Source of the DNA: Thalassovita mediterranea
Lineage (GTDB): Bacteria; Pseudomonadota; Alphaproteobacteria; Caulobacterales; Hyphomonadaceae
Assembly: GCA_019448215.1 (NCBI GenBank)
Contig: CP080408.1
Coordinates: forward strand, 1,922,001-1,986,000
Direction: 5' to 3'
DNA length: 64,000 nucleotides
This document shows, one piece after another, positions 1 to 64,000 of the stretch. Within the stretch, counting starts at the first letter, position 1. Every line of letters begins with the position of its first letter. The position numbers and the translations under genes are program-made. The notes beneath the pieces were generated by a model. That model did no database searches and was not told where the DNA came from. It was given only the letters and a program-made list of their open reading frames with translations.

Positions 1-1
1 C

Positions 2-232
2 GGGTTCGCAGGCGCGCTCGAGCAGTCCCATGCAAAGCGCCAGCCGCACATCCTCTGTGAGCATGTCTATTCGCTCGCCCAGGCCTTCAGCGCGCTCTAT
101 GCCGCCCACCCGATTGCCAATGAAGAGGATGCGGGTCTTCGCGCCTCGCGCCTTGGCCTTTGTGAGGCTGTGCTAAGGCAGCTTGAGGCAGGCCTCGCCA
201 TTCTCGGCATCGAGGCGCCAGAGCGCATGTAG
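2..232 (+). CDS. argS: Arginyl-tRNA synthetase, C-terminal end (partial)
   Basis: The window opens inside a reading frame that runs 77 codons to a TAG at 230-232. The translation contains HILCEHVYSLAQAFSALYAA, then RASRLGLCEAVLRQ and a final LAILGIEAPERM. This matches the DALR anticodon-binding domain at the C-terminus of class I arginyl-tRNA synthetases, which attach arginine to its tRNA in the cytoplasm. The catalytic part lies upstream of the window. Seen directly: the frame and motifs. Inferred: the identity, which is well supported by the conserved LGI-x2-P-x2-M ending. Confidence 0.85.
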   Translation, partial: GFAGALEQSHAKRQPHILCEHVYSLAQAFSALYAAHPIANEEDAGLRASRLGLCEAVLRQLEAGLAILGIEAPERM

Positions 233-237
233 CGCCC

Positions 238-266
238 GGTTAACGAAAGCGGCCGCTTCGTTAACC
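238..266. repeat. 29-bp inverted repeat just after argS
   Basis: GGTTAACGAA at 238-247 and TTCGTTAACC at 257-266 are perfect 10-bp arms around an A and the self-complementary GCGGCCGC. It starts five bases after the argS stop and is followed by CTTTC rather than a T tract. It could be a weak transcription terminator or a protein-binding site; it contains two TTAACG half-sites. A related repeat lies at 51115-51137. Confidence 0.6.
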
Positions 267-389
267 CTTTCAGCCCCGATTCAAGAGCCTGCGCCGCAAA
301 TTAGCGGTTCAGCCCGTCATGCCGGTAACCTTCGTGCAAGGCCTCTTTCCTATGCTGCCTATGGAACGCGGCGCCTGAAGGAGAGCCTC

Positions 390-827
390 ATGCTTAAAGA
401 CATCATCTCGGTGGCAGCGATTGAAACGGGCCTCGAAGAGCCGGTGGCCCGTCACGCGGTCGGCATCGTCTTTAACGCAGCGCAAAGGCAAGGCAGCGAC
501 CTCATCGAACGCGTCTTCGCGCAAGTGCCGGGCGCGCGAACCCTGTCGGCCTCAACTGCGACCCGCGAAGGTTCGCCGCGCGGCCCGATTGCCCAGCTGA
601 TTGAACAGACCCCTGGCGGACGTCGCCACGTTTCCTTCGACATGTTTCTTCGTCTGCAGCGGGCAGGCCTCGGCCATGCCGAAATCGCCGCCCTGATGAC
701 GTCGATCAGCCGCGTCCTAGGTACGCGGTTCTCCCTCGGAGAAACGGCGCTTCTCGCGGCGCTCTTTGAAGGCAGCACGCCCGAAATGCCGGAAGAAGAC
801 CAGGGCCGCAGCAGCGCGGTCGCCTGA
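390..827 (+). CDS. Conserved hypothetical protein (DUF2267/DUF2780-like impression)
   Basis: A 145-residue soluble protein. The ATG at 390 is preceded by AAGGAGAG, which makes it a better start than the longer open frame from 183 that overlaps argS. The N-terminus (MLKDIISVAAIETGLEEP, then a helical stretch ending IERVFAQVPGARTL) recalls the short helical DUF2267 or DUF2780 families. The resemblance is from memory and weak. No signal peptide or membrane segment is visible, and the C-terminus is acidic. It may be co-transcribed with the next small gene. Function unknown. Confidence 0.6.
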   Translation: MLKDIISVAAIETGLEEPVARHAVGIVFNAAQRQGSDLIERVFAQVPGARTLSASTATREGSPRGPIAQLIEQTPGGRRHVSFDMFLRLQRAGLGHAEIAALMTSISRVLGTRFSLGETALLAALFEGSTPEMPEEDQGRSSAVA

Positions 828-918
828 TCGCTTAGCGACCACTTCGAAATGACGGCATGCGTCGCTGGCGCTGCGATAGGGCTTCCCAATCGCGGGCGCG
901 CAGCTTAGCACCCATTGC

Positions 919-1257
919 ATGACGACAAGCGACCAGATCCAGACCCTTCCGTCCCTCACTGTCGAAACAGATAGCCGGGCAAGCTTTACCTCGGACGCAC
1001 TTGATGCCGGCGCGCTCTGCGCCCTGTCGATCCGGGCTATGCAGGCAGCGGCCGCCGCGCTTTCCGGCCCTGCGAACGCGCAGCTAGTCTCCATCAGCCA
1101 CGATGTGACGGGAAAACCCTTCGAAGGCGGAAGCGCGGCAGTCGAAAGCCGGACCGATCGTCAGACGCGTACGCTGATTTTCATGGGGTCAGAGCTTTCC
1201 TCTGCGGCAGGTCTGCACATCCGTTCGACCGCGATTTTCCGGCTGGACGCCGCCTGA
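919..1257 (+). CDS. Small hotdog-fold-like protein
   Basis: A 112-residue protein. A helix (about 28-47, GALCALSIRAMQAAAAAL) is followed by four probable beta strands (AQLVSISHDV, GGSAAVESRT, TRTLIFMGSEL, HIRSTAIFRL). That layout resembles the thioesterase/MaoC hotdog fold, although the usual first strand and catalytic Asp are not obvious. It lies between the small gene at 390 and an alpha/beta hydrolase on the same strand, so a lipid- or acyl-related role is possible but unproven. The start at 919 lacks a strong Shine-Dalgarno sequence. Confidence 0.5.
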   Translation: MTTSDQIQTLPSLTVETDSRASFTSDALDAGALCALSIRAMQAAAAALSGPANAQLVSISHDVTGKPFEGGSAAVESRTDRQTRTLIFMGSELSSAAGLHIRSTAIFRLDAA

Positions 1258-1287
1258 CTTCGGACGCCTGAGCAGATTGGCAACACC

Positions 1288-1304
1288 CTGCACGCTGCGT
1301 GCAG
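1288..1304. repeat. 17-bp palindrome upstream of hydrolase gene
   Basis: CTGCACGC, one T, then GCGTGCAG: perfect 8-bp arms. It lies 30 bases after the stop at 1257 and about 90 bases before the hydrolase start. It could be an operator for a dimeric regulator or a small stem-loop; no T tract follows, so a classical terminator is unlikely. Confidence 0.5.
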
Positions 1305-1394
1305 CGCCGCCATCTTGTTTCACTTTACAACTCTTTCCGTGTGCGTGCAGACTCGGCGCCGGCTGATAGGAAAAAGGGGCTGGCGTCCGTCCAC

Positions 1395-2366
1395 ATGATG
1401 ATGCACCGCCGAACAACTGAGGGCCCCGAAGAGGGGGCTCACGCCTCCGTCCATTTCGGGGACGAATCGCGTGATCTGGCCGCGCTGTGGCTGCACGCGA
1501 CCGGCTTTAACGGCATGACCTACAAGTCGATGCTGGCCCCGCTTGGCGAACGCCATCGGGTCGCCGCACTCGACATGCGCGGGCATGGGCTCACCAGCCT
1601 GCCGGCAGACCCGAAGACGCTGAAATCCTGGCATGTCTACCGCGACGATGTGATCGACTTCCTAGAGAAGGAATCGACCGGACCTGTCGTGCTTGGTGGC
1701 CATTCAATGGGCGGCTGCGTCTCGCTTCTGGTGGCGGGCAAGCGGCCTGACCTTGTCGCAGGCCTCGTGCTGGTCGATCCGGTCGTGCTGAACCCGCGCT
1801 TCTATTTCTGGCTCCATGTCCTGCCTTTCGTGCGCCAGACCAACCAGATGTCGCGTCAGGCCAAGCGCCGTCGCGCCGAATTCACGAGCCGTGAGGCCGC
1901 CTATGAGGCCTATCACGGCAAGGGCGCCTTCAAGAGCTGGCGCGAGCCTTTCCTGAACGACTATCTCGAAGATGGCGTCAGGGAGACGACCAATGAAAAG
2001 GGCGATTCAGTCGTCAGGCTGACCTGCAATCCGGCTTGGGAGTCGGCGACCTTCTCTTCACAGCGTAACCAGCCTTGGGGCGCACTGAAGAAGATCGAGA
2101 AGGTGCAGACGCCAATCGTCGTCTTCCGCCCGAATATCAAGCCAGTAATGACCAACAAGGTCACCAATCTGATGATGGCGCATTACCGCGAACTGGTCCT
2201 GCGGGAGCGTCCCGGCGCAAGCCACTTCCATCCTATGGAAGTGCCTTATGAAGTGCGCGATGAGATGGCCCGCCAGATCGCCTATCTGATTGATGGATAC
2301 TCGCCCGCAGAAGACGGCCTGCTGCGCCGTACCCTGCACGGCAGCCAGTGGGACGATTACGACTAG
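1395..2366 (+). CDS. Alpha/beta hydrolase
   Basis: A 323-residue alpha/beta-hydrolase-fold enzyme. The nucleophile elbow is GGHSMGGC. An oxyanion-type ALWLHATGFNG lies near the N-terminus, followed by AALDMRGHGLT, and a C-terminal GASHFHPME probably supplies the catalytic His. The family includes esterases, lipases and haloalkane dehalogenase relatives; the substrate cannot be told. The ATG cluster at 1395/1398/1401 is preferred over a longer frame starting near 1299, because homology to the fold begins only after residue 20. No signal peptide is seen, so the protein is probably cytoplasmic. It is convergent with the thioesterase at 2376. Confidence 0.8.
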   Translation: MMMHRRTTEGPEEGAHASVHFGDESRDLAALWLHATGFNGMTYKSMLAPLGERHRVAALDMRGHGLTSLPADPKTLKSWHVYRDDVIDFLEKESTGPVVLGGHSMGGCVSLLVAGKRPDLVAGLVLVDPVVLNPRFYFWLHVLPFVRQTNQMSRQAKRRRAEFTSREAAYEAYHGKGAFKSWREPFLNDYLEDGVRETTNEKGDSVVRLTCNPAWESATFSSQRNQPWGALKKIEKVQTPIVVFRPNIKPVMTNKVTNLMMAHYRELVLRERPGASHFHPMEVPYEVRDEMARQIAYLIDGYSPAEDGLLRRTLHGSQWDDYD

Positions 2367-2375
2367 GCTTCTTGC

Positions 2376-3299
2376 CTAGAGTTTGAGGTTGCCGGGCGCG
2401 ATCTCGGCTAGCTCGTCCATCAGGTCCGGCGGCGTCGCCATGGTCTTGCGCGTGACCAGATCGAAAGTGACGGCGACCGCTTCGCTTGTCATCCAGGGAC
2501 GCCCCGTCGCAGGGTCCAGCATCCAGTGCGTCAGGGCGTGAACCTTTTCTTCGGCCCGCGACAGTGCGGTGCGAACCTGAAACAGCTCACCAGCCTTGGG
2601 CCAGCCGCGGAAGATGATCCGGTTCTCGAGAACAGCGGCGCCCATGCGGCTGCCTTCCACGGCCTGGGCGACTTTTTCGCGCCAGTCATAGAGCAGGTTC
2701 GGCACTGAGTCGGACACGCGGCCAATGAACCAGTGCGGCTTCATGCGGCCGAAGACGTCGCAATGTGCCGGCTCAACCATGCCCTGACCGATCAGCTTGA
2801 CGCCCCGGCTCTCCGCAACACCAAGCGTCACATCCTCATTCGGCAGTGGCTCAACGCTAAGGTCGATGCCGCGCGGCGCTGTGGCTGCAGGTGGTTCTTC
2901 GATCAGGTCGGTCAGTGCCTTGCGGGTGCGGTCGCTCCACGGGAAGGGGCGCATATCGTCGGCCGATGCATGGATCAGCCTGGTGCGAAATGCAGCGGCA
3001 GGCGTGCCGTCGCCATGCAGCAATTCCTGATAGACAGTGACCCGCGTCTCATCGACGTCGAGGACGCAGCCGCGCATATGTAGCGGGCGGCCGGGGTGAA
3101 CCTCGCGCATGAAACGGATGTGCTGTTCCAGCGGGATCAGCGTCGACGGCGACCCGGTCTGGTAGACATGGCTCATATGGCAATGGGCGGCCAGCGTGCC
3201 GAGGCCTTCGAACGCCTTTTCCAGATAGATGCGGACATTCATATGCCCCATCTCATCGCAGTCCCAGGTATTCGCGCTCCCCTTCCAAAGGTCGATCAA
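2376..3299 (-). CDS. Acyl-CoA thioesterase-like double-hotdog protein
   Basis: A 307-residue protein with two hotdog halves. The first begins with DLWKGSANTWDCDEMGHMNV and carries the Asp-x-x-x-H-x-N pattern of 4-hydroxybenzoyl-CoA-type thioesterases (WDCDEMGHMN). The second half starts around residue 170 with GQGMVEPAHCDVFGRMKPHW, a degenerate version of the same motif. The duplication suggests a single-chain pseudodimer hydrolysing an acyl-CoA. Substrate unknown. It lies just downstream of zur on the same strand (75-base gap) and could be co-transcribed with it. Confidence 0.75.
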   Translation of the reverse strand: MIDLWKGSANTWDCDEMGHMNVRIYLEKAFEGLGTLAAHCHMSHVYQTGSPSTLIPLEQHIRFMREVHPGRPLHMRGCVLDVDETRVTVYQELLHGDGTPAAAFRTRLIHASADDMRPFPWSDRTRKALTDLIEEPPAATAPRGIDLSVEPLPNEDVTLGVAESRGVKLIGQGMVEPAHCDVFGRMKPHWFIGRVSDSVPNLLYDWREKVAQAVEGSRMGAAVLENRIIFRGWPKAGELFQVRTALSRAEEKVHALTHWMLDPATGRPWMTSEAVAVTFDLVTRKTMATPPDLMDELAEIAPGNLKL

Positions 3300-3374
3300 G
3301 CTGGTTCCTCCGGCTGGCTTGGCACTATCTTGTGGGGAGAGTTAGCCGCGCTCGGCGCGGGGGGCAACCTGTCG

Positions 3375-3860
3375 TCAGGCCGCGCAATCGCGGCAGACAC
3401 CGCGCGCTTCAATGACGGCCTGGCGCACCTGGAAACCAGCGGCCGCGGTTTCAGCTTTCAGCGCGTCATTGGTCGCAACGGCGTGGAGCTCCTCTGCCGC
3501 GCCGCATTTCTCGCAAATCAGGAAGACCGCAGAGTGCTTGTGGCTGGTATGGCCACACGCGACATAGGCGTTGAGGCTCTCGATCTTGTGGGCGAGCCCC
3601 TGTTCCTGAAGGAAGTCCAGCGCGCGATAGACGGTTGGCGGCTTGGCCGCGCCTTCGCCATCGAGATTGGCAAGCAGGTCATAGGCCTTTGACGGTTCAT
3701 CGCTTTCCAGCAGGAGACGCAGCACCTTGCGGCGGATTTTCGTCAGGCGCTGGCCACGTTGCGCGGCGAGCGCTTCTGCCTCGGCAAGGAAGGTCTCCAC
3801 ATCCTGCGGGCTGCAGGGCGTGTTCGCATGGACGTGCGTATGTGCATCAGCGTGGGCCAT
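3375..3860 (-). CDS. zur: Zinc-uptake-type Fur family repressor (Zur-like)
   Basis: A 161-residue Fur-family regulator. An N-terminal winged helix (LTKIRRKVLRLLL, KPPTVYRALDFLQEQGLAHK) is followed by a dimerisation/metal domain with HTSHKHS, ICEKCGAAEE and a terminal CRDC pair. The two Cys pairs form the structural zinc site, and spacing and length fit Zur better than Fur. The N-terminus is His-rich (AHADAHTHVHAN). The ATG at 3860 is chosen over a TTG three codons upstream. It is divergent from ompW with 185 bases between; no znuABC is nearby. Zur normally represses zinc importers when zinc is bound. Confidence 0.85.
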   Translation of the reverse strand: MAHADAHTHVHANTPCSPQDVETFLAEAEALAAQRGQRLTKIRRKVLRLLLESDEPSKAYDLLANLDGEGAAKPPTVYRALDFLQEQGLAHKIESLNAYVACGHTSHKHSAVFLICEKCGAAEELHAVATNDALKAETAAAGFQVRQAVIEARGVCRDCAA

Positions 3861-4045
3861 TGCGATCAATGTCGGATGTTTCGAGCGGAATTTCCAGTCA
3901 GAAACGCTGTCTCAGCCTTCGTCGATACGGTGAGATGCGTAGTCGGGCCCATTTGACGCGCGGTATGGAGGCGCGCGACAGAGAGGCCAATATTCCGTTT
4001 CACGACAGGTGTTTAGCTCGCCTCATCATCAATGAGGAGGGTCTC

Positions 4046-4744
4046 ATGAAACTTCATATTCTTGCCGGGCTGGCTACGGCGACAGCTCTTGTTTCCACCG
4101 CACCAGCCTTTGCCGAACCGGGCGACTGGATGGTCCGCGGCCGCGTTCTGGGCGTTCTGCCCGATGAGAGCGGGGAGCTCAGCGTCGGCAATACGCGCCT
4201 GCCGGGCACGGTCGATATTGGCGACCAGTATGTGCCAGAGCTCGACATCACTTACTTCTTCACCGACCATATCGCTGCAGAGCTGATCCTCGGCGTGACA
4301 CCTCACGATGTGAAGGCAACGAATGTCACCATTCCGGGCGTGATGACCGATGCGACGGTCGATCTTGGCGATGTGTGGCTGCTGCCACCGACGCTGACCC
4401 TGCAGTATCACTTCGATACCGGATCCGCCTTCAAGCCCTATGTCGGGGCAGGTGTGAACGCGACCTTCTTCTTCAACGAAGATGAAGGCCCTGTCGCAGA
4501 CGGCATTGATTATGATCCGACCGTCGGTTTCGCCCTGCAGGCAGGCTTTGATTATGACCTCGACGGCGTCGAGGGCGGCTGGGCCTTCAACGCCGATATC
4601 AAGAAAGTCTGGATTGAGCCGGATGTGAAGGTGAACCTCACCAGCGCTCTCGGCCCGGCACTCGGTACCGCGCCGGTTATCGTGAACGCTGATGTCGAGA
4701 TCAACCCGGTCATTGTCGGCCTGGGCCTCGGCTACCGTTTCTAG
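4046..4744 (+). CDS. ompW: OmpW family outer membrane protein
   Basis: A 232-residue precursor with a signal peptide (MKLHILAGLATATALVSTAPAFA, cut after about residue 23). The mature part shows the OmpW pattern: DWMVRGRVLGVLP at the start, FTDHIAAELILGVTPH, LPPTLTLQYHF, FKPYVGAGVNATFFF, and the closing strand VGLGLGYRF with terminal Phe. OmpW forms an 8-stranded barrel for small hydrophobic molecules. The start has an excellent ribosome site (GAGGAGGG). A strong terminator follows. The divergent zur gene makes zinc control possible, but no clear Zur box is visible in the shared 185-base gap (3861-4045). Confidence 0.9.
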   Translation: MKLHILAGLATATALVSTAPAFAEPGDWMVRGRVLGVLPDESGELSVGNTRLPGTVDIGDQYVPELDITYFFTDHIAAELILGVTPHDVKATNVTIPGVMTDATVDLGDVWLLPPTLTLQYHFDTGSAFKPYVGAGVNATFFFNEDEGPVADGIDYDPTVGFALQAGFDYDLDGVEGGWAFNADIKKVWIEPDVKVNLTSALGPALGTAPVIVNADVEINPVIVGLGLGYRF

Positions 4745-4782
4745 CTGCGCCTTACGCACCTCCGATACAGCTAGGAAAACTG

Positions 4783-4817
4783 AAAGGCCCTCTGCAGGAA
4801 GCAGGGGGCCTTTTTTT
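4783..4817 (+). terminator. Rho-independent terminator of ompW
   Basis: A 13-bp stem (4783-4795 with 4801-4813, one G-U pair), a 5-base loop and seven T residues at 4811-4817, 40 bases after the ompW stop. A textbook intrinsic terminator on the plus strand, lying between the two convergent genes. Confidence 0.92.
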
Positions 4818-4824
4818 GTAGGGA

Positions 4825-5265
4825 CTAGATCGCCGGGCAAGCGCCGCCATTTTCCCTCATCCCGTCCAGCATGCCATTCACGACACGGTTGAAGGTCGCG
4901 AGGTTGTCGGCAAAGGTCTGGCCGTCCCCGGAACTGGCGTCCTCTGGCAGCAGCGCGCCGGAGACAAGCGCGTCCGTTGCTTCCTTGGCGCTTTCATCAG
5001 CAGACGACATGCGCGTCGAAACGCGCTCAAAGAAAGTCGCGATCATCTCGCGCGCATCGCCATTATCGTCGAGTGTGGCTTCGAGACACGTACAGGCGGC
5101 GTCCGGCGTGGTGTCGGCTTCGCGAAGGTTCGGGCTGAGCGAGCGGTCGCCGAGCACAATACGGCACTGATTGAACATCTCGGCCTTGTCGCCGCCGCTT
5201 GTGCCGCAGGCCGGCAGGATAAGCGATGCGCCAATCAGGCATGAGGCGAGGATGGTCTTTTTCAT
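4825..5265 (-). CDS. Hypothetical lipoprotein
   Basis: A 146-residue precursor with a lipoprotein signal (MKKTILASCLIGASLILPAC, lipobox LPAC, Cys20). The mature protein has several further Cys (FNQCRIVL, ACTCLEA, GGACPAI), suggesting disulfides in the periplasm. The start at 5265 has CAGGAG upstream and is preferred over the longer frame beginning at 5385. It follows the ZIP transporter gene on the same strand after 112 bases. No family was recognised. Confidence 0.75.
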   Translation of the reverse strand: MKKTILASCLIGASLILPACGTSGGDKAEMFNQCRIVLGDRSLSPNLREADTTPDAACTCLEATLDDNGDAREMIATFFERVSTRMSSADESAKEATDALVSGALLPEDASSGDGQTFADNLATFNRVVNGMLDGMRENGGACPAI

Positions 5266-5377
5266 TGTTGTGCTCCTGGGTTTGCTCTTGCGCAGCAGGC
5301 CTTGTCGCAGGTGAGGCCCGCGCCGCTTCATCAGACTTAACGAAAATACAGAAAGCAGGGTTCCGCCCTCGATAACT

Positions 5378-6070
5378 CTAACCAAGGGCGGTCAGGCTGT
5401 AGGCGAGGACAAAACCGACGGCGGTCGCGAAACCCGCGAGCAAGTGATCTTCCCGGTACGCCTGCGGGAACACTTCTGTCCCGAGAGAGGCAACCACCGC
5501 GCCTGCCGCGAAAGCGCGAATAAGGGCGAGTGCTTCCTGCGGCGCACCTTGCAGCAGGAGATTGCCGATAATGGCGGACGCGGCCAGCATGGCGGCAGCT
5601 GCGGCCCAGAGGCCGAACGCTTTTGATTTGGACAGCCCGTCCTCGCGCATTTCCTTTGCGCCGCCTGCCGCTTCGGGAAGGTTCGACAGGAAGATCGACC
5701 CTGCAAGAGACGCGACCTGAAGCGGGCTTGCGCCAATCAGCGCGACCCCAAGTGCGAGGTTTTCCGGAATGCCGTCCAGCGTGATCGCGGCGAGCAAACC
5801 CCCGCCGCCGCCGCCAAATTTCTGCTTCACGAAGTAGTCGAGCACCAGAAATACAACCGCCCCCAACATGAGCGCGGCCATAACCCACAGGAGCGGCGCG
5901 TTTTCCGATGCTGGCTCGACCAGTTCAGAGACAACAGATACGATCAGCGCGCCGCCCGACGTCGCAATAAGAAAGCCTTCGACGCGCTTTGGAAGCGGTC
6001 CGAACAGGCCCCAGGCCGCCCCGGCCAGCAGGGCGGACGTCACCACGATGACGACAATGGCCATGGTCAT
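5378..6070 (-). CDS. ZIP family divalent metal transporter
   Basis: A 230-residue polytopic membrane protein of the ZIP type (zinc/iron permeases). Transmembrane segment 4 carries TLDGIPENLALG, the ZIP metal-path motif usually written HxxPEG; here the first residue is Asp. Segment 5 has IFLSNLPEA. The loop between segments 3 and 4 is a run of six glycines rather than the usual His-rich loop. The transported metal is not known. A hairpin overlaps its ribosome site (6083-6106). Confidence 0.85.
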   Translation of the reverse strand: MTMAIVVIVVTSALLAGAAWGLFGPLPKRVEGFLIATSGGALIVSVVSELVEPASENAPLLWVMAALMLGAVVFLVLDYFVKQKFGGGGGGLLAAITLDGIPENLALGVALIGASPLQVASLAGSIFLSNLPEAAGGAKEMREDGLSKSKAFGLWAAAAAMLAASAIIGNLLLQGAPQEALALIRAFAAGAVVASLGTEVFPQAYREDHLLAGFATAVGFVLAYSLTALG

Positions 6071-6082
6071 GTGCGCGTGTCT

Positions 6083-6106
6083 CCTTGCCGGACTAGACGG
6101 GCAAGG
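6083..6106 (-). promoter_or_regulatory. Stem-loop overlapping the ZIP gene ribosome-binding site
   Basis: CCTTGCC (6083-6089) and GGCAAGG (6100-6106) form a 7-bp stem with a 10-base loop. Read on the minus strand, the 3' arm is GGCAAGG immediately followed by AG, so the Shine-Dalgarno AAGGAG is partly inside the stem, 10 bases before the ATG. Seen directly: the repeat. Inferred: a possible role in translational control. Confidence 0.4.
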
Positions 6107-6130
6107 ACGCAGACAGTTCCGGATGTCGCC

Positions 6131-7312
6131 CTAGAGACCGAGCTGGCGGGAGGCGAGGTCGCGCATGATCTCTTCAGAGCCGCCGCCGATCGCCATGACG
6201 CGGACCTCGCGGTAGATGCGCTCCACCCGGTGGCCGCGGATAAAGCCCGCGCCGCCGAGGATCTGCATCGCTTCTCGCGCGCAGAATTCCATCGTCTCGG
6301 TCGCCTGCACCTTCAGCATGGCAAGCTCTGCGATCGGCTGTTCGCCGTTCTGGACCCGCCAGGTCAGCTGGTCGAGCATGGCAGTGGTCGCCCAGACCTT
6401 CTGGCACATGGCCGCGATCTTGTGGCGGATGACCTGATGGTCGGCGAGGCGCTTGCCGAATGTCTGGCGCTGCTGGGCCCAGGCTGCCGCGTCCTCGATA
6501 CAGACGCGGGCGCAGGCAGCGGCCTGCGCGGCCATGCCGAGACGCTCACCATTGAAGTTCGCCATGATGCTGACAAAGCCGCGGTCGACCTCGCCGATGA
6601 GGTTCTCTGGCGGCACGAAGACATCGTCGAAATGGATGGTGGCCGTGTCCGAAGCCCACCAGCCCATCTTCGGCAAAGCGGTGCGCGAGACACCTTCAGC
6701 TTCGAGGTCGATCAGCATGAGCGAGATGCCGCCCATGCCTTCGCCGCCGGTGCGCACAGCGGTCGTCAGCCATTTCGACGTACACCCGCCCGTAATGTAG
6801 GTCTTCGACCCGTTCACGACCCAGCCATTGCCAGAGCGTTTGGCGCTCGTCTTCAGCTGCGCGACATCAGACCCGCCGCCCGGCTCTGTGATGCCGAGGC
6901 TGATCTGCTTCTTGCCGGAGAGGACTTGCGGTGCGATCTCCCGCTTCATGTCTTCGCTGCCGCCAACCATGACAGGGGGCAGGCCGATGCCGTGGATCAT
7001 CAGGGCAGAGGACACACCGCCCGCGCCCATACGGGCCAGTTCTTCAGAGGTCACCGTGCCGTGGAAGCGGTCAAAGTCGGTGCCTGCGCCGCCATATTCC
7101 TCGGGATAGCCCATGCCGATCAGGCCAGCTTCCGCCGCCTTGGGATAGACGTCGCGCGGGATTTGCCCGGCCGCTTCCCATTCCTCGATGTGGGGAACGA
7201 GTTCCTTTTCCACGAAGGCGCGAACGGACTTGCGCCAGATGGAATGGGTATCGTCCATCCAGGGGGCTGGGGGACGAAGACTGTCGAAGGTGATTTCTTG
7301 TGCTTTTGCCAT
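6131..7312 (-). CDS. Acyl-CoA dehydrogenase
   Basis: A 393-residue FAD flavoenzyme that introduces the alpha-beta double bond into an acyl-CoA. Visible signatures are ISLGITEPGGGSDVAQL (FAD/substrate loop), GWWASDTATIHFDDVFVP, and the C-terminal region FCAREAMQILGGAGFIRGHR with VERIYREVR. The motif with QTFGKRLADHQVIRHK is typical of medium/short-chain members. The ATG at 7312 (MAKAQEITF) is preferred; a longer frame to 7420 has no family similarity. It is divergent from a rhomboid gene. Substrate chain length is not determinable here. Confidence 0.9.
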   Translation of the reverse strand: MAKAQEITFDSLRPPAPWMDDTHSIWRKSVRAFVEKELVPHIEEWEAAGQIPRDVYPKAAEAGLIGMGYPEEYGGAGTDFDRFHGTVTSEELARMGAGGVSSALMIHGIGLPPVMVGGSEDMKREIAPQVLSGKKQISLGITEPGGGSDVAQLKTSAKRSGNGWVVNGSKTYITGGCTSKWLTTAVRTGGEGMGGISLMLIDLEAEGVSRTALPKMGWWASDTATIHFDDVFVPPENLIGEVDRGFVSIMANFNGERLGMAAQAAACARVCIEDAAAWAQQRQTFGKRLADHQVIRHKIAAMCQKVWATTAMLDQLTWRVQNGEQPIAELAMLKVQATETMEFCAREAMQILGGAGFIRGHRVERIYREVRVMAIGGGSEEIMRDLASRQLGL

Positions 7313-7464
7313 GCGCGCGATGGTGTCCAGACGCGCAGCGAAATCAATTCGTGACGCCGGGGCAGGTTTTCGCAGAAAGTGAAGACACTGTAACACCTCG
7401 CTGCCTTTACCGTGCCGCATTGTGTGTCTTAGATGTCACTGTGCGATATCATACTTCCCCCGAG

Positions 7465-8154
7465 ATGCTGAGCGGTCGCCCCGAACCGCTTTTCAACAGG
7501 CTGCCGCCCGTCGTGCTGATGCTGACGGCGATCATCACGATCGCGTCGAGCGTCCAGCTCCTGTCGCAATCCCAGCTTTTCCTTGATCGCTGGATCGCGG
7601 CATGGATGTTCGATGCCGGCGCGATCGCGGGCGGGCCAGAGTTTGACGGCGTCTACCGCCCGCTCGGCAACATTGCGCCGCTCATCCTGCACGTCTTCCT
7701 GCATGGCGGCATCTTTCACCTTGCGATGAACATGATGGCGCTGGTCGCCTTCGGCCCGCCCGTGGCGATTGCGCTTGGGATCGACCGGAAAGGCGCCTTT
7801 GCCTTCCTGCTTTTCTTTGCGGGCTGCGCCATCTCCGGCGCCCTCTTCCAGATCGGGTGGAGTGAGTTTACAGGCCAGTCAGAGCTTGCCATCGGGGCCT
7901 CATCGGCGCTGTCAGGCTTCCTGCCAGCGGTTGGCTGGCTTCGCGGCGGCCTCAAGGGCGCTGTGCGCATTTCCGTTCCGTGGATCGTGATCAACATCGT
8001 GATCGCCGTGGTTGGCGAGTTCATGGCTTCGATCATCGGCATCAGACTCGCCTGGGCAGCCCATATTGGCGGCGTTGCGGGCGGTATCGTGCTCTTCCCG
8101 TTGATGCTGGCGGTGTTCAACACGCGCCTCTGGCGGCTGGTAAAGCGTCTCTAG
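7465..8154 (+). CDS. Rhomboid family intramembrane serine protease
   Basis: A 229-residue membrane protein with six or so hydrophobic segments. It has HGGIFHLAMNMMAL (the family HxxxxHxxxNM motif), GASSALSGF in place of the catalytic GxSG, and AAHIGGVAGG carrying the catalytic His. Rhomboids cleave transmembrane segments of substrate proteins within the membrane. The GASSALSG spacing keeps a Ser before Gly, so activity is plausible. The start at 7465 is the first ATG close to the first membrane segment; GTG starts slightly upstream are possible. Convergent with the NAD regulator gene. Confidence 0.85.
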   Translation: MLSGRPEPLFNRLPPVVLMLTAIITIASSVQLLSQSQLFLDRWIAAWMFDAGAIAGGPEFDGVYRPLGNIAPLILHVFLHGGIFHLAMNMMALVAFGPPVAIALGIDRKGAFAFLLFFAGCAISGALFQIGWSEFTGQSELAIGASSALSGFLPAVGWLRGGLKGAVRISVPWIVINIVIAVVGEFMASIIGIRLAWAAHIGGVAGGIVLFPLMLAVFNTRLWRLVKRL

Positions 8155-8157
8155 CTT

Positions 8158-9105
8158 TTACGGTTCGCGCCGCAGCGCCGGGGCAGCAATGCCGATTGCT
8201 GCGCTCTTCCTGACACGTTCACGCATGAAGCGGTACAGCTCAGCCGGGCGCCCGCCCGTGCCTGCTTTCATCTCACCCGTTCCGCAGACCAGCCCCGTGC
8301 GATCCAGCGCGCGGCGGAAGTTCTGCTTGTGCAGGGACAGGCCGAGTATGCCTTCGCAGGCAATCTGCAGGTCTGACAGGGTGAAGCGGTCTGGCATCAG
8401 CTCAAAGACAACTGGCCGGTAGCGGATCTTGCCGCGCAGGCGCTCCATCGCGGTCGCCAGGATGCGGCGGTGGTCCGACGCCATCGGCTCACCGAGGCGA
8501 ACATCAGGCAGCGGCAGGTCCGCGTCACGCGCGCACTCGATCACAAGGCCGGCTTCATAAAGCAGTTCATAGCGCTCTAGCACGCGGTCCTCGCTCCAGT
8601 CCTGACCATTGAGGCCGAATGCGAGGTCGATCCGCGTGCGCCGGGAATCAGAGCCTGCAGCCCAGGTCGCAAGTCGCGGCGCGATTTCGCGGTCGATGAG
8701 GTCCGGGCGGCCAGTACGGTGATCTTCCCATGGGAAATGGCTGTACCAGCCGCGCCACTGCGCCTCGAGCCGGTCAGGCAGGCGCTGCTGATCCGGCGTC
8801 AGGGCAAGATAGCCGACTGACACCACGCGCGCATCTGCCGGGGCATCAGCGAGCGTCGCTTCGGGTGTTTCGCGGTCGCGGTCGCCGAAGGTGTAGAGCT
8901 GCTCGACATAGCCAAGGTCAAAGCCGGTCTGCTCCCGCACCCAGCCGCGCAGGGCGATCTCAAAGGTGCGATGGCCTTCTGGGTCGAACGTACCAAAGGG
9001 CAGGCCGCCAAGCCCGCCATCGCGGCGCGTGACAAGCACGCGCGGCGTGTCGCCGTCGCAGGCGACGATCACGACTGAAAGACCGATGATCAGCGGGATC
9101 GCCAT
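8158..9105 (-). CDS. Nudix-type NAD metabolism regulator
   Basis: A 315-residue protein. The N-terminal half has a Nudix fold (IIGLSVVIVACDGDTPRVLV, GLPFGTFDP) with a degenerate Nudix box (LRGWVREQTGFDLG). The C-terminal part is a winged helix (KIRYRPVVFELMPDRFTLSD, then HKQNFRRALDRTGLV). This layout matches the alphaproteobacterial NAD regulator group (COG4111, related to NrtR), where the Nudix domain senses an ADP-ribose-type ligand instead of hydrolysing it. It overlaps the upstream HD gene by one base (TGATG), so translation is coupled. No NAD biosynthesis gene lies in the window. Confidence 0.8.
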   Translation of the reverse strand: MAIPLIIGLSVVIVACDGDTPRVLVTRRDGGLGGLPFGTFDPEGHRTFEIALRGWVREQTGFDLGYVEQLYTFGDRDRETPEATLADAPADARVVSVGYLALTPDQQRLPDRLEAQWRGWYSHFPWEDHRTGRPDLIDREIAPRLATWAAGSDSRRTRIDLAFGLNGQDWSEDRVLERYELLYEAGLVIECARDADLPLPDVRLGEPMASDHRRILATAMERLRGKIRYRPVVFELMPDRFTLSDLQIACEGILGLSLHKQNFRRALDRTGLVCGTGEMKAGTGGRPAELYRFMRERVRKSAAIGIAAPALRREP

Positions 9106-9731
9106 CAGGCCGCGCGCTCCATCTCGTGCAGCAGTGTCTCGTGCCGGGCGACAAAAGAGGCCTGCGCCTTGGTCGGTGCGCAGGGCGCAAGCTTTAGCGT
9201 GATGCCTTCGGGCGGTTTGCCGAAGAAGCGGTCTGCCTCATCGGTGGAGAAGCCAGCCAGCTGCGTTGCCTCATACCAGGCGCAGATATGATCGGCGCGC
9301 TTGATCAGCTTTTTAAGCTTGGCAGGCAGACGGGCCGGCAGGCCAAAGCGGACATGGATCGCCTCGGTCAGGCGGTTTTCGATGTCCTTGTAGCCATCGC
9401 CAAGGACTGTCTTGAATGGGGAGATCATGTCCCCGATTACATATTCCGCGGCGTCATGATGAAGTGCCATCAGCCGGTCAGCTGCTGGCAAGGCAGGTTC
9501 CAGCTGGCCGCAGATCTGTTCGACGATGACGCTATGTTCGGCGACGGAAAAGGCATGGTCGCCCAGCGTCTGGCCGTTCCAGCGCGCGACCCTTGCAAGG
9601 CCGTGCGCAATGTCATCGACTTCGATGTCCACGGGGGAGGGATCAAGCAGGTCCAGCCGCCGGCCGGACAGCATGCGCTGCCAGACGCGTGCTGGCGCTT
9701 TCCTTGAGGTTGTTGCGGGGCGGGAACTCAT
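9105..9731 (-). CDS. HD domain hydrolase (YfbR-like nucleotidase)
   Basis: A 208-residue protein with an HD phosphohydrolase core: LGDHAFSVAEHSVIVE, then LMALHHDAAEYVIGDM (HHDAAE carries the metal-binding HD), and RADHICAWYEATQ. This is the pattern of YfbR-like 5'-deoxynucleotidases, which dephosphorylate nucleoside monophosphates. The start at 9731 (MSSRPATT) is favoured; a longer frame to 9851 exists. It is translationally coupled to the NAD regulator, which suggests a shared nucleotide/cofactor role (inference). A palindrome sits right before the start. Confidence 0.8.
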   Translation of the reverse strand: MSSRPATTSRKAPARVWQRMLSGRRLDLLDPSPVDIEVDDIAHGLARVARWNGQTLGDHAFSVAEHSVIVEQICGQLEPALPAADRLMALHHDAAEYVIGDMISPFKTVLGDGYKDIENRLTEAIHVRFGLPARLPAKLKKLIKRADHICAWYEATQLAGFSTDEADRFFGKPPEGITLKLAPCAPTKAQASFVARHETLLHEMERAA

Positions 9732-9738
9732 GTCGTCT

Positions 9739-9748
9739 ATGTATACAT
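9739..9748. promoter_or_regulatory. Palindrome ATGTATACAT before the HD / NAD-regulator pair
   Basis: A perfect 10-bp palindrome 7 bases upstream of the ATG at 9731. TATACAT read on the minus strand also resembles a -10 box, which would put the transcript start close to the ATG (leaderless). It could equally be an operator for the Nudix regulator encoded by the second gene. Both are inference. Confidence 0.35.
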
Positions 9749-9885
9749 CTGCCTGACAGGGTAAAGAAAACGCCTCATTTCGCTTACGAACTGCCCCGTT
9801 CTTGCCGCGAACTGGTGAGACCTCGTTAAGGCCTCTCCGGCATAAACACACTCAAAGACAACGGCAAAGCCGAGGCGGAGTGATT

Positions 9886-10029
9886 ATGGTGGATATGGTG
9901 ATGCATGCGGCGGAGAACGCGCTCGCACCGTGGTGGGTACTGGCTGGGGCGGCACTGATCATAACGGTCGAGGCCGCCCGCAGCTGTAAGTCCATTCTCT
10001 GGAGTGACCTCGGCGACGACGAGGACTAG
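9886..10029 (+). CDS. Small single-pass membrane protein
   Basis: A 47-codon frame with a good ribosome site (GGCGGAG, 6 bases before the ATG at 9886). The product has one hydrophobic segment (APWWVLAGAALIITVEAA) and an acidic C-terminus (SDLGDDED). It sits alone on the plus strand between two leftward operons, and its stop overlaps the pirin stop by 4 bases. No family recognised. The good ribosome site and membrane segment make it a plausible real gene. Confidence 0.5.
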   Translation: MVDMVMHAAENALAPWWVLAGAALIITVEAARSCKSILWSDLGDDED

Positions 10030-10898
10030 GTGTTGACCGGCTCGCGGTTAAACTTGCCAGCCTGATAGTCGGCGATCGCCTGCCTGATTTCAGCTTCGGT
10101 ATTCATGACAAACGGCCCGTGCGCGACGACGGGCGCCCCGATCGGGTCTGCATGACCGTAAAGAAGATAGCCGCCATCAGGTGCGCTCACTTCAATCGTG
10201 TCGCCATCGTTACTGAACTCAACCAGTTCGAACTTTTCAGCGCGCGTATCGCCAAGCGAAACCGAGCCCCTCACGATATAGAAGAAGACGTTCCGGCCTT
10301 TTGGCGCGGGCAGGGTGATTGCACTGCCAGCGGGCAGGTCGACCATCGACATCATCACGCCGGTCAGTGAATCGACTGGCCCGCTCTTGCCATCAAAGTC
10401 ACCAGAGACGAGGTGCAGTTTCGCGCCGCCTTCTGCTTCAATCGACGGGATGTCCGGTGACTGAAGGCCGGTATAGCGGGGCGTGGTCATCTTCAGCTCT
10501 GGCGGCAGGTTCACCCAGAGCTGCAGGATCTCCATATCCCCGCCATCACGCTTGAATTCCGGCGGCGACAGCTCTGCGTGGATGAGGCCAGAGCCTGCGG
10601 TCATCCACTGCACCCCGCCTGCATGGATCACGCTTTCATGCCCGCCGGTGTCCATGTGGGCGAGGCTGCCCTCAAGGATGAAGGTGACCGTTTCAAAGCC
10701 GCGATGCGGGTGCGGGCCAAAGGGCAGGCCGTTATTGCCAGCCTTGTAGAGCTGTGGCCCGTGATGGTTCAGAAACAGGAATGGGTCGACCTGGTCCAGC
10801 CCCCGGTTCGGCACCGGGCGGCGGGTTATCAGGTCGGAAATATCGTCTCTATAGGCGGCGTGTTTCGCCTTGATCGTGCGTGCTGTCATGGCCCGCAT
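10026..10898 (-). CDS. Pirin family protein
   Basis: A 290-residue bicupin. The N-terminal cupin has GPHPHRGFETVTFILEG, with the metal-ligand His pair, and GLIHAELSP, with the second His/Glu pair. The C-terminal part includes GRNVFFYIVRGSVSLGD and the pirin_C region VAHGPFVMNTEAEIRQAI. Bacterial pirins are iron-binding; some have quercetinase activity and others bind metabolic enzymes. A start at 10889 (MTARTIK) is also possible. The gene follows the KAS III gene by about 10 bases, so they are probably one transcript. Confidence 0.88.
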   Translation of the reverse strand: MRAMTARTIKAKHAAYRDDISDLITRRPVPNRGLDQVDPFLFLNHHGPQLYKAGNNGLPFGPHPHRGFETVTFILEGSLAHMDTGGHESVIHAGGVQWMTAGSGLIHAELSPPEFKRDGGDMEILQLWVNLPPELKMTTPRYTGLQSPDIPSIEAEGGAKLHLVSGDFDGKSGPVDSLTGVMMSMVDLPAGSAITLPAPKGRNVFFYIVRGSVSLGDTRAEKFELVEFSNDGDTIEVSAPDGGYLLYGHADPIGAPVVAHGPFVMNTEAEIRQAIADYQAGKFNREPVNT

Positions 10899-10907
10899 GT
10901 AGGGCGG

Positions 10908-12026
10908 TCAGGCGACCTTTTCCACAAAGACTGTGCCTGCCGAATAGCCCGCGCCGAAAGAGCAGATGAGGCCCTTTTCCCCGGCCTTGAAGTCGGCCGA
11001 ATGCTTATGGAAAGCGATGATCGAACCGGCAGAGGACGTGTTGGCGTATTCGTCGAGGACAGTCGGGCTTTCATCCTCACTGGCCTCATGTCCGAGTACC
11101 TTGGTCGAGATGAGCCTGTTCATGTTCGCATTGGCCTGGTGGAGCCAGAGCCGCTTCAGCTCGTCCGACTTGAGGTCGAGTCGCGTCAGCTCCGACAAGA
11201 TCATCTCGGATACCATCGGCACGACTTCCTTGAAGACCTTGCGGCCTTCCTGGATGAAAAGCTTGTCGGCTTTGCCTTCGCCGGACGGGTCGGCCCGGTT
11301 CAGGAAGCCGAAATTGTTGCGGATATTGTTGGAGAATTTGGTCTTCAGATGCGTGCCAAGGATCTTCCAGTGCTGGGCAGGTGCGACCTCTTCGGCTTCG
11401 ACCAGCACCGCTGTGGCGACATCACCAAAGATGAAGTGGCTGTCGCGGTCGGTCCAGTTGAGGTGGCCGGAGGTAATCTCCGGATTGACCATCAGCACTG
11501 ATTTCGCATGGCCCGCACGGACAAAGTCAGCGGCCGTCTGGATGCCGAACGTCGCCGATGAGCAGGCGACATTCATGTCGAAGGAGAAGCCCTCGATGCC
11601 GAGCGCTTCCTGAACCTCGATCGCCATTGCCGGATAGGCGCGCTGCATGTTCGAAGCGGCGCAGATAACGGCGTCCACGTCTTTCGGGTCACGGCCAGCG
11701 GTTTCGAGCGCCTGTTTGGCGGCTTTCACCGCAATCTCGGCGAGGATGGAAATCTCGTCATTGGAGCGCTCGGGGATGTTCGGACGCATCACGGCAGGGT
11801 CTACGACGCCGGACTTGTCGACGACATAGCGCGACTTGATGCCGGAGGCCTTCTCGATGAACTCGACATTCGAGTGGGTCTTGGCTTCCAGCGTGCCGGC
11901 TTCGATCTCGGCCTTGTTTGCCTCGTTCCAGCGGTCGGCCCAGGCATTGTAGCTTTCGACCAGTTCGGCATTGGTGACGGTATGCGGCGGCGTCCAGAGA
12001 CCGGTCGCGGAAATGACGGGTGTCAT
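10908..12026 (-). CDS. Beta-ketoacyl-ACP synthase III-like (FabH family)
   Basis: A 372-residue thiolase-fold condensing enzyme. Catalytic Cys155 lies in NVACSSATFG, the His in WLHQANANMNRL and the Asn in YANTSSAGSI, completing the Cys-His-Asn triad of KAS III enzymes. These condense an acyl-CoA with malonyl-ACP. The length exceeds typical FabH (about 320) and fits the longer variants known from Pseudomonas (beta-ketodecanoyl-ACP synthase type); this is inference. The start at 12026 has GGGAGG upstream, preferred over the longer frame from 12077. No other fatty-acid synthesis genes are adjacent. Confidence 0.85.
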   Translation of the reverse strand: MTPVISATGLWTPPHTVTNAELVESYNAWADRWNEANKAEIEAGTLEAKTHSNVEFIEKASGIKSRYVVDKSGVVDPAVMRPNIPERSNDEISILAEIAVKAAKQALETAGRDPKDVDAVICAASNMQRAYPAMAIEVQEALGIEGFSFDMNVACSSATFGIQTAADFVRAGHAKSVLMVNPEITSGHLNWTDRDSHFIFGDVATAVLVEAEEVAPAQHWKILGTHLKTKFSNNIRNNFGFLNRADPSGEGKADKLFIQEGRKVFKEVVPMVSEMILSELTRLDLKSDELKRLWLHQANANMNRLISTKVLGHEASEDESPTVLDEYANTSSAGSIIAFHKHSADFKAGEKGLICSFGAGYSAGTVFVEKVA

Positions 12027-12112
12027 TGAAATGTCCTCCCTGCGCACGCCCCTCGGTGCGTCAGACTTCTGTTTCAAAAGAAATTAGACAGGCTTGCAGG
12101 CCGCGTCGACCT

Positions 12113-12337
12113 TTAAGGTGCGCTGGCGTCCTCGCGCTCTTTCTCTTCACGCTCGCGGCGGCGCTCCTCGCGCCACTGATCCTCGGCGCGTTCGGCCCGG
12201 TCGATGCAGTCGAGACGCTCGCGCGCATCGACGATTTCATCGCAGGCGCTGCTATTGTCGAGATAGGTACCGCCATAGTGCTCACAGCCAGCGAGGATTA
12301 GAAGCCCGGCCAGAGCTGCGCCAATCTTCGTTTTCAT
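12113..12337 (-). CDS. Small hypothetical lipoprotein
   Basis: A 74-residue protein with a lipoprotein signal (MKTKIGAALAGLLILAGC, lipobox LAGC). The mature part is highly charged, with a run of Arg/Glu (ERRREREEKE) predicted to be helical. Two further Cys occur (SACDEI, LDCIDR). The ATG overlaps the tag stop as ATGA, showing translational coupling. Function unknown. Confidence 0.7.
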   Translation of the reverse strand: MKTKIGAALAGLLILAGCEHYGGTYLDNSSACDEIVDARERLDCIDRAERAEDQWREERRREREEKEREDASAP

Positions 12338-12936
12338 GAATGAAGCTCCTGTATCTCGCCATGACGCGGGCAGCGCGTCTCATGATCGTTCACCATACCA
12401 ACAGCCTGCATGAAGGCATAGACAATAACAGGCCCGCAGAACTTGAAGCCGCGCGCTTTCAGCGCCTTGGCGATTTCCTCTGAAAGCGGCGTCTTGGCGG
12501 GCACGTCGGTGATGTCGCGCAGCTGGTTCACGATGGGCGCACCGCCCGTAAAGCTCCACAGCCATTCAGAAAAGTCCTCGCCCTTCTCCTGCATGTCGAG
12601 GAAAGCGCGGGCATTGCCGATCGTCGCCTTGATCTTGGTCGGGCTACGGATAATGCCTGGATTGGTCAGGGCTTTTTCGATCCGCTCCTGGTCCCACGTG
12701 GCAATCTGTTCGGGAATGAAGCTGTCAAACTCCTCGCGGATGGCGTCACGCTTTCGAAGGATGGTAACCCAGGATAGCCCCGCCTGCATGCCGTCGAGCT
12801 GCAGCTTCTCCCAGAGGGCGCGCGGGTCATACTCGGGAACGCCCCATTCCTCGTCATGATATGCGCGGTAGAGCGCGTCTTCGGCCGGCGCCCAGCGGCA
12901 GGGCAGGGTCTCGTCGGGTGAGAGATTCATGCCCAT
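12334..12936 (-). CDS. tag: DNA-3-methyladenine glycosylase I
   Basis: A 200-residue base-excision repair glycosylase. The zinc-site Cys is in PCRWA at the N-terminus, followed by YHDEEWGVP, LQLDGMQAGLSWVTIL with KRDAIREEF, and the closing GMVNDHETRCPRH that supplies the remaining zinc ligands. The enzyme removes 3-methyladenine from alkylated DNA. Length is normal (about 190). It lies 13 bases downstream of ygfZ and overlaps the small lipoprotein gene, so these three form a transcription unit. Confidence 0.93.
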   Translation of the reverse strand: MGMNLSPDETLPCRWAPAEDALYRAYHDEEWGVPEYDPRALWEKLQLDGMQAGLSWVTILRKRDAIREEFDSFIPEQIATWDQERIEKALTNPGIIRSPTKIKATIGNARAFLDMQEKGEDFSEWLWSFTGGAPIVNQLRDITDVPAKTPLSEEIAKALKARGFKFCGPVIVYAFMQAVGMVNDHETRCPRHGEIQELHS

Positions 12937-12948
12937 GCTGCGCGTCTC

Positions 12949-13758
12949 CTAGTCGGTCTCGTTCTCGGCGAGGACGGCGGCGAGTTCGTCCTTGAGCCAG
13001 TCTGGCCCGAGGATACTCACCGGATTTCCCTCAACGGTCAGTGTATCGCCAGCCTTTGCGAGACGGTCAACGCGAACCGTAGCAAGCGCTTTGCCAGAGG
13101 TCGTACTGCTGATCTCACCCACGGGCGTCTCACCCTCAAGGCTTTGACCTTTTGAGAGATTTTCGCCCTCGATAATGACAGTGCGCTTGCGCAGCTTGCC
13201 GCGCCTGTGCATGCGCGAGACGACTTCCTGGCCGACGAAGCAGCCCTTTTTGAGGTCCACACCGCCCATGCGGTCCATGTTGATTTCCCATGGAAAGACT
13301 TCGCCGCCCTGAAAGTCGCGGCCCCATTCGGCAACGCCTGCTGGAATGCGAATGGCGTCCCAGTCCTCGTCGCTGATCGTCGGCGCTGAGCCATCTTCAA
13401 CAAATGACCGCCTCGGAAGCTCTGGCGAGCGGGGGTCGGCAGTGCCCTCATCGCCAATGGCAACGGCCTGTTTGCCATCGACATTGATGTCGACCTTGGC
13501 GCGGAGGCGAAACATCTGCAGGCGTTTGGAGAGGTCACCAACCGCGTGGGTCGCGACGTCGAGAAGCGCGCCAGCCTCTGTGCGGTGGGCAATGAAATCG
13601 GCGATGACCTTGCCCTGCGGCGTCAGCAGGGCGCCGTAACGCGCCTCACCCGTCGCCCAGTCATGCGTGTTGTTCGTGACCAGCCGCTCGAGCAGGGCGA
13701 TCGTGTCGGGACCGTCCAGAACGAGCACGGATCTGTCGGAAAGAATCTTTGTGTCCAT
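12949..13758 (-). CDS. ygfZ: YgfZ/GcvT folate-binding protein
   Basis: A 269-residue tetrahydrofolate-binding protein related to the glycine cleavage T protein. The signature KKGCFVGQEVVSRMHRRG (K-G-C-x-G-Q-E) is intact. An N-terminal domain has ALLTPQGKVIADF, and EINMDRMGGVDL precedes the signature. YgfZ-type proteins help iron-sulfur cluster enzymes, including tRNA thiomethylase MiaB, in the cytoplasm. It is the first gene of a leftward run (ygfZ-tag-lipoprotein-KAS III-pirin). Two 18-base direct repeats lie about 55-95 bases upstream. Confidence 0.9.
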   Translation of the reverse strand: MDTKILSDRSVLVLDGPDTIALLERLVTNNTHDWATGEARYGALLTPQGKVIADFIAHRTEAGALLDVATHAVGDLSKRLQMFRLRAKVDINVDGKQAVAIGDEGTADPRSPELPRRSFVEDGSAPTISDEDWDAIRIPAGVAEWGRDFQGGEVFPWEINMDRMGGVDLKKGCFVGQEVVSRMHRRGKLRKRTVIIEGENLSKGQSLEGETPVGEISSTTSGKALATVRVDRLAKAGDTLTVEGNPVSILGPDWLKDELAAVLAENETD

Positions 13759-13812
13759 GCCCGCAGATTTAGGGTTTCCGACCGTATCCGCCAGCCCCGT
13801 CCCCGCATTTGC

Positions 13813-13852
13813 GCGGTGCAGTGACGGTGTACTGGCGGTGCATGGACGGTGT
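13813..13852. repeat. Two 18-bp direct repeats, 22-bp period, upstream of ygfZ
   Basis: GCGGTGCAGTGACGGTGT at 13813-13830 and GCGGTGCATGGACGGTGT at 13835-13852 agree at 16 of 18 positions. Their 22-bp period is about two helical turns. They lie between bioY and ygfZ, in the ygfZ upstream region. They may be paired operator sites (inference). Confidence 0.5.
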
Positions 13853-13855
13853 TTT

Positions 13856-14404
13856 CTAGCCGCGTTGGCGGTAGCGGCCCGGAATAGCTGCGATAATGGC
13901 GGCCGCGAGCGCCGATTTGATCACCGCGCCGACAAGGAACGGCGCGACGCCTGCGAGGAAGGCCGCCTCTGCGCCAACCAGCGTCGAAAGCCATGCCCAG
14001 CCAGCGAGAAGGATCACGCCGTGCAGTCCAAGAAAGCTCGCAAAGCGGCTGACATGACCGCGTGCGATCGTGCGCCCGGCGAGACCAGCAAGATAACCCG
14101 CAACCGGGAAGGCGAGGAGGAAACCGGCTGTCGGGCCTGTAAAGGCAAGCATTCCGGCCTTGCCGCCAGAGAGAACGGGCAGGCCAAACGCGGCGAGCGC
14201 CAGCCAGGAGACGATCATCGCAAGGCCCATGCGCGGACCGGCCAGCGCGCCAACCAGAAGCACGGCCAGCGTCTGCATCGTGACCGGCACCGGCACCATC
14301 GGCACGGCGACATAGGACGACGCCGTCAGGACACCGACCCCGGCAAGGAGAAGGGCGATCTGGCGAGTTGGGGCGAGGCGGTCTGTCATCGATGTGGTCT
14401 GCAT
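13856..14404 (-). CDS. bioY: Biotin transporter BioY
   Basis: A 182-residue membrane protein with six hydrophobic segments. Conserved BioY features are VPMVPVPVTMQTLAVLLVGA, the GPRMG loop, and LPVLSGGKAGMLAFTGPTAG with LLAFPVAGYLAG. BioY is the substrate-binding S component of ECF-type biotin uptake and can work alone in some bacteria. No bioM/bioN partners are nearby. A second in-frame start at 14389 (MTDRLAP) is possible; neither has a strong ribosome site. A longer frame to 15346 is an artefact running through repeats and an oppositely oriented gene. Confidence 0.9.
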   Translation of the reverse strand: MQTTSMTDRLAPTRQIALLLAGVGVLTASSYVAVPMVPVPVTMQTLAVLLVGALAGPRMGLAMIVSWLALAAFGLPVLSGGKAGMLAFTGPTAGFLLAFPVAGYLAGLAGRTIARGHVSRFASFLGLHGVILLAGWAWLSTLVGAEAAFLAGVAPFLVGAVIKSALAAAIIAAIPGRYRQRG

Positions 14405-14572
14405 GGGGGAGGCACGCTCATTGTTGTCTATGTTTTCGTTGGGCCGGGTGTGCGCCGGTGCGGCGGCCGGGTCAAGGCGGCGCCGGGACTTGCAAGCGGT
14501 GGCAGGGCAGCAAAGACTGGGGGCTCGACCTGCTGGCGATTCGCTTTGGAGCAGGTGAGCCTGAGGGAGCCC

Positions 14573-15025
14573 ATGCCTTTGACGCCGAGAACTGTCCTCC
14601 TGCCGCTCGCGCTGCTGCTCCTTGCGTCTGGCTGCCAGGGCTACAAGACGCGCGGCGCGTGCGATGATGACGTCGACCGCCTGCAGGGCGCGATCCGCGA
14701 CACGACGATCTACCTCGACGCGCTCCGCCCGGAGCTGCGCGCGGGCTTTGCCGAACTGCTCGATTGTGACCGGATCAGTGAGGGTTGCGACGCCGAGACA
14801 TGGCTGATGCGGGCCCAGAACATGCAGCGCGCCCACCAGGATGTGCGCACCCGCTTTGCCCGCGCCGTAGAGCTCTGGTCGCCGGATGCCTGCGTGCCGC
14901 ACCTGCAGAACTACACCCTCAACCCGCCAGACCCAGCCACATGGCGCGGCTATTTCTTCACCCTCGACGAGACGGGCGACCAGATCGATGAACTCGTCGA
15001 CCGGTTTGAGCGCCGGGTGGGGTAG
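14573..15025 (+). CDS. Hypothetical lipoprotein
   Basis: A 150-residue precursor with a lipoprotein signal (LLPLALLLLASGC, lipobox ASGC). The mature part has five further Cys (GACDDD, LLDCDR, EGCDAE, DACVPH) and is mostly helical. The ATG at 14573 follows GAGGGAG; the long upstream frame from 13667 is antisense to ygfZ and bioY and is rejected. REPIN-like repeats follow the stop. No family recognised. Confidence 0.65.
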   Translation: MPLTPRTVLLPLALLLLASGCQGYKTRGACDDDVDRLQGAIRDTTIYLDALRPELRAGFAELLDCDRISEGCDAETWLMRAQNMQRAHQDVRTRFARAVELWSPDACVPHLQNYTLNPPDPATWRGYFFTLDETGDQIDELVDRFERRVG

Positions 15026-15051
15026 GAAGAGCTGGGCTCTCGGGCCGCGCT

Positions 15052-15180
15052 CCCTTCTCCCGGATGCGGGAGAAGGGCCGGGGATGAGGGCTGAGACCTC
15101 TGTGGCTGTGGTGACAATCGAATAAGTCTTCGACATTGGCGCCCTCACCCCTGACCCCTCTCCCGCATCCGGGAGAGGGG
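15052..15180. repeat. REPIN-like inverted pair, GC-rich family
   Basis: Two stem-loops face each other. CCCTTCTCCCG (15052-15062) pairs with CGGGAGAAGGG (15067-15077), and CCCCTCTCCCG (15155-15165) pairs with CGGGAGAGGGG (15170-15180). The flanks (GATGAGGGC after the first, GCCCTCACCCC before the second) are also inverted copies. The structure is that of a REP doublet (REPIN). A related pair lies at 38280-38403. The 15026-15344 gap holds only such repeats; no gene was seen there. Confidence 0.75.
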
Positions 15181-15208
15181 AAGGTTTCGCGATCGGGTGC
15201 GTGTCGGC

Positions 15209-15280
15209 TCGTCCTTCGACTTCGCTCAGGATGAGCCTTTTCTGACGTTTGAAGGATAGCTCACCCTGAGCGCATTCGAC
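15209..15280. repeat. REPIN-like inverted pair, CCTTCGAC family
   Basis: TCCTTCGACTTCGCTCAGG with trailing ATGAG at about 15212-15236, and an inverted degenerate partner CTCACCCTGAGCGCATTCGA at about 15260-15279. The same family occurs as a cleaner pair at 31591-31688. Such repeats are common between genes of alphaproteobacteria. Confidence 0.7.
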
Positions 15281-15344
15281 GGGCGGGCCGCTGGCCTGAA
15301 CCCGGCCTCGTGACTCAGGCGGCCAAGAAGCGCATAACGCCCTC

Positions 15345-16688
15345 ATGACCGAGACCTATGATCTGATCCTGAAGAACGGCACCGTTGTTTCGCCTGGCGG
15401 CGAAGAACATGTCGATGTGGCTGTGCGCGGCGGCAAGATTGTTGCCATTGGCAAGTTTGATAGCGCGCAGGCTGGCGAGACTTATGATGCGAGCGGCTTG
15501 CACATCCTGCCCGGTGTGATCGACAGCCAAGTCCATTTCCGGGAGCCGGGGCTGGAATACAAGGCAGACCTTGAGACAGAGGCGCGTTCGGCAGCGCTTG
15601 GCGGTGTGACGGCGGTGTTCGAAATGCCGAACACAAACCCGTCGACCACGACGCCAGAGCTTCTGACCGACAAGCTGAACCGCGCGGCAGGCCGCATGGA
15701 TGTCGACCATGCCTTCTATGCCGGCGCGACGAATGACAATCCGCACCTTCTGGCTGAGATGGAGCAGATGCAGGGCTGCTGCGGCGTGAAGGTGTTCATG
15801 GGCGCTTCGACCGGCGACCTGCTGGTCAAGGATGATGAAGGCGTCGAGGCCGTCCTGCGGGCGATCAAGCGTCGGGCGGCCTTCCACTCAGAGGATGAAT
15901 ACCGCCTCGAAGAGCGCCGTAACCTTGCCGTGCAGGGCGACTGGCAGAGCCACATCGTGGTGCGCGATGTTGAGGCGGCTGTGAGCTCCACGCGGCGGCT
16001 GCTACGCCTTGCGCGCAAGACCGGCAAGCGCATCCATGTGCTGCATATCTCCACGGCAGAAGAGATGGAGCTGCTACGCGATGCCAAGGATGTGGCGTCT
16101 GTCGAAGTGCTTCCGAACCACCTGACGCTGGCCGCGCCTGATTGCTATGATCGCCTCAAGGGCTTTGCCCAGCAGAACCCACCAATCCGTGAGCAGCGCC
16201 ATCAGGATGCGCTGTGGCGCGCGCTGAATGCCGGGATCGTCGATGTGGTCGCGACCGATCACGCCCCGCATGCGCGCGAAGAGAAGTTGCGGCCTTATCC
16301 CGCCTCGCCATCGGGCACGCCGGGTGTGCAGACCTTCGTGCCGATCATGCTGACTCATGTGAATAATGGAAAGCTGACGCTGCGCCGTTTCGTGGAGCTG
16401 ACCTCGGCTGGCCCACAGCGCGTTTTCGGCATCGCAAACAAGGGCCGGATCGCCGAAGGTTATGACGCAGACTTCACCGTCGTCGACCTGAAGCGCAAGC
16501 AAACGATCACGGAAGAGTGGACCAAGGCCAAGTGCGGCTGGACGCCTTATGATGGCTTCGAAGCCACCGGCTGGCCCGTCGCGACGATCATCCGCGGCCA
16601 GTTCGTCATGCGCGATGGCGAAATCACCCAGAAGGGCGGCGGCAAACCGGTCAAGTTCAACGAGACTCTGGAGCCGGAAGCAGTCTAG
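15345..16688 (+). CDS. pyrC: Dihydroorotase-type amidohydrolase
   Basis: A 447-residue cyclic amidohydrolase. It has GLHILPGVIDSQVHFREPG, FEMPNTNPST, GVKVFMGASTGDLLV, HVLHIST, VLPNHLTL and VATDHAPH, matching class I dihydroorotases (carbamoyl-aspartate to dihydroorotate in pyrimidine synthesis). The metal motif HxH reads Q-V-H here, so the first metal ligand is Gln. I recall the same variant in some annotated dihydroorotases, but its activity is uncertain. No pyrB is adjacent. Its stop overlaps the convergent membrane-protein gene by four bases. Confidence 0.8.
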   Translation: MTETYDLILKNGTVVSPGGEEHVDVAVRGGKIVAIGKFDSAQAGETYDASGLHILPGVIDSQVHFREPGLEYKADLETEARSAALGGVTAVFEMPNTNPSTTTPELLTDKLNRAAGRMDVDHAFYAGATNDNPHLLAEMEQMQGCCGVKVFMGASTGDLLVKDDEGVEAVLRAIKRRAAFHSEDEYRLEERRNLAVQGDWQSHIVVRDVEAAVSSTRRLLRLARKTGKRIHVLHISTAEEMELLRDAKDVASVEVLPNHLTLAAPDCYDRLKGFAQQNPPIREQRHQDALWRALNAGIVDVVATDHAPHAREEKLRPYPASPSGTPGVQTFVPIMLTHVNNGKLTLRRFVELTSAGPQRVFGIANKGRIAEGYDADFTVVDLKRKQTITEEWTKAKCGWTPYDGFEATGWPVATIIRGQFVMRDGEITQKGGGKPVKFNETLEPEAV

Positions 16689-17245
16689 AGCGCGTCTGCG
16701 ACGGTATTGAACGTATCTGACGTGGACGCCGGAAGCGTGCTGGTTATCAGCCAGAGTACGAGGAAGATGATCATAGCGGCGAGCAGGACGTAGCGAAGCA
16801 CACGTCGCTTCCGTTTCACCTTCTGGATCTGCAGAGCTTCGGCGTCGACGAGATAGGCGTCTTCCCCATTGAGGCGGGTCAGCAAATCCTTGCGGGCATC
16901 GGCGGGGCTTATGCCATTCGCCGTCCGGAGCGTGACGAGAAAGCGAAGCTTCCGAGACTTGCGCCGTGTGGCAGTTCTGCCCTCGTGGATGTCAGCTTCA
17001 TTGCGCGCTTCTTGGGATCGGGCACGCCTGCCGTCACGCCAGTTCGACCAGACGGTGCCGTAGGCAATGAGCATCAAAAGTCCGAAGATGAGAACCGCAG
17101 GGCGATAAGCAGCGCGCATCCAGCCGGTCAGCTCCCCATCCTGCTCGAGATGGATGCCGTGCAGGCAGGCATAGAAAGTGGCCGGTGCGAAGAGCAGGGC
17201 CGCTGGCAGGGCATGCCTGATCTTGGCTTCGTTCTGTCGTCTCAT
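16685..17245 (-). CDS. Hypothetical membrane protein
   Basis: A 186-residue protein with three predicted membrane segments: ALPAALLFAPATFYACLHG near the N-terminus, AVLIFGLLMLIAYGTVW, and VLRYVLLAAMIIFLVLWLIT near the C-terminus. A very basic cytoplasmic loop (TRRKSRKLRF, VKRKRRVLR) lies between the last two. The ATG at 17245 (MRRQNEAK) is chosen; a longer frame reaches 17413 and would overlap the HD gene. No family recognised. Confidence 0.6.
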   Translation of the reverse strand: MRRQNEAKIRHALPAALLFAPATFYACLHGIHLEQDGELTGWMRAAYRPAVLIFGLLMLIAYGTVWSNWRDGRRARSQEARNEADIHEGRTATRRKSRKLRFLVTLRTANGISPADARKDLLTRLNGEDAYLVDAEALQIQKVKRKRRVLRYVLLAAMIIFLVLWLITSTLPASTSDTFNTVADAL

Positions 17246-17378
17246 TGTCGAATGCACGGCCCCTCTAGTCTTGAGCGTACCGCTTGCAATGGCCGGGCGA
17301 GCCTCGTTTAGGCTGGCCGTAACAGTCTGGTAGGCTAACTGGAGGGCGTCGCAGAAAGTCACGAGGGAGGCGACCGAA

Positions 17379-17966
17379 TTGAGTATTCCTTCAGATCTGA
17401 TCGAGGGTCTCAAGGCCCGCTATGGCGAACCACAGCGCCACTATCACACATGGGACCATATCGAGGCGTTGAAGCGTCATTTCGATAGTTTGAAGGCGCA
17501 TTGGCACCGGCCTGAGCCCGTGCTCTGGGCGCTTTACTGGCATGATGCGATCTATGATCCGACGCGGCCCGACAATGAGGAGCTGAGTGCGCGGCTGCTC
17601 GAGGAAGAGGGGCCAGGCCATCTTCGCGCTGCTGATCTCGCCTTTGCGGCCGAGATCATCCGCGCGACGGCAAAGCATGAAGAGCCCGAAGGTCTCAGCG
17701 ATGACGATGGCGCAGACCTCGCGCTCTTCCTTGATATCGACCTCTCAATACTGGGCGCGCCGGAACCGGTTTTTGATCAGTATGAAGTGAATGTCCGGAA
17801 GGAATACGCCTTTGTGCCGGAAGAGGCGTTCCGGGCAGGGCGCACAAAGGTGTTGAAGAGCTTTGCAGACCGCCCGGCCATCTATTTTACTGGCGAGGGC
17901 CAGAGCCGCTGGGACGCGCAGGCCCGCCGGAACCTTGCGCGGTCTCTCGCGCAGCTGGAGGGCTGA
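17379..17966 (+). CDS. HD superfamily phosphohydrolase (COG4339-like)
   Basis: A 195-residue protein with RHYHTWDHIEAL at the N-terminus, LYWHDAIYDPTRPDNEELSA, then TAKHEEPE and LFLDIDLSILGAP. This is the pattern of predicted metal-dependent HD phosphohydrolases (COG4339), whose substrate is generally unknown. The start is TTG at 17379, supported by GGGAGG 10 bases upstream and by family similarity from residue 8 onward. The next genes on the strand start about 70 bases downstream. Confidence 0.8.
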   Translation: MSIPSDLIEGLKARYGEPQRHYHTWDHIEALKRHFDSLKAHWHRPEPVLWALYWHDAIYDPTRPDNEELSARLLEEEGPGHLRAADLAFAAEIIRATAKHEEPEGLSDDDGADLALFLDIDLSILGAPEPVFDQYEVNVRKEYAFVPEEAFRAGRTKVLKSFADRPAIYFTGEGQSRWDAQARRNLARSLAQLEG

Positions 17967-18038
17967 GCGCCGGGAAACACCCTTTTTCCTAGGCAACACG
18001 CCTTTAGGTGCTAAGCTTCCTGAAGTCGGGGGGCTTTC

Positions 18039-18527
18039 ATGACACTGGAACAGGTCGCACTGATTGCGCAGATCATTGGCGTGGCGGTCGTCGCCGGAAC
18101 GTTGATCTATCTGGCGATACAGGTGCATCAGGGCGCGCGGCAGATGCGGTCCGAAGCGCGGCAGGCGCAGCTCACCTACGATCAGACCGGGGTCTACAAA
18201 TTCGTCGATTTCCCCGAGCTTGGCCGCATCTTCTCGCAGGCCGAGACACCGAACTTCGAGCAGAAAACGCGGCTCTTCTTCTGGATGATCGGGCAGATGC
18301 GGGCGCGGGAATATGAGTGGCTGCAATACCAGAACGGGGCGATCACCAAGGAATCCTGGGAGACCTATCGCGGTGTGATCTACTTCGTGCTGGGCACGGC
18401 GCGCGGCCGGGCGCTCTGGGATGTGTGCCGGGGCTATTTCAATCCAGGCTTCGTGGGCGTGGTCGACGCGATGGTGAAGGACGCGCCCGAGATCGACCTC
18501 TGGGACCGGCTTGAGGCTGTGGGGTGA
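18039..18527 (+). CDS. Single-pass membrane protein of unknown function
   Basis: A 162-residue protein. One N-terminal membrane segment (ALIAQIIGVAVVAGTLIYLAI) is followed by QVHQGARQMRSEARQAQ and a helical domain. The start resembles a common marine-bacterial hypothetical family with IYLA-x-Q-hydrophobic-R-Q after the segment (from memory). A single Cys (WDVCRGY) is present. It ends seven bases before the first DUF6090-like paralog and is probably co-transcribed with the cassette. Start ATG at 18039 after GGGGG. Confidence 0.65.
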   Translation: MTLEQVALIAQIIGVAVVAGTLIYLAIQVHQGARQMRSEARQAQLTYDQTGVYKFVDFPELGRIFSQAETPNFEQKTRLFFWMIGQMRAREYEWLQYQNGAITKESWETYRGVIYFVLGTARGRALWDVCRGYFNPGFVGVVDAMVKDAPEIDLWDRLEAVG

Positions 18528-18534
18528 TAGTCCT

Positions 18535-19296
18535 TTGATCCTCCGCCGTCTCTCCACCGCGATCCGCAAGCAGGACTGGCTCGCTGTCATCATCGAGTTC
18601 GCGATCGTTGTGGCGGGCGTGCTGTTTGCGTTCCAGATCAACGAGGCGGCCTCAAGGCAGTCCGAGCGCGCCTATGCGCGCGACACGATGGTCCGGCTGG
18701 AGCGTGAACTCAGCGAGATTGAGCGCGTGCGCGCGTACACGGAAACCTTCACTGAGCAGAGAGCAGACGGTGTTGCGATGGCACGCCCGGCCATCATGGG
18801 CGTGAGCAGCGTGTCAAGCCTGACGCCGGAGCAATGCTTTGCGCTATCGAGGTCCCATATAATTGACCGTCCAGCCGATGGCGTTCCGACGCTGGAAGAG
18901 GTCACACAGTCAGGTATCCTCGCCTCAATCAACAATGACGAGTTGCGGCTCGCGATCATGCGGTTTGCTTCAAAACGCGATGCCGTGCGTGAATGGGTGC
19001 ACCAGAAGTCGCCAGAGCTCGACGACCTTGCCGAGCTTTATCCCGAGATGATCTGGTATGAGCTGGTACCATCGCCTGAGGATGATGACGACTGGGACCG
19101 GAAGGCGGTGTGTGATCTTGCCGCCATGCGCGCGTCCCGGGGTTTTCAGGCCCATATGATGGGCAACTATTCCATCCTTCGGGACACAAAAAGCTTTGTG
19201 TTCGACTTCATGGATGATGCTTTCGTCGAACTGCACGGCGCCATCGATGCAGAACTCGGCATTGCCCATGATGAAGGGACGCCGGAGACGCCATGA
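18535..19296 (+). CDS. DUF6090-like membrane protein, paralog 1
   Basis: A 253-residue protein starting at a TTG, chosen because MILRRLS then aligns with the first residues of the four other paralogs in this cassette. A short basic cytoplasmic end (RRLSTAIRKQDW) precedes one membrane segment (about 17-35, AVIIEFAIVVAGVLFAFQI). The rest should be periplasmic. Exactly two Cys occur, 101 and 193. The motif LEEVTQSGILASINNDELRL (120-139) corresponds to the conserved ELxSxGxIxxI block. The similarity to DUF6090 is from memory. Function unknown. Its stop overlaps the next start (ATGA). Confidence 0.75.
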   Translation: MILRRLSTAIRKQDWLAVIIEFAIVVAGVLFAFQINEAASRQSERAYARDTMVRLERELSEIERVRAYTETFTEQRADGVAMARPAIMGVSSVSSLTPEQCFALSRSHIIDRPADGVPTLEEVTQSGILASINNDELRLAIMRFASKRDAVREWVHQKSPELDDLAELYPEMIWYELVPSPEDDDDWDRKAVCDLAAMRASRGFQAHMMGNYSILRDTKSFVFDFMDDAFVELHGAIDAELGIAHDEGTPETP

Positions 19297-20096
19297 TCCT
19301 GCGCCGTGTCATTCGTCATGTGCGCAATCAGGAGTGGACAGCCATCGCGATCGACTTTGTGATCGTCGTGGTCGGCGTGTTTCTCGGCATCCAGCTCGGC
19401 GACTGGAATGAGGCGCGTGATACCCGGCAGCGGGCTGCGGTTTTCAGCGAGCGCCTGGCCGATGACCTTCGCTACGAGGCCTGGGCGTATGAATATCTGC
19501 TGGAATACAACAAGGATGTCCGGGCGAGCGCCAAGGCCGCGCTCGATTCGCTTTACGGGACCGCGCCGCTTTCCGATGAGCAGTTCCTGATCAACGCCTA
19601 TCGAGCCACGCAGTACAAGTATAATGACCGGGGCCGGGCGACCTATGACGAGCTGATTTCGACCGGTGAGATCGGCCTGATCGGAGACGAGACGCTGCGG
19701 ACGACGGCGATCAACCTGTTCACGACGGATTTACTGGATGTCATCGCGCAGGAGGGACGCGAAGCGCCCTTGCGGACCATTTTCCGGCGCAAGGTCCCCG
19801 CCGATGTGCAGGCAGCCCTTCTGCGCGAATGCGGCGACCGGTTTGTCCCGGTTGGGGATTATGAAGCCATCCGGTCGTCGCTCGCCTATCCGTGTGAGCT
19901 TGGCCTGACGGGCGAGGCAATCGCGAGTGCAGCGCAGCTTCTGAAAGCGGATGACACGCTCATTGAAGCCTTGCAGGTCCGCTTTGCCGATGTCGAGACG
20001 GCGATTACGGACCTCGAACAGGTGAATGCCGTGATGGTGGAGAACCTGCGCGACATTGCTGGCGGGGTGTCTTTTCGTGGTGAGCCAAATCAGTAG
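19293..20096 (+). CDS. DUF6090-like membrane protein, paralog 2
   Basis: A 267-residue protein. N-terminus MILRRVIRHVRNQEW, then membrane segment AIAIDFVIVVVGVFLGIQLG and the boundary DWNEAR. Exactly two Cys, 180 and 201, both after the shared motif TYDELISTGEIGLIGDETLR (118-137), so their layout differs from paralogs 1 and 4. Its start overlaps the previous stop by four bases. Likely anchored in the inner membrane with a periplasmic domain. Function unknown. Confidence 0.75.
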   Translation: MILRRVIRHVRNQEWTAIAIDFVIVVVGVFLGIQLGDWNEARDTRQRAAVFSERLADDLRYEAWAYEYLLEYNKDVRASAKAALDSLYGTAPLSDEQFLINAYRATQYKYNDRGRATYDELISTGEIGLIGDETLRTTAINLFTTDLLDVIAQEGREAPLRTIFRRKVPADVQAALLRECGDRFVPVGDYEAIRSSLAYPCELGLTGEAIASAAQLLKADDTLIEALQVRFADVETAITDLEQVNAVMVENLRDIAGGVSFRGEPNQ

Positions 20097-20163
20097 CTGA
20101 CAGCTCGATCGAGAGGGTTATGGTCTGGCACCCGCAGCCGCTGCCAAACAAGGAGCCAGCATC

Positions 20164-21582
20164 ATGTCATTCAGGATTTCCCTTCTTGCCGCATCCGCCG
20201 TACTGGCCGCCGCCCCATTTGCCGCCGCGCAGGAGCGGACCGCCTTCGAGCAGCAGGCGCGTGAGATCTATCGCAATGTGGTCGAGGTGCGCTCGGCGCG
20301 CGGGCATGAGAATGTGCCGGAGATTGTCGACTATCTGGTGGGGGAGCTGAAGGCTGCTGGCTTCACAGATGATGACATCGAAATCAGCGACTACGACAAT
20401 GATGGCGAGGCGACGCAGGGCCTTGTTGTCTGGTACCGCTCACCCGATCCGCAGGACAAGCCGATCGCGCTTCTGGCGCACATGGATGTCGTCGATGCGC
20501 TGGCAGAAGACTGGGTGCGCGACCCTTACACGCTGACCGAGGAAGAGGGCTATTTCTTCGGGCGCGGGACGGCCGACAACAAGTATGGCGTCACCAGCCT
20601 CGTCGCGACCTTTATCCGCCTCAAGGAAGAGGGCTTTGAACCGACGCGTGACCTCGTCATGGTGCTGTCCGGCGATGAGGAAACCGGCATGGTTTCGACG
20701 CGGGCGCAGGCCAATTGGGTGGCTGAAGAGGTCGACCCGGCCTACGTGCTGAACGCCGATGCGGGCGGGCTGTCGCTTGGCCCGAATGGCGAGCCGCTCG
20801 ACTATGGCATCCAGGGCGCAGAGAAGACCTATGCAACCTTCGAGCTGACCGTCACCAATCCGGGCGGACACTCTTCAGCGCCGCGCGCCGACAATGCGAT
20901 TTATGAACTCGCCGATGCGCTCAAGAAGATCGAGGCGCACAAATTCCCGGTCCGCTATAATGATCTGACGCTGGCCTCGATTGAGGCAGCGGGCCGCAAG
21001 CGGCTGGACCGGCTTGGCAATGCGCAGCGCGCCTTTGCCGCCGACCCGACCGACGAGGACGCAATCGAAATCCTTCGCGCCAACCCAGCGACCGTCGGCC
21101 AGATCGGCACGACCTGTATCGCCACCATGCTGCGCGCCGGTCATGCCGAGAATGCACTGCCGCAATCAGCGACCGCGACCGTCAATTGCCGCATCTTCCC
21201 GGGTGTCGGCATTGAGGCGACCGAAGCCACGCTGAAAGACGTGGTCGGCAATGAGGACGTGCAGTTCAAGCTGATCTCTGACCTCGTCGAGAGCCCTGAG
21301 TCCGGCATGCGCGAGGACGTGCTGGCAGCGGTCCAGACGGCGCTGGAGGCGCGCGGCGTCACCGATGTGGAGATCATTCCGCACATGTCGGCAGGCGGCA
21401 CGGACGGCATGCACTACCGCAATCTTGGCTATGACACCTATGGCGTCGGCGGGGCGGCTGCCAAGCAGAACGACACGTTCGCGCACGGCCTCAATGAGCG
21501 TCTTCTCGTCTCCAGCTTCTATGACGGTCTCGACCACTTCTACGTGATCCTGAAAGAGCTTGCCGGGCCGCAGGAAGGCTGA
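20164..21582 (+). CDS. Secreted M20 family metallopeptidase
   Basis: A 472-residue precursor with a Sec signal (LLAASAVLAAAPFAAAQE, cut near residue 22). M20 hallmarks are LLAHMDVVDA (metal-binding His/Asp), GRGTADNKYG (bridging Asp), SGDEETGM (catalytic and metal-binding Glu), the dimerisation-domain His in NPGGHSSAPR, and a late NDTFAHGLNERL (metal-binding His). The family removes residues from peptides or dipeptides using two zinc ions, here probably in the periplasm. It sits inside the DUF6090-like cassette with its own ribosome site (AAGGAG). Confidence 0.9.
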   Translation: MSFRISLLAASAVLAAAPFAAAQERTAFEQQAREIYRNVVEVRSARGHENVPEIVDYLVGELKAAGFTDDDIEISDYDNDGEATQGLVVWYRSPDPQDKPIALLAHMDVVDALAEDWVRDPYTLTEEEGYFFGRGTADNKYGVTSLVATFIRLKEEGFEPTRDLVMVLSGDEETGMVSTRAQANWVAEEVDPAYVLNADAGGLSLGPNGEPLDYGIQGAEKTYATFELTVTNPGGHSSAPRADNAIYELADALKKIEAHKFPVRYNDLTLASIEAAGRKRLDRLGNAQRAFAADPTDEDAIEILRANPATVGQIGTTCIATMLRAGHAENALPQSATATVNCRIFPGVGIEATEATLKDVVGNEDVQFKLISDLVESPESGMREDVLAAVQTALEARGVTDVEIIPHMSAGGTDGMHYRNLGYDTYGVGGAAAKQNDTFAHGLNERLLVSSFYDGLDHFYVILKELAGPQEG

Positions 21583-21655
21583 TCCCGGCCGGCCGCCGCG
21601 CCAGTAGCTTTTTTGGCCTGTCCCGCTAAGGTTCATCCTTGGGGGGACAGGTGCC

Positions 21656-22453
21656 ATGATTTTGCGGCGGCTTTCGCGCTATGTTGCCGAGCAGAACTGG
21701 ATTGCAGTCGCGATCGAGTTCGTTCTCGTCGTGCTCGGTATCTATCTTGGCTTGTGGCTCGGCAATCTGAATGAAGACCAGCAGGACCGTGAGCTTTACG
21801 GCGAAGCCTTCGGCCGCGTGATTGTTGAGCTGGAAAACAATCTGGCGGGGATCGAGGCCGAACAGGAGACGATCCGCGAACATCTGCCTGTTGTGCAACT
21901 GGCGCTGGGCGACTTGCGGGCCTGCCGCACGGGCCTGGCGGCGGAAGCGAATGTGCAGGCTGCCCTCGCACCAATTGAGTGGGATATCGAGTTCATCCTC
22001 GATACGCATGCGCTAGATCAGCTGATCGCGAATGAGGCGTTCCTGCCTTACCAGGATGCCGACACGCGTGAGACCCTCATGTCGCTGATCAGCTACATCG
22101 ATCAGTTGCAGCGTTATTCAATCGAGATGAATGACAAGCTGCAGAGCGACCCGCTCAGCACGCTGCACATCGCAGCGCCCGGTGAGCTTAGCTATGCAAG
22201 CCCTGATGAGCTTATCGCTGCGCTGGAAAGCGGCGACGTCGCTGGCTCATCGATCTGGCGCGAGACAGAGCTGATCGTGCCATTGGAGGAAGCCTGCCAG
22301 GACGAAGCCTTCCTGATGGAATTCTACGCCTGGGAAGTGTCCGCCTACTGGCACGCAGCAGCGGCCCACAGCCTTGCAGAGACGATCCGCGACGGGCTGG
22401 CAACGCTTCGAGATGAGAGGACTGGCGCAGAAGACGAAGTGGCCGCGCAATGA
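21656..22453 (+). CDS. DUF6090-like membrane protein, paralog 3
   Basis: A 265-residue protein. N-terminus MILRRLSRYVAEQNW, membrane segment AVAIEFVLVVLGIYLGLWLG, then NLNEDQ. Exactly two Cys, 90 and 214. The shared motif is present in divergent form (ALDQLIANEAFLPYQDADTR, 119-138). The start follows GGGGGGACAGGTGCC. It is the first of three overlapping paralogs after the peptidase gene. Function unknown. Confidence 0.75.
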   Translation: MILRRLSRYVAEQNWIAVAIEFVLVVLGIYLGLWLGNLNEDQQDRELYGEAFGRVIVELENNLAGIEAEQETIREHLPVVQLALGDLRACRTGLAAEANVQAALAPIEWDIEFILDTHALDQLIANEAFLPYQDADTRETLMSLISYIDQLQRYSIEMNDKLQSDPLSTLHIAAPGELSYASPDELIAALESGDVAGSSIWRETELIVPLEEACQDEAFLMEFYAWEVSAYWHAAAAHSLAETIRDGLATLRDERTGAEDEVAAQ

Positions 22454-23277
22454 TCCTGCAGCGCCTCTCCCAATCCATTCGCAAGCAGGACTGGTTCACG
22501 GTTTTTGTTGAAACCATGATCGTCGTGCTGGGCGTGTTCATCGGTCTGCAGGTCAATAACTGGAACGCCGAACGCCAGCGCCAGGCCAGTGAGCGCGACT
22601 ATCTGGAGAGGCTGCACCGCGATGTCGTGGAGCTTACAGAGCGGCGCGCGAGTTATGCTGAAGGCCGGCCGGTCATTCTGCGGGCGCTGGAGCTTCTGAC
22701 GGAGTTCGTCAATGGAGAGCGCGAAGACCTCAGTGCTGCAAAAGAGTATGTCCGCGGCGCTGTGCCCGCCCAAAGGGACACTTCGGATGCAGAGCTCGAA
22801 TCACGCTTTTGCGGCCTTATGGACGGATCATCCTATCTCACGCCTCCCCCGTCGGAGCTGCCCACGGCGACTGAACTTGTCTCGGCCGGTCGCATCGACA
22901 TGATCACGTCAGACAAGGTGAAGCTCGCGCTTCTTTCCTATCTGCAGCAGATCGAGAGATCACAGGAATTCATTGCGGTAAGCCAATTAGGCGTTATCGA
23001 GCTTTCCACTGCTTTCCCGGACCTCTTTCGCATTCGCTATGTCATGGGCGTCGACTATTCTCAGGGCGCCGAAAGCCACCCGGTTTACGCCTGCGACTAT
23101 AAGGCAATGGCGCAGAATAACGCTTTCCTGAACGCCCTCAACCGGAACCGGGCCCAATATCATGGTTATGTCGGGCGCGCCGTTCAGCCTGCAAGCGATA
23201 GGCTGGCGGAGCTGCATGCCGCAATTGATGAAGCGGTCGGTGTTACACACGAGGGCAATGCGGAGACGGCGGAATGA
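22450..23277 (+). CDS. DUF6090-like membrane protein, paralog 4
   Basis: A 275-residue protein. N-terminus MILQRLSQSIRKQDW, membrane segment TVFVETMIVVLGVFIGLQV, then NNWNAER, the clearest match to the family's QINNWNE boundary. Exactly two Cys, 121 and 215, with spacing almost equal to paralog 1 (94 against 92 residues). Shared motif TATELVSAGRIDMITSDKVK (139-158). Start and stop both overlap neighbours by four bases. Confidence 0.75.
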   Translation: MILQRLSQSIRKQDWFTVFVETMIVVLGVFIGLQVNNWNAERQRQASERDYLERLHRDVVELTERRASYAEGRPVILRALELLTEFVNGEREDLSAAKEYVRGAVPAQRDTSDAELESRFCGLMDGSSYLTPPPSELPTATELVSAGRIDMITSDKVKLALLSYLQQIERSQEFIAVSQLGVIELSTAFPDLFRIRYVMGVDYSQGAESHPVYACDYKAMAQNNAFLNALNRNRAQYHGYVGRAVQPASDRLAELHAAIDEAVGVTHEGNAETAE

Positions 23278-23996
23278 TCCTCCAGCGCCTCGCCATCTCC
23301 ATTCGGAAGCAGGACTGGTTCACGGTGGTGATCGAGACGCTGATTGTGGTGTTCGGTGTCTATCTCGGTATCCAGCTTGGCAACTGGAATGCCGCCCGCA
23401 GCGAGCAGGCCGAAGGCGAGCGGCTGGTGCGGCAACTTTATGAGGAGCTGACGACATCGCTGGAGACCGGGCAGGTCTGTATCAACCGGGCTGAGGACTA
23501 TTTCGAGCGCACCCGCGACACGTATGAGAGGTTACGTCTGGGGCAGCCCGGAGACGGCGGCGAGGCGGGGTTCCGTGAAGAGTTTCTTTTGATCGGTCCG
23601 TGGAGCGACCTTTGCGTGATCCGGTCAGCGCTGGACGAGTTGCAGGCAGGGCAGATCGCGCTGGTGGAGGATGAGGCTCTTAAGCAGCGCATCCTGCAGT
23701 TCGTTGATGTTATGGACGGCTATGAGACCAGCATCGAGAATCTCGGTGCCTCCTATATGGCTGCCCTGCAGGTCATCTTTGTCGAGGTCGACTTTTCCTG
23801 GAATACGGGCAGCCGTGAACTGACGACACCTTTTGACGAGTTGGCCGGCAATGTCGTGTTCATGCGCAATCTGGAATCGGCGGCGTTTATGCTGGCGCAG
23901 ATCCAGCGCTATCACGGCCTGTTCGATGACGAGCTCCGCCGCATGCACGAGGAGCTCGCCGTCTATCTGGGCGAAGAGGTTGAGGCGGCGCCTTGA
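23274..23996 (+). CDS. DUF6090-like membrane protein, paralog 5
   Basis: A 240-residue protein, the shortest paralog. N-terminus MILQRLAISIRKQDW, membrane segment TVVIETLIVVFGVYLGIQLG, then NWNAAR. Exactly two Cys, 69 and 114, both before the shared motif ALDELQAGQIALVEDEALKQ (119-138). The first 15 codons are nearly those of paralog 4, suggesting a recent duplication of that end. It is the last gene of the cassette; a convergent S41 protease gene follows. Confidence 0.75.
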   Translation: MILQRLAISIRKQDWFTVVIETLIVVFGVYLGIQLGNWNAARSEQAEGERLVRQLYEELTTSLETGQVCINRAEDYFERTRDTYERLRLGQPGDGGEAGFREEFLLIGPWSDLCVIRSALDELQAGQIALVEDEALKQRILQFVDVMDGYETSIENLGASYMAALQVIFVEVDFSWNTGSRELTTPFDELAGNVVFMRNLESAAFMLAQIQRYHGLFDDELRRMHEELAVYLGEEVEAAP

Positions 23997-24027
23997 GGGC
24001 GGCCCGCCTCAACAAGGCCCGCGCTAG

Positions 24028-25731
24028 CTAGTTGCTGCGGCCGCGATACTCACCCGGCATGGAGAGGTCACGATTGACGTCCATGACGTCTGGTTTTGGC
24101 AGGGTAATGGCCAGGCCGTCCTGCTGGGATGTTTCCGACGACCGGAAGGCCTGAGGTTCAGAGGCAACGCCAGAACTTGTCGGAGCGGGGCAGGAGCCGC
24201 TCGCCCGGTACTGGAGCGCGGCAGCGATGAGCGGGTCACCCGTTGTGCCGAGCGGAGCGACCAGCTGGTCGGCCACCTGGCAGCCTGGTGTGCGAACGCC
24301 GAACTGGAAGTTGGCATTCTGCGGCACGAAGCCGTCTGCATATTCCCCAAATCCCTTTTCATTCACGCCCTGGAACTGGATCGTGTAATAGGTGCGCCCG
24401 CAATTGTCGGTCGGATAGAAACCGAAAGGCTTGCCGCAGGTGATGTCACCGACAATCACCACTTCCACATCAATACCGCGCAGGCCGTTGATCACGGCCT
24501 CGCTGGCGCTGCAGGTCCGCTCGGTCGAGAGGATGTAGACCCGGTTGAGATTCAGTGACGGCAGGCTCTGCCCACCCTGCACAGAGAAACCCTGACCGGT
24601 CGAAAGGAATGGGATGGGGTCGTTCACACGTCCGGTCACCGGATTGACGTTTCCGGCCCGGTCATTGAAGCGCAGCTGTTCGAAAGTACGGTTCGCCGTG
24701 CGTGACTGACCGGCAATCATGTAGGAGAGCTGGCTCGCCACAGCGAGCAGGCCGCCGCCATTATAGCGAAGGTCGAGGATGAGGTCGTCGACGCCTGCAT
24801 CGCTCATGTCCTGGATCGCATTGACGATCTGCTGTTCAGACGAGAAGGGGCTGAATGTCGTGAAGTGGATATAGCCGACCGTACCGCTGGACGTGTTGAA
24901 GACGCTGGTCGTGTTCACCGGCTGCCGGGTGACACTGCCTGCAGACACCGTCACGGTGCGCTCGGTGCCGTCGGGATCGCGCAGGCGGAATTCATGCGAT
25001 TCGCCAGCATTCGTCGGGAAGAGGCCTTCGTTCAGCGTATTGACCGCCGCCTGTGAGTTGGCGTTGATGAAATCCACGCCATCAATGGCCAGGATGCGAG
25101 AGCCGCGTTCGAAATTCGGCTGGCCGTTGACCGTCTGGGCAGCTGGCGAGCCGGGCTCTGTATAGGTCACGCGGAAGTCGCGCGGCGGCGAGGTGGAAAT
25201 GGCGCGGAAATTGACGCCATAGCCGGGCTGCGGCGCAGAATTTCGGGCAGCGAGATAGTCCTCGGTCGGCTCACTGAAGTGGAAATCATCCTTTGGCGTG
25301 CCTGAGGGCAGGCGCTCATCGGTCTTCAGCAGGCCGAAATAGGTCAGCCGGTCATTGTAATCATACGGGTTGAGATCCGGCACTTCATTGCGCCAGAGAT
25401 AGGTCTCGTCCGTCCAGGAGCGCAGCCAGAACAGCTCCTCGACCAGCAGGCCCTGCTCATCAGGAAATGGATCACCCTCAATATCAACGCCTGACCGCGG
25501 ATTGGCGCACTGGTCCTTGAACTGGCTGGCGGCTGGATAGACGCCGGGCTGATAGGCCGGCCCGGAAGGTGGGGGCGGCGGAGGCGGTGGTGGAGGAGGT
25601 GGTGGCGGGCTTGGCGCAGCTACGTTTCCGCCGCCACCGCCGCCGCCTCCACCACCGCAGGCAGACACCAGGCCAAGTGCGGCCGAAGCGAGCAGGATTT
25701 TAAGAAGACGGCTGGAAGAAGCTGGGCGCAT
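24028..25731 (-). CDS. S41 family C-terminal-processing-type protease, lipoprotein
   Basis: A 567-residue precursor. Lipoprotein signal with lipobox VSAC (Cys25), followed at once by ten Gly (26-35) and a run of fourteen Pro (42-55), a flexible stalk. A PDZ-like region lies near 170-260 (RILAIDGVDF). The peptidase domain has DLRYNGGG, nucleophile Ser in TCSASEAV and Lys in ITCGKPFG, the Ser-Lys dyad of tail-specific proteases. Several Cys near the end may form disulfides. It is probably membrane-anchored in the periplasm or on the surface. Confidence 0.88.
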   Translation of the reverse strand: MRPASSSRLLKILLASAALGLVSACGGGGGGGGGGNVAAPSPPPPPPPPPPPPPPSGPAYQPGVYPAASQFKDQCANPRSGVDIEGDPFPDEQGLLVEELFWLRSWTDETYLWRNEVPDLNPYDYNDRLTYFGLLKTDERLPSGTPKDDFHFSEPTEDYLAARNSAPQPGYGVNFRAISTSPPRDFRVTYTEPGSPAAQTVNGQPNFERGSRILAIDGVDFINANSQAAVNTLNEGLFPTNAGESHEFRLRDPDGTERTVTVSAGSVTRQPVNTTSVFNTSSGTVGYIHFTTFSPFSSEQQIVNAIQDMSDAGVDDLILDLRYNGGGLLAVASQLSYMIAGQSRTANRTFEQLRFNDRAGNVNPVTGRVNDPIPFLSTGQGFSVQGGQSLPSLNLNRVYILSTERTCSASEAVINGLRGIDVEVVIVGDITCGKPFGFYPTDNCGRTYYTIQFQGVNEKGFGEYADGFVPQNANFQFGVRTPGCQVADQLVAPLGTTGDPLIAAALQYRASGSCPAPTSSGVASEPQAFRSSETSQQDGLAITLPKPDVMDVNRDLSMPGEYRGRSN

Positions 25732-25863
25732 GGGACGGGTCCTGTCGCGGCTGTTGAACTATAAGCTGTGCGTATGCTGGCACGGCTTGCCGGGAAGGAA
25801 CAGGCCTCTTGGTGCGCTGACTGCGACTTTTATGAAACGCAGGATTTAAAGCGTGACCTGTCT

Positions 25864-26538
25864 TCAGGCCCTGTCGGTCATTGCGTGAAGGCGCTCGGGG
25901 TCTTCGAATTTGATTGTGCCATAGCCGATGGCGAGAACGCCGCGCTCGGTCAGCGATCTCAAGGTCTGGTTGACTGTCACCTTGGACAGGCCGAGCATCT
26001 TGGAGATATCTGATTGCGTGCAGCTGATCAGCCGCTCTTCCTTGATCATCCGTTCGACAATCGAAAGGAAATTGATGATGCGCTGGCGCGCGGGCAGCCT
26101 GCGGGCGTCATCATAAAGCTCGAGAACGAGGGCCAGGCGCGTCGTCGTTACCAAGTGAAACGCGCGCAGGTATTCAGGATCGCTCGAGAACATTTCCCGC
26201 AGCTCTGAGTTCGGTATCTCATTTACGACCGTGCGCCCTTCTGCGACAGCCGCGAGCCGTCTCGGTGCGATCTCCTGATTGAGACTGGGCAGGGCGCCGA
26301 ACTCGCCAAAGTGGTGACCGGGGCCAAGCTTCACGAGGGCGTGGAAGCCGTCGTTTTCCAGGTATTTGCCAAACAGGAGCGTGCCGCTTTCGATCCATCC
26401 CATTGTATTGGTAGGCTCGCCTGGCTGGTGCAGTGTTTCGCCGTCGCGATAGGTTTTCTGGCGCGCCATGGATTTGAGCTCAGCGCGCTGTGGTTCAGCC
26501 AGTACGTCGAAGAAGGCGGGCAATCCAAAATCAAACAA
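25864..26538 (-). CDS. Crp/Fnr family transcriptional regulator
   Basis: A 224-residue protein: an N-terminal cyclic-nucleotide-type sensor barrel (YRDGETLHQPGEPTNTM, GPGHHFGEFGAL), a dimer helix, and a C-terminal winged helix with CTQSDISKMLGLSKVTVNQT and RSLTERGVLAIGYGTIKFED. No Fe-S cysteine cluster is seen, so it is not an Fnr-type oxygen sensor. It is divergent from a K+ channel gene across a 202-base region that holds a 40-bp inverted repeat. Confidence 0.88.
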   Translation of the reverse strand: MFDFGLPAFFDVLAEPQRAELKSMARQKTYRDGETLHQPGEPTNTMGWIESGTLLFGKYLENDGFHALVKLGPGHHFGEFGALPSLNQEIAPRRLAAVAEGRTVVNEIPNSELREMFSSDPEYLRAFHLVTTTRLALVLELYDDARRLPARQRIINFLSIVERMIKEERLISCTQSDISKMLGLSKVTVNQTLRSLTERGVLAIGYGTIKFEDPERLHAMTDRA

Positions 26539-26635
26539 AAGTCTACTCTCTCTCCCGTTGTGATTTTGCGAAGTGTGCCCTTCGCTAGCCTCAGATATAT
26601 AGAAATCTTTGAATGTTTAAAGAGTGAAACGTTGT

Positions 26636-26675
26636 CACGCTGGCGTACAGGTTTCGTCCCGCGTACGCCAGTGTG
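26636..26675. repeat. Long inverted repeat in the crp-channel divergent region
   Basis: CACGCTGGCGTAC (26636-26648) and GTACGCCAGTGTG (26663-26675) form 13-bp arms (12 Watson-Crick pairs and one G-U in RNA) around 14 bases. No T tract follows. It lies 65 bases before the channel start, so it could be a regulator site or a leader hairpin in the channel mRNA. Inference only. Confidence 0.55.
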
Positions 26676-26740
26676 TCTCGAGGCCGCGCTTTTTCTCTTT
26701 CTATTGATCTGGCGCCGGGCGCGTGTGACACCCCAAAGCG

Positions 26741-27523
26741 ATGAGCAAACGGACGGGTTTGAATCGCCAGCTTTTCTGGCTTTACGAGGGCACGGGCAGG
26801 GCTTCCTTCTGGTTCCGCTGGGCGCTGCTGACCTTCGACTTTGTCACGATTGCTTACTTCCTCTGGGCGCCTTTTGATCAACGCCAGCGCGGCCATCACA
26901 TGATCGACTATGTGATTGGCGGTGTGATTCTGGTGGACCTGCTCGCGCGATTGTACATCGCCCGTCCCCGGCACCGCTTCTTCCTGAAATGGATAAACTG
27001 GGCGGACATGGTCGTCGTGGTTACGATGTTCGCACCGCTGCTCGTGTCGAATTTTGCCTTCCTGCGTATCCTGCGCGCGGTAAGGGCGGTGCGGGCCTTC
27101 ACTTTCATTCGCCGCGTGAAGGTGCTGACGCCTTTCTTCCAGCGCCATGAGCGGATTATCGACAAGGTCACCAATCTGGTCGTGTTCGTCTTTGTCATGT
27201 CGGCCATCACCTACGCCACGCAGGTGGGCCGGAATGAGGATATCAATGCCTATACGGATGCGGTCTATTTCACGGTGACCGTGCTGACGACGACCGGCTT
27301 TGGCGACATCATAATGGAGGACGAATTTGGCCGCTGGCTGGCCATCTTCACCATGGTCCTTGGCCTGTCGCTTTTCTTTCAGCTGTTGCGCGCCATCGTG
27401 GAACCTGAAAACAGGGTGGACTGCGAATGTGAGACGTGCGGGCTGCTGCGCCATGACCGTGACGCCGTCCATTGCAAGCATTGCGGCGCGCCTATCAAGA
27501 TCAAGACTGAAGGTATTTCATGA
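26741..27523 (+). CDS. Voltage-gated-type potassium channel with C-terminal zinc ribbon
   Basis: A 260-residue six-segment ion channel. An S4-like arginine ladder (RILRAVRAVRAFTFIRRVK) is followed by the pore helix and filter TTTGFGDI, matching the K+ signature TTxGFGD. After the last segment a short cytoplasmic tail carries CECETCG and HCKHCGAPI, two CxxC knuckles of a probable zinc ribbon. The ribbon is unusual for this family. The stop overlaps the acyl-CoA ligase start (ATGA), so the genes are translationally coupled. Confidence 0.85.
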   Translation: MSKRTGLNRQLFWLYEGTGRASFWFRWALLTFDFVTIAYFLWAPFDQRQRGHHMIDYVIGGVILVDLLARLYIARPRHRFFLKWINWADMVVVVTMFAPLLVSNFAFLRILRAVRAVRAFTFIRRVKVLTPFFQRHERIIDKVTNLVVFVFVMSAITYATQVGRNEDINAYTDAVYFTVTVLTTTGFGDIIMEDEFGRWLAIFTMVLGLSLFFQLLRAIVEPENRVDCECETCGLLRHDRDAVHCKHCGAPIKIKTEGIS

Positions 27524-29385
27524 CCTCTGATGTTCCTTTTCGCGAGATCCCTTACCTGCCGCAAAAGCTGCAAGTGGAACGCCGAAGCGATGGCTCTATC
27601 ATCCTGCGCAACGGCCAGCCCAAGCGGCCCCACCCGCCGCACATGCTGGCACCTCTGGTCTATTGGGCGAGCGCACGGCCAGACCAGGTCTTCCTTGCCC
27701 AGCGCGACCCGGATGACCCGTCCAAGCCCGGCTGGAAGACAGTCACCTATGCCGAAGCGCTCTATCAGGTACGGGCGCTGGCGCAGGGCTTCATCGATGC
27801 AGGGGCAGGGCAGGACAAGCCGGTGATGATCCTGTCACGCAACGCAATTGAGCACGCGCTGGTCATGTACGCCGCCATGTGGGCCGGCAGCCCTGTCGTG
27901 CCGGTCACCCCGGCCTATGCGACGCTGAGCGAGGACTTCGCGCGGTTGAAACATGTCGACCAGCTGACAGAGCCAGCCTTTGTCTATGTCGAGGATGGCA
28001 TCCAGTTCCAGCGCGGCCTGAAGGGCATGGGCGTTGGTGAGCGGCTGGTCATCTACCGCAAGAGCGCGCCGGACGTGCACAATGCGATCTCACTGCGGGA
28101 CTTTGCGAAAAAGCCGACGAGCAAAGTGGATCTCGCCTATGACCGCCTGTCGGAAGACGCGGTCGCGAAATACATGCTGACCTCCGGGTCTACTGGAGAG
28201 CCCAAGGCTGTCATCAATACGCATGGCAATATCGCGTCCATGGTGAAGATGATCCGCTCTGTCTGGGATGTGGAGAAGCTGGAAGAGATGGCCGACGGGC
28301 CGCAGGTCATGGTGAGCTTCCTGCCATGGAGCCACACCTATGGGGCCAATTCCATCCTTCACTCGATGCTCGACTGGGGCGGCACGCTCTATATCGACTG
28401 GGGCGCGCCGACGCCCGCGCGCCTGCCAGAGATGCTCCGCAACCTCAAGGAAATCGCACCGACGCAGCACACGACCGTGCCAGCCGCATGGGCCGCGATT
28501 GCGACCGAGCTTGAGCAGGACCGCGCACTGGCAGAGACCTTCTTCTCGCGCATCATGGTCATGGCCTATGGCGGCGCGAGCATGGGGCAGGACATCTATG
28601 AGCGTATCCAGAAAGTCGCCGTAGAAATCACGGGTGAGCGGATCAGCCTGTCGGCAGGCTATGGCGCGACTGAAACGTCTCCGACCATTTCAAACGTCCA
28701 CTGGCCGAGCGACACGATGGGCTTGCTCGGCCTGCCGCTGCCGGGCGTCGAGATGAAGATGGTGCCTGCAGGCGAGAAGATGGAGCTACGCGTGCGGGGG
28801 CAGGGCATCACGCAGGGCTATCTGAAGAACCCTGAAAAGACGGCAGAAGCGTTCGACGAAGAAGGCTTCTACAAGCTCGGCGATGCGGTGAAGTTCAAGG
28901 ACCTGGAAAACCCTGAGGAAGGCCTCGCCTTTGACGGGCGGCTGGCAGAGGAATTCAAACTCGCCAATGGCACCTGGGTGTCTGCGGGCACGGTGCGCGT
29001 CAAAGTCGTCGAGGCGGTCGATGGCGTGCTCTCGGATGTGGTGGTCTGCGGCCTCAATCAGGACGACATCGCGCTGATCGGCTTCCTCAATGAGGCCTGG
29101 TGCTGCCGCAAGACGGGCCGGAATGTTGGTCTCGATGAGCTGGCGCAGGACGATCAGGTGCGCGCCGCGGTGCGTGAAGGCATCGAGCGTTACAACAAGG
29201 CGAACCCGAATGCGGCCAAGCGCATTGCGCGCATCCTGTTGCAATGGGACCAGCCCAAGGCCGATGCAGGTGAGATCACCGAAAAGGGCTATATCAATCA
29301 GGGCAGGGTTCAGGCGCTGCGGACGAGCGAAGTCGAGCGGCTCTATACATCGCCTTACGACGACGAAGTGATCATCGTCGACTAG
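27520..29385 (+). CDS. Feruloyl-CoA synthase-like AMP-dependent ligase
   Basis: A 621-residue adenylate-forming ligase. The AMP-binding core is MLTSGSTGEPKAVINTHGN; a later SAGYGATETSP is the A5 motif, and FYKLGDAVKF the ATP-binding motif. The overall layout, including the N-terminal FREIPYLPQKLQ segment, fits feruloyl-CoA synthase relatives, which activate aromatic or other carboxylic acids with CoA. The substrate is not provable here. It is coupled to the K+ channel upstream and followed by a ThDP enzyme 66 bases downstream. Confidence 0.83.
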   Translation: MTSDVPFREIPYLPQKLQVERRSDGSIILRNGQPKRPHPPHMLAPLVYWASARPDQVFLAQRDPDDPSKPGWKTVTYAEALYQVRALAQGFIDAGAGQDKPVMILSRNAIEHALVMYAAMWAGSPVVPVTPAYATLSEDFARLKHVDQLTEPAFVYVEDGIQFQRGLKGMGVGERLVIYRKSAPDVHNAISLRDFAKKPTSKVDLAYDRLSEDAVAKYMLTSGSTGEPKAVINTHGNIASMVKMIRSVWDVEKLEEMADGPQVMVSFLPWSHTYGANSILHSMLDWGGTLYIDWGAPTPARLPEMLRNLKEIAPTQHTTVPAAWAAIATELEQDRALAETFFSRIMVMAYGGASMGQDIYERIQKVAVEITGERISLSAGYGATETSPTISNVHWPSDTMGLLGLPLPGVEMKMVPAGEKMELRVRGQGITQGYLKNPEKTAEAFDEEGFYKLGDAVKFKDLENPEEGLAFDGRLAEEFKLANGTWVSAGTVRVKVVEAVDGVLSDVVVCGLNQDDIALIGFLNEAWCCRKTGRNVGLDELAQDDQVRAAVREGIERYNKANPNAAKRIARILLQWDQPKADAGEITEKGYINQGRVQALRTSEVERLYTSPYDDEVIIVD

Positions 29386-29451
29386 AAGACCAGACAACAT
29401 CAAACGGCGGCGCTGAGCGCGGCCCGGTAAAGAAATTATCAGGAGGACGCC

Positions 29452-31011
29452 ATGGCGGAACAGAAACTGACAGGCGCAGACGCATTGGTCTCAACGCTGG
29501 CGGATAATGGGCTGGATGCCTGTTTCGCAAACCCCGGCACGTCGGAAATGCACCTTGTCACCGCACTCGACCGTGAGACGCGGATCAAGTCTGTGCTCTG
29601 CCTGTTCGAAGGCGTCGCGACGGGCGCAGCCGACGGCTATGCGCGCATCGCTGGCAAGCCGGCCATGACGCTGCTGCACCTCGGCGCGGGCTACCTCAAT
29701 GGCGGGGCGAACATCCACAACGCCAAGCGGGCGCACACGCCGATGATCAATGTGATCGGCGATCACGCCGTGGGTCACCGCAAATATGATGCGCCGCTGA
29801 ACTCTGACATTATGGGCCTTGCGGGACCGAACTCGGTCTGGATCAAGTCGGCCGACAATGTGAAGGCGACCGGCAAGCTGGCCGCAGAAGCCTTCGCCGC
29901 GAGCTTTGGGCCAGTCTCTGGCCCCGTGTCTCTGATCCTGCCGGCGGATTCGGCCTGGGAGGAAGGCGGCGAGAAGGGCGGCAAGGCGCAGCTACCTCAA
30001 ATGCGCCAGACATCGGCAGAGCTGATCGCTGAGGCCAAAGAGGCCATCAGCAAGGCCAAGGCTCCGGTCATCCTGATCAACGGCACCGCGCTCACCGAGC
30101 AGGGCCTCGCCGCGGCGGCGCGCCTCAAGGCAGCAGGTGTGCGCGTCATCACCGACACCTTCTACTGGAAGATGCGCCGGGGCGCCGGCGTCTTCGCGCC
30201 GGACCGCATGCAGTATTTTGCTGAGGGCGCCATGTCAGACCTTGAGGGTGCAGACCTCATGCTGGTCGCGGGCACCAGCCTGCCGGCGGCTTTCTTTGCC
30301 TATCCGGGCAAGCCGAGCCTGCTCGTGCCGGAGGGCTGCGAGACGCTGGACCTTGGTGGGGCGGATACTGACAGCGCAAAGACGCTGCTCGCGCTCGCCG
30401 ATGCGATGGGCGCGGCCGACATTGCCGACCCAATGCCGCTTCGCAAACCAGACGCGCCGAAGGGTGATCTCAATGCAGCGGCAGTCGGTGCCAGCGTGGC
30501 GCGCCATATGCCGGAAAATGCAATCGTGTCTGATGACGGTGTGTCCAACTCACTTCCGGTTTTCCTGTCGACCATGACGGCAGAGCCGCATGACTGGATG
30601 ATGCTGACGGGCGGCGCGATCGGGCAGGGCCTGCCACTAGCACTCGGCGCTGCGGTCGCTGCGCCGAACCGCAAGGTCATCGCGCTGACAGGCGACGGCG
30701 CTGGCATGTACACAAATCAGGCGCTGTGGAGCATGGTGCGCGAAGGCGCTGACGTGACCACGATCGTCTTCGTCAACCACACCTACCGCATCCTGAATAT
30801 CGAGCTGCACCGTACGGGCGCGGGCAACCCCGGGCCGACGGCGAAGGACATGCTGGCCATAGGCGAGCCGGATATCGACTGGGTCAGCCTTGCTGAATCC
30901 ATGGGCGTTGAGGCGACAGCCGTCACCACGGCAGAGGATTTCGACGAGGCTTTCGAGAAGGCGATGAAGTCCAGCGGACCGAAGCTGATCGCGGCCATCG
31001 TGCCGGGCTGA
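29452..31011 (+). CDS. Thiamine diphosphate-dependent decarboxylase/carboligase
   Basis: A 519-residue ThDP enzyme usually annotated as acetolactate synthase large-subunit-like. The N-terminal PYR domain has CFANPGTSEMHLV and the catalytic Glu in LCLFEGVATGAADGYAR. The C-terminal PP domain has the GDG motif (ALTGDGAGMYTNQALW) with the Asn about 26 residues on (VNHTYRI). A good ribosome site (AGGAGG) precedes the ATG. No regulatory small subunit follows, so branched-chain amino-acid synthesis is unlikely; a benzoylformate-decarboxylase-like role is one alternative. Confidence 0.82.
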   Translation: MAEQKLTGADALVSTLADNGLDACFANPGTSEMHLVTALDRETRIKSVLCLFEGVATGAADGYARIAGKPAMTLLHLGAGYLNGGANIHNAKRAHTPMINVIGDHAVGHRKYDAPLNSDIMGLAGPNSVWIKSADNVKATGKLAAEAFAASFGPVSGPVSLILPADSAWEEGGEKGGKAQLPQMRQTSAELIAEAKEAISKAKAPVILINGTALTEQGLAAAARLKAAGVRVITDTFYWKMRRGAGVFAPDRMQYFAEGAMSDLEGADLMLVAGTSLPAAFFAYPGKPSLLVPEGCETLDLGGADTDSAKTLLALADAMGAADIADPMPLRKPDAPKGDLNAAAVGASVARHMPENAIVSDDGVSNSLPVFLSTMTAEPHDWMMLTGGAIGQGLPLALGAAVAAPNRKVIALTGDGAGMYTNQALWSMVREGADVTTIVFVNHTYRILNIELHRTGAGNPGPTAKDMLAIGEPDIDWVSLAESMGVEATAVTTAEDFDEAFEKAMKSSGPKLIAAIVPG

Positions 31012-31023
31012 TCAGGGGCGGAA

Positions 31024-31575
31024 ATGGCCCGCGTCGTCATTCTCAACGGAACGAGCAGTTCGGGAAAAACGTCTCTAGCGCGCGCGATCCAGCGCCTCGC
31101 GAAAGGGCCGGTGCTGCGCGTCAGCATGGACGACTTCCTAGAGATGATGCCGCCGCGCTTTGCCAATGACGATGAGGCGTTCAGCTTCCGACTGGTGCCG
31201 GATGCCACGCCTGCCGAGGTCGAGATCGGGACTGGCTCATACGGGGAAGCGCTCATGCGGGGCATGCGGGCTTCTGTTGCGGCACTTGCCGATCAGGGCC
31301 TCGGTCTGGTGGTCGACGATGTCATGCTAGGGGCACACGATCAGCAACATTACCGCGAAGTGCTGGCGCGGCACGAAGTCACTTTCATTGCGGTGCGTTG
31401 CGCACTCGAGACGGCAGAGCAGCGTGAGCGGGAGAGAGGCGACCGTGATATCGGTATGGCCCGCTGGCAGTTTACCCGCGTCCATGCAGGCCGGGACTAT
31501 GATCTTGAAGTTTCGACCGATGATGCTTCGCCGGATGAGGGCGCGCGGGTGATTCTGGGCGCCGTCGGGATGTAG
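31024..31575 (+). CDS. Chloramphenicol phosphotransferase-like P-loop kinase
   Basis: A 183-residue protein with a Walker A motif (ILNGTSSSGKTSLARAI) and VSMDDFLEMMPPR, the CPT-family block after the P-loop, then VVDDVMLG and RCALETAEQRERERGDRDIG. Family members phosphorylate small molecules including chloramphenicol; most homologues are not resistance genes. It starts 12 bases after the ThDP gene and may be co-transcribed with it. Substrate unknown. Confidence 0.8.
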   Translation: MARVVILNGTSSSGKTSLARAIQRLAKGPVLRVSMDDFLEMMPPRFANDDEAFSFRLVPDATPAEVEIGTGSYGEALMRGMRASVAALADQGLGLVVDDVMLGAHDQQHYREVLARHEVTFIAVRCALETAEQRERERGDRDIGMARWQFTRVHAGRDYDLEVSTDDASPDEGARVILGAVGM

Positions 31576-31590
31576 CGCTTGGCGGCTTCA

Positions 31591-31688
31591 TCCTTCGACT
31601 TCGCTCAGGATGAGGTTCGCTGTTTCCGGGATAAGGTGAGTTCTTCGCGGCTGAATATCAAACGGCCTCACCCTGAGCTTGTCGAAGG
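31591..31688. repeat. REPIN-like inverted pair, CCTTCGAC family
   Basis: TCCTTCGACTTCGCTCAGGA with trailing TGAGG (31591-31615), and on the other side CCTCACCCTGAGCTTGTCGA with trailing AGG (31666-31688). They are inverted imperfect copies about 50 bases apart. They sit between two convergent genes. Same family as 15209-15280. Confidence 0.8.
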
Positions 31689-31721
31689 GCGAGGCCGATT
31701 GGTTCTTACTGTATTGGTCGC

Positions 31722-32522
31722 CTAGTCGACGAACTCCCAGCGGTCGCCGCCGACATTACAGGCGGTGCGTTCGCGGTTGCCCTGGTAGACGATGCGGCAC
31801 TCGCCGCTGTCATAGCCCTGGGTCTGGTAACCGGTATTATAGCCAGTCGTAGTCGCGCCATTGCTGTAGGTGGTGCTGGTGCGGTAGGTCCGCTCACCGC
31901 CGTAAAGTTCATCCTGACTATAGGTCCGGTTATACGTGTCGTTGCTATAGCTGCCGCGATTAGGGGCGTTCGGATCATAGCGATTGTCATAGGTGACACG
32001 CGACGGCGGATTCGCCCGGTTGCCATATTGATAGGTCGGTTGGGCTTGCACCCGGCGGGCACAGTCATCGCTGCCACTTCCGCCAAGGGCAGAGCCTGCA
32101 ACGCCGCCGACAATGGCGCCGATCACGGCACCAGCGATCTGGTCACCGCCATCATTGTCGCGGTGATGACGGCCGTAGCCGCGGCGGTCGTAGCGATCAT
32201 AACGTCCATAGCGGTCGCGGCGGTCATACCGGTTATAGCCGCGGTGGCGGTTACGATAGCGGTTGTCATCGTCGTCATCGGCAATGGTTGCGCCGAGCAG
32301 GCCGCCTGCAATCGCGCCGACGACACCTGCCGTCTGCTGGCGCTGGCGGCGCTCACGCTCACAGTTGAGGTAGGCCGCGTTGCTGTTGGCCGACTGGTTA
32401 TAGCCGGATTGGCCATAGCTGTAGCTGTCATAATCGGAATAGCCGTAGTTCTGGGCGCCAGCCGGCAGCGCGATTGCGAGCGCTGCGGCGCTGCCCAGAA
32501 TTGCTGTACGCATCTTGAACAT
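31722..32522 (-). CDS. Glycine-zipper secreted protein (17 kDa antigen-like)
   Basis: A 266-residue precursor with a signal peptide (AILGSAAALAIALPAGAQ). Two glycine-zipper stretches, AGVVGAIAGGLLGATIAD and AGAVIGAIVGGVAGSALGG, flank a Tyr/Arg/Asp-rich low-complexity stretch (RYDRRDRYGRYDRYDRR). The C-terminal end has CRIVYQGNRERTACNVGG. Glycine-zipper proteins often insert in or near the outer membrane. The start at 32522 has AAGGAG upstream. Function unknown. Confidence 0.78.
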   Translation of the reverse strand: MFKMRTAILGSAAALAIALPAGAQNYGYSDYDSYSYGQSGYNQSANSNAAYLNCERERRQRQQTAGVVGAIAGGLLGATIADDDDDNRYRNRHRGYNRYDRRDRYGRYDRYDRRGYGRHHRDNDGGDQIAGAVIGAIVGGVAGSALGGSGSDDCARRVQAQPTYQYGNRANPPSRVTYDNRYDPNAPNRGSYSNDTYNRTYSQDELYGGERTYRTSTTYSNGATTTGYNTGYQTQGYDSGECRIVYQGNRERTACNVGGDRWEFVD

Positions 32523-32677
32523 CTGGTCTCCTTTGCCGGGGCAAACATCGCCCCCTGTTTCTTCACCTGCCACATTAACATCTGCGCCTGAACGCAGGCT
32601 GAAGGGTAAATTACAATTAATTCAACCTTCTAACCTATTGGCTGGACGAAGCGGGCTTGCTGCCCCATTTTTCCTAT

Positions 32678-33748
32678 ATGGCTATCATGCAAGAAACGGG
32701 AAAGACGCTTGCCCGGGCGCGATATGGCGCGGCGCAGGCGATGCGCGCGGCCTGGTACGGCGCGCAGTACACGATCGCGAAACGCCGCTCTGCAGGCTTT
32801 AACCGACCGGGTGAGCCAGAGTTCAAGCCGATCAATCCGGTCGACACGAAAGAGCTGCGTCGGGCCTATCTCGGCCTGTTCGCAAAGGACCGCGCCAATA
32901 TCGAGGCGGGGCTATATCCATCCCCTGAAGATGTCCGCCTCGCGGACCTGCCCAAGGCGGTCAGCCGGGCGCGCTATTTCATGCGGGACGTGGCCGATGT
33001 GGACCGGAGGCGCGTTGCGCGCGAAGGCAATGAGGTGAAAGAGCAGTTCGAGGGCAGCAATCGCTATCCGGACTATTACCAGCAGAACTTCCACTACCAG
33101 ACCGATGGCTGGCTCTCTGACGACAGCGCCAATCTCTATGATCACCAGGTCGAGGCACTTTTCACCGGCGCCGCTGATGCCATGCGGCGCGGGGCGCTGG
33201 CAGAGATCGCGCGAGAAATGAAAGGCCGCGACCAGAGAGAGGTGAAACTGCTTGATCTCGCCTGCGGTACGGGGCGTTTCCTTCGTGAGACAATGCGCGC
33301 CTTTCCAAGGCTGCAGGCGAGCGGTCTGGACCTCTCGCCAAACTATGCAGACCGCGCCCGCCAGCTCGTCGCGCCATGGCCGCAGGTCGAGATCATCGAG
33401 GGGCAGGCTGAAGTCCTGCCGCTGGAAGATGAGAGCCTCGACATGACCGTGTCGATCTACCTTTTCCACGAGTTGCCAGAGGAGGTCCGTGCGAAGGCCA
33501 TCGCCGAGGCGGCGCGTGTCCTCAAACCCGGCAGCGCCTTCATCGTGGCCGACAGCCTGCAATTCGGGGACAATGAGGGCCTCGACGGGATCCTTGAATA
33601 TTTCCCTGAAGGTTTCCACGAACCCTATTACAATGCCTATCTCGCATGGGACTTTACGCCTGCGATGGAGGCAGCGGGTTTCAAACTGGAACGGACAGAG
33701 CTTGCATTCCTCACCAAGGTGAATGTCTGGCGCAAGACGGAAGGATAG
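32678..33748 (+). CDS. Class I SAM-dependent methyltransferase
   Basis: A 356-residue protein. Residues from about 185 carry the SAM-binding motif I LLDLACGTGRFLRE, then GLDLSPNYADRA, EVLPLEDESLDMTVSIYLFH and EAARVLKPGSAFIVAD, as in UbiE-like methyltransferases. The N-terminal 150 residues form a separate helical domain of unknown role. The ATG at 32678 or 32687 is likely the start. A short-chain dehydrogenase follows five bases after the stop; the methyl acceptor is unknown. Confidence 0.82.
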   Translation: MAIMQETGKTLARARYGAAQAMRAAWYGAQYTIAKRRSAGFNRPGEPEFKPINPVDTKELRRAYLGLFAKDRANIEAGLYPSPEDVRLADLPKAVSRARYFMRDVADVDRRRVAREGNEVKEQFEGSNRYPDYYQQNFHYQTDGWLSDDSANLYDHQVEALFTGAADAMRRGALAEIAREMKGRDQREVKLLDLACGTGRFLRETMRAFPRLQASGLDLSPNYADRARQLVAPWPQVEIIEGQAEVLPLEDESLDMTVSIYLFHELPEEVRAKAIAEAARVLKPGSAFIVADSLQFGDNEGLDGILEYFPEGFHEPYYNAYLAWDFTPAMEAAGFKLERTELAFLTKVNVWRKTEG

Positions 33749-33753
33749 GCAGT

Positions 33754-34563
33754 ATGGCAGGCAACAGGCTCGCACTCATCACGGGCGCGTCGGCTGGTAT
33801 CGGCGCTGAATTTGCGCGCCAGTATGCGGCCAAAGGGTGGGATGTCGCGCTGACGGCGCGCCGCCTGGACAGGCTGGACGGCCTCGCCCGCGAGATCGAG
33901 GAGAAATACAAGGTCTCCGCGATGACCATCTCGCAGGACCTCGCTCGCGATGGCGCCGCCGATACGATCCTGCATGAGCTGAAAGAAGCTGGTCGGCATG
34001 TCGATGCGCTGGTGAACAATGCGGGTTACGGTCTGCCGGGCACCTTCTTCAATACGAACTGGAAAGAGCAGGCAGACTTTATTCGCGTCCTTTACACCGT
34101 GCCGATCGAGCTCACGCACAAGCTTTTGCCCGGCATGGCAGAGCGCAATTTTGGCCGCATTATCAATGTGGCGTCGCTAGCGGGCTATGCGCCGGGATCG
34201 AGTGGCCATACCCTCTATGCCAGCGTGAAGGCGGGCCTGATAAAATTCTCCGAAAGCGTGCATGCTGAGGCTGAAGCCGCAGGCCATGACATTCACTGCA
34301 CCGCGCTTTGCCCCGGCTTCACCTGGACCGAGTTCCACGATGTGAACGGCACGCGCGAGATGACGAATGAGTCGCCCGAATGGATGTGGATGGAAGCGGC
34401 GCCCGTTGTAAAGGCAGGGCTCGAAGGCGTTGCGCGTGGTCAGCCGGTTGTCGTGCCGGGCATGGTCAATAAGGGCGTGGCCACGCTGACGCGGATCCTG
34501 CCAGAGCCGGTTGGCCGTGCGATCATGAAGAAGCAGGGTAAACGCTTCCGGAAAGTGGATTAG
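33754..34563 (+). CDS. Short-chain dehydrogenase/reductase
   Basis: A 269-residue SDR. NAD(P)-binding LITGASAGIGAEFARQ, VNNAGYGLPG, the catalytic Ser in INVASLAGYAP, and YASVKAG supplying Tyr and Lys. The start is the ATG at 33754 immediately after the methyltransferase stop; the longer frame is antisense noise. Substrate unknown, probably NADPH-linked because of the Arg pair after strand 2 (TARRLDRL). The stop overlaps the convergent hemW end by four bases. Confidence 0.88.
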   Translation: MAGNRLALITGASAGIGAEFARQYAAKGWDVALTARRLDRLDGLAREIEEKYKVSAMTISQDLARDGAADTILHELKEAGRHVDALVNNAGYGLPGTFFNTNWKEQADFIRVLYTVPIELTHKLLPGMAERNFGRIINVASLAGYAPGSSGHTLYASVKAGLIKFSESVHAEAEAAGHDIHCTALCPGFTWTEFHDVNGTREMTNESPEWMWMEAAPVVKAGLEGVARGQPVVVPGMVNKGVATLTRILPEPVGRAIMKKQGKRFRKVD

Positions 34564-35726
34564 GGCGAAAGCTCTGCCGCAATCCGGTCTGCAAGCAGGC
34601 GGCCTTCTCGGGTAAGCGATACTGTGGATCCGTTCTGACGGATCAGACCACTGTCGGCCAAGGTTTTGAGCGTAGTTGAGTCGACTTCGCTATCAGTTAC
34701 CTTTGTAATCCGTTCCAAATCAAAACCGACCTCAGATCTTAAGCCCAGGGCGAGCAGTTCTCTCGCATTGTCCAGCGGTGAAAGTTTGCTGAGGGACGAG
34801 CGATCAAGGGGTGTGTGCGCGCTGAGTTGGTAATCAGCTGGCCGCGCAGCGGCGTGGGTCGCGATGCGCGCGCCATCCACTGTCAGGCGACCATGCGCGC
34901 CAGGGCCGATACCTATCCAGTCGCCGCCGCGCCAGTAAGTGAGGTTATGGCGTGACTGGTACTGGTTCGATGCCGCATGATTGGACACCTCATAGGCCGG
35001 CAGGCCATGCGCTTCGCAGATATCTTGGGTCAGCTCATAAAGGTCGGCCTGATCATCATCATCCATGGGGACTAGTTCCCCTCGCTTGGCGCGCTGGCCA
35101 AAGGCGGTTCGTTCTTCGATGGTCAACTCATAGAGCGAAAGATGTGGCGCATCGAGCGACAGGGCCTCAGTCAGTTCCGTTTTCCAACTCGCTTGGGGTT
35201 GGCGGGGCCGCGCATAGATGAGATCAATCGACAGATTGTCGAAAACGGAGAGAGCTTCAGCGACGGATTGCTTCGCCATCGCCGCATCATGGTCGCGCCC
35301 GAGAAAACTAAGAGCTTCATCCTCCAGTGACTGAATGCCGAGCGAAAGGCGCGTGACTCCTGCCGCCTTCCAGCTTTCCAGTGCTGCACGGCTGATATCG
35401 ACCGGGTTCGCCTCCAGCGTGATTTCAGCGCCAGCCTCAAACCCGAAGCGCTGGTCTGCGGTCTCGATCAGGGCCGCGATATCAGCAGGTGCCATCAGCG
35501 ACGGCGTACCCCCACCCAGATAGACTGACCCCAATGCCGGGTGTCCCACGAGCAGGTCGCCATGACGATCAAGGTCGGCCAGCAGCGCCGCATTCAGTAA
35601 GCCATTGTCCCGGTCTTTGGCGGCATAGACGTTAAAGTCGCAATAGGGGCAGATGCGCGTGCAGTAGGGCCAGTGGATATAGAGCCCGAAGCCATGCGCC
35701 GGGCCGAAGGGTGGGGCATCAGCCAT
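34560..35726 (-). CDS. hemW: Radical SAM heme chaperone HemW
   Basis: A 388-residue radical SAM protein. The cluster motif is YCTRICPYCDFN (Cys-x3-Cys-x2-Cys), preceded by GLYIHWPYC; LGGGTPS and ITLEANP follow, as in HemW/coproporphyrinogen III oxidase-like proteins. The extra Cys typical of true HemN is absent in this spacing, favouring HemW, which delivers heme to membrane respiratory enzymes. It overlaps rdgB by one base (TAATG), so the two are coupled. Confidence 0.92.
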   Translation of the reverse strand: MADAPPFGPAHGFGLYIHWPYCTRICPYCDFNVYAAKDRDNGLLNAALLADLDRHGDLLVGHPALGSVYLGGGTPSLMAPADIAALIETADQRFGFEAGAEITLEANPVDISRAALESWKAAGVTRLSLGIQSLEDEALSFLGRDHDAAMAKQSVAEALSVFDNLSIDLIYARPRQPQASWKTELTEALSLDAPHLSLYELTIEERTAFGQRAKRGELVPMDDDDQADLYELTQDICEAHGLPAYEVSNHAASNQYQSRHNLTYWRGGDWIGIGPGAHGRLTVDGARIATHAAARPADYQLSAHTPLDRSSLSKLSPLDNARELLALGLRSEVGFDLERITKVTDSEVDSTTLKTLADSGLIRQNGSTVSLTREGRLLADRIAAELSP

Positions 35727-36325
35727 TAAAGAAGGGCGGCTTTCAGCTTTGCGAAGGCCTCGGCGCGGTGGCTCATGGCGTGTTTCTTTGCCGGGTCCAT
35801 CTCGCCGAATGTCTCGGTCTCACCCTTTGCGACGAAGACCGGGTCAAAGCCGAAGCCTTTCTCGCCGCGCGGCGGCCAGACAATCTCGCCTTCGACCGTG
35901 CCTTCAAAGACTTCCTCATGCCCGTCGGGCCAGACGACGGCGAGCGTTGAGACAAAGCGCGCCGTGCGGTCCGTCGCGCCGCTTTCCTTCAGCAGCGTCT
36001 CGACCTTTTCCATGGCGACATAGAAATCGCGCGGCTCTCCTGCCCAGAGCGCGGTATGCACGCCCGGCATGCCGCCAAGGGCATCAACTTCGAGGCCGCT
36101 ATCGTCTGAAAGGGCTGGCGCGCCTGTCGCCTTGCAGGCCGCACGCGCCTTGATGAGGGCATTGCCCGAAAAGGTCTGCTCGGTCTCTTCCGGTTCGTCC
36201 AGATCGAGCTCGATGGCAGAGACAACTTCCATTCCGACAGGTTCGAAAAGGTCCTTAAGTTCGCGGACCTTACCCTTGTTATGCGTCGCCGCGACGAGAC
36301 GGCCTTTCTCAAGTTTGCGAGTCAT
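35726..36325 (-). CDS. rdgB: RdgB/HAM1 non-canonical purine NTP pyrophosphatase
   Basis: A 199-residue house-cleaning enzyme that hydrolyses dITP, XTP and related nucleotides. Motifs: [55 protein letters not shown] and [12 protein letters not shown]. The start at 36325 (MTRKLEKG) is favoured over the longer frame from 36364. In many alphaproteobacteria rdgB follows rph directly; here the two are separated by four unrelated genes. Confidence 0.93.
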
Positions 36326-36442
36326 GCGTGGATGTGGCTCCGATCTTGCTTTCTGTGTGAACACGATTATCGTTTAACGGTAAATTCGTGTCTGACTGCC
36401 AGAAGTTTATGGTTCAGAGCTATCTGAGGATTTGAAAGAGAT

Positions 36443-36973
36443 ATGACAATCCGCCAGCACAACTCCATGGCTGCGTTTCTTTCGGGACTGATGCAGGTCG
36501 TGATCTGGATCGCGATCCTGAGCGGTATCATCGCTTTCATCCTGATCGGCGTCGGCCTGATTGGCAGCCTGAATGGCGGCGTCATGCGCGTGCCCGGCAT
36601 GGAGGCCTATGTCGAAGGCGTCGCGCCGGGCCAGTTTATCGCAGGGCTCGCCGGACTCGCCGTCTTCGCGCCGGGCATTATCTATGTCTGCATTCAGTTG
36701 CGTAGCATCCTCTCGACTCTCGCCAGCGGCGACCCTTTCGTGCCGGAAAATGGCCCGCGCCTCACCCGTATTGCTGTGGCAATCGGCGCAATCGAACTTG
36801 CCCGCTATCTGACCGTTATTCTCCTCAACGCCTTTGTCGATCTTGGCAGCGACCAGCCTTTGAGGCTCAGCATCAACCTTGCCGCCTGGGCGGCAGTCAT
36901 AGCGCTTTTCGTCCTCGCGCAGGTGTTCCGTGAAGGAAGCCGCCTGCGAGAGGAAGAGAAGATGACGATTTAG
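36443..36973 (+). CDS. DUF2975 membrane protein
   Basis: A 176-residue protein with four hydrophobic segments (VVIWIAILSGIIAFILIGVG; IAGLAGLAVFAPGIIYVCI; IAVAIGAIELARYLTVILL; LAAWAAVIALFVLAQVF). The stretch LRSILSTLASGDPFVPENGP between segments 2 and 3 and the ending VFREGSRLREEEKMTI are typical of DUF2975. This family is almost always paired with a small HTH protein, as here (16 bases downstream). Function unknown. Confidence 0.85.
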   Translation: MTIRQHNSMAAFLSGLMQVVIWIAILSGIIAFILIGVGLIGSLNGGVMRVPGMEAYVEGVAPGQFIAGLAGLAVFAPGIIYVCIQLRSILSTLASGDPFVPENGPRLTRIAVAIGAIELARYLTVILLNAFVDLGSDQPLRLSINLAAWAAVIALFVLAQVFREGSRLREEEKMTI

Positions 36974-36989
36974 GAGGGCCTGACCCTAT

Positions 36990-37235
36990 ATGGCCATTCG
37001 CGTAACTCTTGACCGCGTTCTCCTTGAGCGCCGCATGTCCCTGACAGAGCTGTCTGACCGCGTCGGCGTGACCCTCGCCAATCTGTCGATCCTGAAGACC
37101 GGCAAGGCAAAGGCGGTGCGGTTCTCGACGCTCGAAGCGCTTTGTAGAGAGCTTGGGTGCCAGCCCGGCGATATCCTCATCTTCGACGAGGAAGGCGATG
37201 GCGCCGCCGAAGACGAGGATGAAGAGGCGGCGTAG
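36990..37235 (+). CDS. Small HTH regulator (YozG/XRE-like)
   Basis: An 81-residue DNA-binding protein. The helix-turn-helix is LTELSDRVGVTLANLSILKT followed by GKAKAVRFSTLEALCRELGC and QPGDIL, the YozG-type pattern. The last 15 residues are almost all Asp/Glu/Ala. It is paired with DUF2975, and such pairs are thought to form a membrane-linked regulatory unit (inference from recurrent pairing). Confidence 0.88.
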   Translation: MAIRVTLDRVLLERRMSLTELSDRVGVTLANLSILKTGKAKAVRFSTLEALCRELGCQPGDILIFDEEGDGAAEDEDEEAA

Positions 37236-37276
37236 GTCACGCGGAACCTGTCGCCTTGCACGGCGGTTCTAGAAAC

Positions 37277-37780
37277 ATGGTCCGAATATCAAAACAAATT
37301 GCGCTTGGTTTTGCCGCTCTCACCCTCGCTGCATGTGGCGGTGGGGACCGCGAGGTTGGTGAGTTCAAGAATGACTGGCTCGGCAACGAGATCAAGATTG
37401 ACCGTCTGCAGGACCCGAAAGTGCAAGGCATTACCTGCCATATCGCCTATTTCGACCGCGGCGTCTGGGACCGGATCGGCAAGGGCAACTGGTTCGAAGA
37501 CCCGTCAAACTCATCCATCTCCTGCCTGAAGACTGGCCCGGTCACAATCGGCCGGATCGATCTCGATCGTTCGGGCGAGGAAGTCTGGGACCGGGGGCGC
37601 TCGCTGATCTTCAAGCAGCTCGCTGTGCGCCGGATCTATGACCCCGAAAGCGATGCGATGATGTACGTCTCATTCTCGCGCAAGCCGGTTGATGGTTCCG
37701 CCAAGATGAGCCTCTCCACCGTGCCGCTCTGGGACGCCGACGTTACGTGGGAGGGCCGGGAGAAGCCCGTGGTGGAGTAG
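37277..37780 (+). CDS. creA: CreA family lipoprotein
   Basis: A 167-residue protein. Conserved CreA blocks: DPKVQGITCHIAYFDRG, GNWFEDPSNSSISC, SLIFKQLAVRRIYD, and SAKMSLSTVPLW. CreA is a periplasmic protein of unknown role. Here the N-terminus is a lipoprotein signal with lipobox LAAC (GFAALTLAACGGGD). The ATG at 37277 is preferred over a TTG at 37256. It starts 42 bases after the HTH gene. Confidence 0.88.
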   Translation: MVRISKQIALGFAALTLAACGGGDREVGEFKNDWLGNEIKIDRLQDPKVQGITCHIAYFDRGVWDRIGKGNWFEDPSNSSISCLKTGPVTIGRIDLDRSGEEVWDRGRSLIFKQLAVRRIYDPESDAMMYVSFSRKPVDGSAKMSLSTVPLWDADVTWEGREKPVVE

Positions 37781-37839
37781 GCTGCAGTTAAGGGCAGGTG
37801 CGTATGTACCCCGCTCAGAATTATAGTTAGCCACCCAGC

Positions 37840-38277
37840 ATGACCTATCAGACACGCTCTGCTGAGGAGCGACGCCGCGATATTCAGGCGCATGCCGCAA
37901 GCCTTGGCATCGATGACGCCTTTATCGAGACGCTTGTGGAAACCTTCTATGGGCGCGTGAGAGAGCACGACCGTCTCGGGCCGATCTTCAACGGTGAGAT
38001 CGATGACTGGCCGGATCATCTCGCAAAGCTGAAAGACTTCTGGGCTTCGGTGGCTATGAGTGCGGGGCGCTATTCCGGCAAGCCCGTGCCAGCTCATATG
38101 AAGCTTGAGGGCGTCAGGCGCGAAGACTTCGGCGAATGGCTGGGCCTGTTCAGGCGCACGCTTGAGGATATCGCGCCGGGCGCAGAGACCGTGGATTACT
38201 TCATGGTCCGCGCCGAACGGATCGCGCAAAGTTTGCAGTTTGCGATGTTCGGGCTGGAAAGTCTGGAGCGGCGTTAG
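37840..38277 (+). CDS. Group III truncated haemoglobin
   Basis: A 145-residue globin. Residues include FIETLVETFYGRVREHDRLG, PIFNGEIDDWPDHLAKLKDF, WASVAMSAGRYSGKPVPAHM and FGEWLGLFRRTLED. The proximal His is the one in PAHMKLEG or nearby; the WPDHLAKLKDFW block is the group III hallmark. Group III globins bind oxygen or nitric oxide; physiological roles vary. It ends at a REPIN-like repeat, convergent with rph. Confidence 0.88.
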   Translation: MTYQTRSAEERRRDIQAHAASLGIDDAFIETLVETFYGRVREHDRLGPIFNGEIDDWPDHLAKLKDFWASVAMSAGRYSGKPVPAHMKLEGVRREDFGEWLGLFRRTLEDIAPGAETVDYFMVRAERIAQSLQFAMFGLESLERR

Positions 38278-38279
38278 GG

Positions 38280-38403
38280 CCCCACCCTATCCCTCCCCGC
38301 AAGCGGAGAGGGACCACGTTTGGCCAAAGGCCAGTGGGGGTGAAGTTTCGAAACGATTGGACTTGTGCCCCCTCCCCGCAAAGTGGGGAGGGTCGGGGTG
38401 GGG
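38280..38403. repeat. REPIN-like inverted pair, GC-rich family
   Basis: CCCCACCCTATCCCTCCCCG begins at 38280, and its inverted counterpart GGGGAGGGTCGGGGTGGGG ends at 38403. Each end has its own hairpin (CCCTCCCCGC with GCGGAGAGGG; CCCTCCCC 38370-38377 with GGGGAGGG 38385-38392). A further small repeat TTGGCCAAAGGCCAG lies between. It fills the gap between convergent globin and rph genes. Confidence 0.78.
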
Positions 38404-38411
38404 TCTTGAGC

Positions 38412-39137
38412 CTACCCGATCGCTTTGCGCTGGTGCTCGAAGAGTTCTGTGCAGCCCTTTTCGGCGAGCTCCAGAAGGCGCTCGACTTCGGGGCGGGTCA
38501 TTGGGCGCTCTTCGCCGGTGCCCTGGATTTCGATGAAGCCGCCATCGGAGCTCATCACGACGTTCATGTCGCCTTCGCCGCCGGAGTCTTCAGGGTAGTC
38601 GAGGTCGAGGACAGGGTGATCCTTGAACAGGCCGACAGAAATGGCCGCCGCCTGCTTCTGGATCGGGTCGGTCTTGATGACGCCTTCTTCGCGCAGATAC
38701 TTCATGGCGAGGGCCATGGCGACGAAGCCGCCCGTAATGGACGCGGTGCGCGTGCCGCCATCGGCCTGGATAACGTCGCAGTCGATGGTGAGCTGGTTTT
38801 CGCCAAGCGCGGTCAGATCGACGACAGAGCGCAGCGAGCGGCCGATGAGGCGCTGGATTTCCTGCGTGCGGCCAGACTGTTTGCCCGCAGCGGCTTCACG
38901 GCGGCCGCGCGTATGCGTCGCGCGTGGCAGCATGCCGTACTCGCCGGTGACCCAACCCTTGCCCTGTCCGCGCAGCCATGGCGGGACATTGTCCTGCCAG
39001 CTTGCGGTGCAGAGCACATGAGTATGGCCGAACTTTGCAAGGCATGAGCCTTCGGCATAACGGGTCACATTGGTTTCGAGCACGATGTCGCGAAGCTGGT
39101 CAGCGGCGCGGCCGGATGGGCGGATAAGGTCAGCCAT
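38412..39137 (-). CDS. rph: Ribonuclease PH
   Basis: A 241-residue phosphorolytic exoribonuclease that trims tRNA 3' ends. Motifs: [52 protein letters not shown], and [19 protein letters not shown] with the catalytic acidic residues, then [13 protein letters not shown]. Full length. It overlaps the upstream transporter gene by one base (TGATG), so it is probably translated as part of that operon. Confidence 0.95.
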
Positions 39138-40531
39138 CAGAGATCTCCTTCTTTCACCGGGGGGTGAAGCGACTCAAGATTGGCTTGTCCACCCCTGTTG
39201 ATGGCTTCGGCGGTTTCCTGCTGCGATGCGCGCGTGATCGGGTACTTCCAGATGAGAAGGGCGGCGAGGAAGTAGGAGATGACCGGCACCGCGACGAAGA
39301 CGACCATAAGGCCGGTGACGGTGCCGGCGGAGTTGTCGCCAGACGGGTTAAATCCGACGAGGACGCCCAGCAGGATGTACGGGATGCCGATCGCGAAGCT
39401 CGCCCCGGTCTTATAGGCGCCGGACATCAGCGAATAGAACAGCCCCGACCGGTTTGCGCCGCCGCGCACTTCTTCGGCTTCGACCAGGTCTGCCATCATG
39501 GAGCGCACCAGGATGAAGGGTGAGCCATAGCCAAAGCCTGAGATCATTGCAGCGATGAAGAGGAGGACCGGGCCGCCACCCATCACCGAAAGCGGGAAAT
39601 AGGAGATGTAGGTCAGCGCCGACCAGAGGCAGACATAGCGCATGGCGATGTACTTCTCGGTCCGCTTGGACAGCCACACCCAGAAAGGCATGGCGACAAA
39701 GCCTGCGATAAAGTGCGCCATCAGGATGAGCGGCGCGAGATTGACGACGCCAAAGCCCCATTGGGCGGCGAACAGGAAGGTGCCAGCCGTGCCCGCAATA
39801 GCGATGCCGATGAAGATCTCGGTCGCCAGCAGGCGCCAGAGGGTCTGCTGGCGGAGGGCTTCCAGAATGGCGCTTGGGGCGAAGCTCGCCTTTGGCTGTG
39901 ACGGGTCTGGCTTCGGGTCCGGCACCATGAGGCAGGCGGCGCCGACGGTCAGCGGCAGCGCGATGACGAGGATCCAGCCCATGATCGCGATCTGGTGGCT
40001 GCGGTCCACGTCGCCCGTCTGCGCCAGCAGCGTTGGCAAGCCCAGCATGATCAGCATGGTCGAGATGGTGAAAAGCTCTCGCCACATGAACAGGCGCGAG
40101 CGGTCATCATAGGATCGCGCGACGGACGGTGCCCACGCCTGGTGGGGCGTCGTGATCATCGTCGTGCCGATATAGAAGATGAACAGGATGATGCCGAGGA
40201 AGAGCGGCGATACGGGCGGACCGATCGGGTTGTAGAGCAGGTAAACCGCCGGAAGCAGGATCGGCACGGCGATCAGCAACCAGTGACGAATCTTTCCGTG
40301 TCGGGTCGGCTTGGTGTCGACCAGCCAGCCCATAACCGGGTCCGAAAACAGGTCCCAGAACCGCAGGATCATGAAGATGATGCCGACCGTGGCCGTACCG
40401 AGGCCCATCTGGTCTGCGTAGAAGGGAGCAATGAATACGGCCATGGGCAGTCCGACCGCCCCAAAGGGGATACCGACTGAGCCGTAAGCAATGACTTGTG
40501 AAGTAGACAGTTTCGCTGGCACACTGGACAT
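39137..40531 (-). CDS. GPH-type (MelB-like) MFS sugar/cation symporter
   Basis: A 464-residue transporter with 12 hydrophobic segments. The N-terminal [17 protein letters not shown], then [17 protein letters not shown] and RHGKIRHW, are typical of the glycoside-pentoside-hexuronide:cation symporter family. The D-x2-SDPVxG motif is the cation-site region. The ligand is unknown. It is divergent from hrcA across 88 bases and coupled to rph, an unusual pairing. A housekeeping nuclease following a transporter may reflect insertion upstream of rph. Confidence 0.83.
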
Positions 40532-40619
40532 GGATCAGACTGAAACCCATTTGCAGGCCGCGTCCAAGAGAAAAACGACTGATTAAACTCGCGATTGCAA
40601 ACTCCGGAAATTCGCGCCC

Positions 40620-41696
40620 ATGACCGAGAATTTCAAACCTGTCGGCCTTCTTCAGAGCCTCGATGAGCGCTCCCGCTCCATCTTTCGGGAGATTGTCGAA
40701 ACCTATCTGGAAACCGGTGAGCCTGTTGGCTCTCGGACCCTCTCGAAAAGCGGGATTGGCCTGTCGCCCGCTTCCATCCGCAATGTCATGTCGGACCTGA
40801 CGGAACTGGGGCTTCTGGACAGCCCCCACATCTCTGCTGGCCGTATGCCGACCCATATCGGGCTAAGACTTTTCGTCGATGGTTTCCTCGAAATCGGTGA
40901 GCCCGTCGAGAATGATCGCGGCGCCATCGAGGATCGCCTACGCGCCAGTGGCCGGGACCTTCAGGGCGTGCTGAAAGAGGCGTCCTCGCTCCTTTCCGGT
41001 CTTGCAGGCGGGGCAGGGCTTGTGACGTCTCCAACACGCGAGCGCCCTGTCCGCCATGTCGAGTTCGTGCCGCTTGCCACCGGAGAGGCGCTCTGCATTC
41101 TGGTTGATGAGCTGGGTGAGGTTGAGAACCGGCTGGTTCCGATCCCGAAGGGCCTTCCCGTCACGACCCTAATTGAGGCCGGCAACTATCTCGCGGCCCG
41201 TATGAAGGGGCGCACGCTGCGCGAAGCGGCTGCTGCCATTCGCGCAGAAATCACAGAACGCCGCGCAGAGCTCGATGCGGCGGCGACGTCGCTGGTTGAG
41301 AAAGGTCTTGCAGAATGGGCGGGCGAAGTGCCCGGCGAAGAACGTGCGCTGATCGTGCACGGGCGCGCAAACCTCCTGTCTGATTCGCGCGCGGCGGAAG
41401 ATATGGAGCAGGTCCGCCAGCTCTTTGACATTCTGGACCGTCAGCAGGGCCTGCTGGATGTCCTCGACTCCACGCGAGAGGCTGAAGGCGTTCGTCTTTT
41501 CATCGGTGCTGAAAACAGGCTTTTTCCGTTATCGGGTTCAAGCCTGATTGTTGCCCCCTATATGAACGCCTCAAGACAGGTTATCGGCGCACTCGGCGTG
41601 ATCGGTCCGACCCGGCTCAATTATGCGAGGGTTATCCCGATGGTTGACTATACCGCGCGTATCGTCAGCCAGATACTCGGCGAGCGCCAGAAGTGA
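40620..41696 (+). CDS. hrcA: Heat-inducible transcription repressor HrcA
   Basis: A 358-residue repressor. The N-terminal winged helix has IFREIVETYLETGEPVGSRT and LSPASIRNVMSDLTELGLL, then SPHISAGRMPTHIGLRLFVD, followed by a GAF-like domain ending RLNYARVIPMVDYTARIVS. HrcA binds CIRCE inverted repeats, with GroEL as activity sensor. No CIRCE element was found in this window, so its targets lie elsewhere (usually groESL). grpE follows 19 bases downstream. Confidence 0.95.
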   Translation: MTENFKPVGLLQSLDERSRSIFREIVETYLETGEPVGSRTLSKSGIGLSPASIRNVMSDLTELGLLDSPHISAGRMPTHIGLRLFVDGFLEIGEPVENDRGAIEDRLRASGRDLQGVLKEASSLLSGLAGGAGLVTSPTRERPVRHVEFVPLATGEALCILVDELGEVENRLVPIPKGLPVTTLIEAGNYLAARMKGRTLREAAAAIRAEITERRAELDAAATSLVEKGLAEWAGEVPGEERALIVHGRANLLSDSRAAEDMEQVRQLFDILDRQQGLLDVLDSTREAEGVRLFIGAENRLFPLSGSSLIVAPYMNASRQVIGALGVIGPTRLNYARVIPMVDYTARIVSQILGERQK

Positions 41697-41715
41697 AGAA
41701 CAAACGGAAGCGAAC

Positions 41716-42315
41716 ATGACTGAAGATCAGAAGCGTCCACCAGAAGCGGTAGAAACTGAAAACCTCGATGCAGGCTCTCCAGAGTCAGAGGTGCTGGAAG
41801 AGGCTGCAGAAGCCCAGAACCGTGAACCGGACGCTGAAACACGAATTGCTGAGCTGGAGGGCGAGGTCACCGCGCTGAAAGATCAGGTGCTGCGCGCCCA
41901 TGCGGAAATGGAAAACGTCCGCAAGCGCTCCCAGAAAGAAATCGTCGATGCGCGTACCTATGCGGTCGAAAAGTTCGCAGGCGACCTGCTCAGCGTGTCT
42001 GACAACCTTGCGCGCGCGCTGGCAGCCCTGCCGGACGACGAGCGCGAAGCGCTGACCGAGGCGGGCCAGAACCTGCTCGGCGGCGTGGAGATGACGCAGA
42101 AAGAACTGCACGCAAAGCTCGCCAAACATGGCGTGACTGCGATTGACGCAGAGCCCGGCGCGACCTTCGACCCGAACAAGCACGAGGCTGTCAGCCAGAT
42201 CCCGTCACAGCATCCGTCCGGCACGATCGCTGAAACCTTCCAGTCAGGCTGGAAGATCGGTGAGCGGACGCTCCGCGCAGCTATTGTGGCGGTTAGCGCA
42301 GGCCCTGCTAACTAA
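41716..42315 (+). CDS. grpE: Nucleotide exchange factor GrpE
   Basis: A 199-residue co-chaperone. It has an acidic N-terminal tail, a long coiled coil (RIAELEGEVTALKDQVLRAH, AEMENVRKRSQKE), AVEKFAGDLLSVSDNLARAL, and the C-terminal beta domain with FDPNKHEAVSQIPS and GTIAETFQSGWKIGERTLR. GrpE releases ADP from DnaK. The ATG at 41716 follows GGAAGCGAAC; the longer frame from 41623 overlaps hrcA and is not used. Confidence 0.95.
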   Translation: MTEDQKRPPEAVETENLDAGSPESEVLEEAAEAQNREPDAETRIAELEGEVTALKDQVLRAHAEMENVRKRSQKEIVDARTYAVEKFAGDLLSVSDNLARALAALPDDEREALTEAGQNLLGGVEMTQKELHAKLAKHGVTAIDAEPGATFDPNKHEAVSQIPSQHPSGTIAETFQSGWKIGERTLRAAIVAVSAGPAN

Positions 42316-42326
42316 GGAATGGCGAA

Positions 42327-42572
42327 CTAGGCATTATAGGGGCCGGGCTCGCCCTCATGGGGCTTGGCCCGGCTTCCGATCCGTCGCCAGGCATCTTCAT
42401 GGAGCATGTAGGCCACTGTCTGGACTGCAGGTTCGATGAGACCAATGCCGAGTGCGATCGCGAGATTGCCTGTCAGCGCATACGCAACTGAGACAGCAAC
42501 AGTCAGATGCATGACGCTGTAGGTGGCCGTTTTGACGACGGCGCGAGGCAGGCGAGGCAACAGGCTGGACAT
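42327..42572 (-). CDS. DUF2061 small membrane protein
   Basis: An 81-residue protein with two membrane segments: KTATYSVMHLTVAVSVAYAL and GNLAIALGIGLIEPAVQTVA, followed by YMLHEDAWRRIG. This is the DUF2061 pattern (KTxTYRxxH at the start, E-x2-Y-x2-HE-x2-W at the end). Role unknown. The start at 42572 (MSSLLPRL) is preferred over the longer frame to 42665. It is convergent with grpE. Confidence 0.8.
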   Translation of the reverse strand: MSSLLPRLPRAVVKTATYSVMHLTVAVSVAYALTGNLAIALGIGLIEPAVQTVAYMLHEDAWRRIGSRAKPHEGEPGPYNA

Positions 42573-42683
42573 GGAAATGGAAATAGGCGGCGTTCGCCAA
42601 AGTTCCAGCCTATTGTTTGAATTGTAACCATAGAAATTATCAATAGACGACAGTGGCTGTCTCACTCAAATGTGATCCAGCCT

Positions 42684-42711
42684 CTTGAGCCTGAAAAAGG
42701 CCTTCCCATAT
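42684..42711 (+). promoter_or_regulatory. Candidate heat-shock (RpoH) promoter of dnaK
   Basis: CTTG at 42684-42687 and CCCATAT at 42705-42711, with 17-18 bases between, resemble the alphaproteobacterial RpoH pattern (CTTG, spacer, CYTATNT). It lies about 130 bases before the dnaK ATG, in the 270-base gap between the DUF2061 gene and dnaK. The rest of that gap shows no gene. Confidence 0.5.
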
Positions 42712-42841
42712 CGCAGCGGTAGGACGTGTTTGCCAATGATGGCAGGCACACATCTCAACCCGTAGAGCCGCTGTTTCGGGGTGCTGCCTCGACAGGCCCT
42801 GAAAGACGAAATGGCGGCGGCTGAAAGAAGAGAGAGTAGAA

Positions 42842-44752
42842 ATGGGAAAGATTATCGGTATCGACCTCGGCACCACGAACAGCTGTGTTGCCGTCATGGA
42901 TGGCAAGGAAGCCAAGGTCATTGAGAATGCAGAAGGCGCACGTACGACACCGTCCGTGGTTGCTTTCACCGAAGGCGGCGAACGCCTCATCGGTATGCCG
43001 GCGCGCCGTCAGGCCGTCACCAACCCTGATTTCACCTTCTATGCGATCAAGCGCCTGATCGGCCGTCAGTTCGACGACCCGACCGCGCAGAAGGACAAGG
43101 CAATTTCGCCGTTCGAGATCGTCAAGGGCAAGGGCGGCGACGCCTGGGTGAAAGGCCGCGACAAGGAATACGCGCCGCAGGAAATCTCCGCTTTCATCCT
43201 GACCAAGATGAAGGAAACCGCTGAGAACTATCTCGGCGAGACGGTGACCCAAGCGGTCATCACGGTTCCGGCCTACTTCAACGACGCCCAGCGTCAGGCC
43301 ACCAAGGACGCCGGCAAGATCGCAGGCCTCGAAGTCCTGCGCATCATCAACGAGCCGACGGCTGCCGCGCTGGCTTACGGTCTCGACAAGGAAGAGAACA
43401 AGACGATCGCCGTCTACGACCTTGGCGGTGGTACGTTCGACGTGTCGCTGCTTGAGATTGGCGACGGTGTCTTCGAAGTGCTTTCCACCAATGGTGACAC
43501 CTTCCTCGGCGGTGAAGACTTCGACCTTCGTATCGTCGATTTCCTCGTCAGCGAGTTCAAGAAGGATCAGGGCATTGACCTCTCCAAGGACAAGCTCGCC
43601 CTTCAGCGTCTGAAGGAAGAAGCCGAGAAGGCGAAGAAGGAACTGTCGTCCGCAACGCAGTACGAAGTGAACCTGCCATTCATCACGGCCGACCAGTCCG
43701 GTCCAAAGCACCTCAACATCAAGCTAAGCCGTGCCAAGTATGAGAGCCTCGTCGAGGACCTCGTGAAGCGCACGATCGAGCCTTGTAAGAAGGCGCTGGC
43801 CGATGCTGGCAAGTCGACCTCCGAGATCGACGAAGTCGTGCTTGTCGGCGGTATGACCCGGATGCCAGCCGTCCAGGCTGCCGTGAAGGATTTCTTCGGC
43901 AAGGAGCCACACAAGGGTGTGAACCCGGATGAGGTCGTTGCCATCGGTGCGGCGATCCAGGGCGGCGTCCTGCAGGGCGACGTGAAGGATGTTGTCCTTC
44001 TCGACGTGACCCCACTGTCGCTCGGTATCGAAACGCTGGGCGGTGTCTTCACCCGCCTGATCGACCGCAACACGACGATCCCGACCAAGAAGTCGCAAAC
44101 CTTCTCGACCGCTGAAGACAATCAGCCGGCCGTGACGATCCGCGTCTTCCAGGGTGAGCGTGAGATGGCTGCCGACAACAAGATCCTCGGCCAGTTCAAT
44201 CTCGAGGGCATTCCGGCCGCCCCACGCGGCGTGCCGCAGATCGAGGTGACGTTCGACATCGACGCCAACGGCATCGTGAACGTGTCGGCCAAGGACAAGG
44301 CGACCAACAAAGAGCAGAAGATCACCATTCAGGCGAATGGCGGCCTCTCCGAGGACGAGATCAACTCGATGATGAAGGACGCAGAGTCCAACGCCGAAGC
44401 AGACAAGAAGCGCCGCGAACTGGTCGAAGCCAAGAACGGCGCCGAAGCTCTGGTTCACCAGACCGAGAAGCAGCTCTCTGAGCATGGCGACAAGGTCGGC
44501 ACCGAGGTGAAGGCTGAAATCGAGAAGGCCTCTGAGGAGCTGAAGAAAGCTGCCGAAGGCGAAAACCTCGAAGACATCCAGGCCAAGCATCAGGCGCTGA
44601 TGACCGCTGCCATGAAGCTGGGCGAGGCAATCTATGCCAGCCAGCAGGAAGAAGCGGCAGAAACCGATGCGAAAGCCGATGCAGCCTCGAGCGACGATGA
44701 CGTTGTCGACGCTGACTTCGAAGAGGTGGACGACGACCGCAAGTCGGCCTAA
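42842..44752 (+). CDS. dnaK: Chaperone DnaK (Hsp70)
   Basis: A 636-residue Hsp70. The ATPase domain has [70 protein letters not shown] and [13 protein letters not shown]; the substrate domain begins near [16 protein letters not shown]; the lid ends in an acidic tail [12 protein letters not shown]. Full length. A terminator follows directly, so dnaJ is not in the same transcript; dnaJ is absent from the window. Confidence 0.98.
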
Positions 44753-44776
44753 ACCCACCCTCATCTGACACTGAAG

Positions 44777-44805
44777 CGCCCCGCAATACACTTGCGGGGC
44801 GTTTT
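44777..44805 (+). terminator. Rho-independent terminator of dnaK
   Basis: CGCCCCGCAA (44777-44786) pairs with TTGCGGGGCG (44792-44801), a perfect 10-bp stem with a 5-base loop, followed by TTTT. It starts 25 bases after the dnaK stop. Confidence 0.9.
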
Positions 44806-44864
44806 GCTATGACAAGACGGGGCAGCGCGTCCGAGGCGAGCTGGCCCAGGAATGGGAAGCACAG

Positions 44865-46202
44865 ATGGAACAGCTTACCGAACTCGGTTTCGTCCAGTCA
44901 CTTCAGGATTTCTGGACACAGGTTGAGAGTGTTTTGAGCACCGGCTTTCTGGGCCAGCCGATCGGCCGGGGCGTCCTGGCTCTGGTCATCCTGCTGATCG
45001 CCTTCTTTGCGCGCGGGCTCATCGCCAAGATCATTGTCGCCACCATCGGCAAGATGGCAGGCGAGACCGAAACGGAGTTCGACGACAAGCTGGTCGAGGC
45101 GCTGAAGGCGCCGATTTCGCTCCTGCCGGTGGCTGCCGGTATCTTCTTTGCCGCGCAGGCCATGGGCGCAGAGGGCGACGTCGACACCTTCTTCATCTCG
45201 CTGACCCAGTCGGTCATCATCTTTGCGATCTTCTGGGCGCTTTACCGCATCGTGAAACCGCTCCTGAAGCTTGCTGGGCGCGTGCAGCAGGTGCTTGGTG
45301 ATACGTTCATCGGCTGGGTGACGCGCATCCTTCAGGGCATCATCGTCTTTGTCGGCGGCGCGGCGATCCTGAATGTCTGGGGCATTCCGGTCATTCCATT
45401 CCTTGCCTCGCTGTCGCTTCTATCTGTCGCCGTCGCACTCGGGGCGCAGGACCTCTTCAAGAATCTCATCGCTGGCATGACCATCATCGCGGAGCAGCGC
45501 CTTGCCAAGGGCGACTGGGTCTTCGTCGATGGCGTCGTCGAGGGCACTGTGGAGGATGTCGGCTTTCGCTCTACGACGGTGCGCCGTTTCGACAAGGCAC
45601 CTGTCTATGTGCCGAACGCCAAGCTGGCAGATAATCCACTGGTCAACTTCTCGCGCATGACGCATCGCCGGATCTACTGGAAAATCGGGCTGGAATACCG
45701 CACCGACAGCGAGACGCTGAACAAGATCCGCGGCGCCATCGCCGACTATATCGAGAAGACTGACGATTTTGCGCCAGCCTCCGATGTGTCGACCTTTGTC
45801 CATGTCGATGAGTTCGGTGATTCCGCCGTGAACCTGATGGTCTACTGCTTCACCAAGACGACGACCTGGGGCGAATGGCTCGCCATCAAGGAACAGCTCG
45901 CCTTCTTCATCAAGAAGACGGTCGAGGAGCACGAAGCGAGCTTCGCCTTCCCAAGCCGCTCTCTCTATTTCGAGAAGCTGCCGGACGGTTTTGCACCCGA
46001 AACCTTCAGCCCGCCGGGCGATGATGAAGATGAGGAGGAAGGTGACAACGACGTCCCGTCCAAGAACCGCAGCAAGAGCGTCAAGGGCTCTGCCAAGGGC
46101 CGTGGCCGCTCGACCAGGGGTCCGCAGCCGAAAGGGCGCGCCGTTGACGGTGATGGCGGTGACAAGGGCACCGAAGCTGGCGACGGCGAGGAGGGCGAGT
46201 GA
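44865..46202 (+). CDS. MscS family mechanosensitive ion channel
   Basis: A 445-residue inner-membrane channel. Segments VLALVILLIAFFARGLIAKI and SVIIFAIFWALYRIV precede the pore helix region FLASLSLLSVAVALGAQDLF, then GMTIIAEQRLAKGDWVFVDG (beta domain, GDxV motif) and STTVRRFDKAPVYVPNAKLA. The family opens under membrane tension to release solutes. After about residue 385 an extra tail is first acidic (DDEDEEEGDND) then rich in Lys/Arg/Ser/Gly, and is unlike core MscS. It overlaps the next gene (GTGA). Confidence 0.88.
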   Translation: MEQLTELGFVQSLQDFWTQVESVLSTGFLGQPIGRGVLALVILLIAFFARGLIAKIIVATIGKMAGETETEFDDKLVEALKAPISLLPVAAGIFFAAQAMGAEGDVDTFFISLTQSVIIFAIFWALYRIVKPLLKLAGRVQQVLGDTFIGWVTRILQGIIVFVGGAAILNVWGIPVIPFLASLSLLSVAVALGAQDLFKNLIAGMTIIAEQRLAKGDWVFVDGVVEGTVEDVGFRSTTVRRFDKAPVYVPNAKLADNPLVNFSRMTHRRIYWKIGLEYRTDSETLNKIRGAIADYIEKTDDFAPASDVSTFVHVDEFGDSAVNLMVYCFTKTTTWGEWLAIKEQLAFFIKKTVEEHEASFAFPSRSLYFEKLPDGFAPETFSPPGDDEDEEEGDNDVPSKNRSKSVKGSAKGRGRSTRGPQPKGRAVDGDGGDKGTEAGDGEEGE

Positions 46203-46711
46203 GCCTTCCATCGCTTGAGGCAGATTGCAGCCAGTGCGCCGCGCTCTGCTGCGTGCTTTTGCCGTTCGATAAGTCCGACGCTTTTGCTTTCGACAAGGCA
46301 GGCGGCGAGCCGTGTAAACACCTCGACGGGTGCAATGCCTGCAGCATCCACGAGCAGCTCTCGGATCGCGGCTTCAAAGGCTGTGTCGCTTTTGATTGCC
46401 ACGGGGCGGGGCAGCGTGTCGTCCAGGAGGTTTTCGCGGGTCGCACCTGGCGGGACGACCCAGAGCTGATGACCCGTATGGGACCGGTCTTTTACCGGAT
46501 GCGGCGAGTCCACGACCTGCTGCTGCTCCTGCGAGAAGCCGACCGACTGCCGCTTTCGGGCAGCCAGCGAAGCACACATGCTGATCTGTTAAGCGTGCTG
46601 CAGCCGGAAGAAGGCTGGACCGAAAACAGTCTGAATGCCTTCGACCTCGCGGGGGCGGAAGCCGACGTCAGGCATTTTCTCTCCGGTCTCCGCGATATCG
46701 TCGCCGCCTGA
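46199..46711 (+). CDS. Cysteine-rich cytoplasmic protein (YkgJ-type cluster)
   Basis: A 170-residue protein that starts at GTG overlapping the mscS stop. The N-terminal 60 residues contain many Cys: DCSQCAALCCVLLPF, EPCKHLDGCNACSIHEQ and KGCVAFDC. This resembles the zinc/iron-sulfur cysteine cluster of YkgJ-like proteins. The remainder is helical with no known motif. Coupling to the channel gene is direct. Function unknown; metal binding is probable. Confidence 0.65.
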   Translation: MSLPSLEADCSQCAALCCVLLPFDKSDAFAFDKAGGEPCKHLDGCNACSIHEQLSDRGFKGCVAFDCHGAGQRVVQEVFAGRTWRDDPELMTRMGPVFYRMRRVHDLLLLLREADRLPLSGSQRSTHADLLSVLQPEEGWTENSLNAFDLAGAEADVRHFLSGLRDIVAA

Positions 46712-46805
46712 GAAAGGCGGTAAGCTCAGGCCAGCGTGTCGCACCCGGGGAACATGTCGGCGCAGCCGGGAATTCCTGTTTCTGTCCCAGTTACAGGAGC
46801 GCCCC

Positions 46806-48287
46806 ATGGCCGAAGCCTTCACCGATCTCGATCAGATTTTCCTCGCCGGCAAATGGCGCAAGGGTTCCGGCGAGACGCTGACCAACACCAATCCCTATTC
46901 TGGTGAAGCCATCTTCGAAATGAAGGCGGCCACGCCGGATGACGTTGATGAGGCATGCAAGTCCGCCAGGAAAGCGCAGAAGGAATGGGCGGCCCTGCCG
47001 CCGTCCGCGCGGTCTGCCAAGATGTCAGCGTTCGCTGACGCGCTCGAAGCGCGGCGCGAGGAAGTCATGGGCTGGATCACGCGAGAGATTGGCGGCACGC
47101 AGGTTAAAGCGGCGCTTGAAGTGCAACTCGTCCTTGGCGTCCTGCGCGAAGCGGCCGTCCTGCCCTTCATGGTGGAAGGCCGTATCCTGCCAGAGGATAT
47201 TCCCGGCAAGGAGTCCCGATCCTATCGCCAACCTGTCGGCGTCATCGCCCTCATCAGCCCTTGGAATTTCCCATTGCAGCTTACCGCCCGCACGCTCGCG
47301 CCGGCACTGGCGGTCGGCAATGGCGTCGTGCTGAAACCTGCCAGCGATTCAATCGTCACTGGCGGGACGATCTTTGCGAAGCTGCTGGAAGAAGCGGGCT
47401 TCCCAGAAGGCCTCGTCAGCGTCCTGCCCGGCGGTGGCTCTGATATAGGAACAGCGCTGATCGAGCATGAAATACCGCGTCTCGTTTCCTTTACGGGCTC
47501 CACCCCGGTCGGCCGGGGCATCGCCGAAACGGTCGCGAAATCGGCCATCCTGAAACCGCTGGAGCTTGAGCTTGGCGGCAATGGACCGATCGTCGTTCTG
47601 GATGACGCAGATATCGAGGCGGCTGTCGATGCCGCCATCTGGGGCAAGTTCATGCATGCCGGACAGATCTGCATGGCGATCAATCGCATCATCGTCGATG
47701 ACAGTATCTTTGATGAGTTCACGGACAAATTCGTGGAACGCGCCAAGGCGTTGAAGGTCGGCGACCCATCGAAGCCTGACACTTTTGTCGGGCCGCTCGT
47801 CAACGAAGACCAGGCCGATGGCGTAATGGAGCTGATCGAGAAGGCAAAATCGGAAGGCGCTGATTGCCGTCTGGGCGGAGACCGCGATGGTCTCCTCATC
47901 CCACCGCACGTCTTCGTCGACGTCGATGAGGACTCCTGCCTTTGCACCAATGAGATCTTTGGCCCTGTTGCCCCGATTGTGCGGGCAAAGGATGAGGCAG
48001 ATGCGCTCCGTCTCGCAAACAAGACGGAATACGGCCTCTCAAGTTCGGTCTTCACTGGTGACATTGAACGCGGCGTCGCTTTCGCCAAGCAGGTCGAGGC
48101 GGGCATGACCCATGTGAACGATCAGCCGGTCAACGACTCTCCGTTCAGTCCGTTTGGCGGCGAGAAGAATTCGGGCATCGGCCGCTTCAATGGCCGCTGG
48201 GCAGTCGACGCGTTCACCACCGACCACTGGATCACCATCCAGCGGGAGCCTCGCCAGTATCCATACTCACTTGATGATCTTGGTTAG
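46806..48287 (+). CDS. NAD(P)-dependent aldehyde dehydrogenase
   Basis: A 493-residue ALDH. The NAD-binding block is VIALISPWNFPLQLTARTLA, PALAVGNGVVLKPAS; catalytic Glu in PLELELGGNGP and catalytic Cys in KFMHAGQICMAINR; the late EIFGPVAPIVRAKDE and FGGEKNSGIGR are standard. The LGGNGP form and sequence feel are close to vanillin/benzaldehyde dehydrogenases, so an aromatic aldehyde substrate is possible. The start at 46806 has AGGAG upstream; the frame extending to 46635 is rejected. Confidence 0.9.
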   Translation: MAEAFTDLDQIFLAGKWRKGSGETLTNTNPYSGEAIFEMKAATPDDVDEACKSARKAQKEWAALPPSARSAKMSAFADALEARREEVMGWITREIGGTQVKAALEVQLVLGVLREAAVLPFMVEGRILPEDIPGKESRSYRQPVGVIALISPWNFPLQLTARTLAPALAVGNGVVLKPASDSIVTGGTIFAKLLEEAGFPEGLVSVLPGGGSDIGTALIEHEIPRLVSFTGSTPVGRGIAETVAKSAILKPLELELGGNGPIVVLDDADIEAAVDAAIWGKFMHAGQICMAINRIIVDDSIFDEFTDKFVERAKALKVGDPSKPDTFVGPLVNEDQADGVMELIEKAKSEGADCRLGGDRDGLLIPPHVFVDVDEDSCLCTNEIFGPVAPIVRAKDEADALRLANKTEYGLSSSVFTGDIERGVAFAKQVEAGMTHVNDQPVNDSPFSPFGGEKNSGIGRFNGRWAVDAFTTDHWITIQREPRQYPYSLDDLG

Positions 48288-48309
48288 GGCAGGGAGGCTG
48301 CGACTAAAG

Positions 48310-48334
48310 AAAAACCCCGGCACTTGGGCCGGGG
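48310..48334 (-). terminator. Rho-independent terminator of ctrA
   Basis: On the minus strand CCCCGGC, a 6-base loop, GCCGGGG, then TTTTTC. The stem is 48315-48321 with 48328-48334 and the T tract 48310-48314. It lies 30 bases after the ctrA stop. The plus side has no T tract, so it mainly serves ctrA. Confidence 0.85.
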
Positions 48335-48364
48335 CTTCCTGACTGTTCGGTTTGAAGGCGTCCG

Positions 48365-49084
48365 CTAGGCAGCGATCGCGTCTTCTTTCTTCTTCGGGTC
48401 GCGCAGCACATAGCCGCGGCCCCAGACGGTTTCGATGTAATGCTCGCCGTCCGGATTGTCGGAGGTGGCGGTCGCTTTTGCGAGCTTCTTGCGGAGCTTA
48501 CAGATGAAGACGTCGATGATCTTGAGTTCAGGCTCGTCCATGCCGCCATAGAGGTGGTTCAGGAACATTTCCTTGGTGAGCGTCACGCCCTTGCGGAGCG
48601 AGAGCAGCTCGAACATCTGGTATTCCTTGCCGGTGAGGTGCACGCGGTCGCCTTCGACCTCAACCGTCTTGGAGTCGAGATTGACGACAATCTCGCCGGT
48701 GCGAATGACGCTCTCGGCGTGGCCCTTGGAGCGGCGGACAATCGCCGTGATGCGGGCAATCAGCTCATCCTTGTTGAATGGCTTGGTGAGGTAATCGTCA
48801 GCGCCGTAGCCGAGGGTCTTCACCTTGGCTTCGATGTCTGGATTGCCGGACAGGATCAGGACCGGCGTATTGATGCGGGCCATGCGCAGCTGCTTGAGCA
48901 CGTCGTAGCCAGAGATGTCTGGCAGGTCGAGGTCGAGCACGATGATGTCGTATTCATACACCTTGCCAAGGTCCACGCCCTCTTCACCGAGGTCGGTGGT
49001 GTAGATATTGAAGCCAGCCGCCTTGAGCATCAGTTCGATGCTGCGTGCGACGGAGCTGTCGTCCTCAATTAGAAGCACTCGCAT
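48365..49084 (-). CDS. ctrA: Cell-cycle response regulator CtrA
   Basis: A 239-residue OmpR-type response regulator. The receiver has acidic residues EDD near the start and phospho-acceptor Asp51 in [28 protein letters not shown] and TKPFNKDEL follow. The DNA-binding winged helix has [29 protein letters not shown] and [11 protein letters not shown]. The sequence is highly typical of CtrA, the master regulator of division, replication and flagellar genes. It ends in Ala-Ala, the ClpXP-degradation tail. The upstream region has two GANTC methylation sites and TTAA half-sites. Confidence 0.97.
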
Positions 49085-49097
49085 GTGTCACTCTCCC

Positions 49098-49183
49098 GAA
49101 TCAGTCTAGCGACACAGTAGCCGCCCCGTTAACCAATGTGAATCTATGGAGCGAGAATTACCAAGAGTTTAACACTGGTAATA
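49098..49183 (-). promoter_or_regulatory. ctrA upstream regulatory region: GANTC sites and CtrA half-sites
   Basis: Two GAATC (GANTC, CcrM methylation) sites lie at 49098-49102 and 49140-49144. TTAACCAA at 49129-49136 and TTAACACT at 49169-49176 match CtrA half-sites (TTAACCAT); each is followed 7 bases later by GAAT or AATA rather than TTAA, so the second half is degenerate. The layout parallels the Caulobacter ctrA promoter, where methylation and autoregulation control timing (established there, inferred here). Confidence 0.5.
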
Positions 49184-49208
49184 AAACGCCCCAATTTGTT
49201 CACACCTC

Positions 49209-50060
49209 TTAATAATGCAGGTCCCGTCCGCCCGAGCGGGCGATGAATGTCTGTGCGATGGCGATCGCATCCTGGATCGGCTGTGCCGTCGGATCGGTCG
49301 AAATCAGTGTCCGCTGGCAACGCACCGCTTCACGCACTTTCTCGTCGCGGTGGACGATGCCGGCGAGCGGCGGGCGATAGCCCTGGAACTTGCGGCAGGC
49401 CATGGCGATCGCCTCATAGGTCTGCTGACCCATGGCGCGGTTTGCCGCCTGGTTGATCGCGACATGCTGGTCGACATCCGGGGCGTAGCCACGAAGCACC
49501 TTCATGAAGGCATAGCCGTCAGTCATGGAGGACGGGTCGTCCGTGATAACGATCAGAGCCTTGTCGGCGGCGCGCGCAAGACGCATGCAGTTGGCTTCGA
49601 TACCGGCGCCAAGGTCGAGAACGATCTTGTCGTATTGCAGCGACAGCGTCGTCAGGCCAGCGGCGAGGCGGGACACCTCGTCAGTGGAGAGCTCTGCGAG
49701 CGCGCCGGAGCCAGAGCGGCCCGGAAGAACGTCAAAGCCGCCGTCGCCAGCGCCGCCATCAACCGGCGTCACCGCATCTTCAAGCTCAACCCAGCCAGCG
49801 ATCACCGCAGCAATGTCGGTAATCGGCTCAATGCCGAGCTGTACGTCTACGTTTGCAAGACCAAGGTCGCCATCAACAAGAAGCGTCCTCTGCCCCTGCT
49901 GGGCAAAGGCACTGGCCAGTGTGATCGACATGAACGTCTTTCCCACACCGCCTTTCCCGGATGCGACCGCAATGATCGAACCCGGTTCAACACGTCTGTG
50001 ATGAGACTTGCCTTGCGGCGCTTTTGGTCTGTCCATCGATTTTGGAAGCATGAAGCTCAT
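49209..50060 (-). CDS. flhG: Flagellar number regulator FlhG (MinD-like ATPase)
   Basis: A 283-residue ParA/MinD-type ATPase. Deviant Walker A SGKGGVGKTFMSITLASA, then LLVDGDLGLANVDVQLG and KIVLDLGAGIEANCM, the FlhG/FleN pattern. FlhG works with FlhF to set the number and position of polar flagella. It directly follows flhF with only a base between them. Length is normal. It precedes ctrA by 124 bases. Confidence 0.9.
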   Translation of the reverse strand: MSFMLPKSMDRPKAPQGKSHHRRVEPGSIIAVASGKGGVGKTFMSITLASAFAQQGQRTLLVDGDLGLANVDVQLGIEPITDIAAVIAGWVELEDAVTPVDGGAGDGGFDVLPGRSGSGALAELSTDEVSRLAAGLTTLSLQYDKIVLDLGAGIEANCMRLARAADKALIVITDDPSSMTDGYAFMKVLRGYAPDVDQHVAINQAANRAMGQQTYEAIAMACRKFQGYRPPLAGIVHRDEKVREAVRCQRTLISTDPTAQPIQDAIAIAQTFIARSGGRDLHY

Positions 50061-50061
50061 C

Positions 50062-51069
50062 TCATGCAGCTCCTCTCAGTGCGAAATCTGCTGAAGCTTC
50101 TTCCAGCAGTATCTTTGATAGCCGGGCCGGTGTTGCGGGGGTGAGCCCGCCGCCAATAAACGGGGTGATCCCGAGTTGGGCGAAGGATATGCCAGCGCCG
50201 CTAAGTGCAGCGACGATACCGCCGCGCCTGCGTGTCACATCCAGCTTGGAGACGATCGCGCGCTTCACACCGGCATCGGCAAAGGCGTGCGCAGCGTCGG
50301 CAAGATCATCGGGGTGGCCCTCGGCCGACATGACGAGAACAGGTTCAGCATCGATGACGGCAATAAGGTCTTTCAGGCTGGCCATGTCTTCCCGGTCGAA
50401 GGGAACGATGGCCGGAAGGTCGATCACGCAGCGGTCGCCTTCTTCGCGCGCGGTGCGCAGCAATTCGAAGAGGTCGTCTGGCGTGCGGGCGACGCGGATC
50501 TGGTCCTGTTCAAGCTCGAGATAGGCTGCGAGTTGCGCCCCGCCAGCGGTGGCGTCGAGGTCGGCAGCCACAGGAAGGATACGCGTGTCAGCAACGGCGG
50601 CCCTGCGGGTCAGTTTCGCGGCGGTCGCCGTGCGGCCATGTCCTGGCGGGCCAACAAGGATGATGTCACGCACCGGGCGGGCGGCAATCGGCTGGCAGCT
50701 GATAAGCGCGTCGAGGCCGCAGGCGAGGATATCTGCCGGGTCGCTGGACTTGGCGCTCGCCGGAATACCGGCATCTGCAACGCGGTCAGCAAAGCGCGGC
50801 GGGGCGCCATGCCAGAGCAGTGCGTCGCGCACGCGGTTGCGCAGTGGATTTTCCTGCGGACGTCCCATGACGCCGGTACGGTCAATACGGGTCACAAAGC
50901 GTGGCTCGCTCGGAACCATGCCGCCGCCAAGCTTGTCGGTCGCAGCACGGACTTCAACGCCGCCAGGGACTTCGCGCTCCGAGAGAATGATGGCGTCGTC
51001 GCCCATCTCGGCAAAGATCATGGCCTTTGCCGCTTCCAGACTCTCGGCTGCGAACATTTTCATGCGCAT
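50062..51069 (-). CDS. flhF: FlhF-like SRP GTPase, degenerate
   Basis: A 335-residue protein. The N-terminus MRMKMFAAESLEAAKAMIFA is typical of FlhF. The NG-domain is altered: the P-loop is GPPGHGRTATAAKL (residues 140-153), with Arg instead of the essential Lys; the G3 DTAGR site reads IDLPAIV; G4 is SKLD (274-277), acceptable. FlhF normally targets flagellar assembly to the pole. The changes suggest weak or lost GTP hydrolysis. The ATG at 51069 is chosen over a TTG at 51075. Confidence 0.82.
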   Translation of the reverse strand: MRMKMFAAESLEAAKAMIFAEMGDDAIILSEREVPGGVEVRAATDKLGGGMVPSEPRFVTRIDRTGVMGRPQENPLRNRVRDALLWHGAPPRFADRVADAGIPASAKSSDPADILACGLDALISCQPIAARPVRDIILVGPPGHGRTATAAKLTRRAAVADTRILPVAADLDATAGGAQLAAYLELEQDQIRVARTPDDLFELLRTAREEGDRCVIDLPAIVPFDREDMASLKDLIAVIDAEPVLVMSAEGHPDDLADAAHAFADAGVKRAIVSKLDVTRRRGGIVAALSGAGISFAQLGITPFIGGGLTPATPARLSKILLEEASADFALRGAA

Positions 51070-51114
51070 GAGCAAATCACTCCATTCTGGAGATCGGTTG
51101 TCGGCGAGAAAGGT

Positions 51115-51137
51115 TAACGAATTCTGTCAATTCGTTA
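51115..51137. repeat. Inverted repeat between fliN and flhF
   Basis: TAACGAATT (51115-51123) and AATTCGTTA (51129-51137) are perfect 9-bp arms around CTGTC. Read on the minus strand it is followed by ACCTTTC. The repeat at 238-266 shares TTAACGAA arms and a CCTTTC flank. It could be a terminator for the fliF-fliN unit or a regulatory site for flhF. Confidence 0.55.
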
Positions 51138-51213
51138 GGACTGGCAGAGTTATCCCCAGACTTTCAGCCGTTTCTGCATCTCAACCTTCAGGCGAAGAAG
51201 ATGCGAGCCTGGC

Positions 51214-51471
51214 TCAGGCGGCCTGCTTTTCGTCAAGGATTTCAGAGAGTTTCACGCCCAGCTGGCCATTGCTGATAATCAGGCGTCCGCGCGCGAGAAG
51301 CTGGTCGGAAACGTAGATGTCCACAGGTTCATTAATGGATTTCTGCAACGCGATGACCTCGCCGCCGCGCATCGCGCTCAGCTTCTCGATCGGGATTCGC
51401 GCCTCGCCGAGAATGACGTCGACACGCACAGGCACATCCAGCAGATTTGATCCAGACGCACGCCCGCTCAT
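51214..51471 (-). CDS. fliN: Flagellar motor switch protein FliN
   Basis: An 85-residue C-ring protein. It has LLDVPVRVDVILGEARIPIE, MRGGEVIALQKSINEPVDIY, and RGRLIISNGQLGVKLSEIL, the SpoA domain of FliN. The start at 51471 (MSGRASG) follows AGGAGCG; the longer frame to 51522 is not needed. FliN forms the lower C-ring with FliG and FliM. A gap of 95 bases separates it from the FliH-like gene upstream. Confidence 0.92.
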   Translation of the reverse strand: MSGRASGSNLLDVPVRVDVILGEARIPIEKLSAMRGGEVIALQKSINEPVDIYVSDQLLARGRLIISNGQLGVKLSEILDEKQAA

Positions 51472-51566
51472 CGTGTCGCTCCTCCCAGTTTCGGCATCAA
51501 GGGTTGGCTGAAATGGTTTCACGCGGGTTACCGCGCGAGCTCGCCCCTCGAATTTTCAGGTTCGAA

Positions 51567-51935
51567 TCACCTCTGGAAGAGATTGCCCTGTCCGTCAACG
51601 AGCTCGGATGCAATCTTGCGAATCCGTGCCTTGGCATCCTGGCGGACGGCTTCTGAAACCGACGCCTTTTCAAGGGCATTCGCCAGTTCGACGATTTGCA
51701 GGAGGGCAATCCGAAGCGCGTCGGATGAACGCTCGATGGCCGCATTGCGTGCCTTGGCTTCGCGGTCACGAACCATGTCCATCGTGCTGCGCCGTGTATC
51801 TTCGAGAAGAGCAGCCAGTTCGGAGATGCTGATAGAGATCTTCTCTGGCCCGATCGGGGCAGGGGCAGGGGCAGGCGCGCTGAAGTCGCTGCGAAATTCG
51901 AACGGGGTCACGGTCAGCTGGCGGGCGGCGCTCAT
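51567..51935 (-). CDS. FliH/FlbE-like flagellar export regulator candidate
   Basis: A 122-residue helical protein in the position of fliH (flbE in Caulobacter), between fliG and fliN. An Ala/Pro linker (APAPAPAPIGPEK) is followed by a long helical region (ELAALLEDTRRSTMDMVRD, then IALLQIVELANALEKAS). It is about half the usual FliH length, and no clear FliH motif is recognised. It overlaps fliG by four bases (ATGA). The identification rests mainly on gene order. Confidence 0.5.
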   Translation of the reverse strand: MSAARQLTVTPFEFRSDFSAPAPAPAPIGPEKISISISELAALLEDTRRSTMDMVRDREAKARNAAIERSSDALRIALLQIVELANALEKASVSEAVRQDAKARIRKIASELVDGQGNLFQR

Positions 51936-52873
51936 TCGATCAGCTCATCGTCAATGTCGTCATGCGCGAGGATGTCGCCCTGGCGCGCCAGATGACGGGC
52001 AATGTCGGTAATCTCGGTACGAGCCGCTTCGACGCGCGAGCGTTTTACCGGACCGGTCGCCTCGATTTCAGAGACCAGAAGCTCACCAGCGCGCTTGGTC
52101 ATGTTGCGCAGGAAGACGTCCCGCACAGGTTTGCCGGCGCCCTTGAGCGCCAGCGCCAGGACAGCGCGGTCGATCTGCGAAAGAACCGTCTGGATTGCGG
52201 CAGGCTCCAGCGCGGCAAGGTCGTCAAAGGTGAACATGTGCGCACGGATACGTTCGCCGCAGCCGGGGTCTGAAGTCTCAAGCGCCTTGAGGAAAGACGT
52301 CTCCAGCCCATTGCTCAGCCGGTCAAAGATGCGGGCAACGCCAACCGCGCCCGCGGCCTTTAGGCCATCGGCGCGGCTCGCAGCCAGTCCCTCAAGTTGT
52401 CCCTCGATCGTCTTCAGTGTCGCCGGGTGCACCGGGCCAAGAAGCATCAGTCCGCGCATCGCCTTGATCGCAGCGGGTCGGGGCAGGGCGTGGACAAGTT
52501 TCGCGGCGCCAGGCGCTGGCATCTGCGACAGGATCAGCGACAGCGTCTGCGGGTGCTCCCCTTCCAGCATGTCGGCCAGTGTGTCTGCGTCGATGTCACA
52601 AAGGCGCTGCCAGATGTTCTGTGGCTCGCCGGCGGGAAGTTCAGGCTGGCGCGAGAGGGCACGGCGAAGCGCGGCCGCGTCTTCTGCCTGCGGCCGGATC
52701 GGGCCTGCCGTCATGGCCTGTCGGAGGTTGGCGGTTTCACCGGCCGAAAGCTCATTCCAGACACCAGCGGCTGCGGGCCCAAGCAGGCGCATCAGGCGTG
52801 CAGCCCGGTTGAGGCCAGGTTGGCCTGCGATCTGCGGAACGGTTTCAGTCTGCTGAAGGGCTGGAAGGCTCAT
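51932..52873 (-). CDS. fliG: Flagellar motor switch protein FliG
   Basis: A 313-residue rotor protein. N domain LNRAARLMRLLGPAAAGV; middle domain EHPQTLSLILSQMPAPGAAK (EHPQ motif); C domain FTFDDLAALEPAAIQTVLSQ, LALALKGAGKPVRDVFLRNM. The torque helix MTKRAGELLVSEIEATGPVK aligns with the E. coli MSQRAADILRDDLANRGPVR block: the first Arg is kept, while Asp288 is Ser, Asp289 is Glu and Arg297 is Lys. It overlaps the short fliF and the FliH-like gene by ATGA. Confidence 0.92.
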   Translation of the reverse strand: MSLPALQQTETVPQIAGQPGLNRAARLMRLLGPAAAGVWNELSAGETANLRQAMTAGPIRPQAEDAAALRRALSRQPELPAGEPQNIWQRLCDIDADTLADMLEGEHPQTLSLILSQMPAPGAAKLVHALPRPAAIKAMRGLMLLGPVHPATLKTIEGQLEGLAASRADGLKAAGAVGVARIFDRLSNGLETSFLKALETSDPGCGERIRAHMFTFDDLAALEPAAIQTVLSQIDRAVLALALKGAGKPVRDVFLRNMTKRAGELLVSEIEATGPVKRSRVEAARTEITDIARHLARQGDILAHDDIDDELIE

Positions 52874-53556
52874 TTCTCGCCCTCATCTGATGAAAGCCAG
52901 CCGCGAACGACGCGCGCCACGGCCTTGGGGTCCCGAAGCGCAGCTTCCTTCACGTCGATGAACTCATCCTCGTTCGCAGGCTCGCCGGGCTCAGCAGATG
53001 CGTGCATCACCTTGCTTGCGGGCTTCAGCTCGAGCGGGCCATCCGCACGCGGGAAGGGATCAGAGGCCTCTTCACGCATCCGCGCTGGAAACAGCATGAA
53101 GATCAGGATGAGAACAGCGACCGCACCAAGCGCGCCCAGCTCATACATCTCAACCGTCCGGAGGCCGCCAGCGGTGCCCGGCGCAAAGGCGAAGGGCTGG
53201 ATATGCAGGCTGTCAGCGGCCCGGTCATATCCGGCGGTCGTTTCAAGGATGGTGACAACGCGGTCAAAGACTATCCGGTCGACAGGCACGCTGCGCTCAG
53301 TGGAATTGACCAGAAGCAGGAATTGCTGGTTGCCATCGCTGCCTGTGTGCGTGGCGACACGCACATTCTGCGCACCGAAAACCGGCTCCAGCAGGCTCGT
53401 CAGCTGGCGCTGCTCAAAGGTCTGCGAATTGGGCGGCGGGGCACCATCCGATAGCAGCGTATTGGCGCGCCATGCGAAAAGGCACGCAGTGATGGCGATC
53501 GCAATGAGCGCCACCAGCCGCGTGCCTCCTGGCATGATTGACCTGCCTGCTGTCAT
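52870..53556 (-). CDS. fliF: Short FliF-like MS-ring protein (mini-FliF)
   Basis: A 228-residue protein in place of FliF (usually 520-580). Membrane segment 1 is at 14-29. Residues 48-69 (RQLTSLLEPVFGAQNVRV) and 90-125 (VDRIVFDRVVTILETTAGYD) match the two halves of the FliF RBM3 core. Membrane segment 2 is about 140-157, and the C-terminal DPKAVARVVRGWLSSDEGEK matches the FliG-binding end. RBM1, RBM2 and the beta-collar are missing. Only 101 bases lie between its start and sciP, so no split N-terminal part is hidden. Overlaps fliG by ATGA. Confidence 0.8.
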   Translation of the reverse strand: MTAGRSIMPGGTRLVALIAIAITACLFAWRANTLLSDGAPPPNSQTFEQRQLTSLLEPVFGAQNVRVATHTGSDGNQQFLLLVNSTERSVPVDRIVFDRVVTILETTAGYDRAADSLHIQPFAFAPGTAGGLRTVEMYELGALGAVAVLILIFMLFPARMREEASDPFPRADGPLELKPASKVMHASAEPGEPANEDEFIDVKEAALRDPKAVARVVRGWLSSDEGEK

Positions 53557-53602
53557 GGATCAGCCCCTCGGGAAAACTCCCGCAAGGCTAGGCCTGTCAG
53601 CG

Positions 53603-53617
53603 TAAACGGCGCTTTAA
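53603..53617 (-). promoter_or_regulatory. Candidate CtrA box upstream of mini-fliF
   Basis: On the minus strand TTAA, seven bases, TTTA (53617 to 53603): one mismatch from the CtrA consensus TTAA-N7-TTAA. It lies 47 bases before the fliF start. In Caulobacter, early flagellar operons such as fliF are CtrA-activated. Confidence 0.5.
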
Positions 53618-53657
53618 CGGATCAAAGCGGTTCGGCAGGGATGATGGAGTGCCAGAC

Positions 53658-53948
53658 CTAGTTGGCGCGGTACTGCTGCAGGCGCGTGGTGCGCAGACCC
53701 TTGGTGCCGAACTCGTCATAGAGGCGCGACCAGCCGGCCAGCTCTTCCTCGGACAGGGCGTAGCGTTCACACGCTTCATTCTTGGAAAGCAGACCTCCGC
53801 GAACGGCAGCAACCACTTGTGCCTTGCGACGCGTGACCCATCGCCGGATACCTGGCGGCGGCAGATCCTCCCTGGTCATGACCTGGCCATCCGGCCCTTT
53901 AATGCTCAGAGTTCTTGCTGCGTGCTGCTGCGCCATGAGATCCACCAT
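53658..53948 (-). CDS. sciP: CtrA inhibitor protein SciP (DUF1153)
   Basis: A 96-residue DNA-binding protein. It has DLPPPGIRRWVTRRKAQVVA, AVRGGLLSKNEACERYALS and EEELAGWSRLYDEF, ending GLRTTRLQQYR, the DUF1153/SciP pattern throughout. SciP restrains CtrA-activated promoters by contacting CtrA. A start at 53936 (MAQQHAA) is also possible. It lies directly before fliF. Its own upstream region (53949-54147) contains a weak TTAA-N7-TTCA at 54013-54027 and no gene. Confidence 0.93.
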   Translation of the reverse strand: MVDLMAQQHAARTLSIKGPDGQVMTREDLPPPGIRRWVTRRKAQVVAAVRGGLLSKNEACERYALSEEELAGWSRLYDEFGTKGLRTTRLQQYRAN

Positions 53949-54147
53949 TTCTTAGCGGTTGAAGTCCTGAAGGCGCGTTTTGCGCCCCGAACTCTGCTCT
54001 AGCGCGGGGGACTTAAATGACCTTTCAGCGAAGCCTGTGAGTTTTCATGAAAATTCGATACGTTCTCGCAGGCCCCATTAAGCAAGGCTTTGCAAACCTG
54101 TCCCCGGCTGGGTCAGGTGTGCCGGAACCGGACAACTTCCTTTATTT

Positions 54148-55326
54148 TTAGGCGCTCAATCGTTCATCTGCGGCGATTGTGGAGGCAATAAAGCCTCCGC
54201 CAAGCACGCGACTTTTTGATGAAAAATCGTACAGGACGCAGGCTTGGCCCTTCGCGACCCCTTCTTCCGGGATGTCAAAGAAGACGGCAGGCTCATCGCC
54301 TGACCAACCAAGATGCGCGGGAAGCGGTTCACGGGTCGAGCGCACGCGCGCCAGCACGGGCAGGCCTTGGTCGCAGGCCGCCTCAAGGCTCCCATCGCCC
54401 AGCCAGTTCAGCTCTTCCATTGTCAGGCCAGCCGTCAGCAGCGCCTCGCGCGGGCCGACAATGACCCGGCGCGTCGCCGCATCGATCTTGACCACGAAGA
54501 GCGGCTCACCCGTCGCAACGCCAAGGCCGCGGCGCTGGCCAATCGTGTAATGGATGACGCCGTAATGCTCGCCGAGGACACGGCCGTCGAGATGCACGAT
54601 CTCACCGCCGCGACCGGCCGCCGGGCGCAGTTTCTTGACCACATCGGCATAGGAGCCTTGCGGCACGAAGCAGATGTCCTGGCTGTCCGGCTTGGACGCC
54701 ACGGGCAGGTTGTACTTCTCCGCCAGCTCGCGCACGCGCGTCTTGGGCAGGCCGCCCAGCGGGAAGCGCAGATAGTCGAGCTGCTCGCGGGTCGTCGCAA
54801 ACAGGAAATAGGACTGATCGCGTGAGGCATCCTCGGCGCGGTGTAACTCTGACCCGTCCCGCCCGTCGGTGCGGCGGATATAGTGCCCCGTCGCCAGACA
54901 GTCGGCGCCAAGCTCCTTCGCTGTGGCGAGGAGGTCCTTGAACTTCACGGTCTGGTTGCAGCGGATGCAGGGAATGGGTGTGGAGCCGGCCATATAGGTG
55001 TCGGCAAAATCTTCCATCACCTGTTCCTTGAACCGACTTTCATAGTCGAGGACATAATGCGGGATGCCGACCTGATCGGCGACATTGCGCGCATCATGGA
55101 TGTCCTGACCTGCACAGCAGGCGCCTTTCTTCTCGATGGCGGCGCCATGATCGTAGAGTTGCAGCGTGATGCCCACGACATCATAGCCCTCATCGGCCAG
55201 CATTGCGGCAACGACAGAGCTGTCGACACCGCCAGACATGGCGGCCACGACGCGGGTTTCAGACGGGGGTTTTGGCAGCCCAAGCGAGTTGAGCTCGCCC
55301 GCAGGGGCGATCTTCGTATCAGTCAT
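54148..55326 (-). CDS. mnmA: tRNA-specific 2-thiouridylase MnmA
   Basis: A 392-residue enzyme that thiolates U34 of tRNA wobble positions. The PP-loop is [16 protein letters not shown]; catalytic Cys lies in [19 protein letters not shown], and the second in [22 protein letters not shown] precedes. The start at 55326 (MTDTKIAP) has AGGAGGATGAG upstream; the longer frame to 55368 is not needed. Full length. It appears to be monocistronic. Confidence 0.95.
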
Positions 55327-55419
55327 CTCATCCTCCAGCGGGTTCAAGGCCCGCAGCAGAAACATCAATTTGAAGCGCGCTACATAGTCGATCCTGGCGG
55401 GGATGTCAGGAGCAGGGTG

Positions 55420-56799
55420 TCAGCAATACTGGTTGCCCTGGCTGCAGCCAGCCGTCGAACCGTATTGTTCGATCCTTCTGGTCATCTCGTTGAACTGAAG
55501 GTTCCGCGCATAGGCATTGCTTCGCGCCTGTTGCCCATAGCTCTGTCCGCCAGAGCTGTAGCTGCCATAGCTGGACTGATAGGAAGCGCCGCTCACCGCA
55601 GAAGAATATCCGGAGATCGCGCCCGCTAGCGCCGACCAGAAGTTGCCGCCGGAGGATGAAGACCCGCCGGACGGCGCCTGTGCGGGATAGCGCCGGTTAA
55701 ACAGCTCGGCATAGGGGCCGCAGGCCTTTGAATAGTTTTCATCCCAGCAGGCTGTCTTCAGAAGCGCCATCGCGCCATCCAGATCATACATCCTGAAGCG
55801 GTAATCGGCCTTCATATAGGCGAGGTTGTAACACTGGCTCTGATCGCCGGTGTTGCAGGCATCTTCCAGCCGTTCACGGGTGACAGTGATATCGGACTGC
55901 TCGTAGGGACCATTGGAGAACAGAACAGCTTCGCTCAGATAGGCGCAGGCATTCTTGTAGAGGTGCTTGCAAGGCAATCGCAGATCACGAAGCGCCCGCG
56001 TTCTGTTTCGTTGGACCCCCGAATTGCCGCGAAGCCGGTGATACCCAGCTTGATAGCACCCCTCAAAAACTGTCCCTTCGCACATGGCATCATAGAGGCG
56101 CATGGCGTCCTCTGGGTTGCCAGCTTGCAAATACGTTTTGGCCTCAGCGCTCATCAGGTCGAGCAGATCGTGCAGAAAGTACTCTGCCATGGCGTGTTCG
56201 GCTCTGTCAGCACGTTGGTAATATCCCAAAGCTGCCGTGAGGTTGCGGTCCACCCCGATACCGTTTTCTGAGACCCACCCAGCCGCGATCAGCGCGCGCG
56301 GCGTCTCTTCCCGGGCAGAGAGCAGGATGTAGCGTGTGCCCAGCGCTTCATCTTCGGCGGAACGGTTCTCTCTGGTCAGGAGAATCTGACCGGCATTGTA
56401 GGCTGCCTCTCCATCACCAGCCTCGCCGCCGCGTTTATAGTTCTCGAGTGCGAGAAAGCTGTTCGGCGCTACGCCGATGCCACGATCATAATAGAGGCCG
56501 ACATGATAGAGCGCGCGGCCATGGTCCTGGCTTGCGGCCTGTTTGAACCAGTCCAGCGCGGTAGACTTGGACTCAGGCACGCCAAAGCCGTTGGCGTAAA
56601 CGATCCCCATTGCATATTGCGCCGCTGCCTGCCCCTCTCGGGCTAGCGGTTCAAGAATGGCGCGCGCCTCCTGATACTTCCCCTCATTTGCAAGCTGCTG
56701 AGCCTCTTCGATCTGCGAAGCCACATCAGATTGTGCAGCCGCGAGAAGGCAAACAAGCGCGCTGATGAAAGCGGCGACGAGTATCCGGATACGCATCAT
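55420..56799 (-). CDS. Secreted Sel1-repeat protein
   Basis: A 459-residue precursor with a signal peptide (ILVAAFISALVCLLAAAQ). At least three Sel1-like repeats follow (YAMGIVYANGFGVPESKSTA; YHVGLYYDRGIGVAPNSFLA; AGWVSENGIGVDRNLTAALG). The C-terminal third is Cys-rich (CKHLYKNACAYL, CYNLAYM) with a Ser/Gly/Tyr-rich tail and a terminal QYC. Such proteins scaffold extracytoplasmic complexes. Convergent with nothing; divergent from the TonB receptor across 158 bases. Partner unknown. Confidence 0.8.
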   Translation of the reverse strand: MMRIRILVAAFISALVCLLAAAQSDVASQIEEAQQLANEGKYQEARAILEPLAREGQAAAQYAMGIVYANGFGVPESKSTALDWFKQAASQDHGRALYHVGLYYDRGIGVAPNSFLALENYKRGGEAGDGEAAYNAGQILLTRENRSAEDEALGTRYILLSAREETPRALIAAGWVSENGIGVDRNLTAALGYYQRADRAEHAMAEYFLHDLLDLMSAEAKTYLQAGNPEDAMRLYDAMCEGTVFEGCYQAGYHRLRGNSGVQRNRTRALRDLRLPCKHLYKNACAYLSEAVLFSNGPYEQSDITVTRERLEDACNTGDQSQCYNLAYMKADYRFRMYDLDGAMALLKTACWDENYSKACGPYAELFNRRYPAQAPSGGSSSSGGNFWSALAGAISGYSSAVSGASYQSSYGSYSSGGQSYGQQARSNAYARNLQFNEMTRRIEQYGSTAGCSQGNQYC

Positions 56800-56897
56800 G
56801 GTGTCCCCTTACCGTGATGCGAACAGTCTAGCGGATGAACACTAAAGGACAAAACCAGGCTTCCGCCACCTGCTGCAACCGACTGCGATTATGAGTT

Positions 56898-56912
56898 TGC
56901 CAATCATTCGCA
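56898..56912. promoter_or_regulatory. Fur box upstream of the TonB receptor
   Basis: TGCCAATCATTCGCA reads TGC-n-AAT-n-ATT-n-GCA, a perfect inverted repeat of the alphaproteobacterial Fur-type core. It lies 46 bases before the receptor ATG. It predicts iron-dependent repression, consistent with a siderophore receptor. Confidence 0.75.
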
Positions 56913-56957
56913 TTTGCAGTAGGCGGACCCTCACTGTTTAGAGGGGCCCGAAAATCC

Positions 56958-59081
56958 ATGACACATCTGCACAAAACTCTTCTGGGTGCGAGCGCGCTGA
57001 CACTGCTGCTGGCCGCGCCGATTGCTGGCGCACAGGAAGCTGAAAAGGACCAGGTGCTGGACTCTATCCTGGTCACCGGCAAGTACCTCTATGCCGATGA
57101 GGTCAACGCACTGAAATCGCCGACGCCGATCATCGATGTGCCGCAGAGCCTATCCATCATTACCGCTGACCAGATCGAGCAGCAGGGCTTCGACAGCATT
57201 GGCGACATCATCGATTATACGCCCGGCGTGAACACCTCGCAGGGCGAAGGCCACCGCGACTCTGTCGTGTTTCGAGGTGTGCGCTCCACGGCCGACTTCT
57301 TCATCGATGGCGTGCGCGACGACGTGCAGTACTACCGCCCGCTCTATAATCTCGAGCAGATCGAGATCCTGCGCGGCCCGAACGCGCTCCTGTTCGGCCG
57401 TGGCGGCACAGGCGGCATCCTCAACCGCGTCACCAAGAAAGGTGTCCTCGGCGAAACCTTCACGGGCTACAAGGCCGGCATCGACACGTTCGGCGGTTAT
57501 AGCGCCCAGATCGACCAGAATATCGCCATGTCAGAGACATCCGCGCTTCGCATCAATGCGATGTATGAGAGCCTCGACAATCACCGTGACTTCTATGACG
57601 GCGAGCGGATCGGCATCAATCCGACGGCCCGCTTTGAGCTGACCCCCGCGACGACGCTCGATCTCTCCTATGAGTATCTCGACCATGAGCGCTTTATCGA
57701 CCGGGGCATCCCGACCGGCGCCGATGGCCGCCCGGTCGAAGCCTTCCGCAAGATCGTGTTTGGCGATCCGGAGCTGAACCGCACCTTCCTTGAGGCGCAC
57801 CTGCTGCGCTCATCGCTCCAGCATCGCTTCTCCGAAACGCTGAAAGCCAATGTCAGCCTGTTCTACGGCGACTATGACAAGCGCTACCTGAACTTCTACG
57901 CGTCCGGCTATAATGAGGCCGCGACGCCGAACCTCGTCACGCTGGATGGTTATGACGACTCGACCAAGCGCCAGAACACGATCCTGTCGGGCAATATCGT
58001 CTGGGAGCCAGCGACCTGGGGCCTTGAGCACACGGTCATCCTCGGCGGCGAATATATCGACACGTCGAATGACAATGACCGGTTCAACGCCTTCTGGGAC
58101 ACGACCGCTGACGACAATGAAGTCTTCGATATCCGCCGTCCACTCATTCTGCGCGGCGGGGTTGGCATCAACGCTGCTGGCCAGCTGACGACCAATGACT
58201 ACACCGTCGACATCAATGACTTCACCAAAGCCGAAGTCGATGTCTTCTCCGCCTACATCCAGGATGAGATCGAGATTTCGGACAAGCTCGACGTGATCCT
58301 TGGTCTGCGCTTCGACAGTTTCGACATCGAAGTCCTGAACGTCCTCGCCAACGAGACCCGCAGCCGCAAGGATGAGGAAGTCTCTCCGCGTCTCGGCCTT
58401 GTCTACAAGCCGCAGGAGAACGTCTCCCTCTATGCGAGCTATAGCGAGACCTTCCTGCCGCGCAGCGGTGAGCAGTTCTCTGACATCAATGGCGACGCCA
58501 ATCAGCTCGATCCTGATGAGTTCACCAATCTGGAAGCGGGCCTCAAATGGGACCTCACCGGCGGGGTCAGCCTGACGACGGCCATCTTCGAGATCGAACA
58601 GCGCTCACCGCAAGTCGCTGACAATGACCCGTCCACGCTTGAAGTGATCGAGTCCGAAACACAGGGTTTTGAGGTTCAGGTGCAGGGTGAGGTCAGCGAC
58701 CGCTGGTTCATCTCGGCCGGCTATTCCTATCTCGACGGCGAGATCGTCAACCGTACCGGCCCGACCGGCAATCGCCCGCGTGAGCTGCCAGAAAACATGG
58801 CCTCGCTCTGGAACACCTACCGCCTGACAGACCGTTTCGGCATCGGGCTTGGCGTGACCTATCAGGACGAAAGCTTCATCGACAATGGCAACACGGCGAT
58901 CCTGCCGGCCTATACGCGCGTCGATGCGGCCGCCTTCTATGATGTCTCGGACGCTGTCCGCGTTCAGCTCAACATCGAGAATGTCACCGATGAGCTCTAT
59001 TTCCCGAACGCGCACGCGACCCATCAGGCAACTGTCGGCGCGCCGCTCAATGCAAGGTTGACCATTAGCGGCCGCTTCTAG
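56958..59081 (+). CDS. TonB-dependent siderophore receptor
   Basis: A 707-residue outer-membrane receptor. Signal peptide (LLGASALTLLLAAPIAGA); TonB-box-like DSILVTGKYLY; plug with VDGVRDDVQYYRPLYNLEQI and EILRGPNALLFGRGGTGGIL; the rest a 22-strand barrel ending in NARLTISGRF with terminal Phe. Siderophore class by the DVPQSLSIITADQI block. It imports ferric siderophores using TonB energy. A Fur box precedes it. No synthesis or inner-membrane transport genes are adjacent. Confidence 0.95.
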   Translation: MTHLHKTLLGASALTLLLAAPIAGAQEAEKDQVLDSILVTGKYLYADEVNALKSPTPIIDVPQSLSIITADQIEQQGFDSIGDIIDYTPGVNTSQGEGHRDSVVFRGVRSTADFFIDGVRDDVQYYRPLYNLEQIEILRGPNALLFGRGGTGGILNRVTKKGVLGETFTGYKAGIDTFGGYSAQIDQNIAMSETSALRINAMYESLDNHRDFYDGERIGINPTARFELTPATTLDLSYEYLDHERFIDRGIPTGADGRPVEAFRKIVFGDPELNRTFLEAHLLRSSLQHRFSETLKANVSLFYGDYDKRYLNFYASGYNEAATPNLVTLDGYDDSTKRQNTILSGNIVWEPATWGLEHTVILGGEYIDTSNDNDRFNAFWDTTADDNEVFDIRRPLILRGGVGINAAGQLTTNDYTVDINDFTKAEVDVFSAYIQDEIEISDKLDVILGLRFDSFDIEVLNVLANETRSRKDEEVSPRLGLVYKPQENVSLYASYSETFLPRSGEQFSDINGDANQLDPDEFTNLEAGLKWDLTGGVSLTTAIFEIEQRSPQVADNDPSTLEVIESETQGFEVQVQGEVSDRWFISAGYSYLDGEIVNRTGPTGNRPRELPENMASLWNTYRLTDRFGIGLGVTYQDESFIDNGNTAILPAYTRVDAAAFYDVSDAVRVQLNIENVTDELYFPNAHATHQATVGAPLNARLTISGRF

Positions 59082-59122
59082 GCGATCGGAACGGCCCGCA
59101 AGGCCTGCACGTTTGTTCGAGC

Positions 59123-59614
59123 ATGGAAATGCTCGACAACTTCTTTGCGACCGAGATCGGGACAGGGCAGGTCGTTGTGCGTATCGCAGCGGCCTGCCTC
59201 TTTGGCGCGCTCATCGGCGCCGAGCGGGAGATCCGTGACCGCCCGGCGGGCCTTCGCACTTTCATGCTCGTGTCGCTCGCGGCCTGCCTGTTTACGATCA
59301 TCGCACTCGAAGTGAGCTATCTGGTCGAGACCTCGCAGGACCAGTCCAGCATCCGGCCTGACCCTCTTCGTATCGTGGAAGCCGTGACCGCTGGTGTGGC
59401 CTTCATCGCGGCTGGCGCGATCATCCGGCACAGCGGAAGGCTTGAAGGACTGACGACGGGCGCCGGGCTTTGGCTTGCAGGTGCGATCGGTCTTGCTTGC
59501 GGCGCTGGCTTCATGGCCATCGCCGCGCTGGTCACGCTGCTCGCCCTGATCATAATGGTGCTATTCAAATGGCTGGAGCAGTATCTGCCCGTCAACGATG
59601 AGGATGGCGACTAG
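59123..59614 (+). CDS. MgtC/SapB family membrane protein
   Basis: A 163-residue protein with four or five membrane segments. The N-terminal ACLFGALIGAEREIRDRPAG and LRTFMLVSLAACL are the MgtC signature; GVAFIAAGAIIRHSGRLEGL and TTGAGLWLAGAIGLACGAG follow. It lacks the C-terminal cytoplasmic ACT-like domain of MgtC, so it is the short SapB-type. Role in magnesium or phosphate stress is known for MgtC, unproven here. Overlaps the HAD stop by four bases. Confidence 0.85.
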   Translation: MEMLDNFFATEIGTGQVVVRIAAACLFGALIGAEREIRDRPAGLRTFMLVSLAACLFTIIALEVSYLVETSQDQSSIRPDPLRIVEAVTAGVAFIAAGAIIRHSGRLEGLTTGAGLWLAGAIGLACGAGFMAIAALVTLLALIIMVLFKWLEQYLPVNDEDGD

Positions 59615-60234
59615 CCTTCACTCAGCCCCAGTTTTGCCGCCAGCGCATCATGGCAGCCCGGCACGAAATGAAACGCGTCCCAGCCATGCTGGCGGGCCGC
59701 TTCGACATTCTCTGCCATGTCATCGACCAGGATAACGTCCGTGCCCGTCACCTTCAGCGCGTCTTCGATATGCGCGAAATAGGCAAGGTCCGGCTTTGCG
59801 AGGCGCATACGGCCAGCGGCGAACACGGTATGCATATGCTCACCAAAGCCCTGCGCCTCGATCCAGTCGGCGCGGTAGACCTCATTATTGGTCGCGATGA
59901 CATTGGTCATACCGGCGGCGCGCGCCCGCTGGACGATATCCAGCGTCTTCTCATCAGGGATGTGGTCCTTGTCGAACCAGTAGTCGATGACCTCGCCTGC
60001 CCGGTGCGGCACGCCATGCTCTGCGGCCCAGTCGCCGACCAGCTCGTGCAGGTCCGCCTCGCCGACCATGGCGCGCTGGAACCGGCCAGAGAAGAGATAG
60101 CTCGCCAGCGAGTCGATTGGCAAACCTGTGTCCTCTTCAAACGTCGTCATCCATTTGAAGACGCCGTTCTGGACATTGGCATTGAGGACCCCGTCAAAGT
60201 CCCAGGCGATCAGTTTGTAGCGTGGTGCGGTCAT
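59611..60234 (-). CDS. HAD superfamily hydrolase (subfamily IA)
   Basis: A 207-residue hydrolase. Motif I is IAWDFDGVLN with the nucleophile Asp; motif II NVIATNN; motif III Lys in RLAKPDLAYF; motif IV ILVDDMAENVEAA. This matches haloacid dehalogenase-like phosphatases. The ATG at 60234 (MTAPRYKL) overlaps the preceding stop (ATGA) and is chosen over the frame to 60309. Substrate unknown. Confidence 0.85.
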   Translation of the reverse strand: MTAPRYKLIAWDFDGVLNANVQNGVFKWMTTFEEDTGLPIDSLASYLFSGRFQRAMVGEADLHELVGDWAAEHGVPHRAGEVIDYWFDKDHIPDEKTLDIVQRARAAGMTNVIATNNEVYRADWIEAQGFGEHMHTVFAAGRMRLAKPDLAYFAHIEDALKVTGTDVILVDDMAENVEAARQHGWDAFHFVPGCHDALAAKLGLSEG

Positions 60235-61031
60235 TGCGTGCTCGTATCCAGGTCGAATGCTGTGCCTCTCAGGCGGGTCGGCAGCGGATTGCCGGGCGTC
60301 CTTGGCCATTGGCCCAGTATCTCCTCAGGCTCATAGAGCTCCTGGAAGAAGACAAAAGTCTCGTGGTTGTAGTTTGCGCGGATCGCTTCCTCCATCGGTT
60401 CATCGAGGAGGAGCAGCGTCCAGACAAGGTCTGGCGAGAAGACGGTACGCACAGTCGACAGGTCCACCGCGCCGCCCGCATGCAGGCGTTTCATCTTGTG
60501 GAAGACGTGAACGAACCGGCGGCGCGCAGAATCGAAGCGCTGAAACTCGGCTTCTTCCTCAGGCGTGCGATCGGTCTTGTGGCGCAGGACGCCATACCGG
60601 CCGAGCGCACCCGCCCGCTCATATTCGAACAGAATGCCCGAAGCCTGGCGAAATTCATCGGCGGCTATATCGTCCATGAAAGCCAGGATGATCTGAAGGT
60701 TGAGTGCCTTGCGCTGATTGTCGGCGACCTCCTCCAGCTCAAGCTTCTGAAGCTCCAGCGCCTTCTTCTGCGCGCTATTGGTCAGCATGATGCCGATCAG
60801 GGCAAAGCCGGAAAAGAACGCACTGGCGGCCCCGAACATTGCACCGAACTGTGAGACACGCGTGGCCGCAATGTCTTCCAGCCTGACCAGCTGCATCATT
60901 GCAATCGGCACGAGCCCGAAGAATAGCCAGAGCGCTATGGCGACCACTGACCACTGATAGATATTGAGCCGCTCGTGAAGCGGCTCTTTCTTCTTGCTGT
61001 CTTTACTGGACGAGGCTGGGATCTTTGACAT
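60231..61031 (-). CDS. Two-segment membrane protein of unknown function
   Basis: A 266-residue protein. A basic N-terminus precedes two membrane segments (WSVVAIALWLFFGLVPIAMM and FGAASAFFSGFALIGIMLTN). A heptad-rich segment follows (KKALELQKLELEEVADNQRK). The rest is helical with a phage-like or DUF4760-like feel that I cannot confirm. It is the first gene of a unit with the HAD hydrolase and is divergent from cydA. Confidence 0.6.
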   Translation of the reverse strand: MSKIPASSSKDSKKKEPLHERLNIYQWSVVAIALWLFFGLVPIAMMQLVRLEDIAATRVSQFGAMFGAASAFFSGFALIGIMLTNSAQKKALELQKLELEEVADNQRKALNLQIILAFMDDIAADEFRQASGILFEYERAGALGRYGVLRHKTDRTPEEEAEFQRFDSARRRFVHVFHKMKRLHAGGAVDLSTVRTVFSPDLVWTLLLLDEPMEEAIRANYNHETFVFFQELYEPEEILGQWPRTPGNPLPTRLRGTAFDLDTSTQ

Positions 61032-61166
61032 GGGGCAACCTCATGGACCAGATCGCCGCGCCCGTCACCCCCGCGCTATCCTGCCGCGCGTCAGGATGCA
61101 CGCCTGTTCATTGCAGTGACATCAAACTATGCTTGGCTGAGATATGCTGCGCCAAGGAGTGCTCTG

Positions 61167-62585
61167 ATGGAACTAGACGCCCTGATCCTTTCCCGGCTCC
61201 AGTTCGCATTCGTGATTGCGTTCCACATCATCTTTCCAGCTTTCACGATTGGTCTCGCGGCTTTCCTCGCGGTCTGTGAGGGCCTCTGGCTGTGGACCAA
61301 GCGGGATGTCTTCAAGCGTCTCTACTTGCACTGGATCAAGATATTCGCGCTCGCCTTTGCCATGGGCGTCGTCTCCGGCGTCGTCATGTCATACCAGTTC
61401 GGCACGAACTGGTCGGTCTTTGCAGACAAGACCGGCAGCGTCATCGGCCCGCTGCTTGGTTATGAAGTGCTCACCGCCTTCTTCCTGGAGGCGACTTTCC
61501 TCGGTGTGATGCTGTTTGGCTGGAAGCGGGTGGGCAACAAGCTCCACTTCATCGCGACTTGCGCCGTTGCCATCGGCACGACGATTTCGGCCTTCTGGAT
61601 CCTGTCGGCAAACAGCTGGATGCAGACCCCGGCAGGCTTCGCCATCGACGCGGAGACCGGCAATTTCTACGCGACGAACTTCTGGGACGTCGTCTTCAAT
61701 CCAAGCTTCCCGTCGCGCTATGTCCATATGATGCTGGCGGCCTTCATCACGACCGCTGCTGTCATCCTTGCGGCAGGCGCCTGGCAGGTTGTCCGCCACC
61801 ATGAGGAAGAGCCGACACGCTGGCAGATGCGCATGGCCGCTGGCACGCTGGCGGTCCTGATGCCGCTGCAGATCTGGGCCGGTCACTGGTCGGGCGAAGT
61901 CGCCCATGAGTATCAGCCTGCAAAGGTCGCCGCGATTGAAGGCTGGTGGGAGACGCGTGAGGTCCAGCCCACGATCCTGTTCGGTTTTCCCGATGAGAAA
62001 AATGAGCGCAACATCGCTGAGATCGCCATTCCGGGCACAAGCCCATACCTTTTCCCCCATGCCGAGGGAGAGCTGGAAGGCCTCGACGCCTTCGCTGAGG
62101 AAGACCGCCCGCCGGTCGCAATCGTCTTCTGGGCCTTCCGCATCATGGTTGGCGCGGGCATGGCGATGCTCGTTCTTGGCATCTGGGGCTGCGTGCTCTG
62201 GTGGCGCAAACGTATGGACAAGCCCGGCCTGTTCCATCTCCTCGCCATACCGGGCGGCGCGCTGGGCTTCATCGCAGTGATCACCGGCTGGGTGGTCGCC
62301 GAGGTCGGCCGCCAGCCCTTTACGGTCTATGGGCACCTGCGTACCGAAGACAGCCTTGCGCCGGTCTCGACCGAACAGGTCGCCACCTCGCTGATCATCT
62401 TCATGGTCGTCTATGCGATCATCTTTACCGCGGGCACGATCTATATGGCTCGCATCGCGACACGCGGCTTCCAGGAGGATGCACCAGAGCCGCCAGAGCG
62501 CGAACACCGCGCCCCAGGGTCTCCGCTTGGCGCTGTCGATGACCCCGCTGAAACCGGCCCACGTGGCCGCAAACCGGCTGAATAG
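61167..62585 (+). CDS. cydA: Cytochrome bd-type ubiquinol oxidase subunit I
   Basis: A 472-residue membrane protein. N-terminal LILSRLQFAFVIAFHIIFPA contains the heme b595 His; FGTNWSVFADKTGSVIGPL with GYEVLTAFFLEATFLGVMLF carries the conserved acidic residues; RYVHMMLAA holds a heme ligand His; GWVVAEVGRQPFTVYGHLRT follows. The Q loop is short, the form of cyanide-insensitive (CioA) oxidases. It oxidises quinol and reduces oxygen to water. Start at 61167 follows AAGGAG. Confidence 0.93.
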   Translation: MELDALILSRLQFAFVIAFHIIFPAFTIGLAAFLAVCEGLWLWTKRDVFKRLYLHWIKIFALAFAMGVVSGVVMSYQFGTNWSVFADKTGSVIGPLLGYEVLTAFFLEATFLGVMLFGWKRVGNKLHFIATCAVAIGTTISAFWILSANSWMQTPAGFAIDAETGNFYATNFWDVVFNPSFPSRYVHMMLAAFITTAAVILAAGAWQVVRHHEEEPTRWQMRMAAGTLAVLMPLQIWAGHWSGEVAHEYQPAKVAAIEGWWETREVQPTILFGFPDEKNERNIAEIAIPGTSPYLFPHAEGELEGLDAFAEEDRPPVAIVFWAFRIMVGAGMAMLVLGIWGCVLWWRKRMDKPGLFHLLAIPGGALGFIAVITGWVVAEVGRQPFTVYGHLRTEDSLAPVSTEQVATSLIIFMVVYAIIFTAGTIYMARIATRGFQEDAPEPPEREHRAPGSPLGAVDDPAETGPRGRKPAE

Positions 62586-62599
62586 AGAAGGGCAGGGCT

Positions 62600-63640
62600 A
62601 TGGAACTCGATCTTCCACTGATCTGGGGCTTGCTGATCGCGACGGCGGTCATGCTCTACGTCCTTCTCGATGGCATGGACCTCGGCATCGGCATGCTGAC
62701 GGGCCTCGCCAAGGATGACGACGAACGCAATCTGATGACCGCCACGATCGAACCTGTCTGGGACGGGAACGAAACCTGGCTGATCCTCGGCGGCGGCGGC
62801 CTCTTTGCCGCCTTCCCGCTCGCCTATGCCATCCTGATGCCGGCCTTCTACCTGCCTGTCCTCCTCATGCTGGCCGCCCTCATCTTTCGCGGTGTGGCCT
62901 TTGAGTTCCGGCACAAGGCGGTGCGCAAACCGACCAAGCTCTTCTGGAACGGGGCCTTCTTCTATGGTTCGCTGACTGCCGCGCTGGCGCAGGGACTGAT
63001 CCTCGGCGGCTTTATTCAGGGTGTCACGGTTGAGGGCCGCAGCTTTGCTGGCGGCGCCTTCGACTGGCTGACCCCGTTCTCGCTGCTCGTCGCTGTCTCT
63101 GTTGCTATCGGCTACGTCCTGCTCGGCGCTTGTTGGCTCGTGCTCAAGACCGAAGGCGACGTCCAGCGCCGCGCACGCAATCGCGGCAAGATTGCGCTTG
63201 TCGGCGTCGCGATCTGCTTCGCCGCCGTCAGCCTCGCCACGCTCTCCATCGATCCGCGCGTAACAGAGCGCTGGGGCTTCTCCATGACTGAGATTGAGTT
63301 CGCCAAGATCCTGCCGCTCTCGCCAATTCCGCTCATCGGTCTGGTCCTGACCGTGCTTGTCTGGCGTGACCTCTCCGGCAAGGTCTCAGCGCCCGACTGG
63401 CGTCCCTATGTCCTGTCGGCAGGCATCTTCCTGTCCGGTTATCTCGGCCTCGCCGTCAGCCTGTTTCCGAATATCGTGCCATTCGAGATCGACATCTGGC
63501 AGGCCGCTGCCCGCGACAATGCCCTGATGCTGATGTTCGTTGGCGCGGCGGTGATGCTGCCGGTCATCCTGATCTATACCGGCTATGTCTACTCCCTCTT
63601 CTGGGGCAAGGTGGACCCGGATGAGGCCTATCATGACTGA
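62600..63640 (+). CDS. cydB: Cytochrome bd-type ubiquinol oxidase subunit II
   Basis: A 346-residue membrane protein. N-terminal PLIWGLLIATAVMLYVLLDG, with MDLGIGMLTGLAKDDDERN, then IEPVWDGNETWLILGGGGLF and FPLAYAILMPAFYLPVLLML, all conserved in CydB/CioB. It pairs with subunit I, 14 bases upstream. The stop overlaps a small subunit gene. It is full length. Confidence 0.95.
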   Translation: MELDLPLIWGLLIATAVMLYVLLDGMDLGIGMLTGLAKDDDERNLMTATIEPVWDGNETWLILGGGGLFAAFPLAYAILMPAFYLPVLLMLAALIFRGVAFEFRHKAVRKPTKLFWNGAFFYGSLTAALAQGLILGGFIQGVTVEGRSFAGGAFDWLTPFSLLVAVSVAIGYVLLGACWLVLKTEGDVQRRARNRGKIALVGVAICFAAVSLATLSIDPRVTERWGFSMTEIEFAKILPLSPIPLIGLVLTVLVWRDLSGKVSAPDWRPYVLSAGIFLSGYLGLAVSLFPNIVPFEIDIWQAAARDNALMLMFVGAAVMLPVILIYTGYVYSLFWGKVDPDEAYHD

Positions 63641-63791
63641 CCTGATCGAACCTCAAGGCCCCGATGAGACGGGCGGCTCTGCTGGCCCGCTCTGGAAAAG
63701 GCTCGCCTGGTTCTGGGGCATCGCAATTGTCAGCGTTACCGTGGTGGCTGCGACGGCCTATATCCTGCGCGGTTTCCTTTTTATCGGTTGA
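63633..63791 (+). CDS. DUF2474 small subunit of the bd oxidase
   Basis: A 52-residue protein with one membrane segment (RLAWFWGIAIVSVTVVAATA, then YILRGFLF). Its placement after cydB (overlapping by 8 bases) and the pattern fit DUF2474, which sits in cio operons in the role of CydX. The start at 63633 is inferred. CydX-type peptides stabilise the oxidase heme site in other species. Confidence 0.75.
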   Translation: MTDLIEPQGPDETGGSAGPLWKRLAWFWGIAIVSVTVVAATAYILRGFLFIG

Positions 63792-63895
63792 GTGGCCACT
63801 ATCGGCGGGGTTGAACCTGCTTGACCCCATCCGGCGCTGCGGCCACGCTTTCAGCCACCATCAACCGACCGATTCCCAATGGAAAGGAGCGCCAA

Positions 63896-64000
63896 ATGGC
63901 TGCGAAATTTGAACTCTACAAAGACAATGCTGGCGAATTCCGCTTTCGGCTCAAGGCCAGTAATGGCGAGAACATCCTTGCGAGCGAAGGCTACAAGGCC
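63896..64000 (+). CDS. YegP/DUF1508 family protein, start only (partial)
   Basis: A frame from the ATG at 63896, after GGAAAGGAG, that runs off the window. It reads MAAKFELYKDNAGEFRFRLK and ASNGENILASEGYKA, the YegP/DUF1508 repeat (ELYKDxxGEFRFRLKAxNGExIxxSExY). These small proteins are of unknown role and usually have two such repeats. Only the first is visible. Confidence 0.85.
   Translation, partial: MAAKFELYKDNAGEFRFRLKASNGENILASEGYKA

Follow-up and report, generated by a model that had tools for sequence, protein, structure and literature searches.

Thalassovita mediterranea carries five paralogous genes of a single-pass membrane protein family, here called family A, in which a conserved anchor of about 45 residues is joined to a diverged, all-helical C-terminal head. 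Computational comparison with related loci shows that arrays of such genes gain, lose, swap and laterally acquire members, some of them by recombination near the boundary between anchor and head. The five genes lie in a stretch of 64,000 nucleotides (contig CP080408.1), referred to below as the window, and the five genes, like the two others described with them, are on its forward strand.

The family A genes share the start MIL(R/Q)R and occupy positions 18535–23996, as an earlier sequence-only reading had it: copy 1 (18535–19296, 253 aa, TTG start), copy 2 (19293–20096, 267 aa), copy 3 (21656–22453, 265 aa), copy 4 (22450–23277, 275 aa) and copy 5 (23274–23996, 240 aa). Their heads belong to subtypes A08, A02, A03, A11 and A06, respectively, a head subtype being defined by at least 45% identity. 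The ATGA overlaps coupling copies 1–2, 3–4 and 4–5 were confirmed. The genes are not consecutive, as had been claimed: a complete gene for an M20 peptidase with a signal-peptide-like start (20164–21582; NF006596/PRK09133) interrupts the array between copies 2 and 3 and serves as a syntenic marker of the site. Also missing from that reading was the gene ending 7 nt upstream of copy 1, P0007 (18039–18527, 162 aa), which encodes a single-pass protein predicted to be N-out/C-in and represents a second family, family B, found beside arrays. Since the seven genes are co-directional and separated by short gaps, it is plausible that they form one transcription unit. The promoter scan gave no signal above chance level, the terminator scan only slightly exceeded chance, and the search for structured RNA returned none. 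The plasmid, phage and viral-contig collections searched gave no family A match and the window contains no tRNA; carriage on a mobile element was therefore rejected.

Copy 2 is the sole window copy to pass the cut-off of the Pfam DUF6090 model (PF19578), with 29 bits against a threshold of 23.5. Copy 4 falls below it at 12.8 bits, and copies 1, 3 and 5, each searched alone, receive no score. The label "DUF6090-like" thus holds directly for copy 2, whereas the other four are joined to it through the family profile, a single model that aligns over the length of all five copies, which therefore do not belong to separate unrelated families. In the wider family, DUF6090 matches (E ≤ 0.01) were found in 61 of 143 members. 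Family A and PF19578 have in common the N-terminal transmembrane (TM) segment, the NWN-type motif and the block in the helical head; they differ in that copies 1, 3 and 5 lie below detection by the DUF6090 model alone. Two of the motifs proposed as common to the copies need qualification: of NWN, copies 1 and 3 keep only remnants (NEAA and NLN), and the ELxSxGxIxxI block is conserved family-wide and degenerate in copy 3. Our literature search did not find DUF6090 named in any paper, and a search for gene fusions hinting at the function of family A gave none.

Conservation is concentrated in the anchor. This module, exemplified by codons 1–45 of copy 2 (19293–19427), is predicted to comprise a basic cytoplasmic helix, a single TM helix and the NWN-type motif. 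Nine residues are invariant in the five copies (M1, I2, L3, R5, Q13, W15, V25, V26 and G28), and the anchor also features D/E21 within the TM helix, the pair G28xxxG32 and Q34. Mean column information is 2.4–3.1 bits over residues 1–45 and mostly about 0.5–1.3 bits beyond, the best-conserved part of the head being the ELxSxG block (residues 117–142 of copy 2). Pairwise, the window anchors have 17–31 of 45 residues in common, whereas the heads are mostly undetectable to each other by BLAST, the exception being copies 1 and 4 (22% identity, E 2e-12). The diverged heads are functional and under purifying selection: orthologous heads give dN/dS of 0.11–0.19, which indicates weaker constraint than on the M20 gene (0.04–0.06), and the family A members listed have intact frames without internal stops.

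The cysteines of the head bear on its location. Beyond residue 45, cysteines are even in number in 222 of 228 non-redundant homologues (none in 72, two in 132, four in 18), whereas a Poisson law predicts an even share of 52% and control ORFs give 53%. Members with two cysteines mostly use one of three pairs of alignment columns—99–208 (25 members), 180–201 (24) and 90–218 (20)—and such pairs are gained and lost as units across the alignment. Each window copy has exactly two (Cys101/193, 180/201, 90/214, 121/215 and 69/114 in copies 1–5), giving about four arrangements among the five. Paired cysteines point to disulphides and hence to a periplasmic head, so almost certainly the family A head lies in the periplasm and contains disulphide bonds. 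The basic N-terminus (net charge +2.3, about 14 residues cytoplasmic) agrees with an N-in orientation. An AlphaFold2 model of copy 2, built from 143 sequences, is all-helical (pLDDT 94.3, pTM 0.85), with a long first helix (residues 15–88) that includes the TM segment. Searches of PDB and BFVD gave nothing for this fold at E ≤ 0.001. Sequence matches to syntaxins (E 0.016) look like coiled-coil noise and were discarded. Whatever the function, the pairing of cysteines settles the topology of the family, and the map of the arrays indicates the members to prioritise.

Searching with a profile of the five copies, we found family A in 51 of the 105 genomes of the host's taxonomic family, at 1 to about 19 copies per genome, and in 13 of 399 genomes across the phylum; the DUF6090 model matches in 50 of 200 genomes of the host's order. 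A few singletons occur outside the class, in Glaciecola and in metagenome-assembled genomes of Gemmatimonadales and Rhodothermales, the latter placements possibly including contamination. Tandem arrays and singletons both occur. Among named loci, same-strand arrays of up to 12 genes are found in Henriciella, Hyphomonas, Robiginitomaculum, Parvularcula and Erythrobacter, and singletons are found in many genomes. Because relatives carry such arrays as well as singletons, five copies in a row are ordinary for the clade; they had been thought unusual, and arrays of 5–19 copies are in fact common among relatives.

Single copies with unrelated neighbours, which would speak against the earlier view of the cassette, occur for several subtypes (A09, A19, A36 and the host's own sixth copy). 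The latter is solitary (C1:2381503) and adjoins a short-chain dehydrogenase-like gene and, by resemblance, a nitronate monooxygenase-type gene. In several Henriciella loci (L077, L078, L079, L089 and L092), and at C1:2381503 in the host, subtype A09 occurs as one copy with comparable surroundings, which suggests a core function for this subtype. Subtype A19 is likewise a stable single gene in a fixed setting in Hellea, and together these stable singletons suggest an ordinary cell function for A09 and A19.

The window is chromosomal and its host Henriciella-like, the nearest named relatives being L051 and L052. At the corresponding site, the sister Henriciella locus L051 has about 11 family A copies: copies 2, 3 and 5 have orthologues there, as does the M20 gene, but about eight further members are others. 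Head subtypes recur across genera in altered order. The M20 marker is present in 15 of the 29 genomes of the genus; by hand tally among the matches listed, about ten of these have family A genes next to it and three lack the family. Lateral exchange is indicated by heads that are closer than their surroundings: 94% identical between L051 and L068 against 68% for M20, and 93% between L054 and L062 against 77%, with M20 as a baseline of one gene that may itself have moved. Between the window and L052, genes of the same array differ in dS (0.10, 0.26 and 0.82; 0.42 for M20). Chimeric genes (L067/L080 and L057/L068) combine heads of 89–91% identity with unlike anchors, the jump lying near codon 40, where the membrane helix ends.

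Several relatives' arrays contain exact anchor repeats of 40–81 nt, a range of lengths cited as sufficient for recombination (PMC9484751). The window anchors have at most 20 identical nucleotides in a row, so no recent homogenisation is visible there. Four-fold sites of anchors agree at 0.55 within arrays; codon usage would predict 0.34, and anchors compared between loci reach 0.44. This moderate synonymous excess is compatible with homogenisation, but may in part reflect DNA-level constraint near gene starts. Silent donor cassettes in the style of antigenic variation were rejected, because the copies listed are intact and have their own starts.

Family B recurs in or beside the arrays: besides P0007, the sole copy in the host genome, members are found in L055, L058, L059, L060, L062 and L080. 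The family has a TM segment of the type LIYLAIQVRQ and no Pfam family. By manual tally, roughly 46 of the 58 strong matches are no more than about 4 kb away from one of the family A genes listed. This is far above expectation for a target of ~10 kb in a 3.5-Mb genome, with an upward bias for the subtypes concerned, since the profile was built from array-adjacent genes. Family B cysteines show no pairing (none in 34 members, one in 10, four in 1), and in P0007-like subtypes the N-terminus is acidic or neutral and the TM segment is followed by positive residues; the body of family B is therefore probably cytoplasmic. Its predicted structure is of moderate quality (pLDDT 84) and has no PDB match. 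The member in L065 runs on into a cupin-like stretch. Homology between families A and B was rejected, with an HHalign probability of just 0.7%.

Other neighbours are less consistent. Among the top 25 Pfam families of the flanks sampled, large arrays are bordered mostly by housekeeping genes, with no recurrent toxin, secretion or defence gene. The type VI secretion (T6SS) marker VipA is absent from all 105 genomes of the host's taxonomic family, which rejects immunity to an own T6SS. Secreted or periplasmic peptidases (M20, S41, M2 and S9-type) often adjoin arrays, as at 20164–21582 and 24028–25731 in the window; elsewhere they include M2 enzymes (L059, L063 and L070) and genes that are prolyl oligopeptidase-like by eye (L066, L082 and L088). 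This adjacency may merely reflect peptidase-rich genomes. Robiginitomaculum arrays have a recurring multi-pass membrane gene, Pr6Pr/FAR-17a-like by eye (L067 9285–10004, L081 9360–10004 and L095 1292–1930). Genes for SnoaL/NTF2-like exported proteins, DUF4440-type by eye, lie inside arrays of two genera (L059 12807–13307 and L067 4973–5524).

We tentatively favour, at somewhat below even confidence, an explanation of the array by analogy: it may constitute a mosaic, strain-variable protective or binding repertoire of inner-membrane-anchored periplasmic proteins, immunity-like in character. The anchor would place every head in a common membrane context, given either by a shared partner or by self-association through the D/E21–GxxxG face, and each head would bind an external agent of its own in the periplasmic space, candidates being a toxin, a bacteriocin, a phage component or another ligand. 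The protective repertoire would then work like tandem tsaI and esaG of Staphylococcus aureus. The sequence-only idea that copies alike in the anchor and diverged in the head might each have a separate partner agrees with the differences in head sequence and disulphide position and with the independent reuse of subtypes across genera. Counting against a repertoire are the stable singletons A09 and A19, selection on heads that is purifying rather than diversifying, the lack of T6SS in the 105 genomes, and flanks devoid of a recurrent toxin or defence gene. It is conceivable, if rather doubtful, that the arrays represent an undescribed alphaproteobacterial system, a reshuffling receptor or immunity array in which the anchor is a recombination handle for in-frame heads and which acts with family B. 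A serious rival to the repertoire, though on balance unlikely, holds that the proteins are envelope sensors or adaptors: each head would sense a different periplasmic ligand or stress, and the conserved TM segment and cytoplasmic helix would relay this to one membrane partner common to all. The strongly conserved anchor with its intramembrane acid and GxxxG, the co-location of family B with its body predicted on the cytoplasmic side, and the existence of stable singletons all suit sensors, but only about 14 residues are cytoplasmic, no linked signalling gene was seen, and fast turnover with lateral exchange is unusual for house sensors.

The remaining explanations are less probable still. Heads could stop phage genome entry at the periplasmic face, in the manner of superinfection exclusion, and a periplasmic repertoire that is strain-variable and laterally exchanged would suit such a role. 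We consider it improbable: PADLOC gave no consistent defence model (scattered matches from one or two members, with E 9e-4 at best) and PHROG no consistent family, searches of phage, plasmid and viral collections did not recover family A, and the flanks show no enrichment of defence genes. The sequence-only reading had suggested that the five proteins assemble into one complex, for which translational coupling and a conserved TM helix with a packing motif can be adduced. Copy numbers from 1 to about 19, subtypes standing alone or in shifting combinations, sister strains that have just some members in common, and the one-by-one replacement of members make a fixed five-part hetero-oligomer unlikely; members vary independently rather than as a co-inherited set of subunits, and we give the idea very little credence. 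We likewise disfavour, as highly improbable, the neutral accumulation of recombination-prone copies with no diversified role. Repeated anchors and overlapping genes would ease unequal crossing-over, but the members listed lack stops, dN/dS is 0.11–0.19, paired cysteines are retained in 222 of 228 homologues, and individual heads spread laterally.

If the repertoire interpretation is true, its closest working parallels are known arrays of variable paralogues. T6SS orphan immunity islands, a literature lead, are likewise variable, laterally acquired sets without cognate toxins; the 105 genomes of the host's taxonomic family lack T6SS, however, and array members nearly all belong to one protein family. 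The lpl genes of S. aureus are membrane-anchored tandem paralogues whose copy number shifts through recombination in a conserved segment (as summarised in PMC9484751), but their products are lipid-anchored, the conserved block is central and the family is another. The arrays also resemble tsaI (DUF443) and esaG of S. aureus and streptococcal tipC, strings of tandem paralogues that are not identical to one another, vary in copy number and contain conserved blocks of homology. Family A arrays are also tandem, non-identical and strain-variable in copy number, and paralogue recombination at conserved blocks is seen in relatives, as chimeras at codon ~40 and exact repeats. Recombination has been shown for esaG and tipC, whereas tsaI, with one 5' block spanning the first two TM helices, shows little; its authors put forward the possibility that the conserved region recognises a receptor common to all copies and the remainder the toxin (PMC9484751). 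TsaI has five predicted TM helices and family A one, and we claim no sequence relation. The tsaI, esaG and tipC arrays accompany a known toxin, whereas none is linked to family A; since no cognate toxin was found in the flanks sampled, we claim a working resemblance and not membership in an immunity family. Their hosts are Firmicutes, while family A heads would reside in a Gram-negative periplasm. If correct, the repertoire interpretation would provide a testable function for a DUF abundant in marine alphaproteobacteria, and would extend to the Gram-negative periplasm the recombining arrays of tandem paralogues that are best described so far among immunity genes of Gram-positives.
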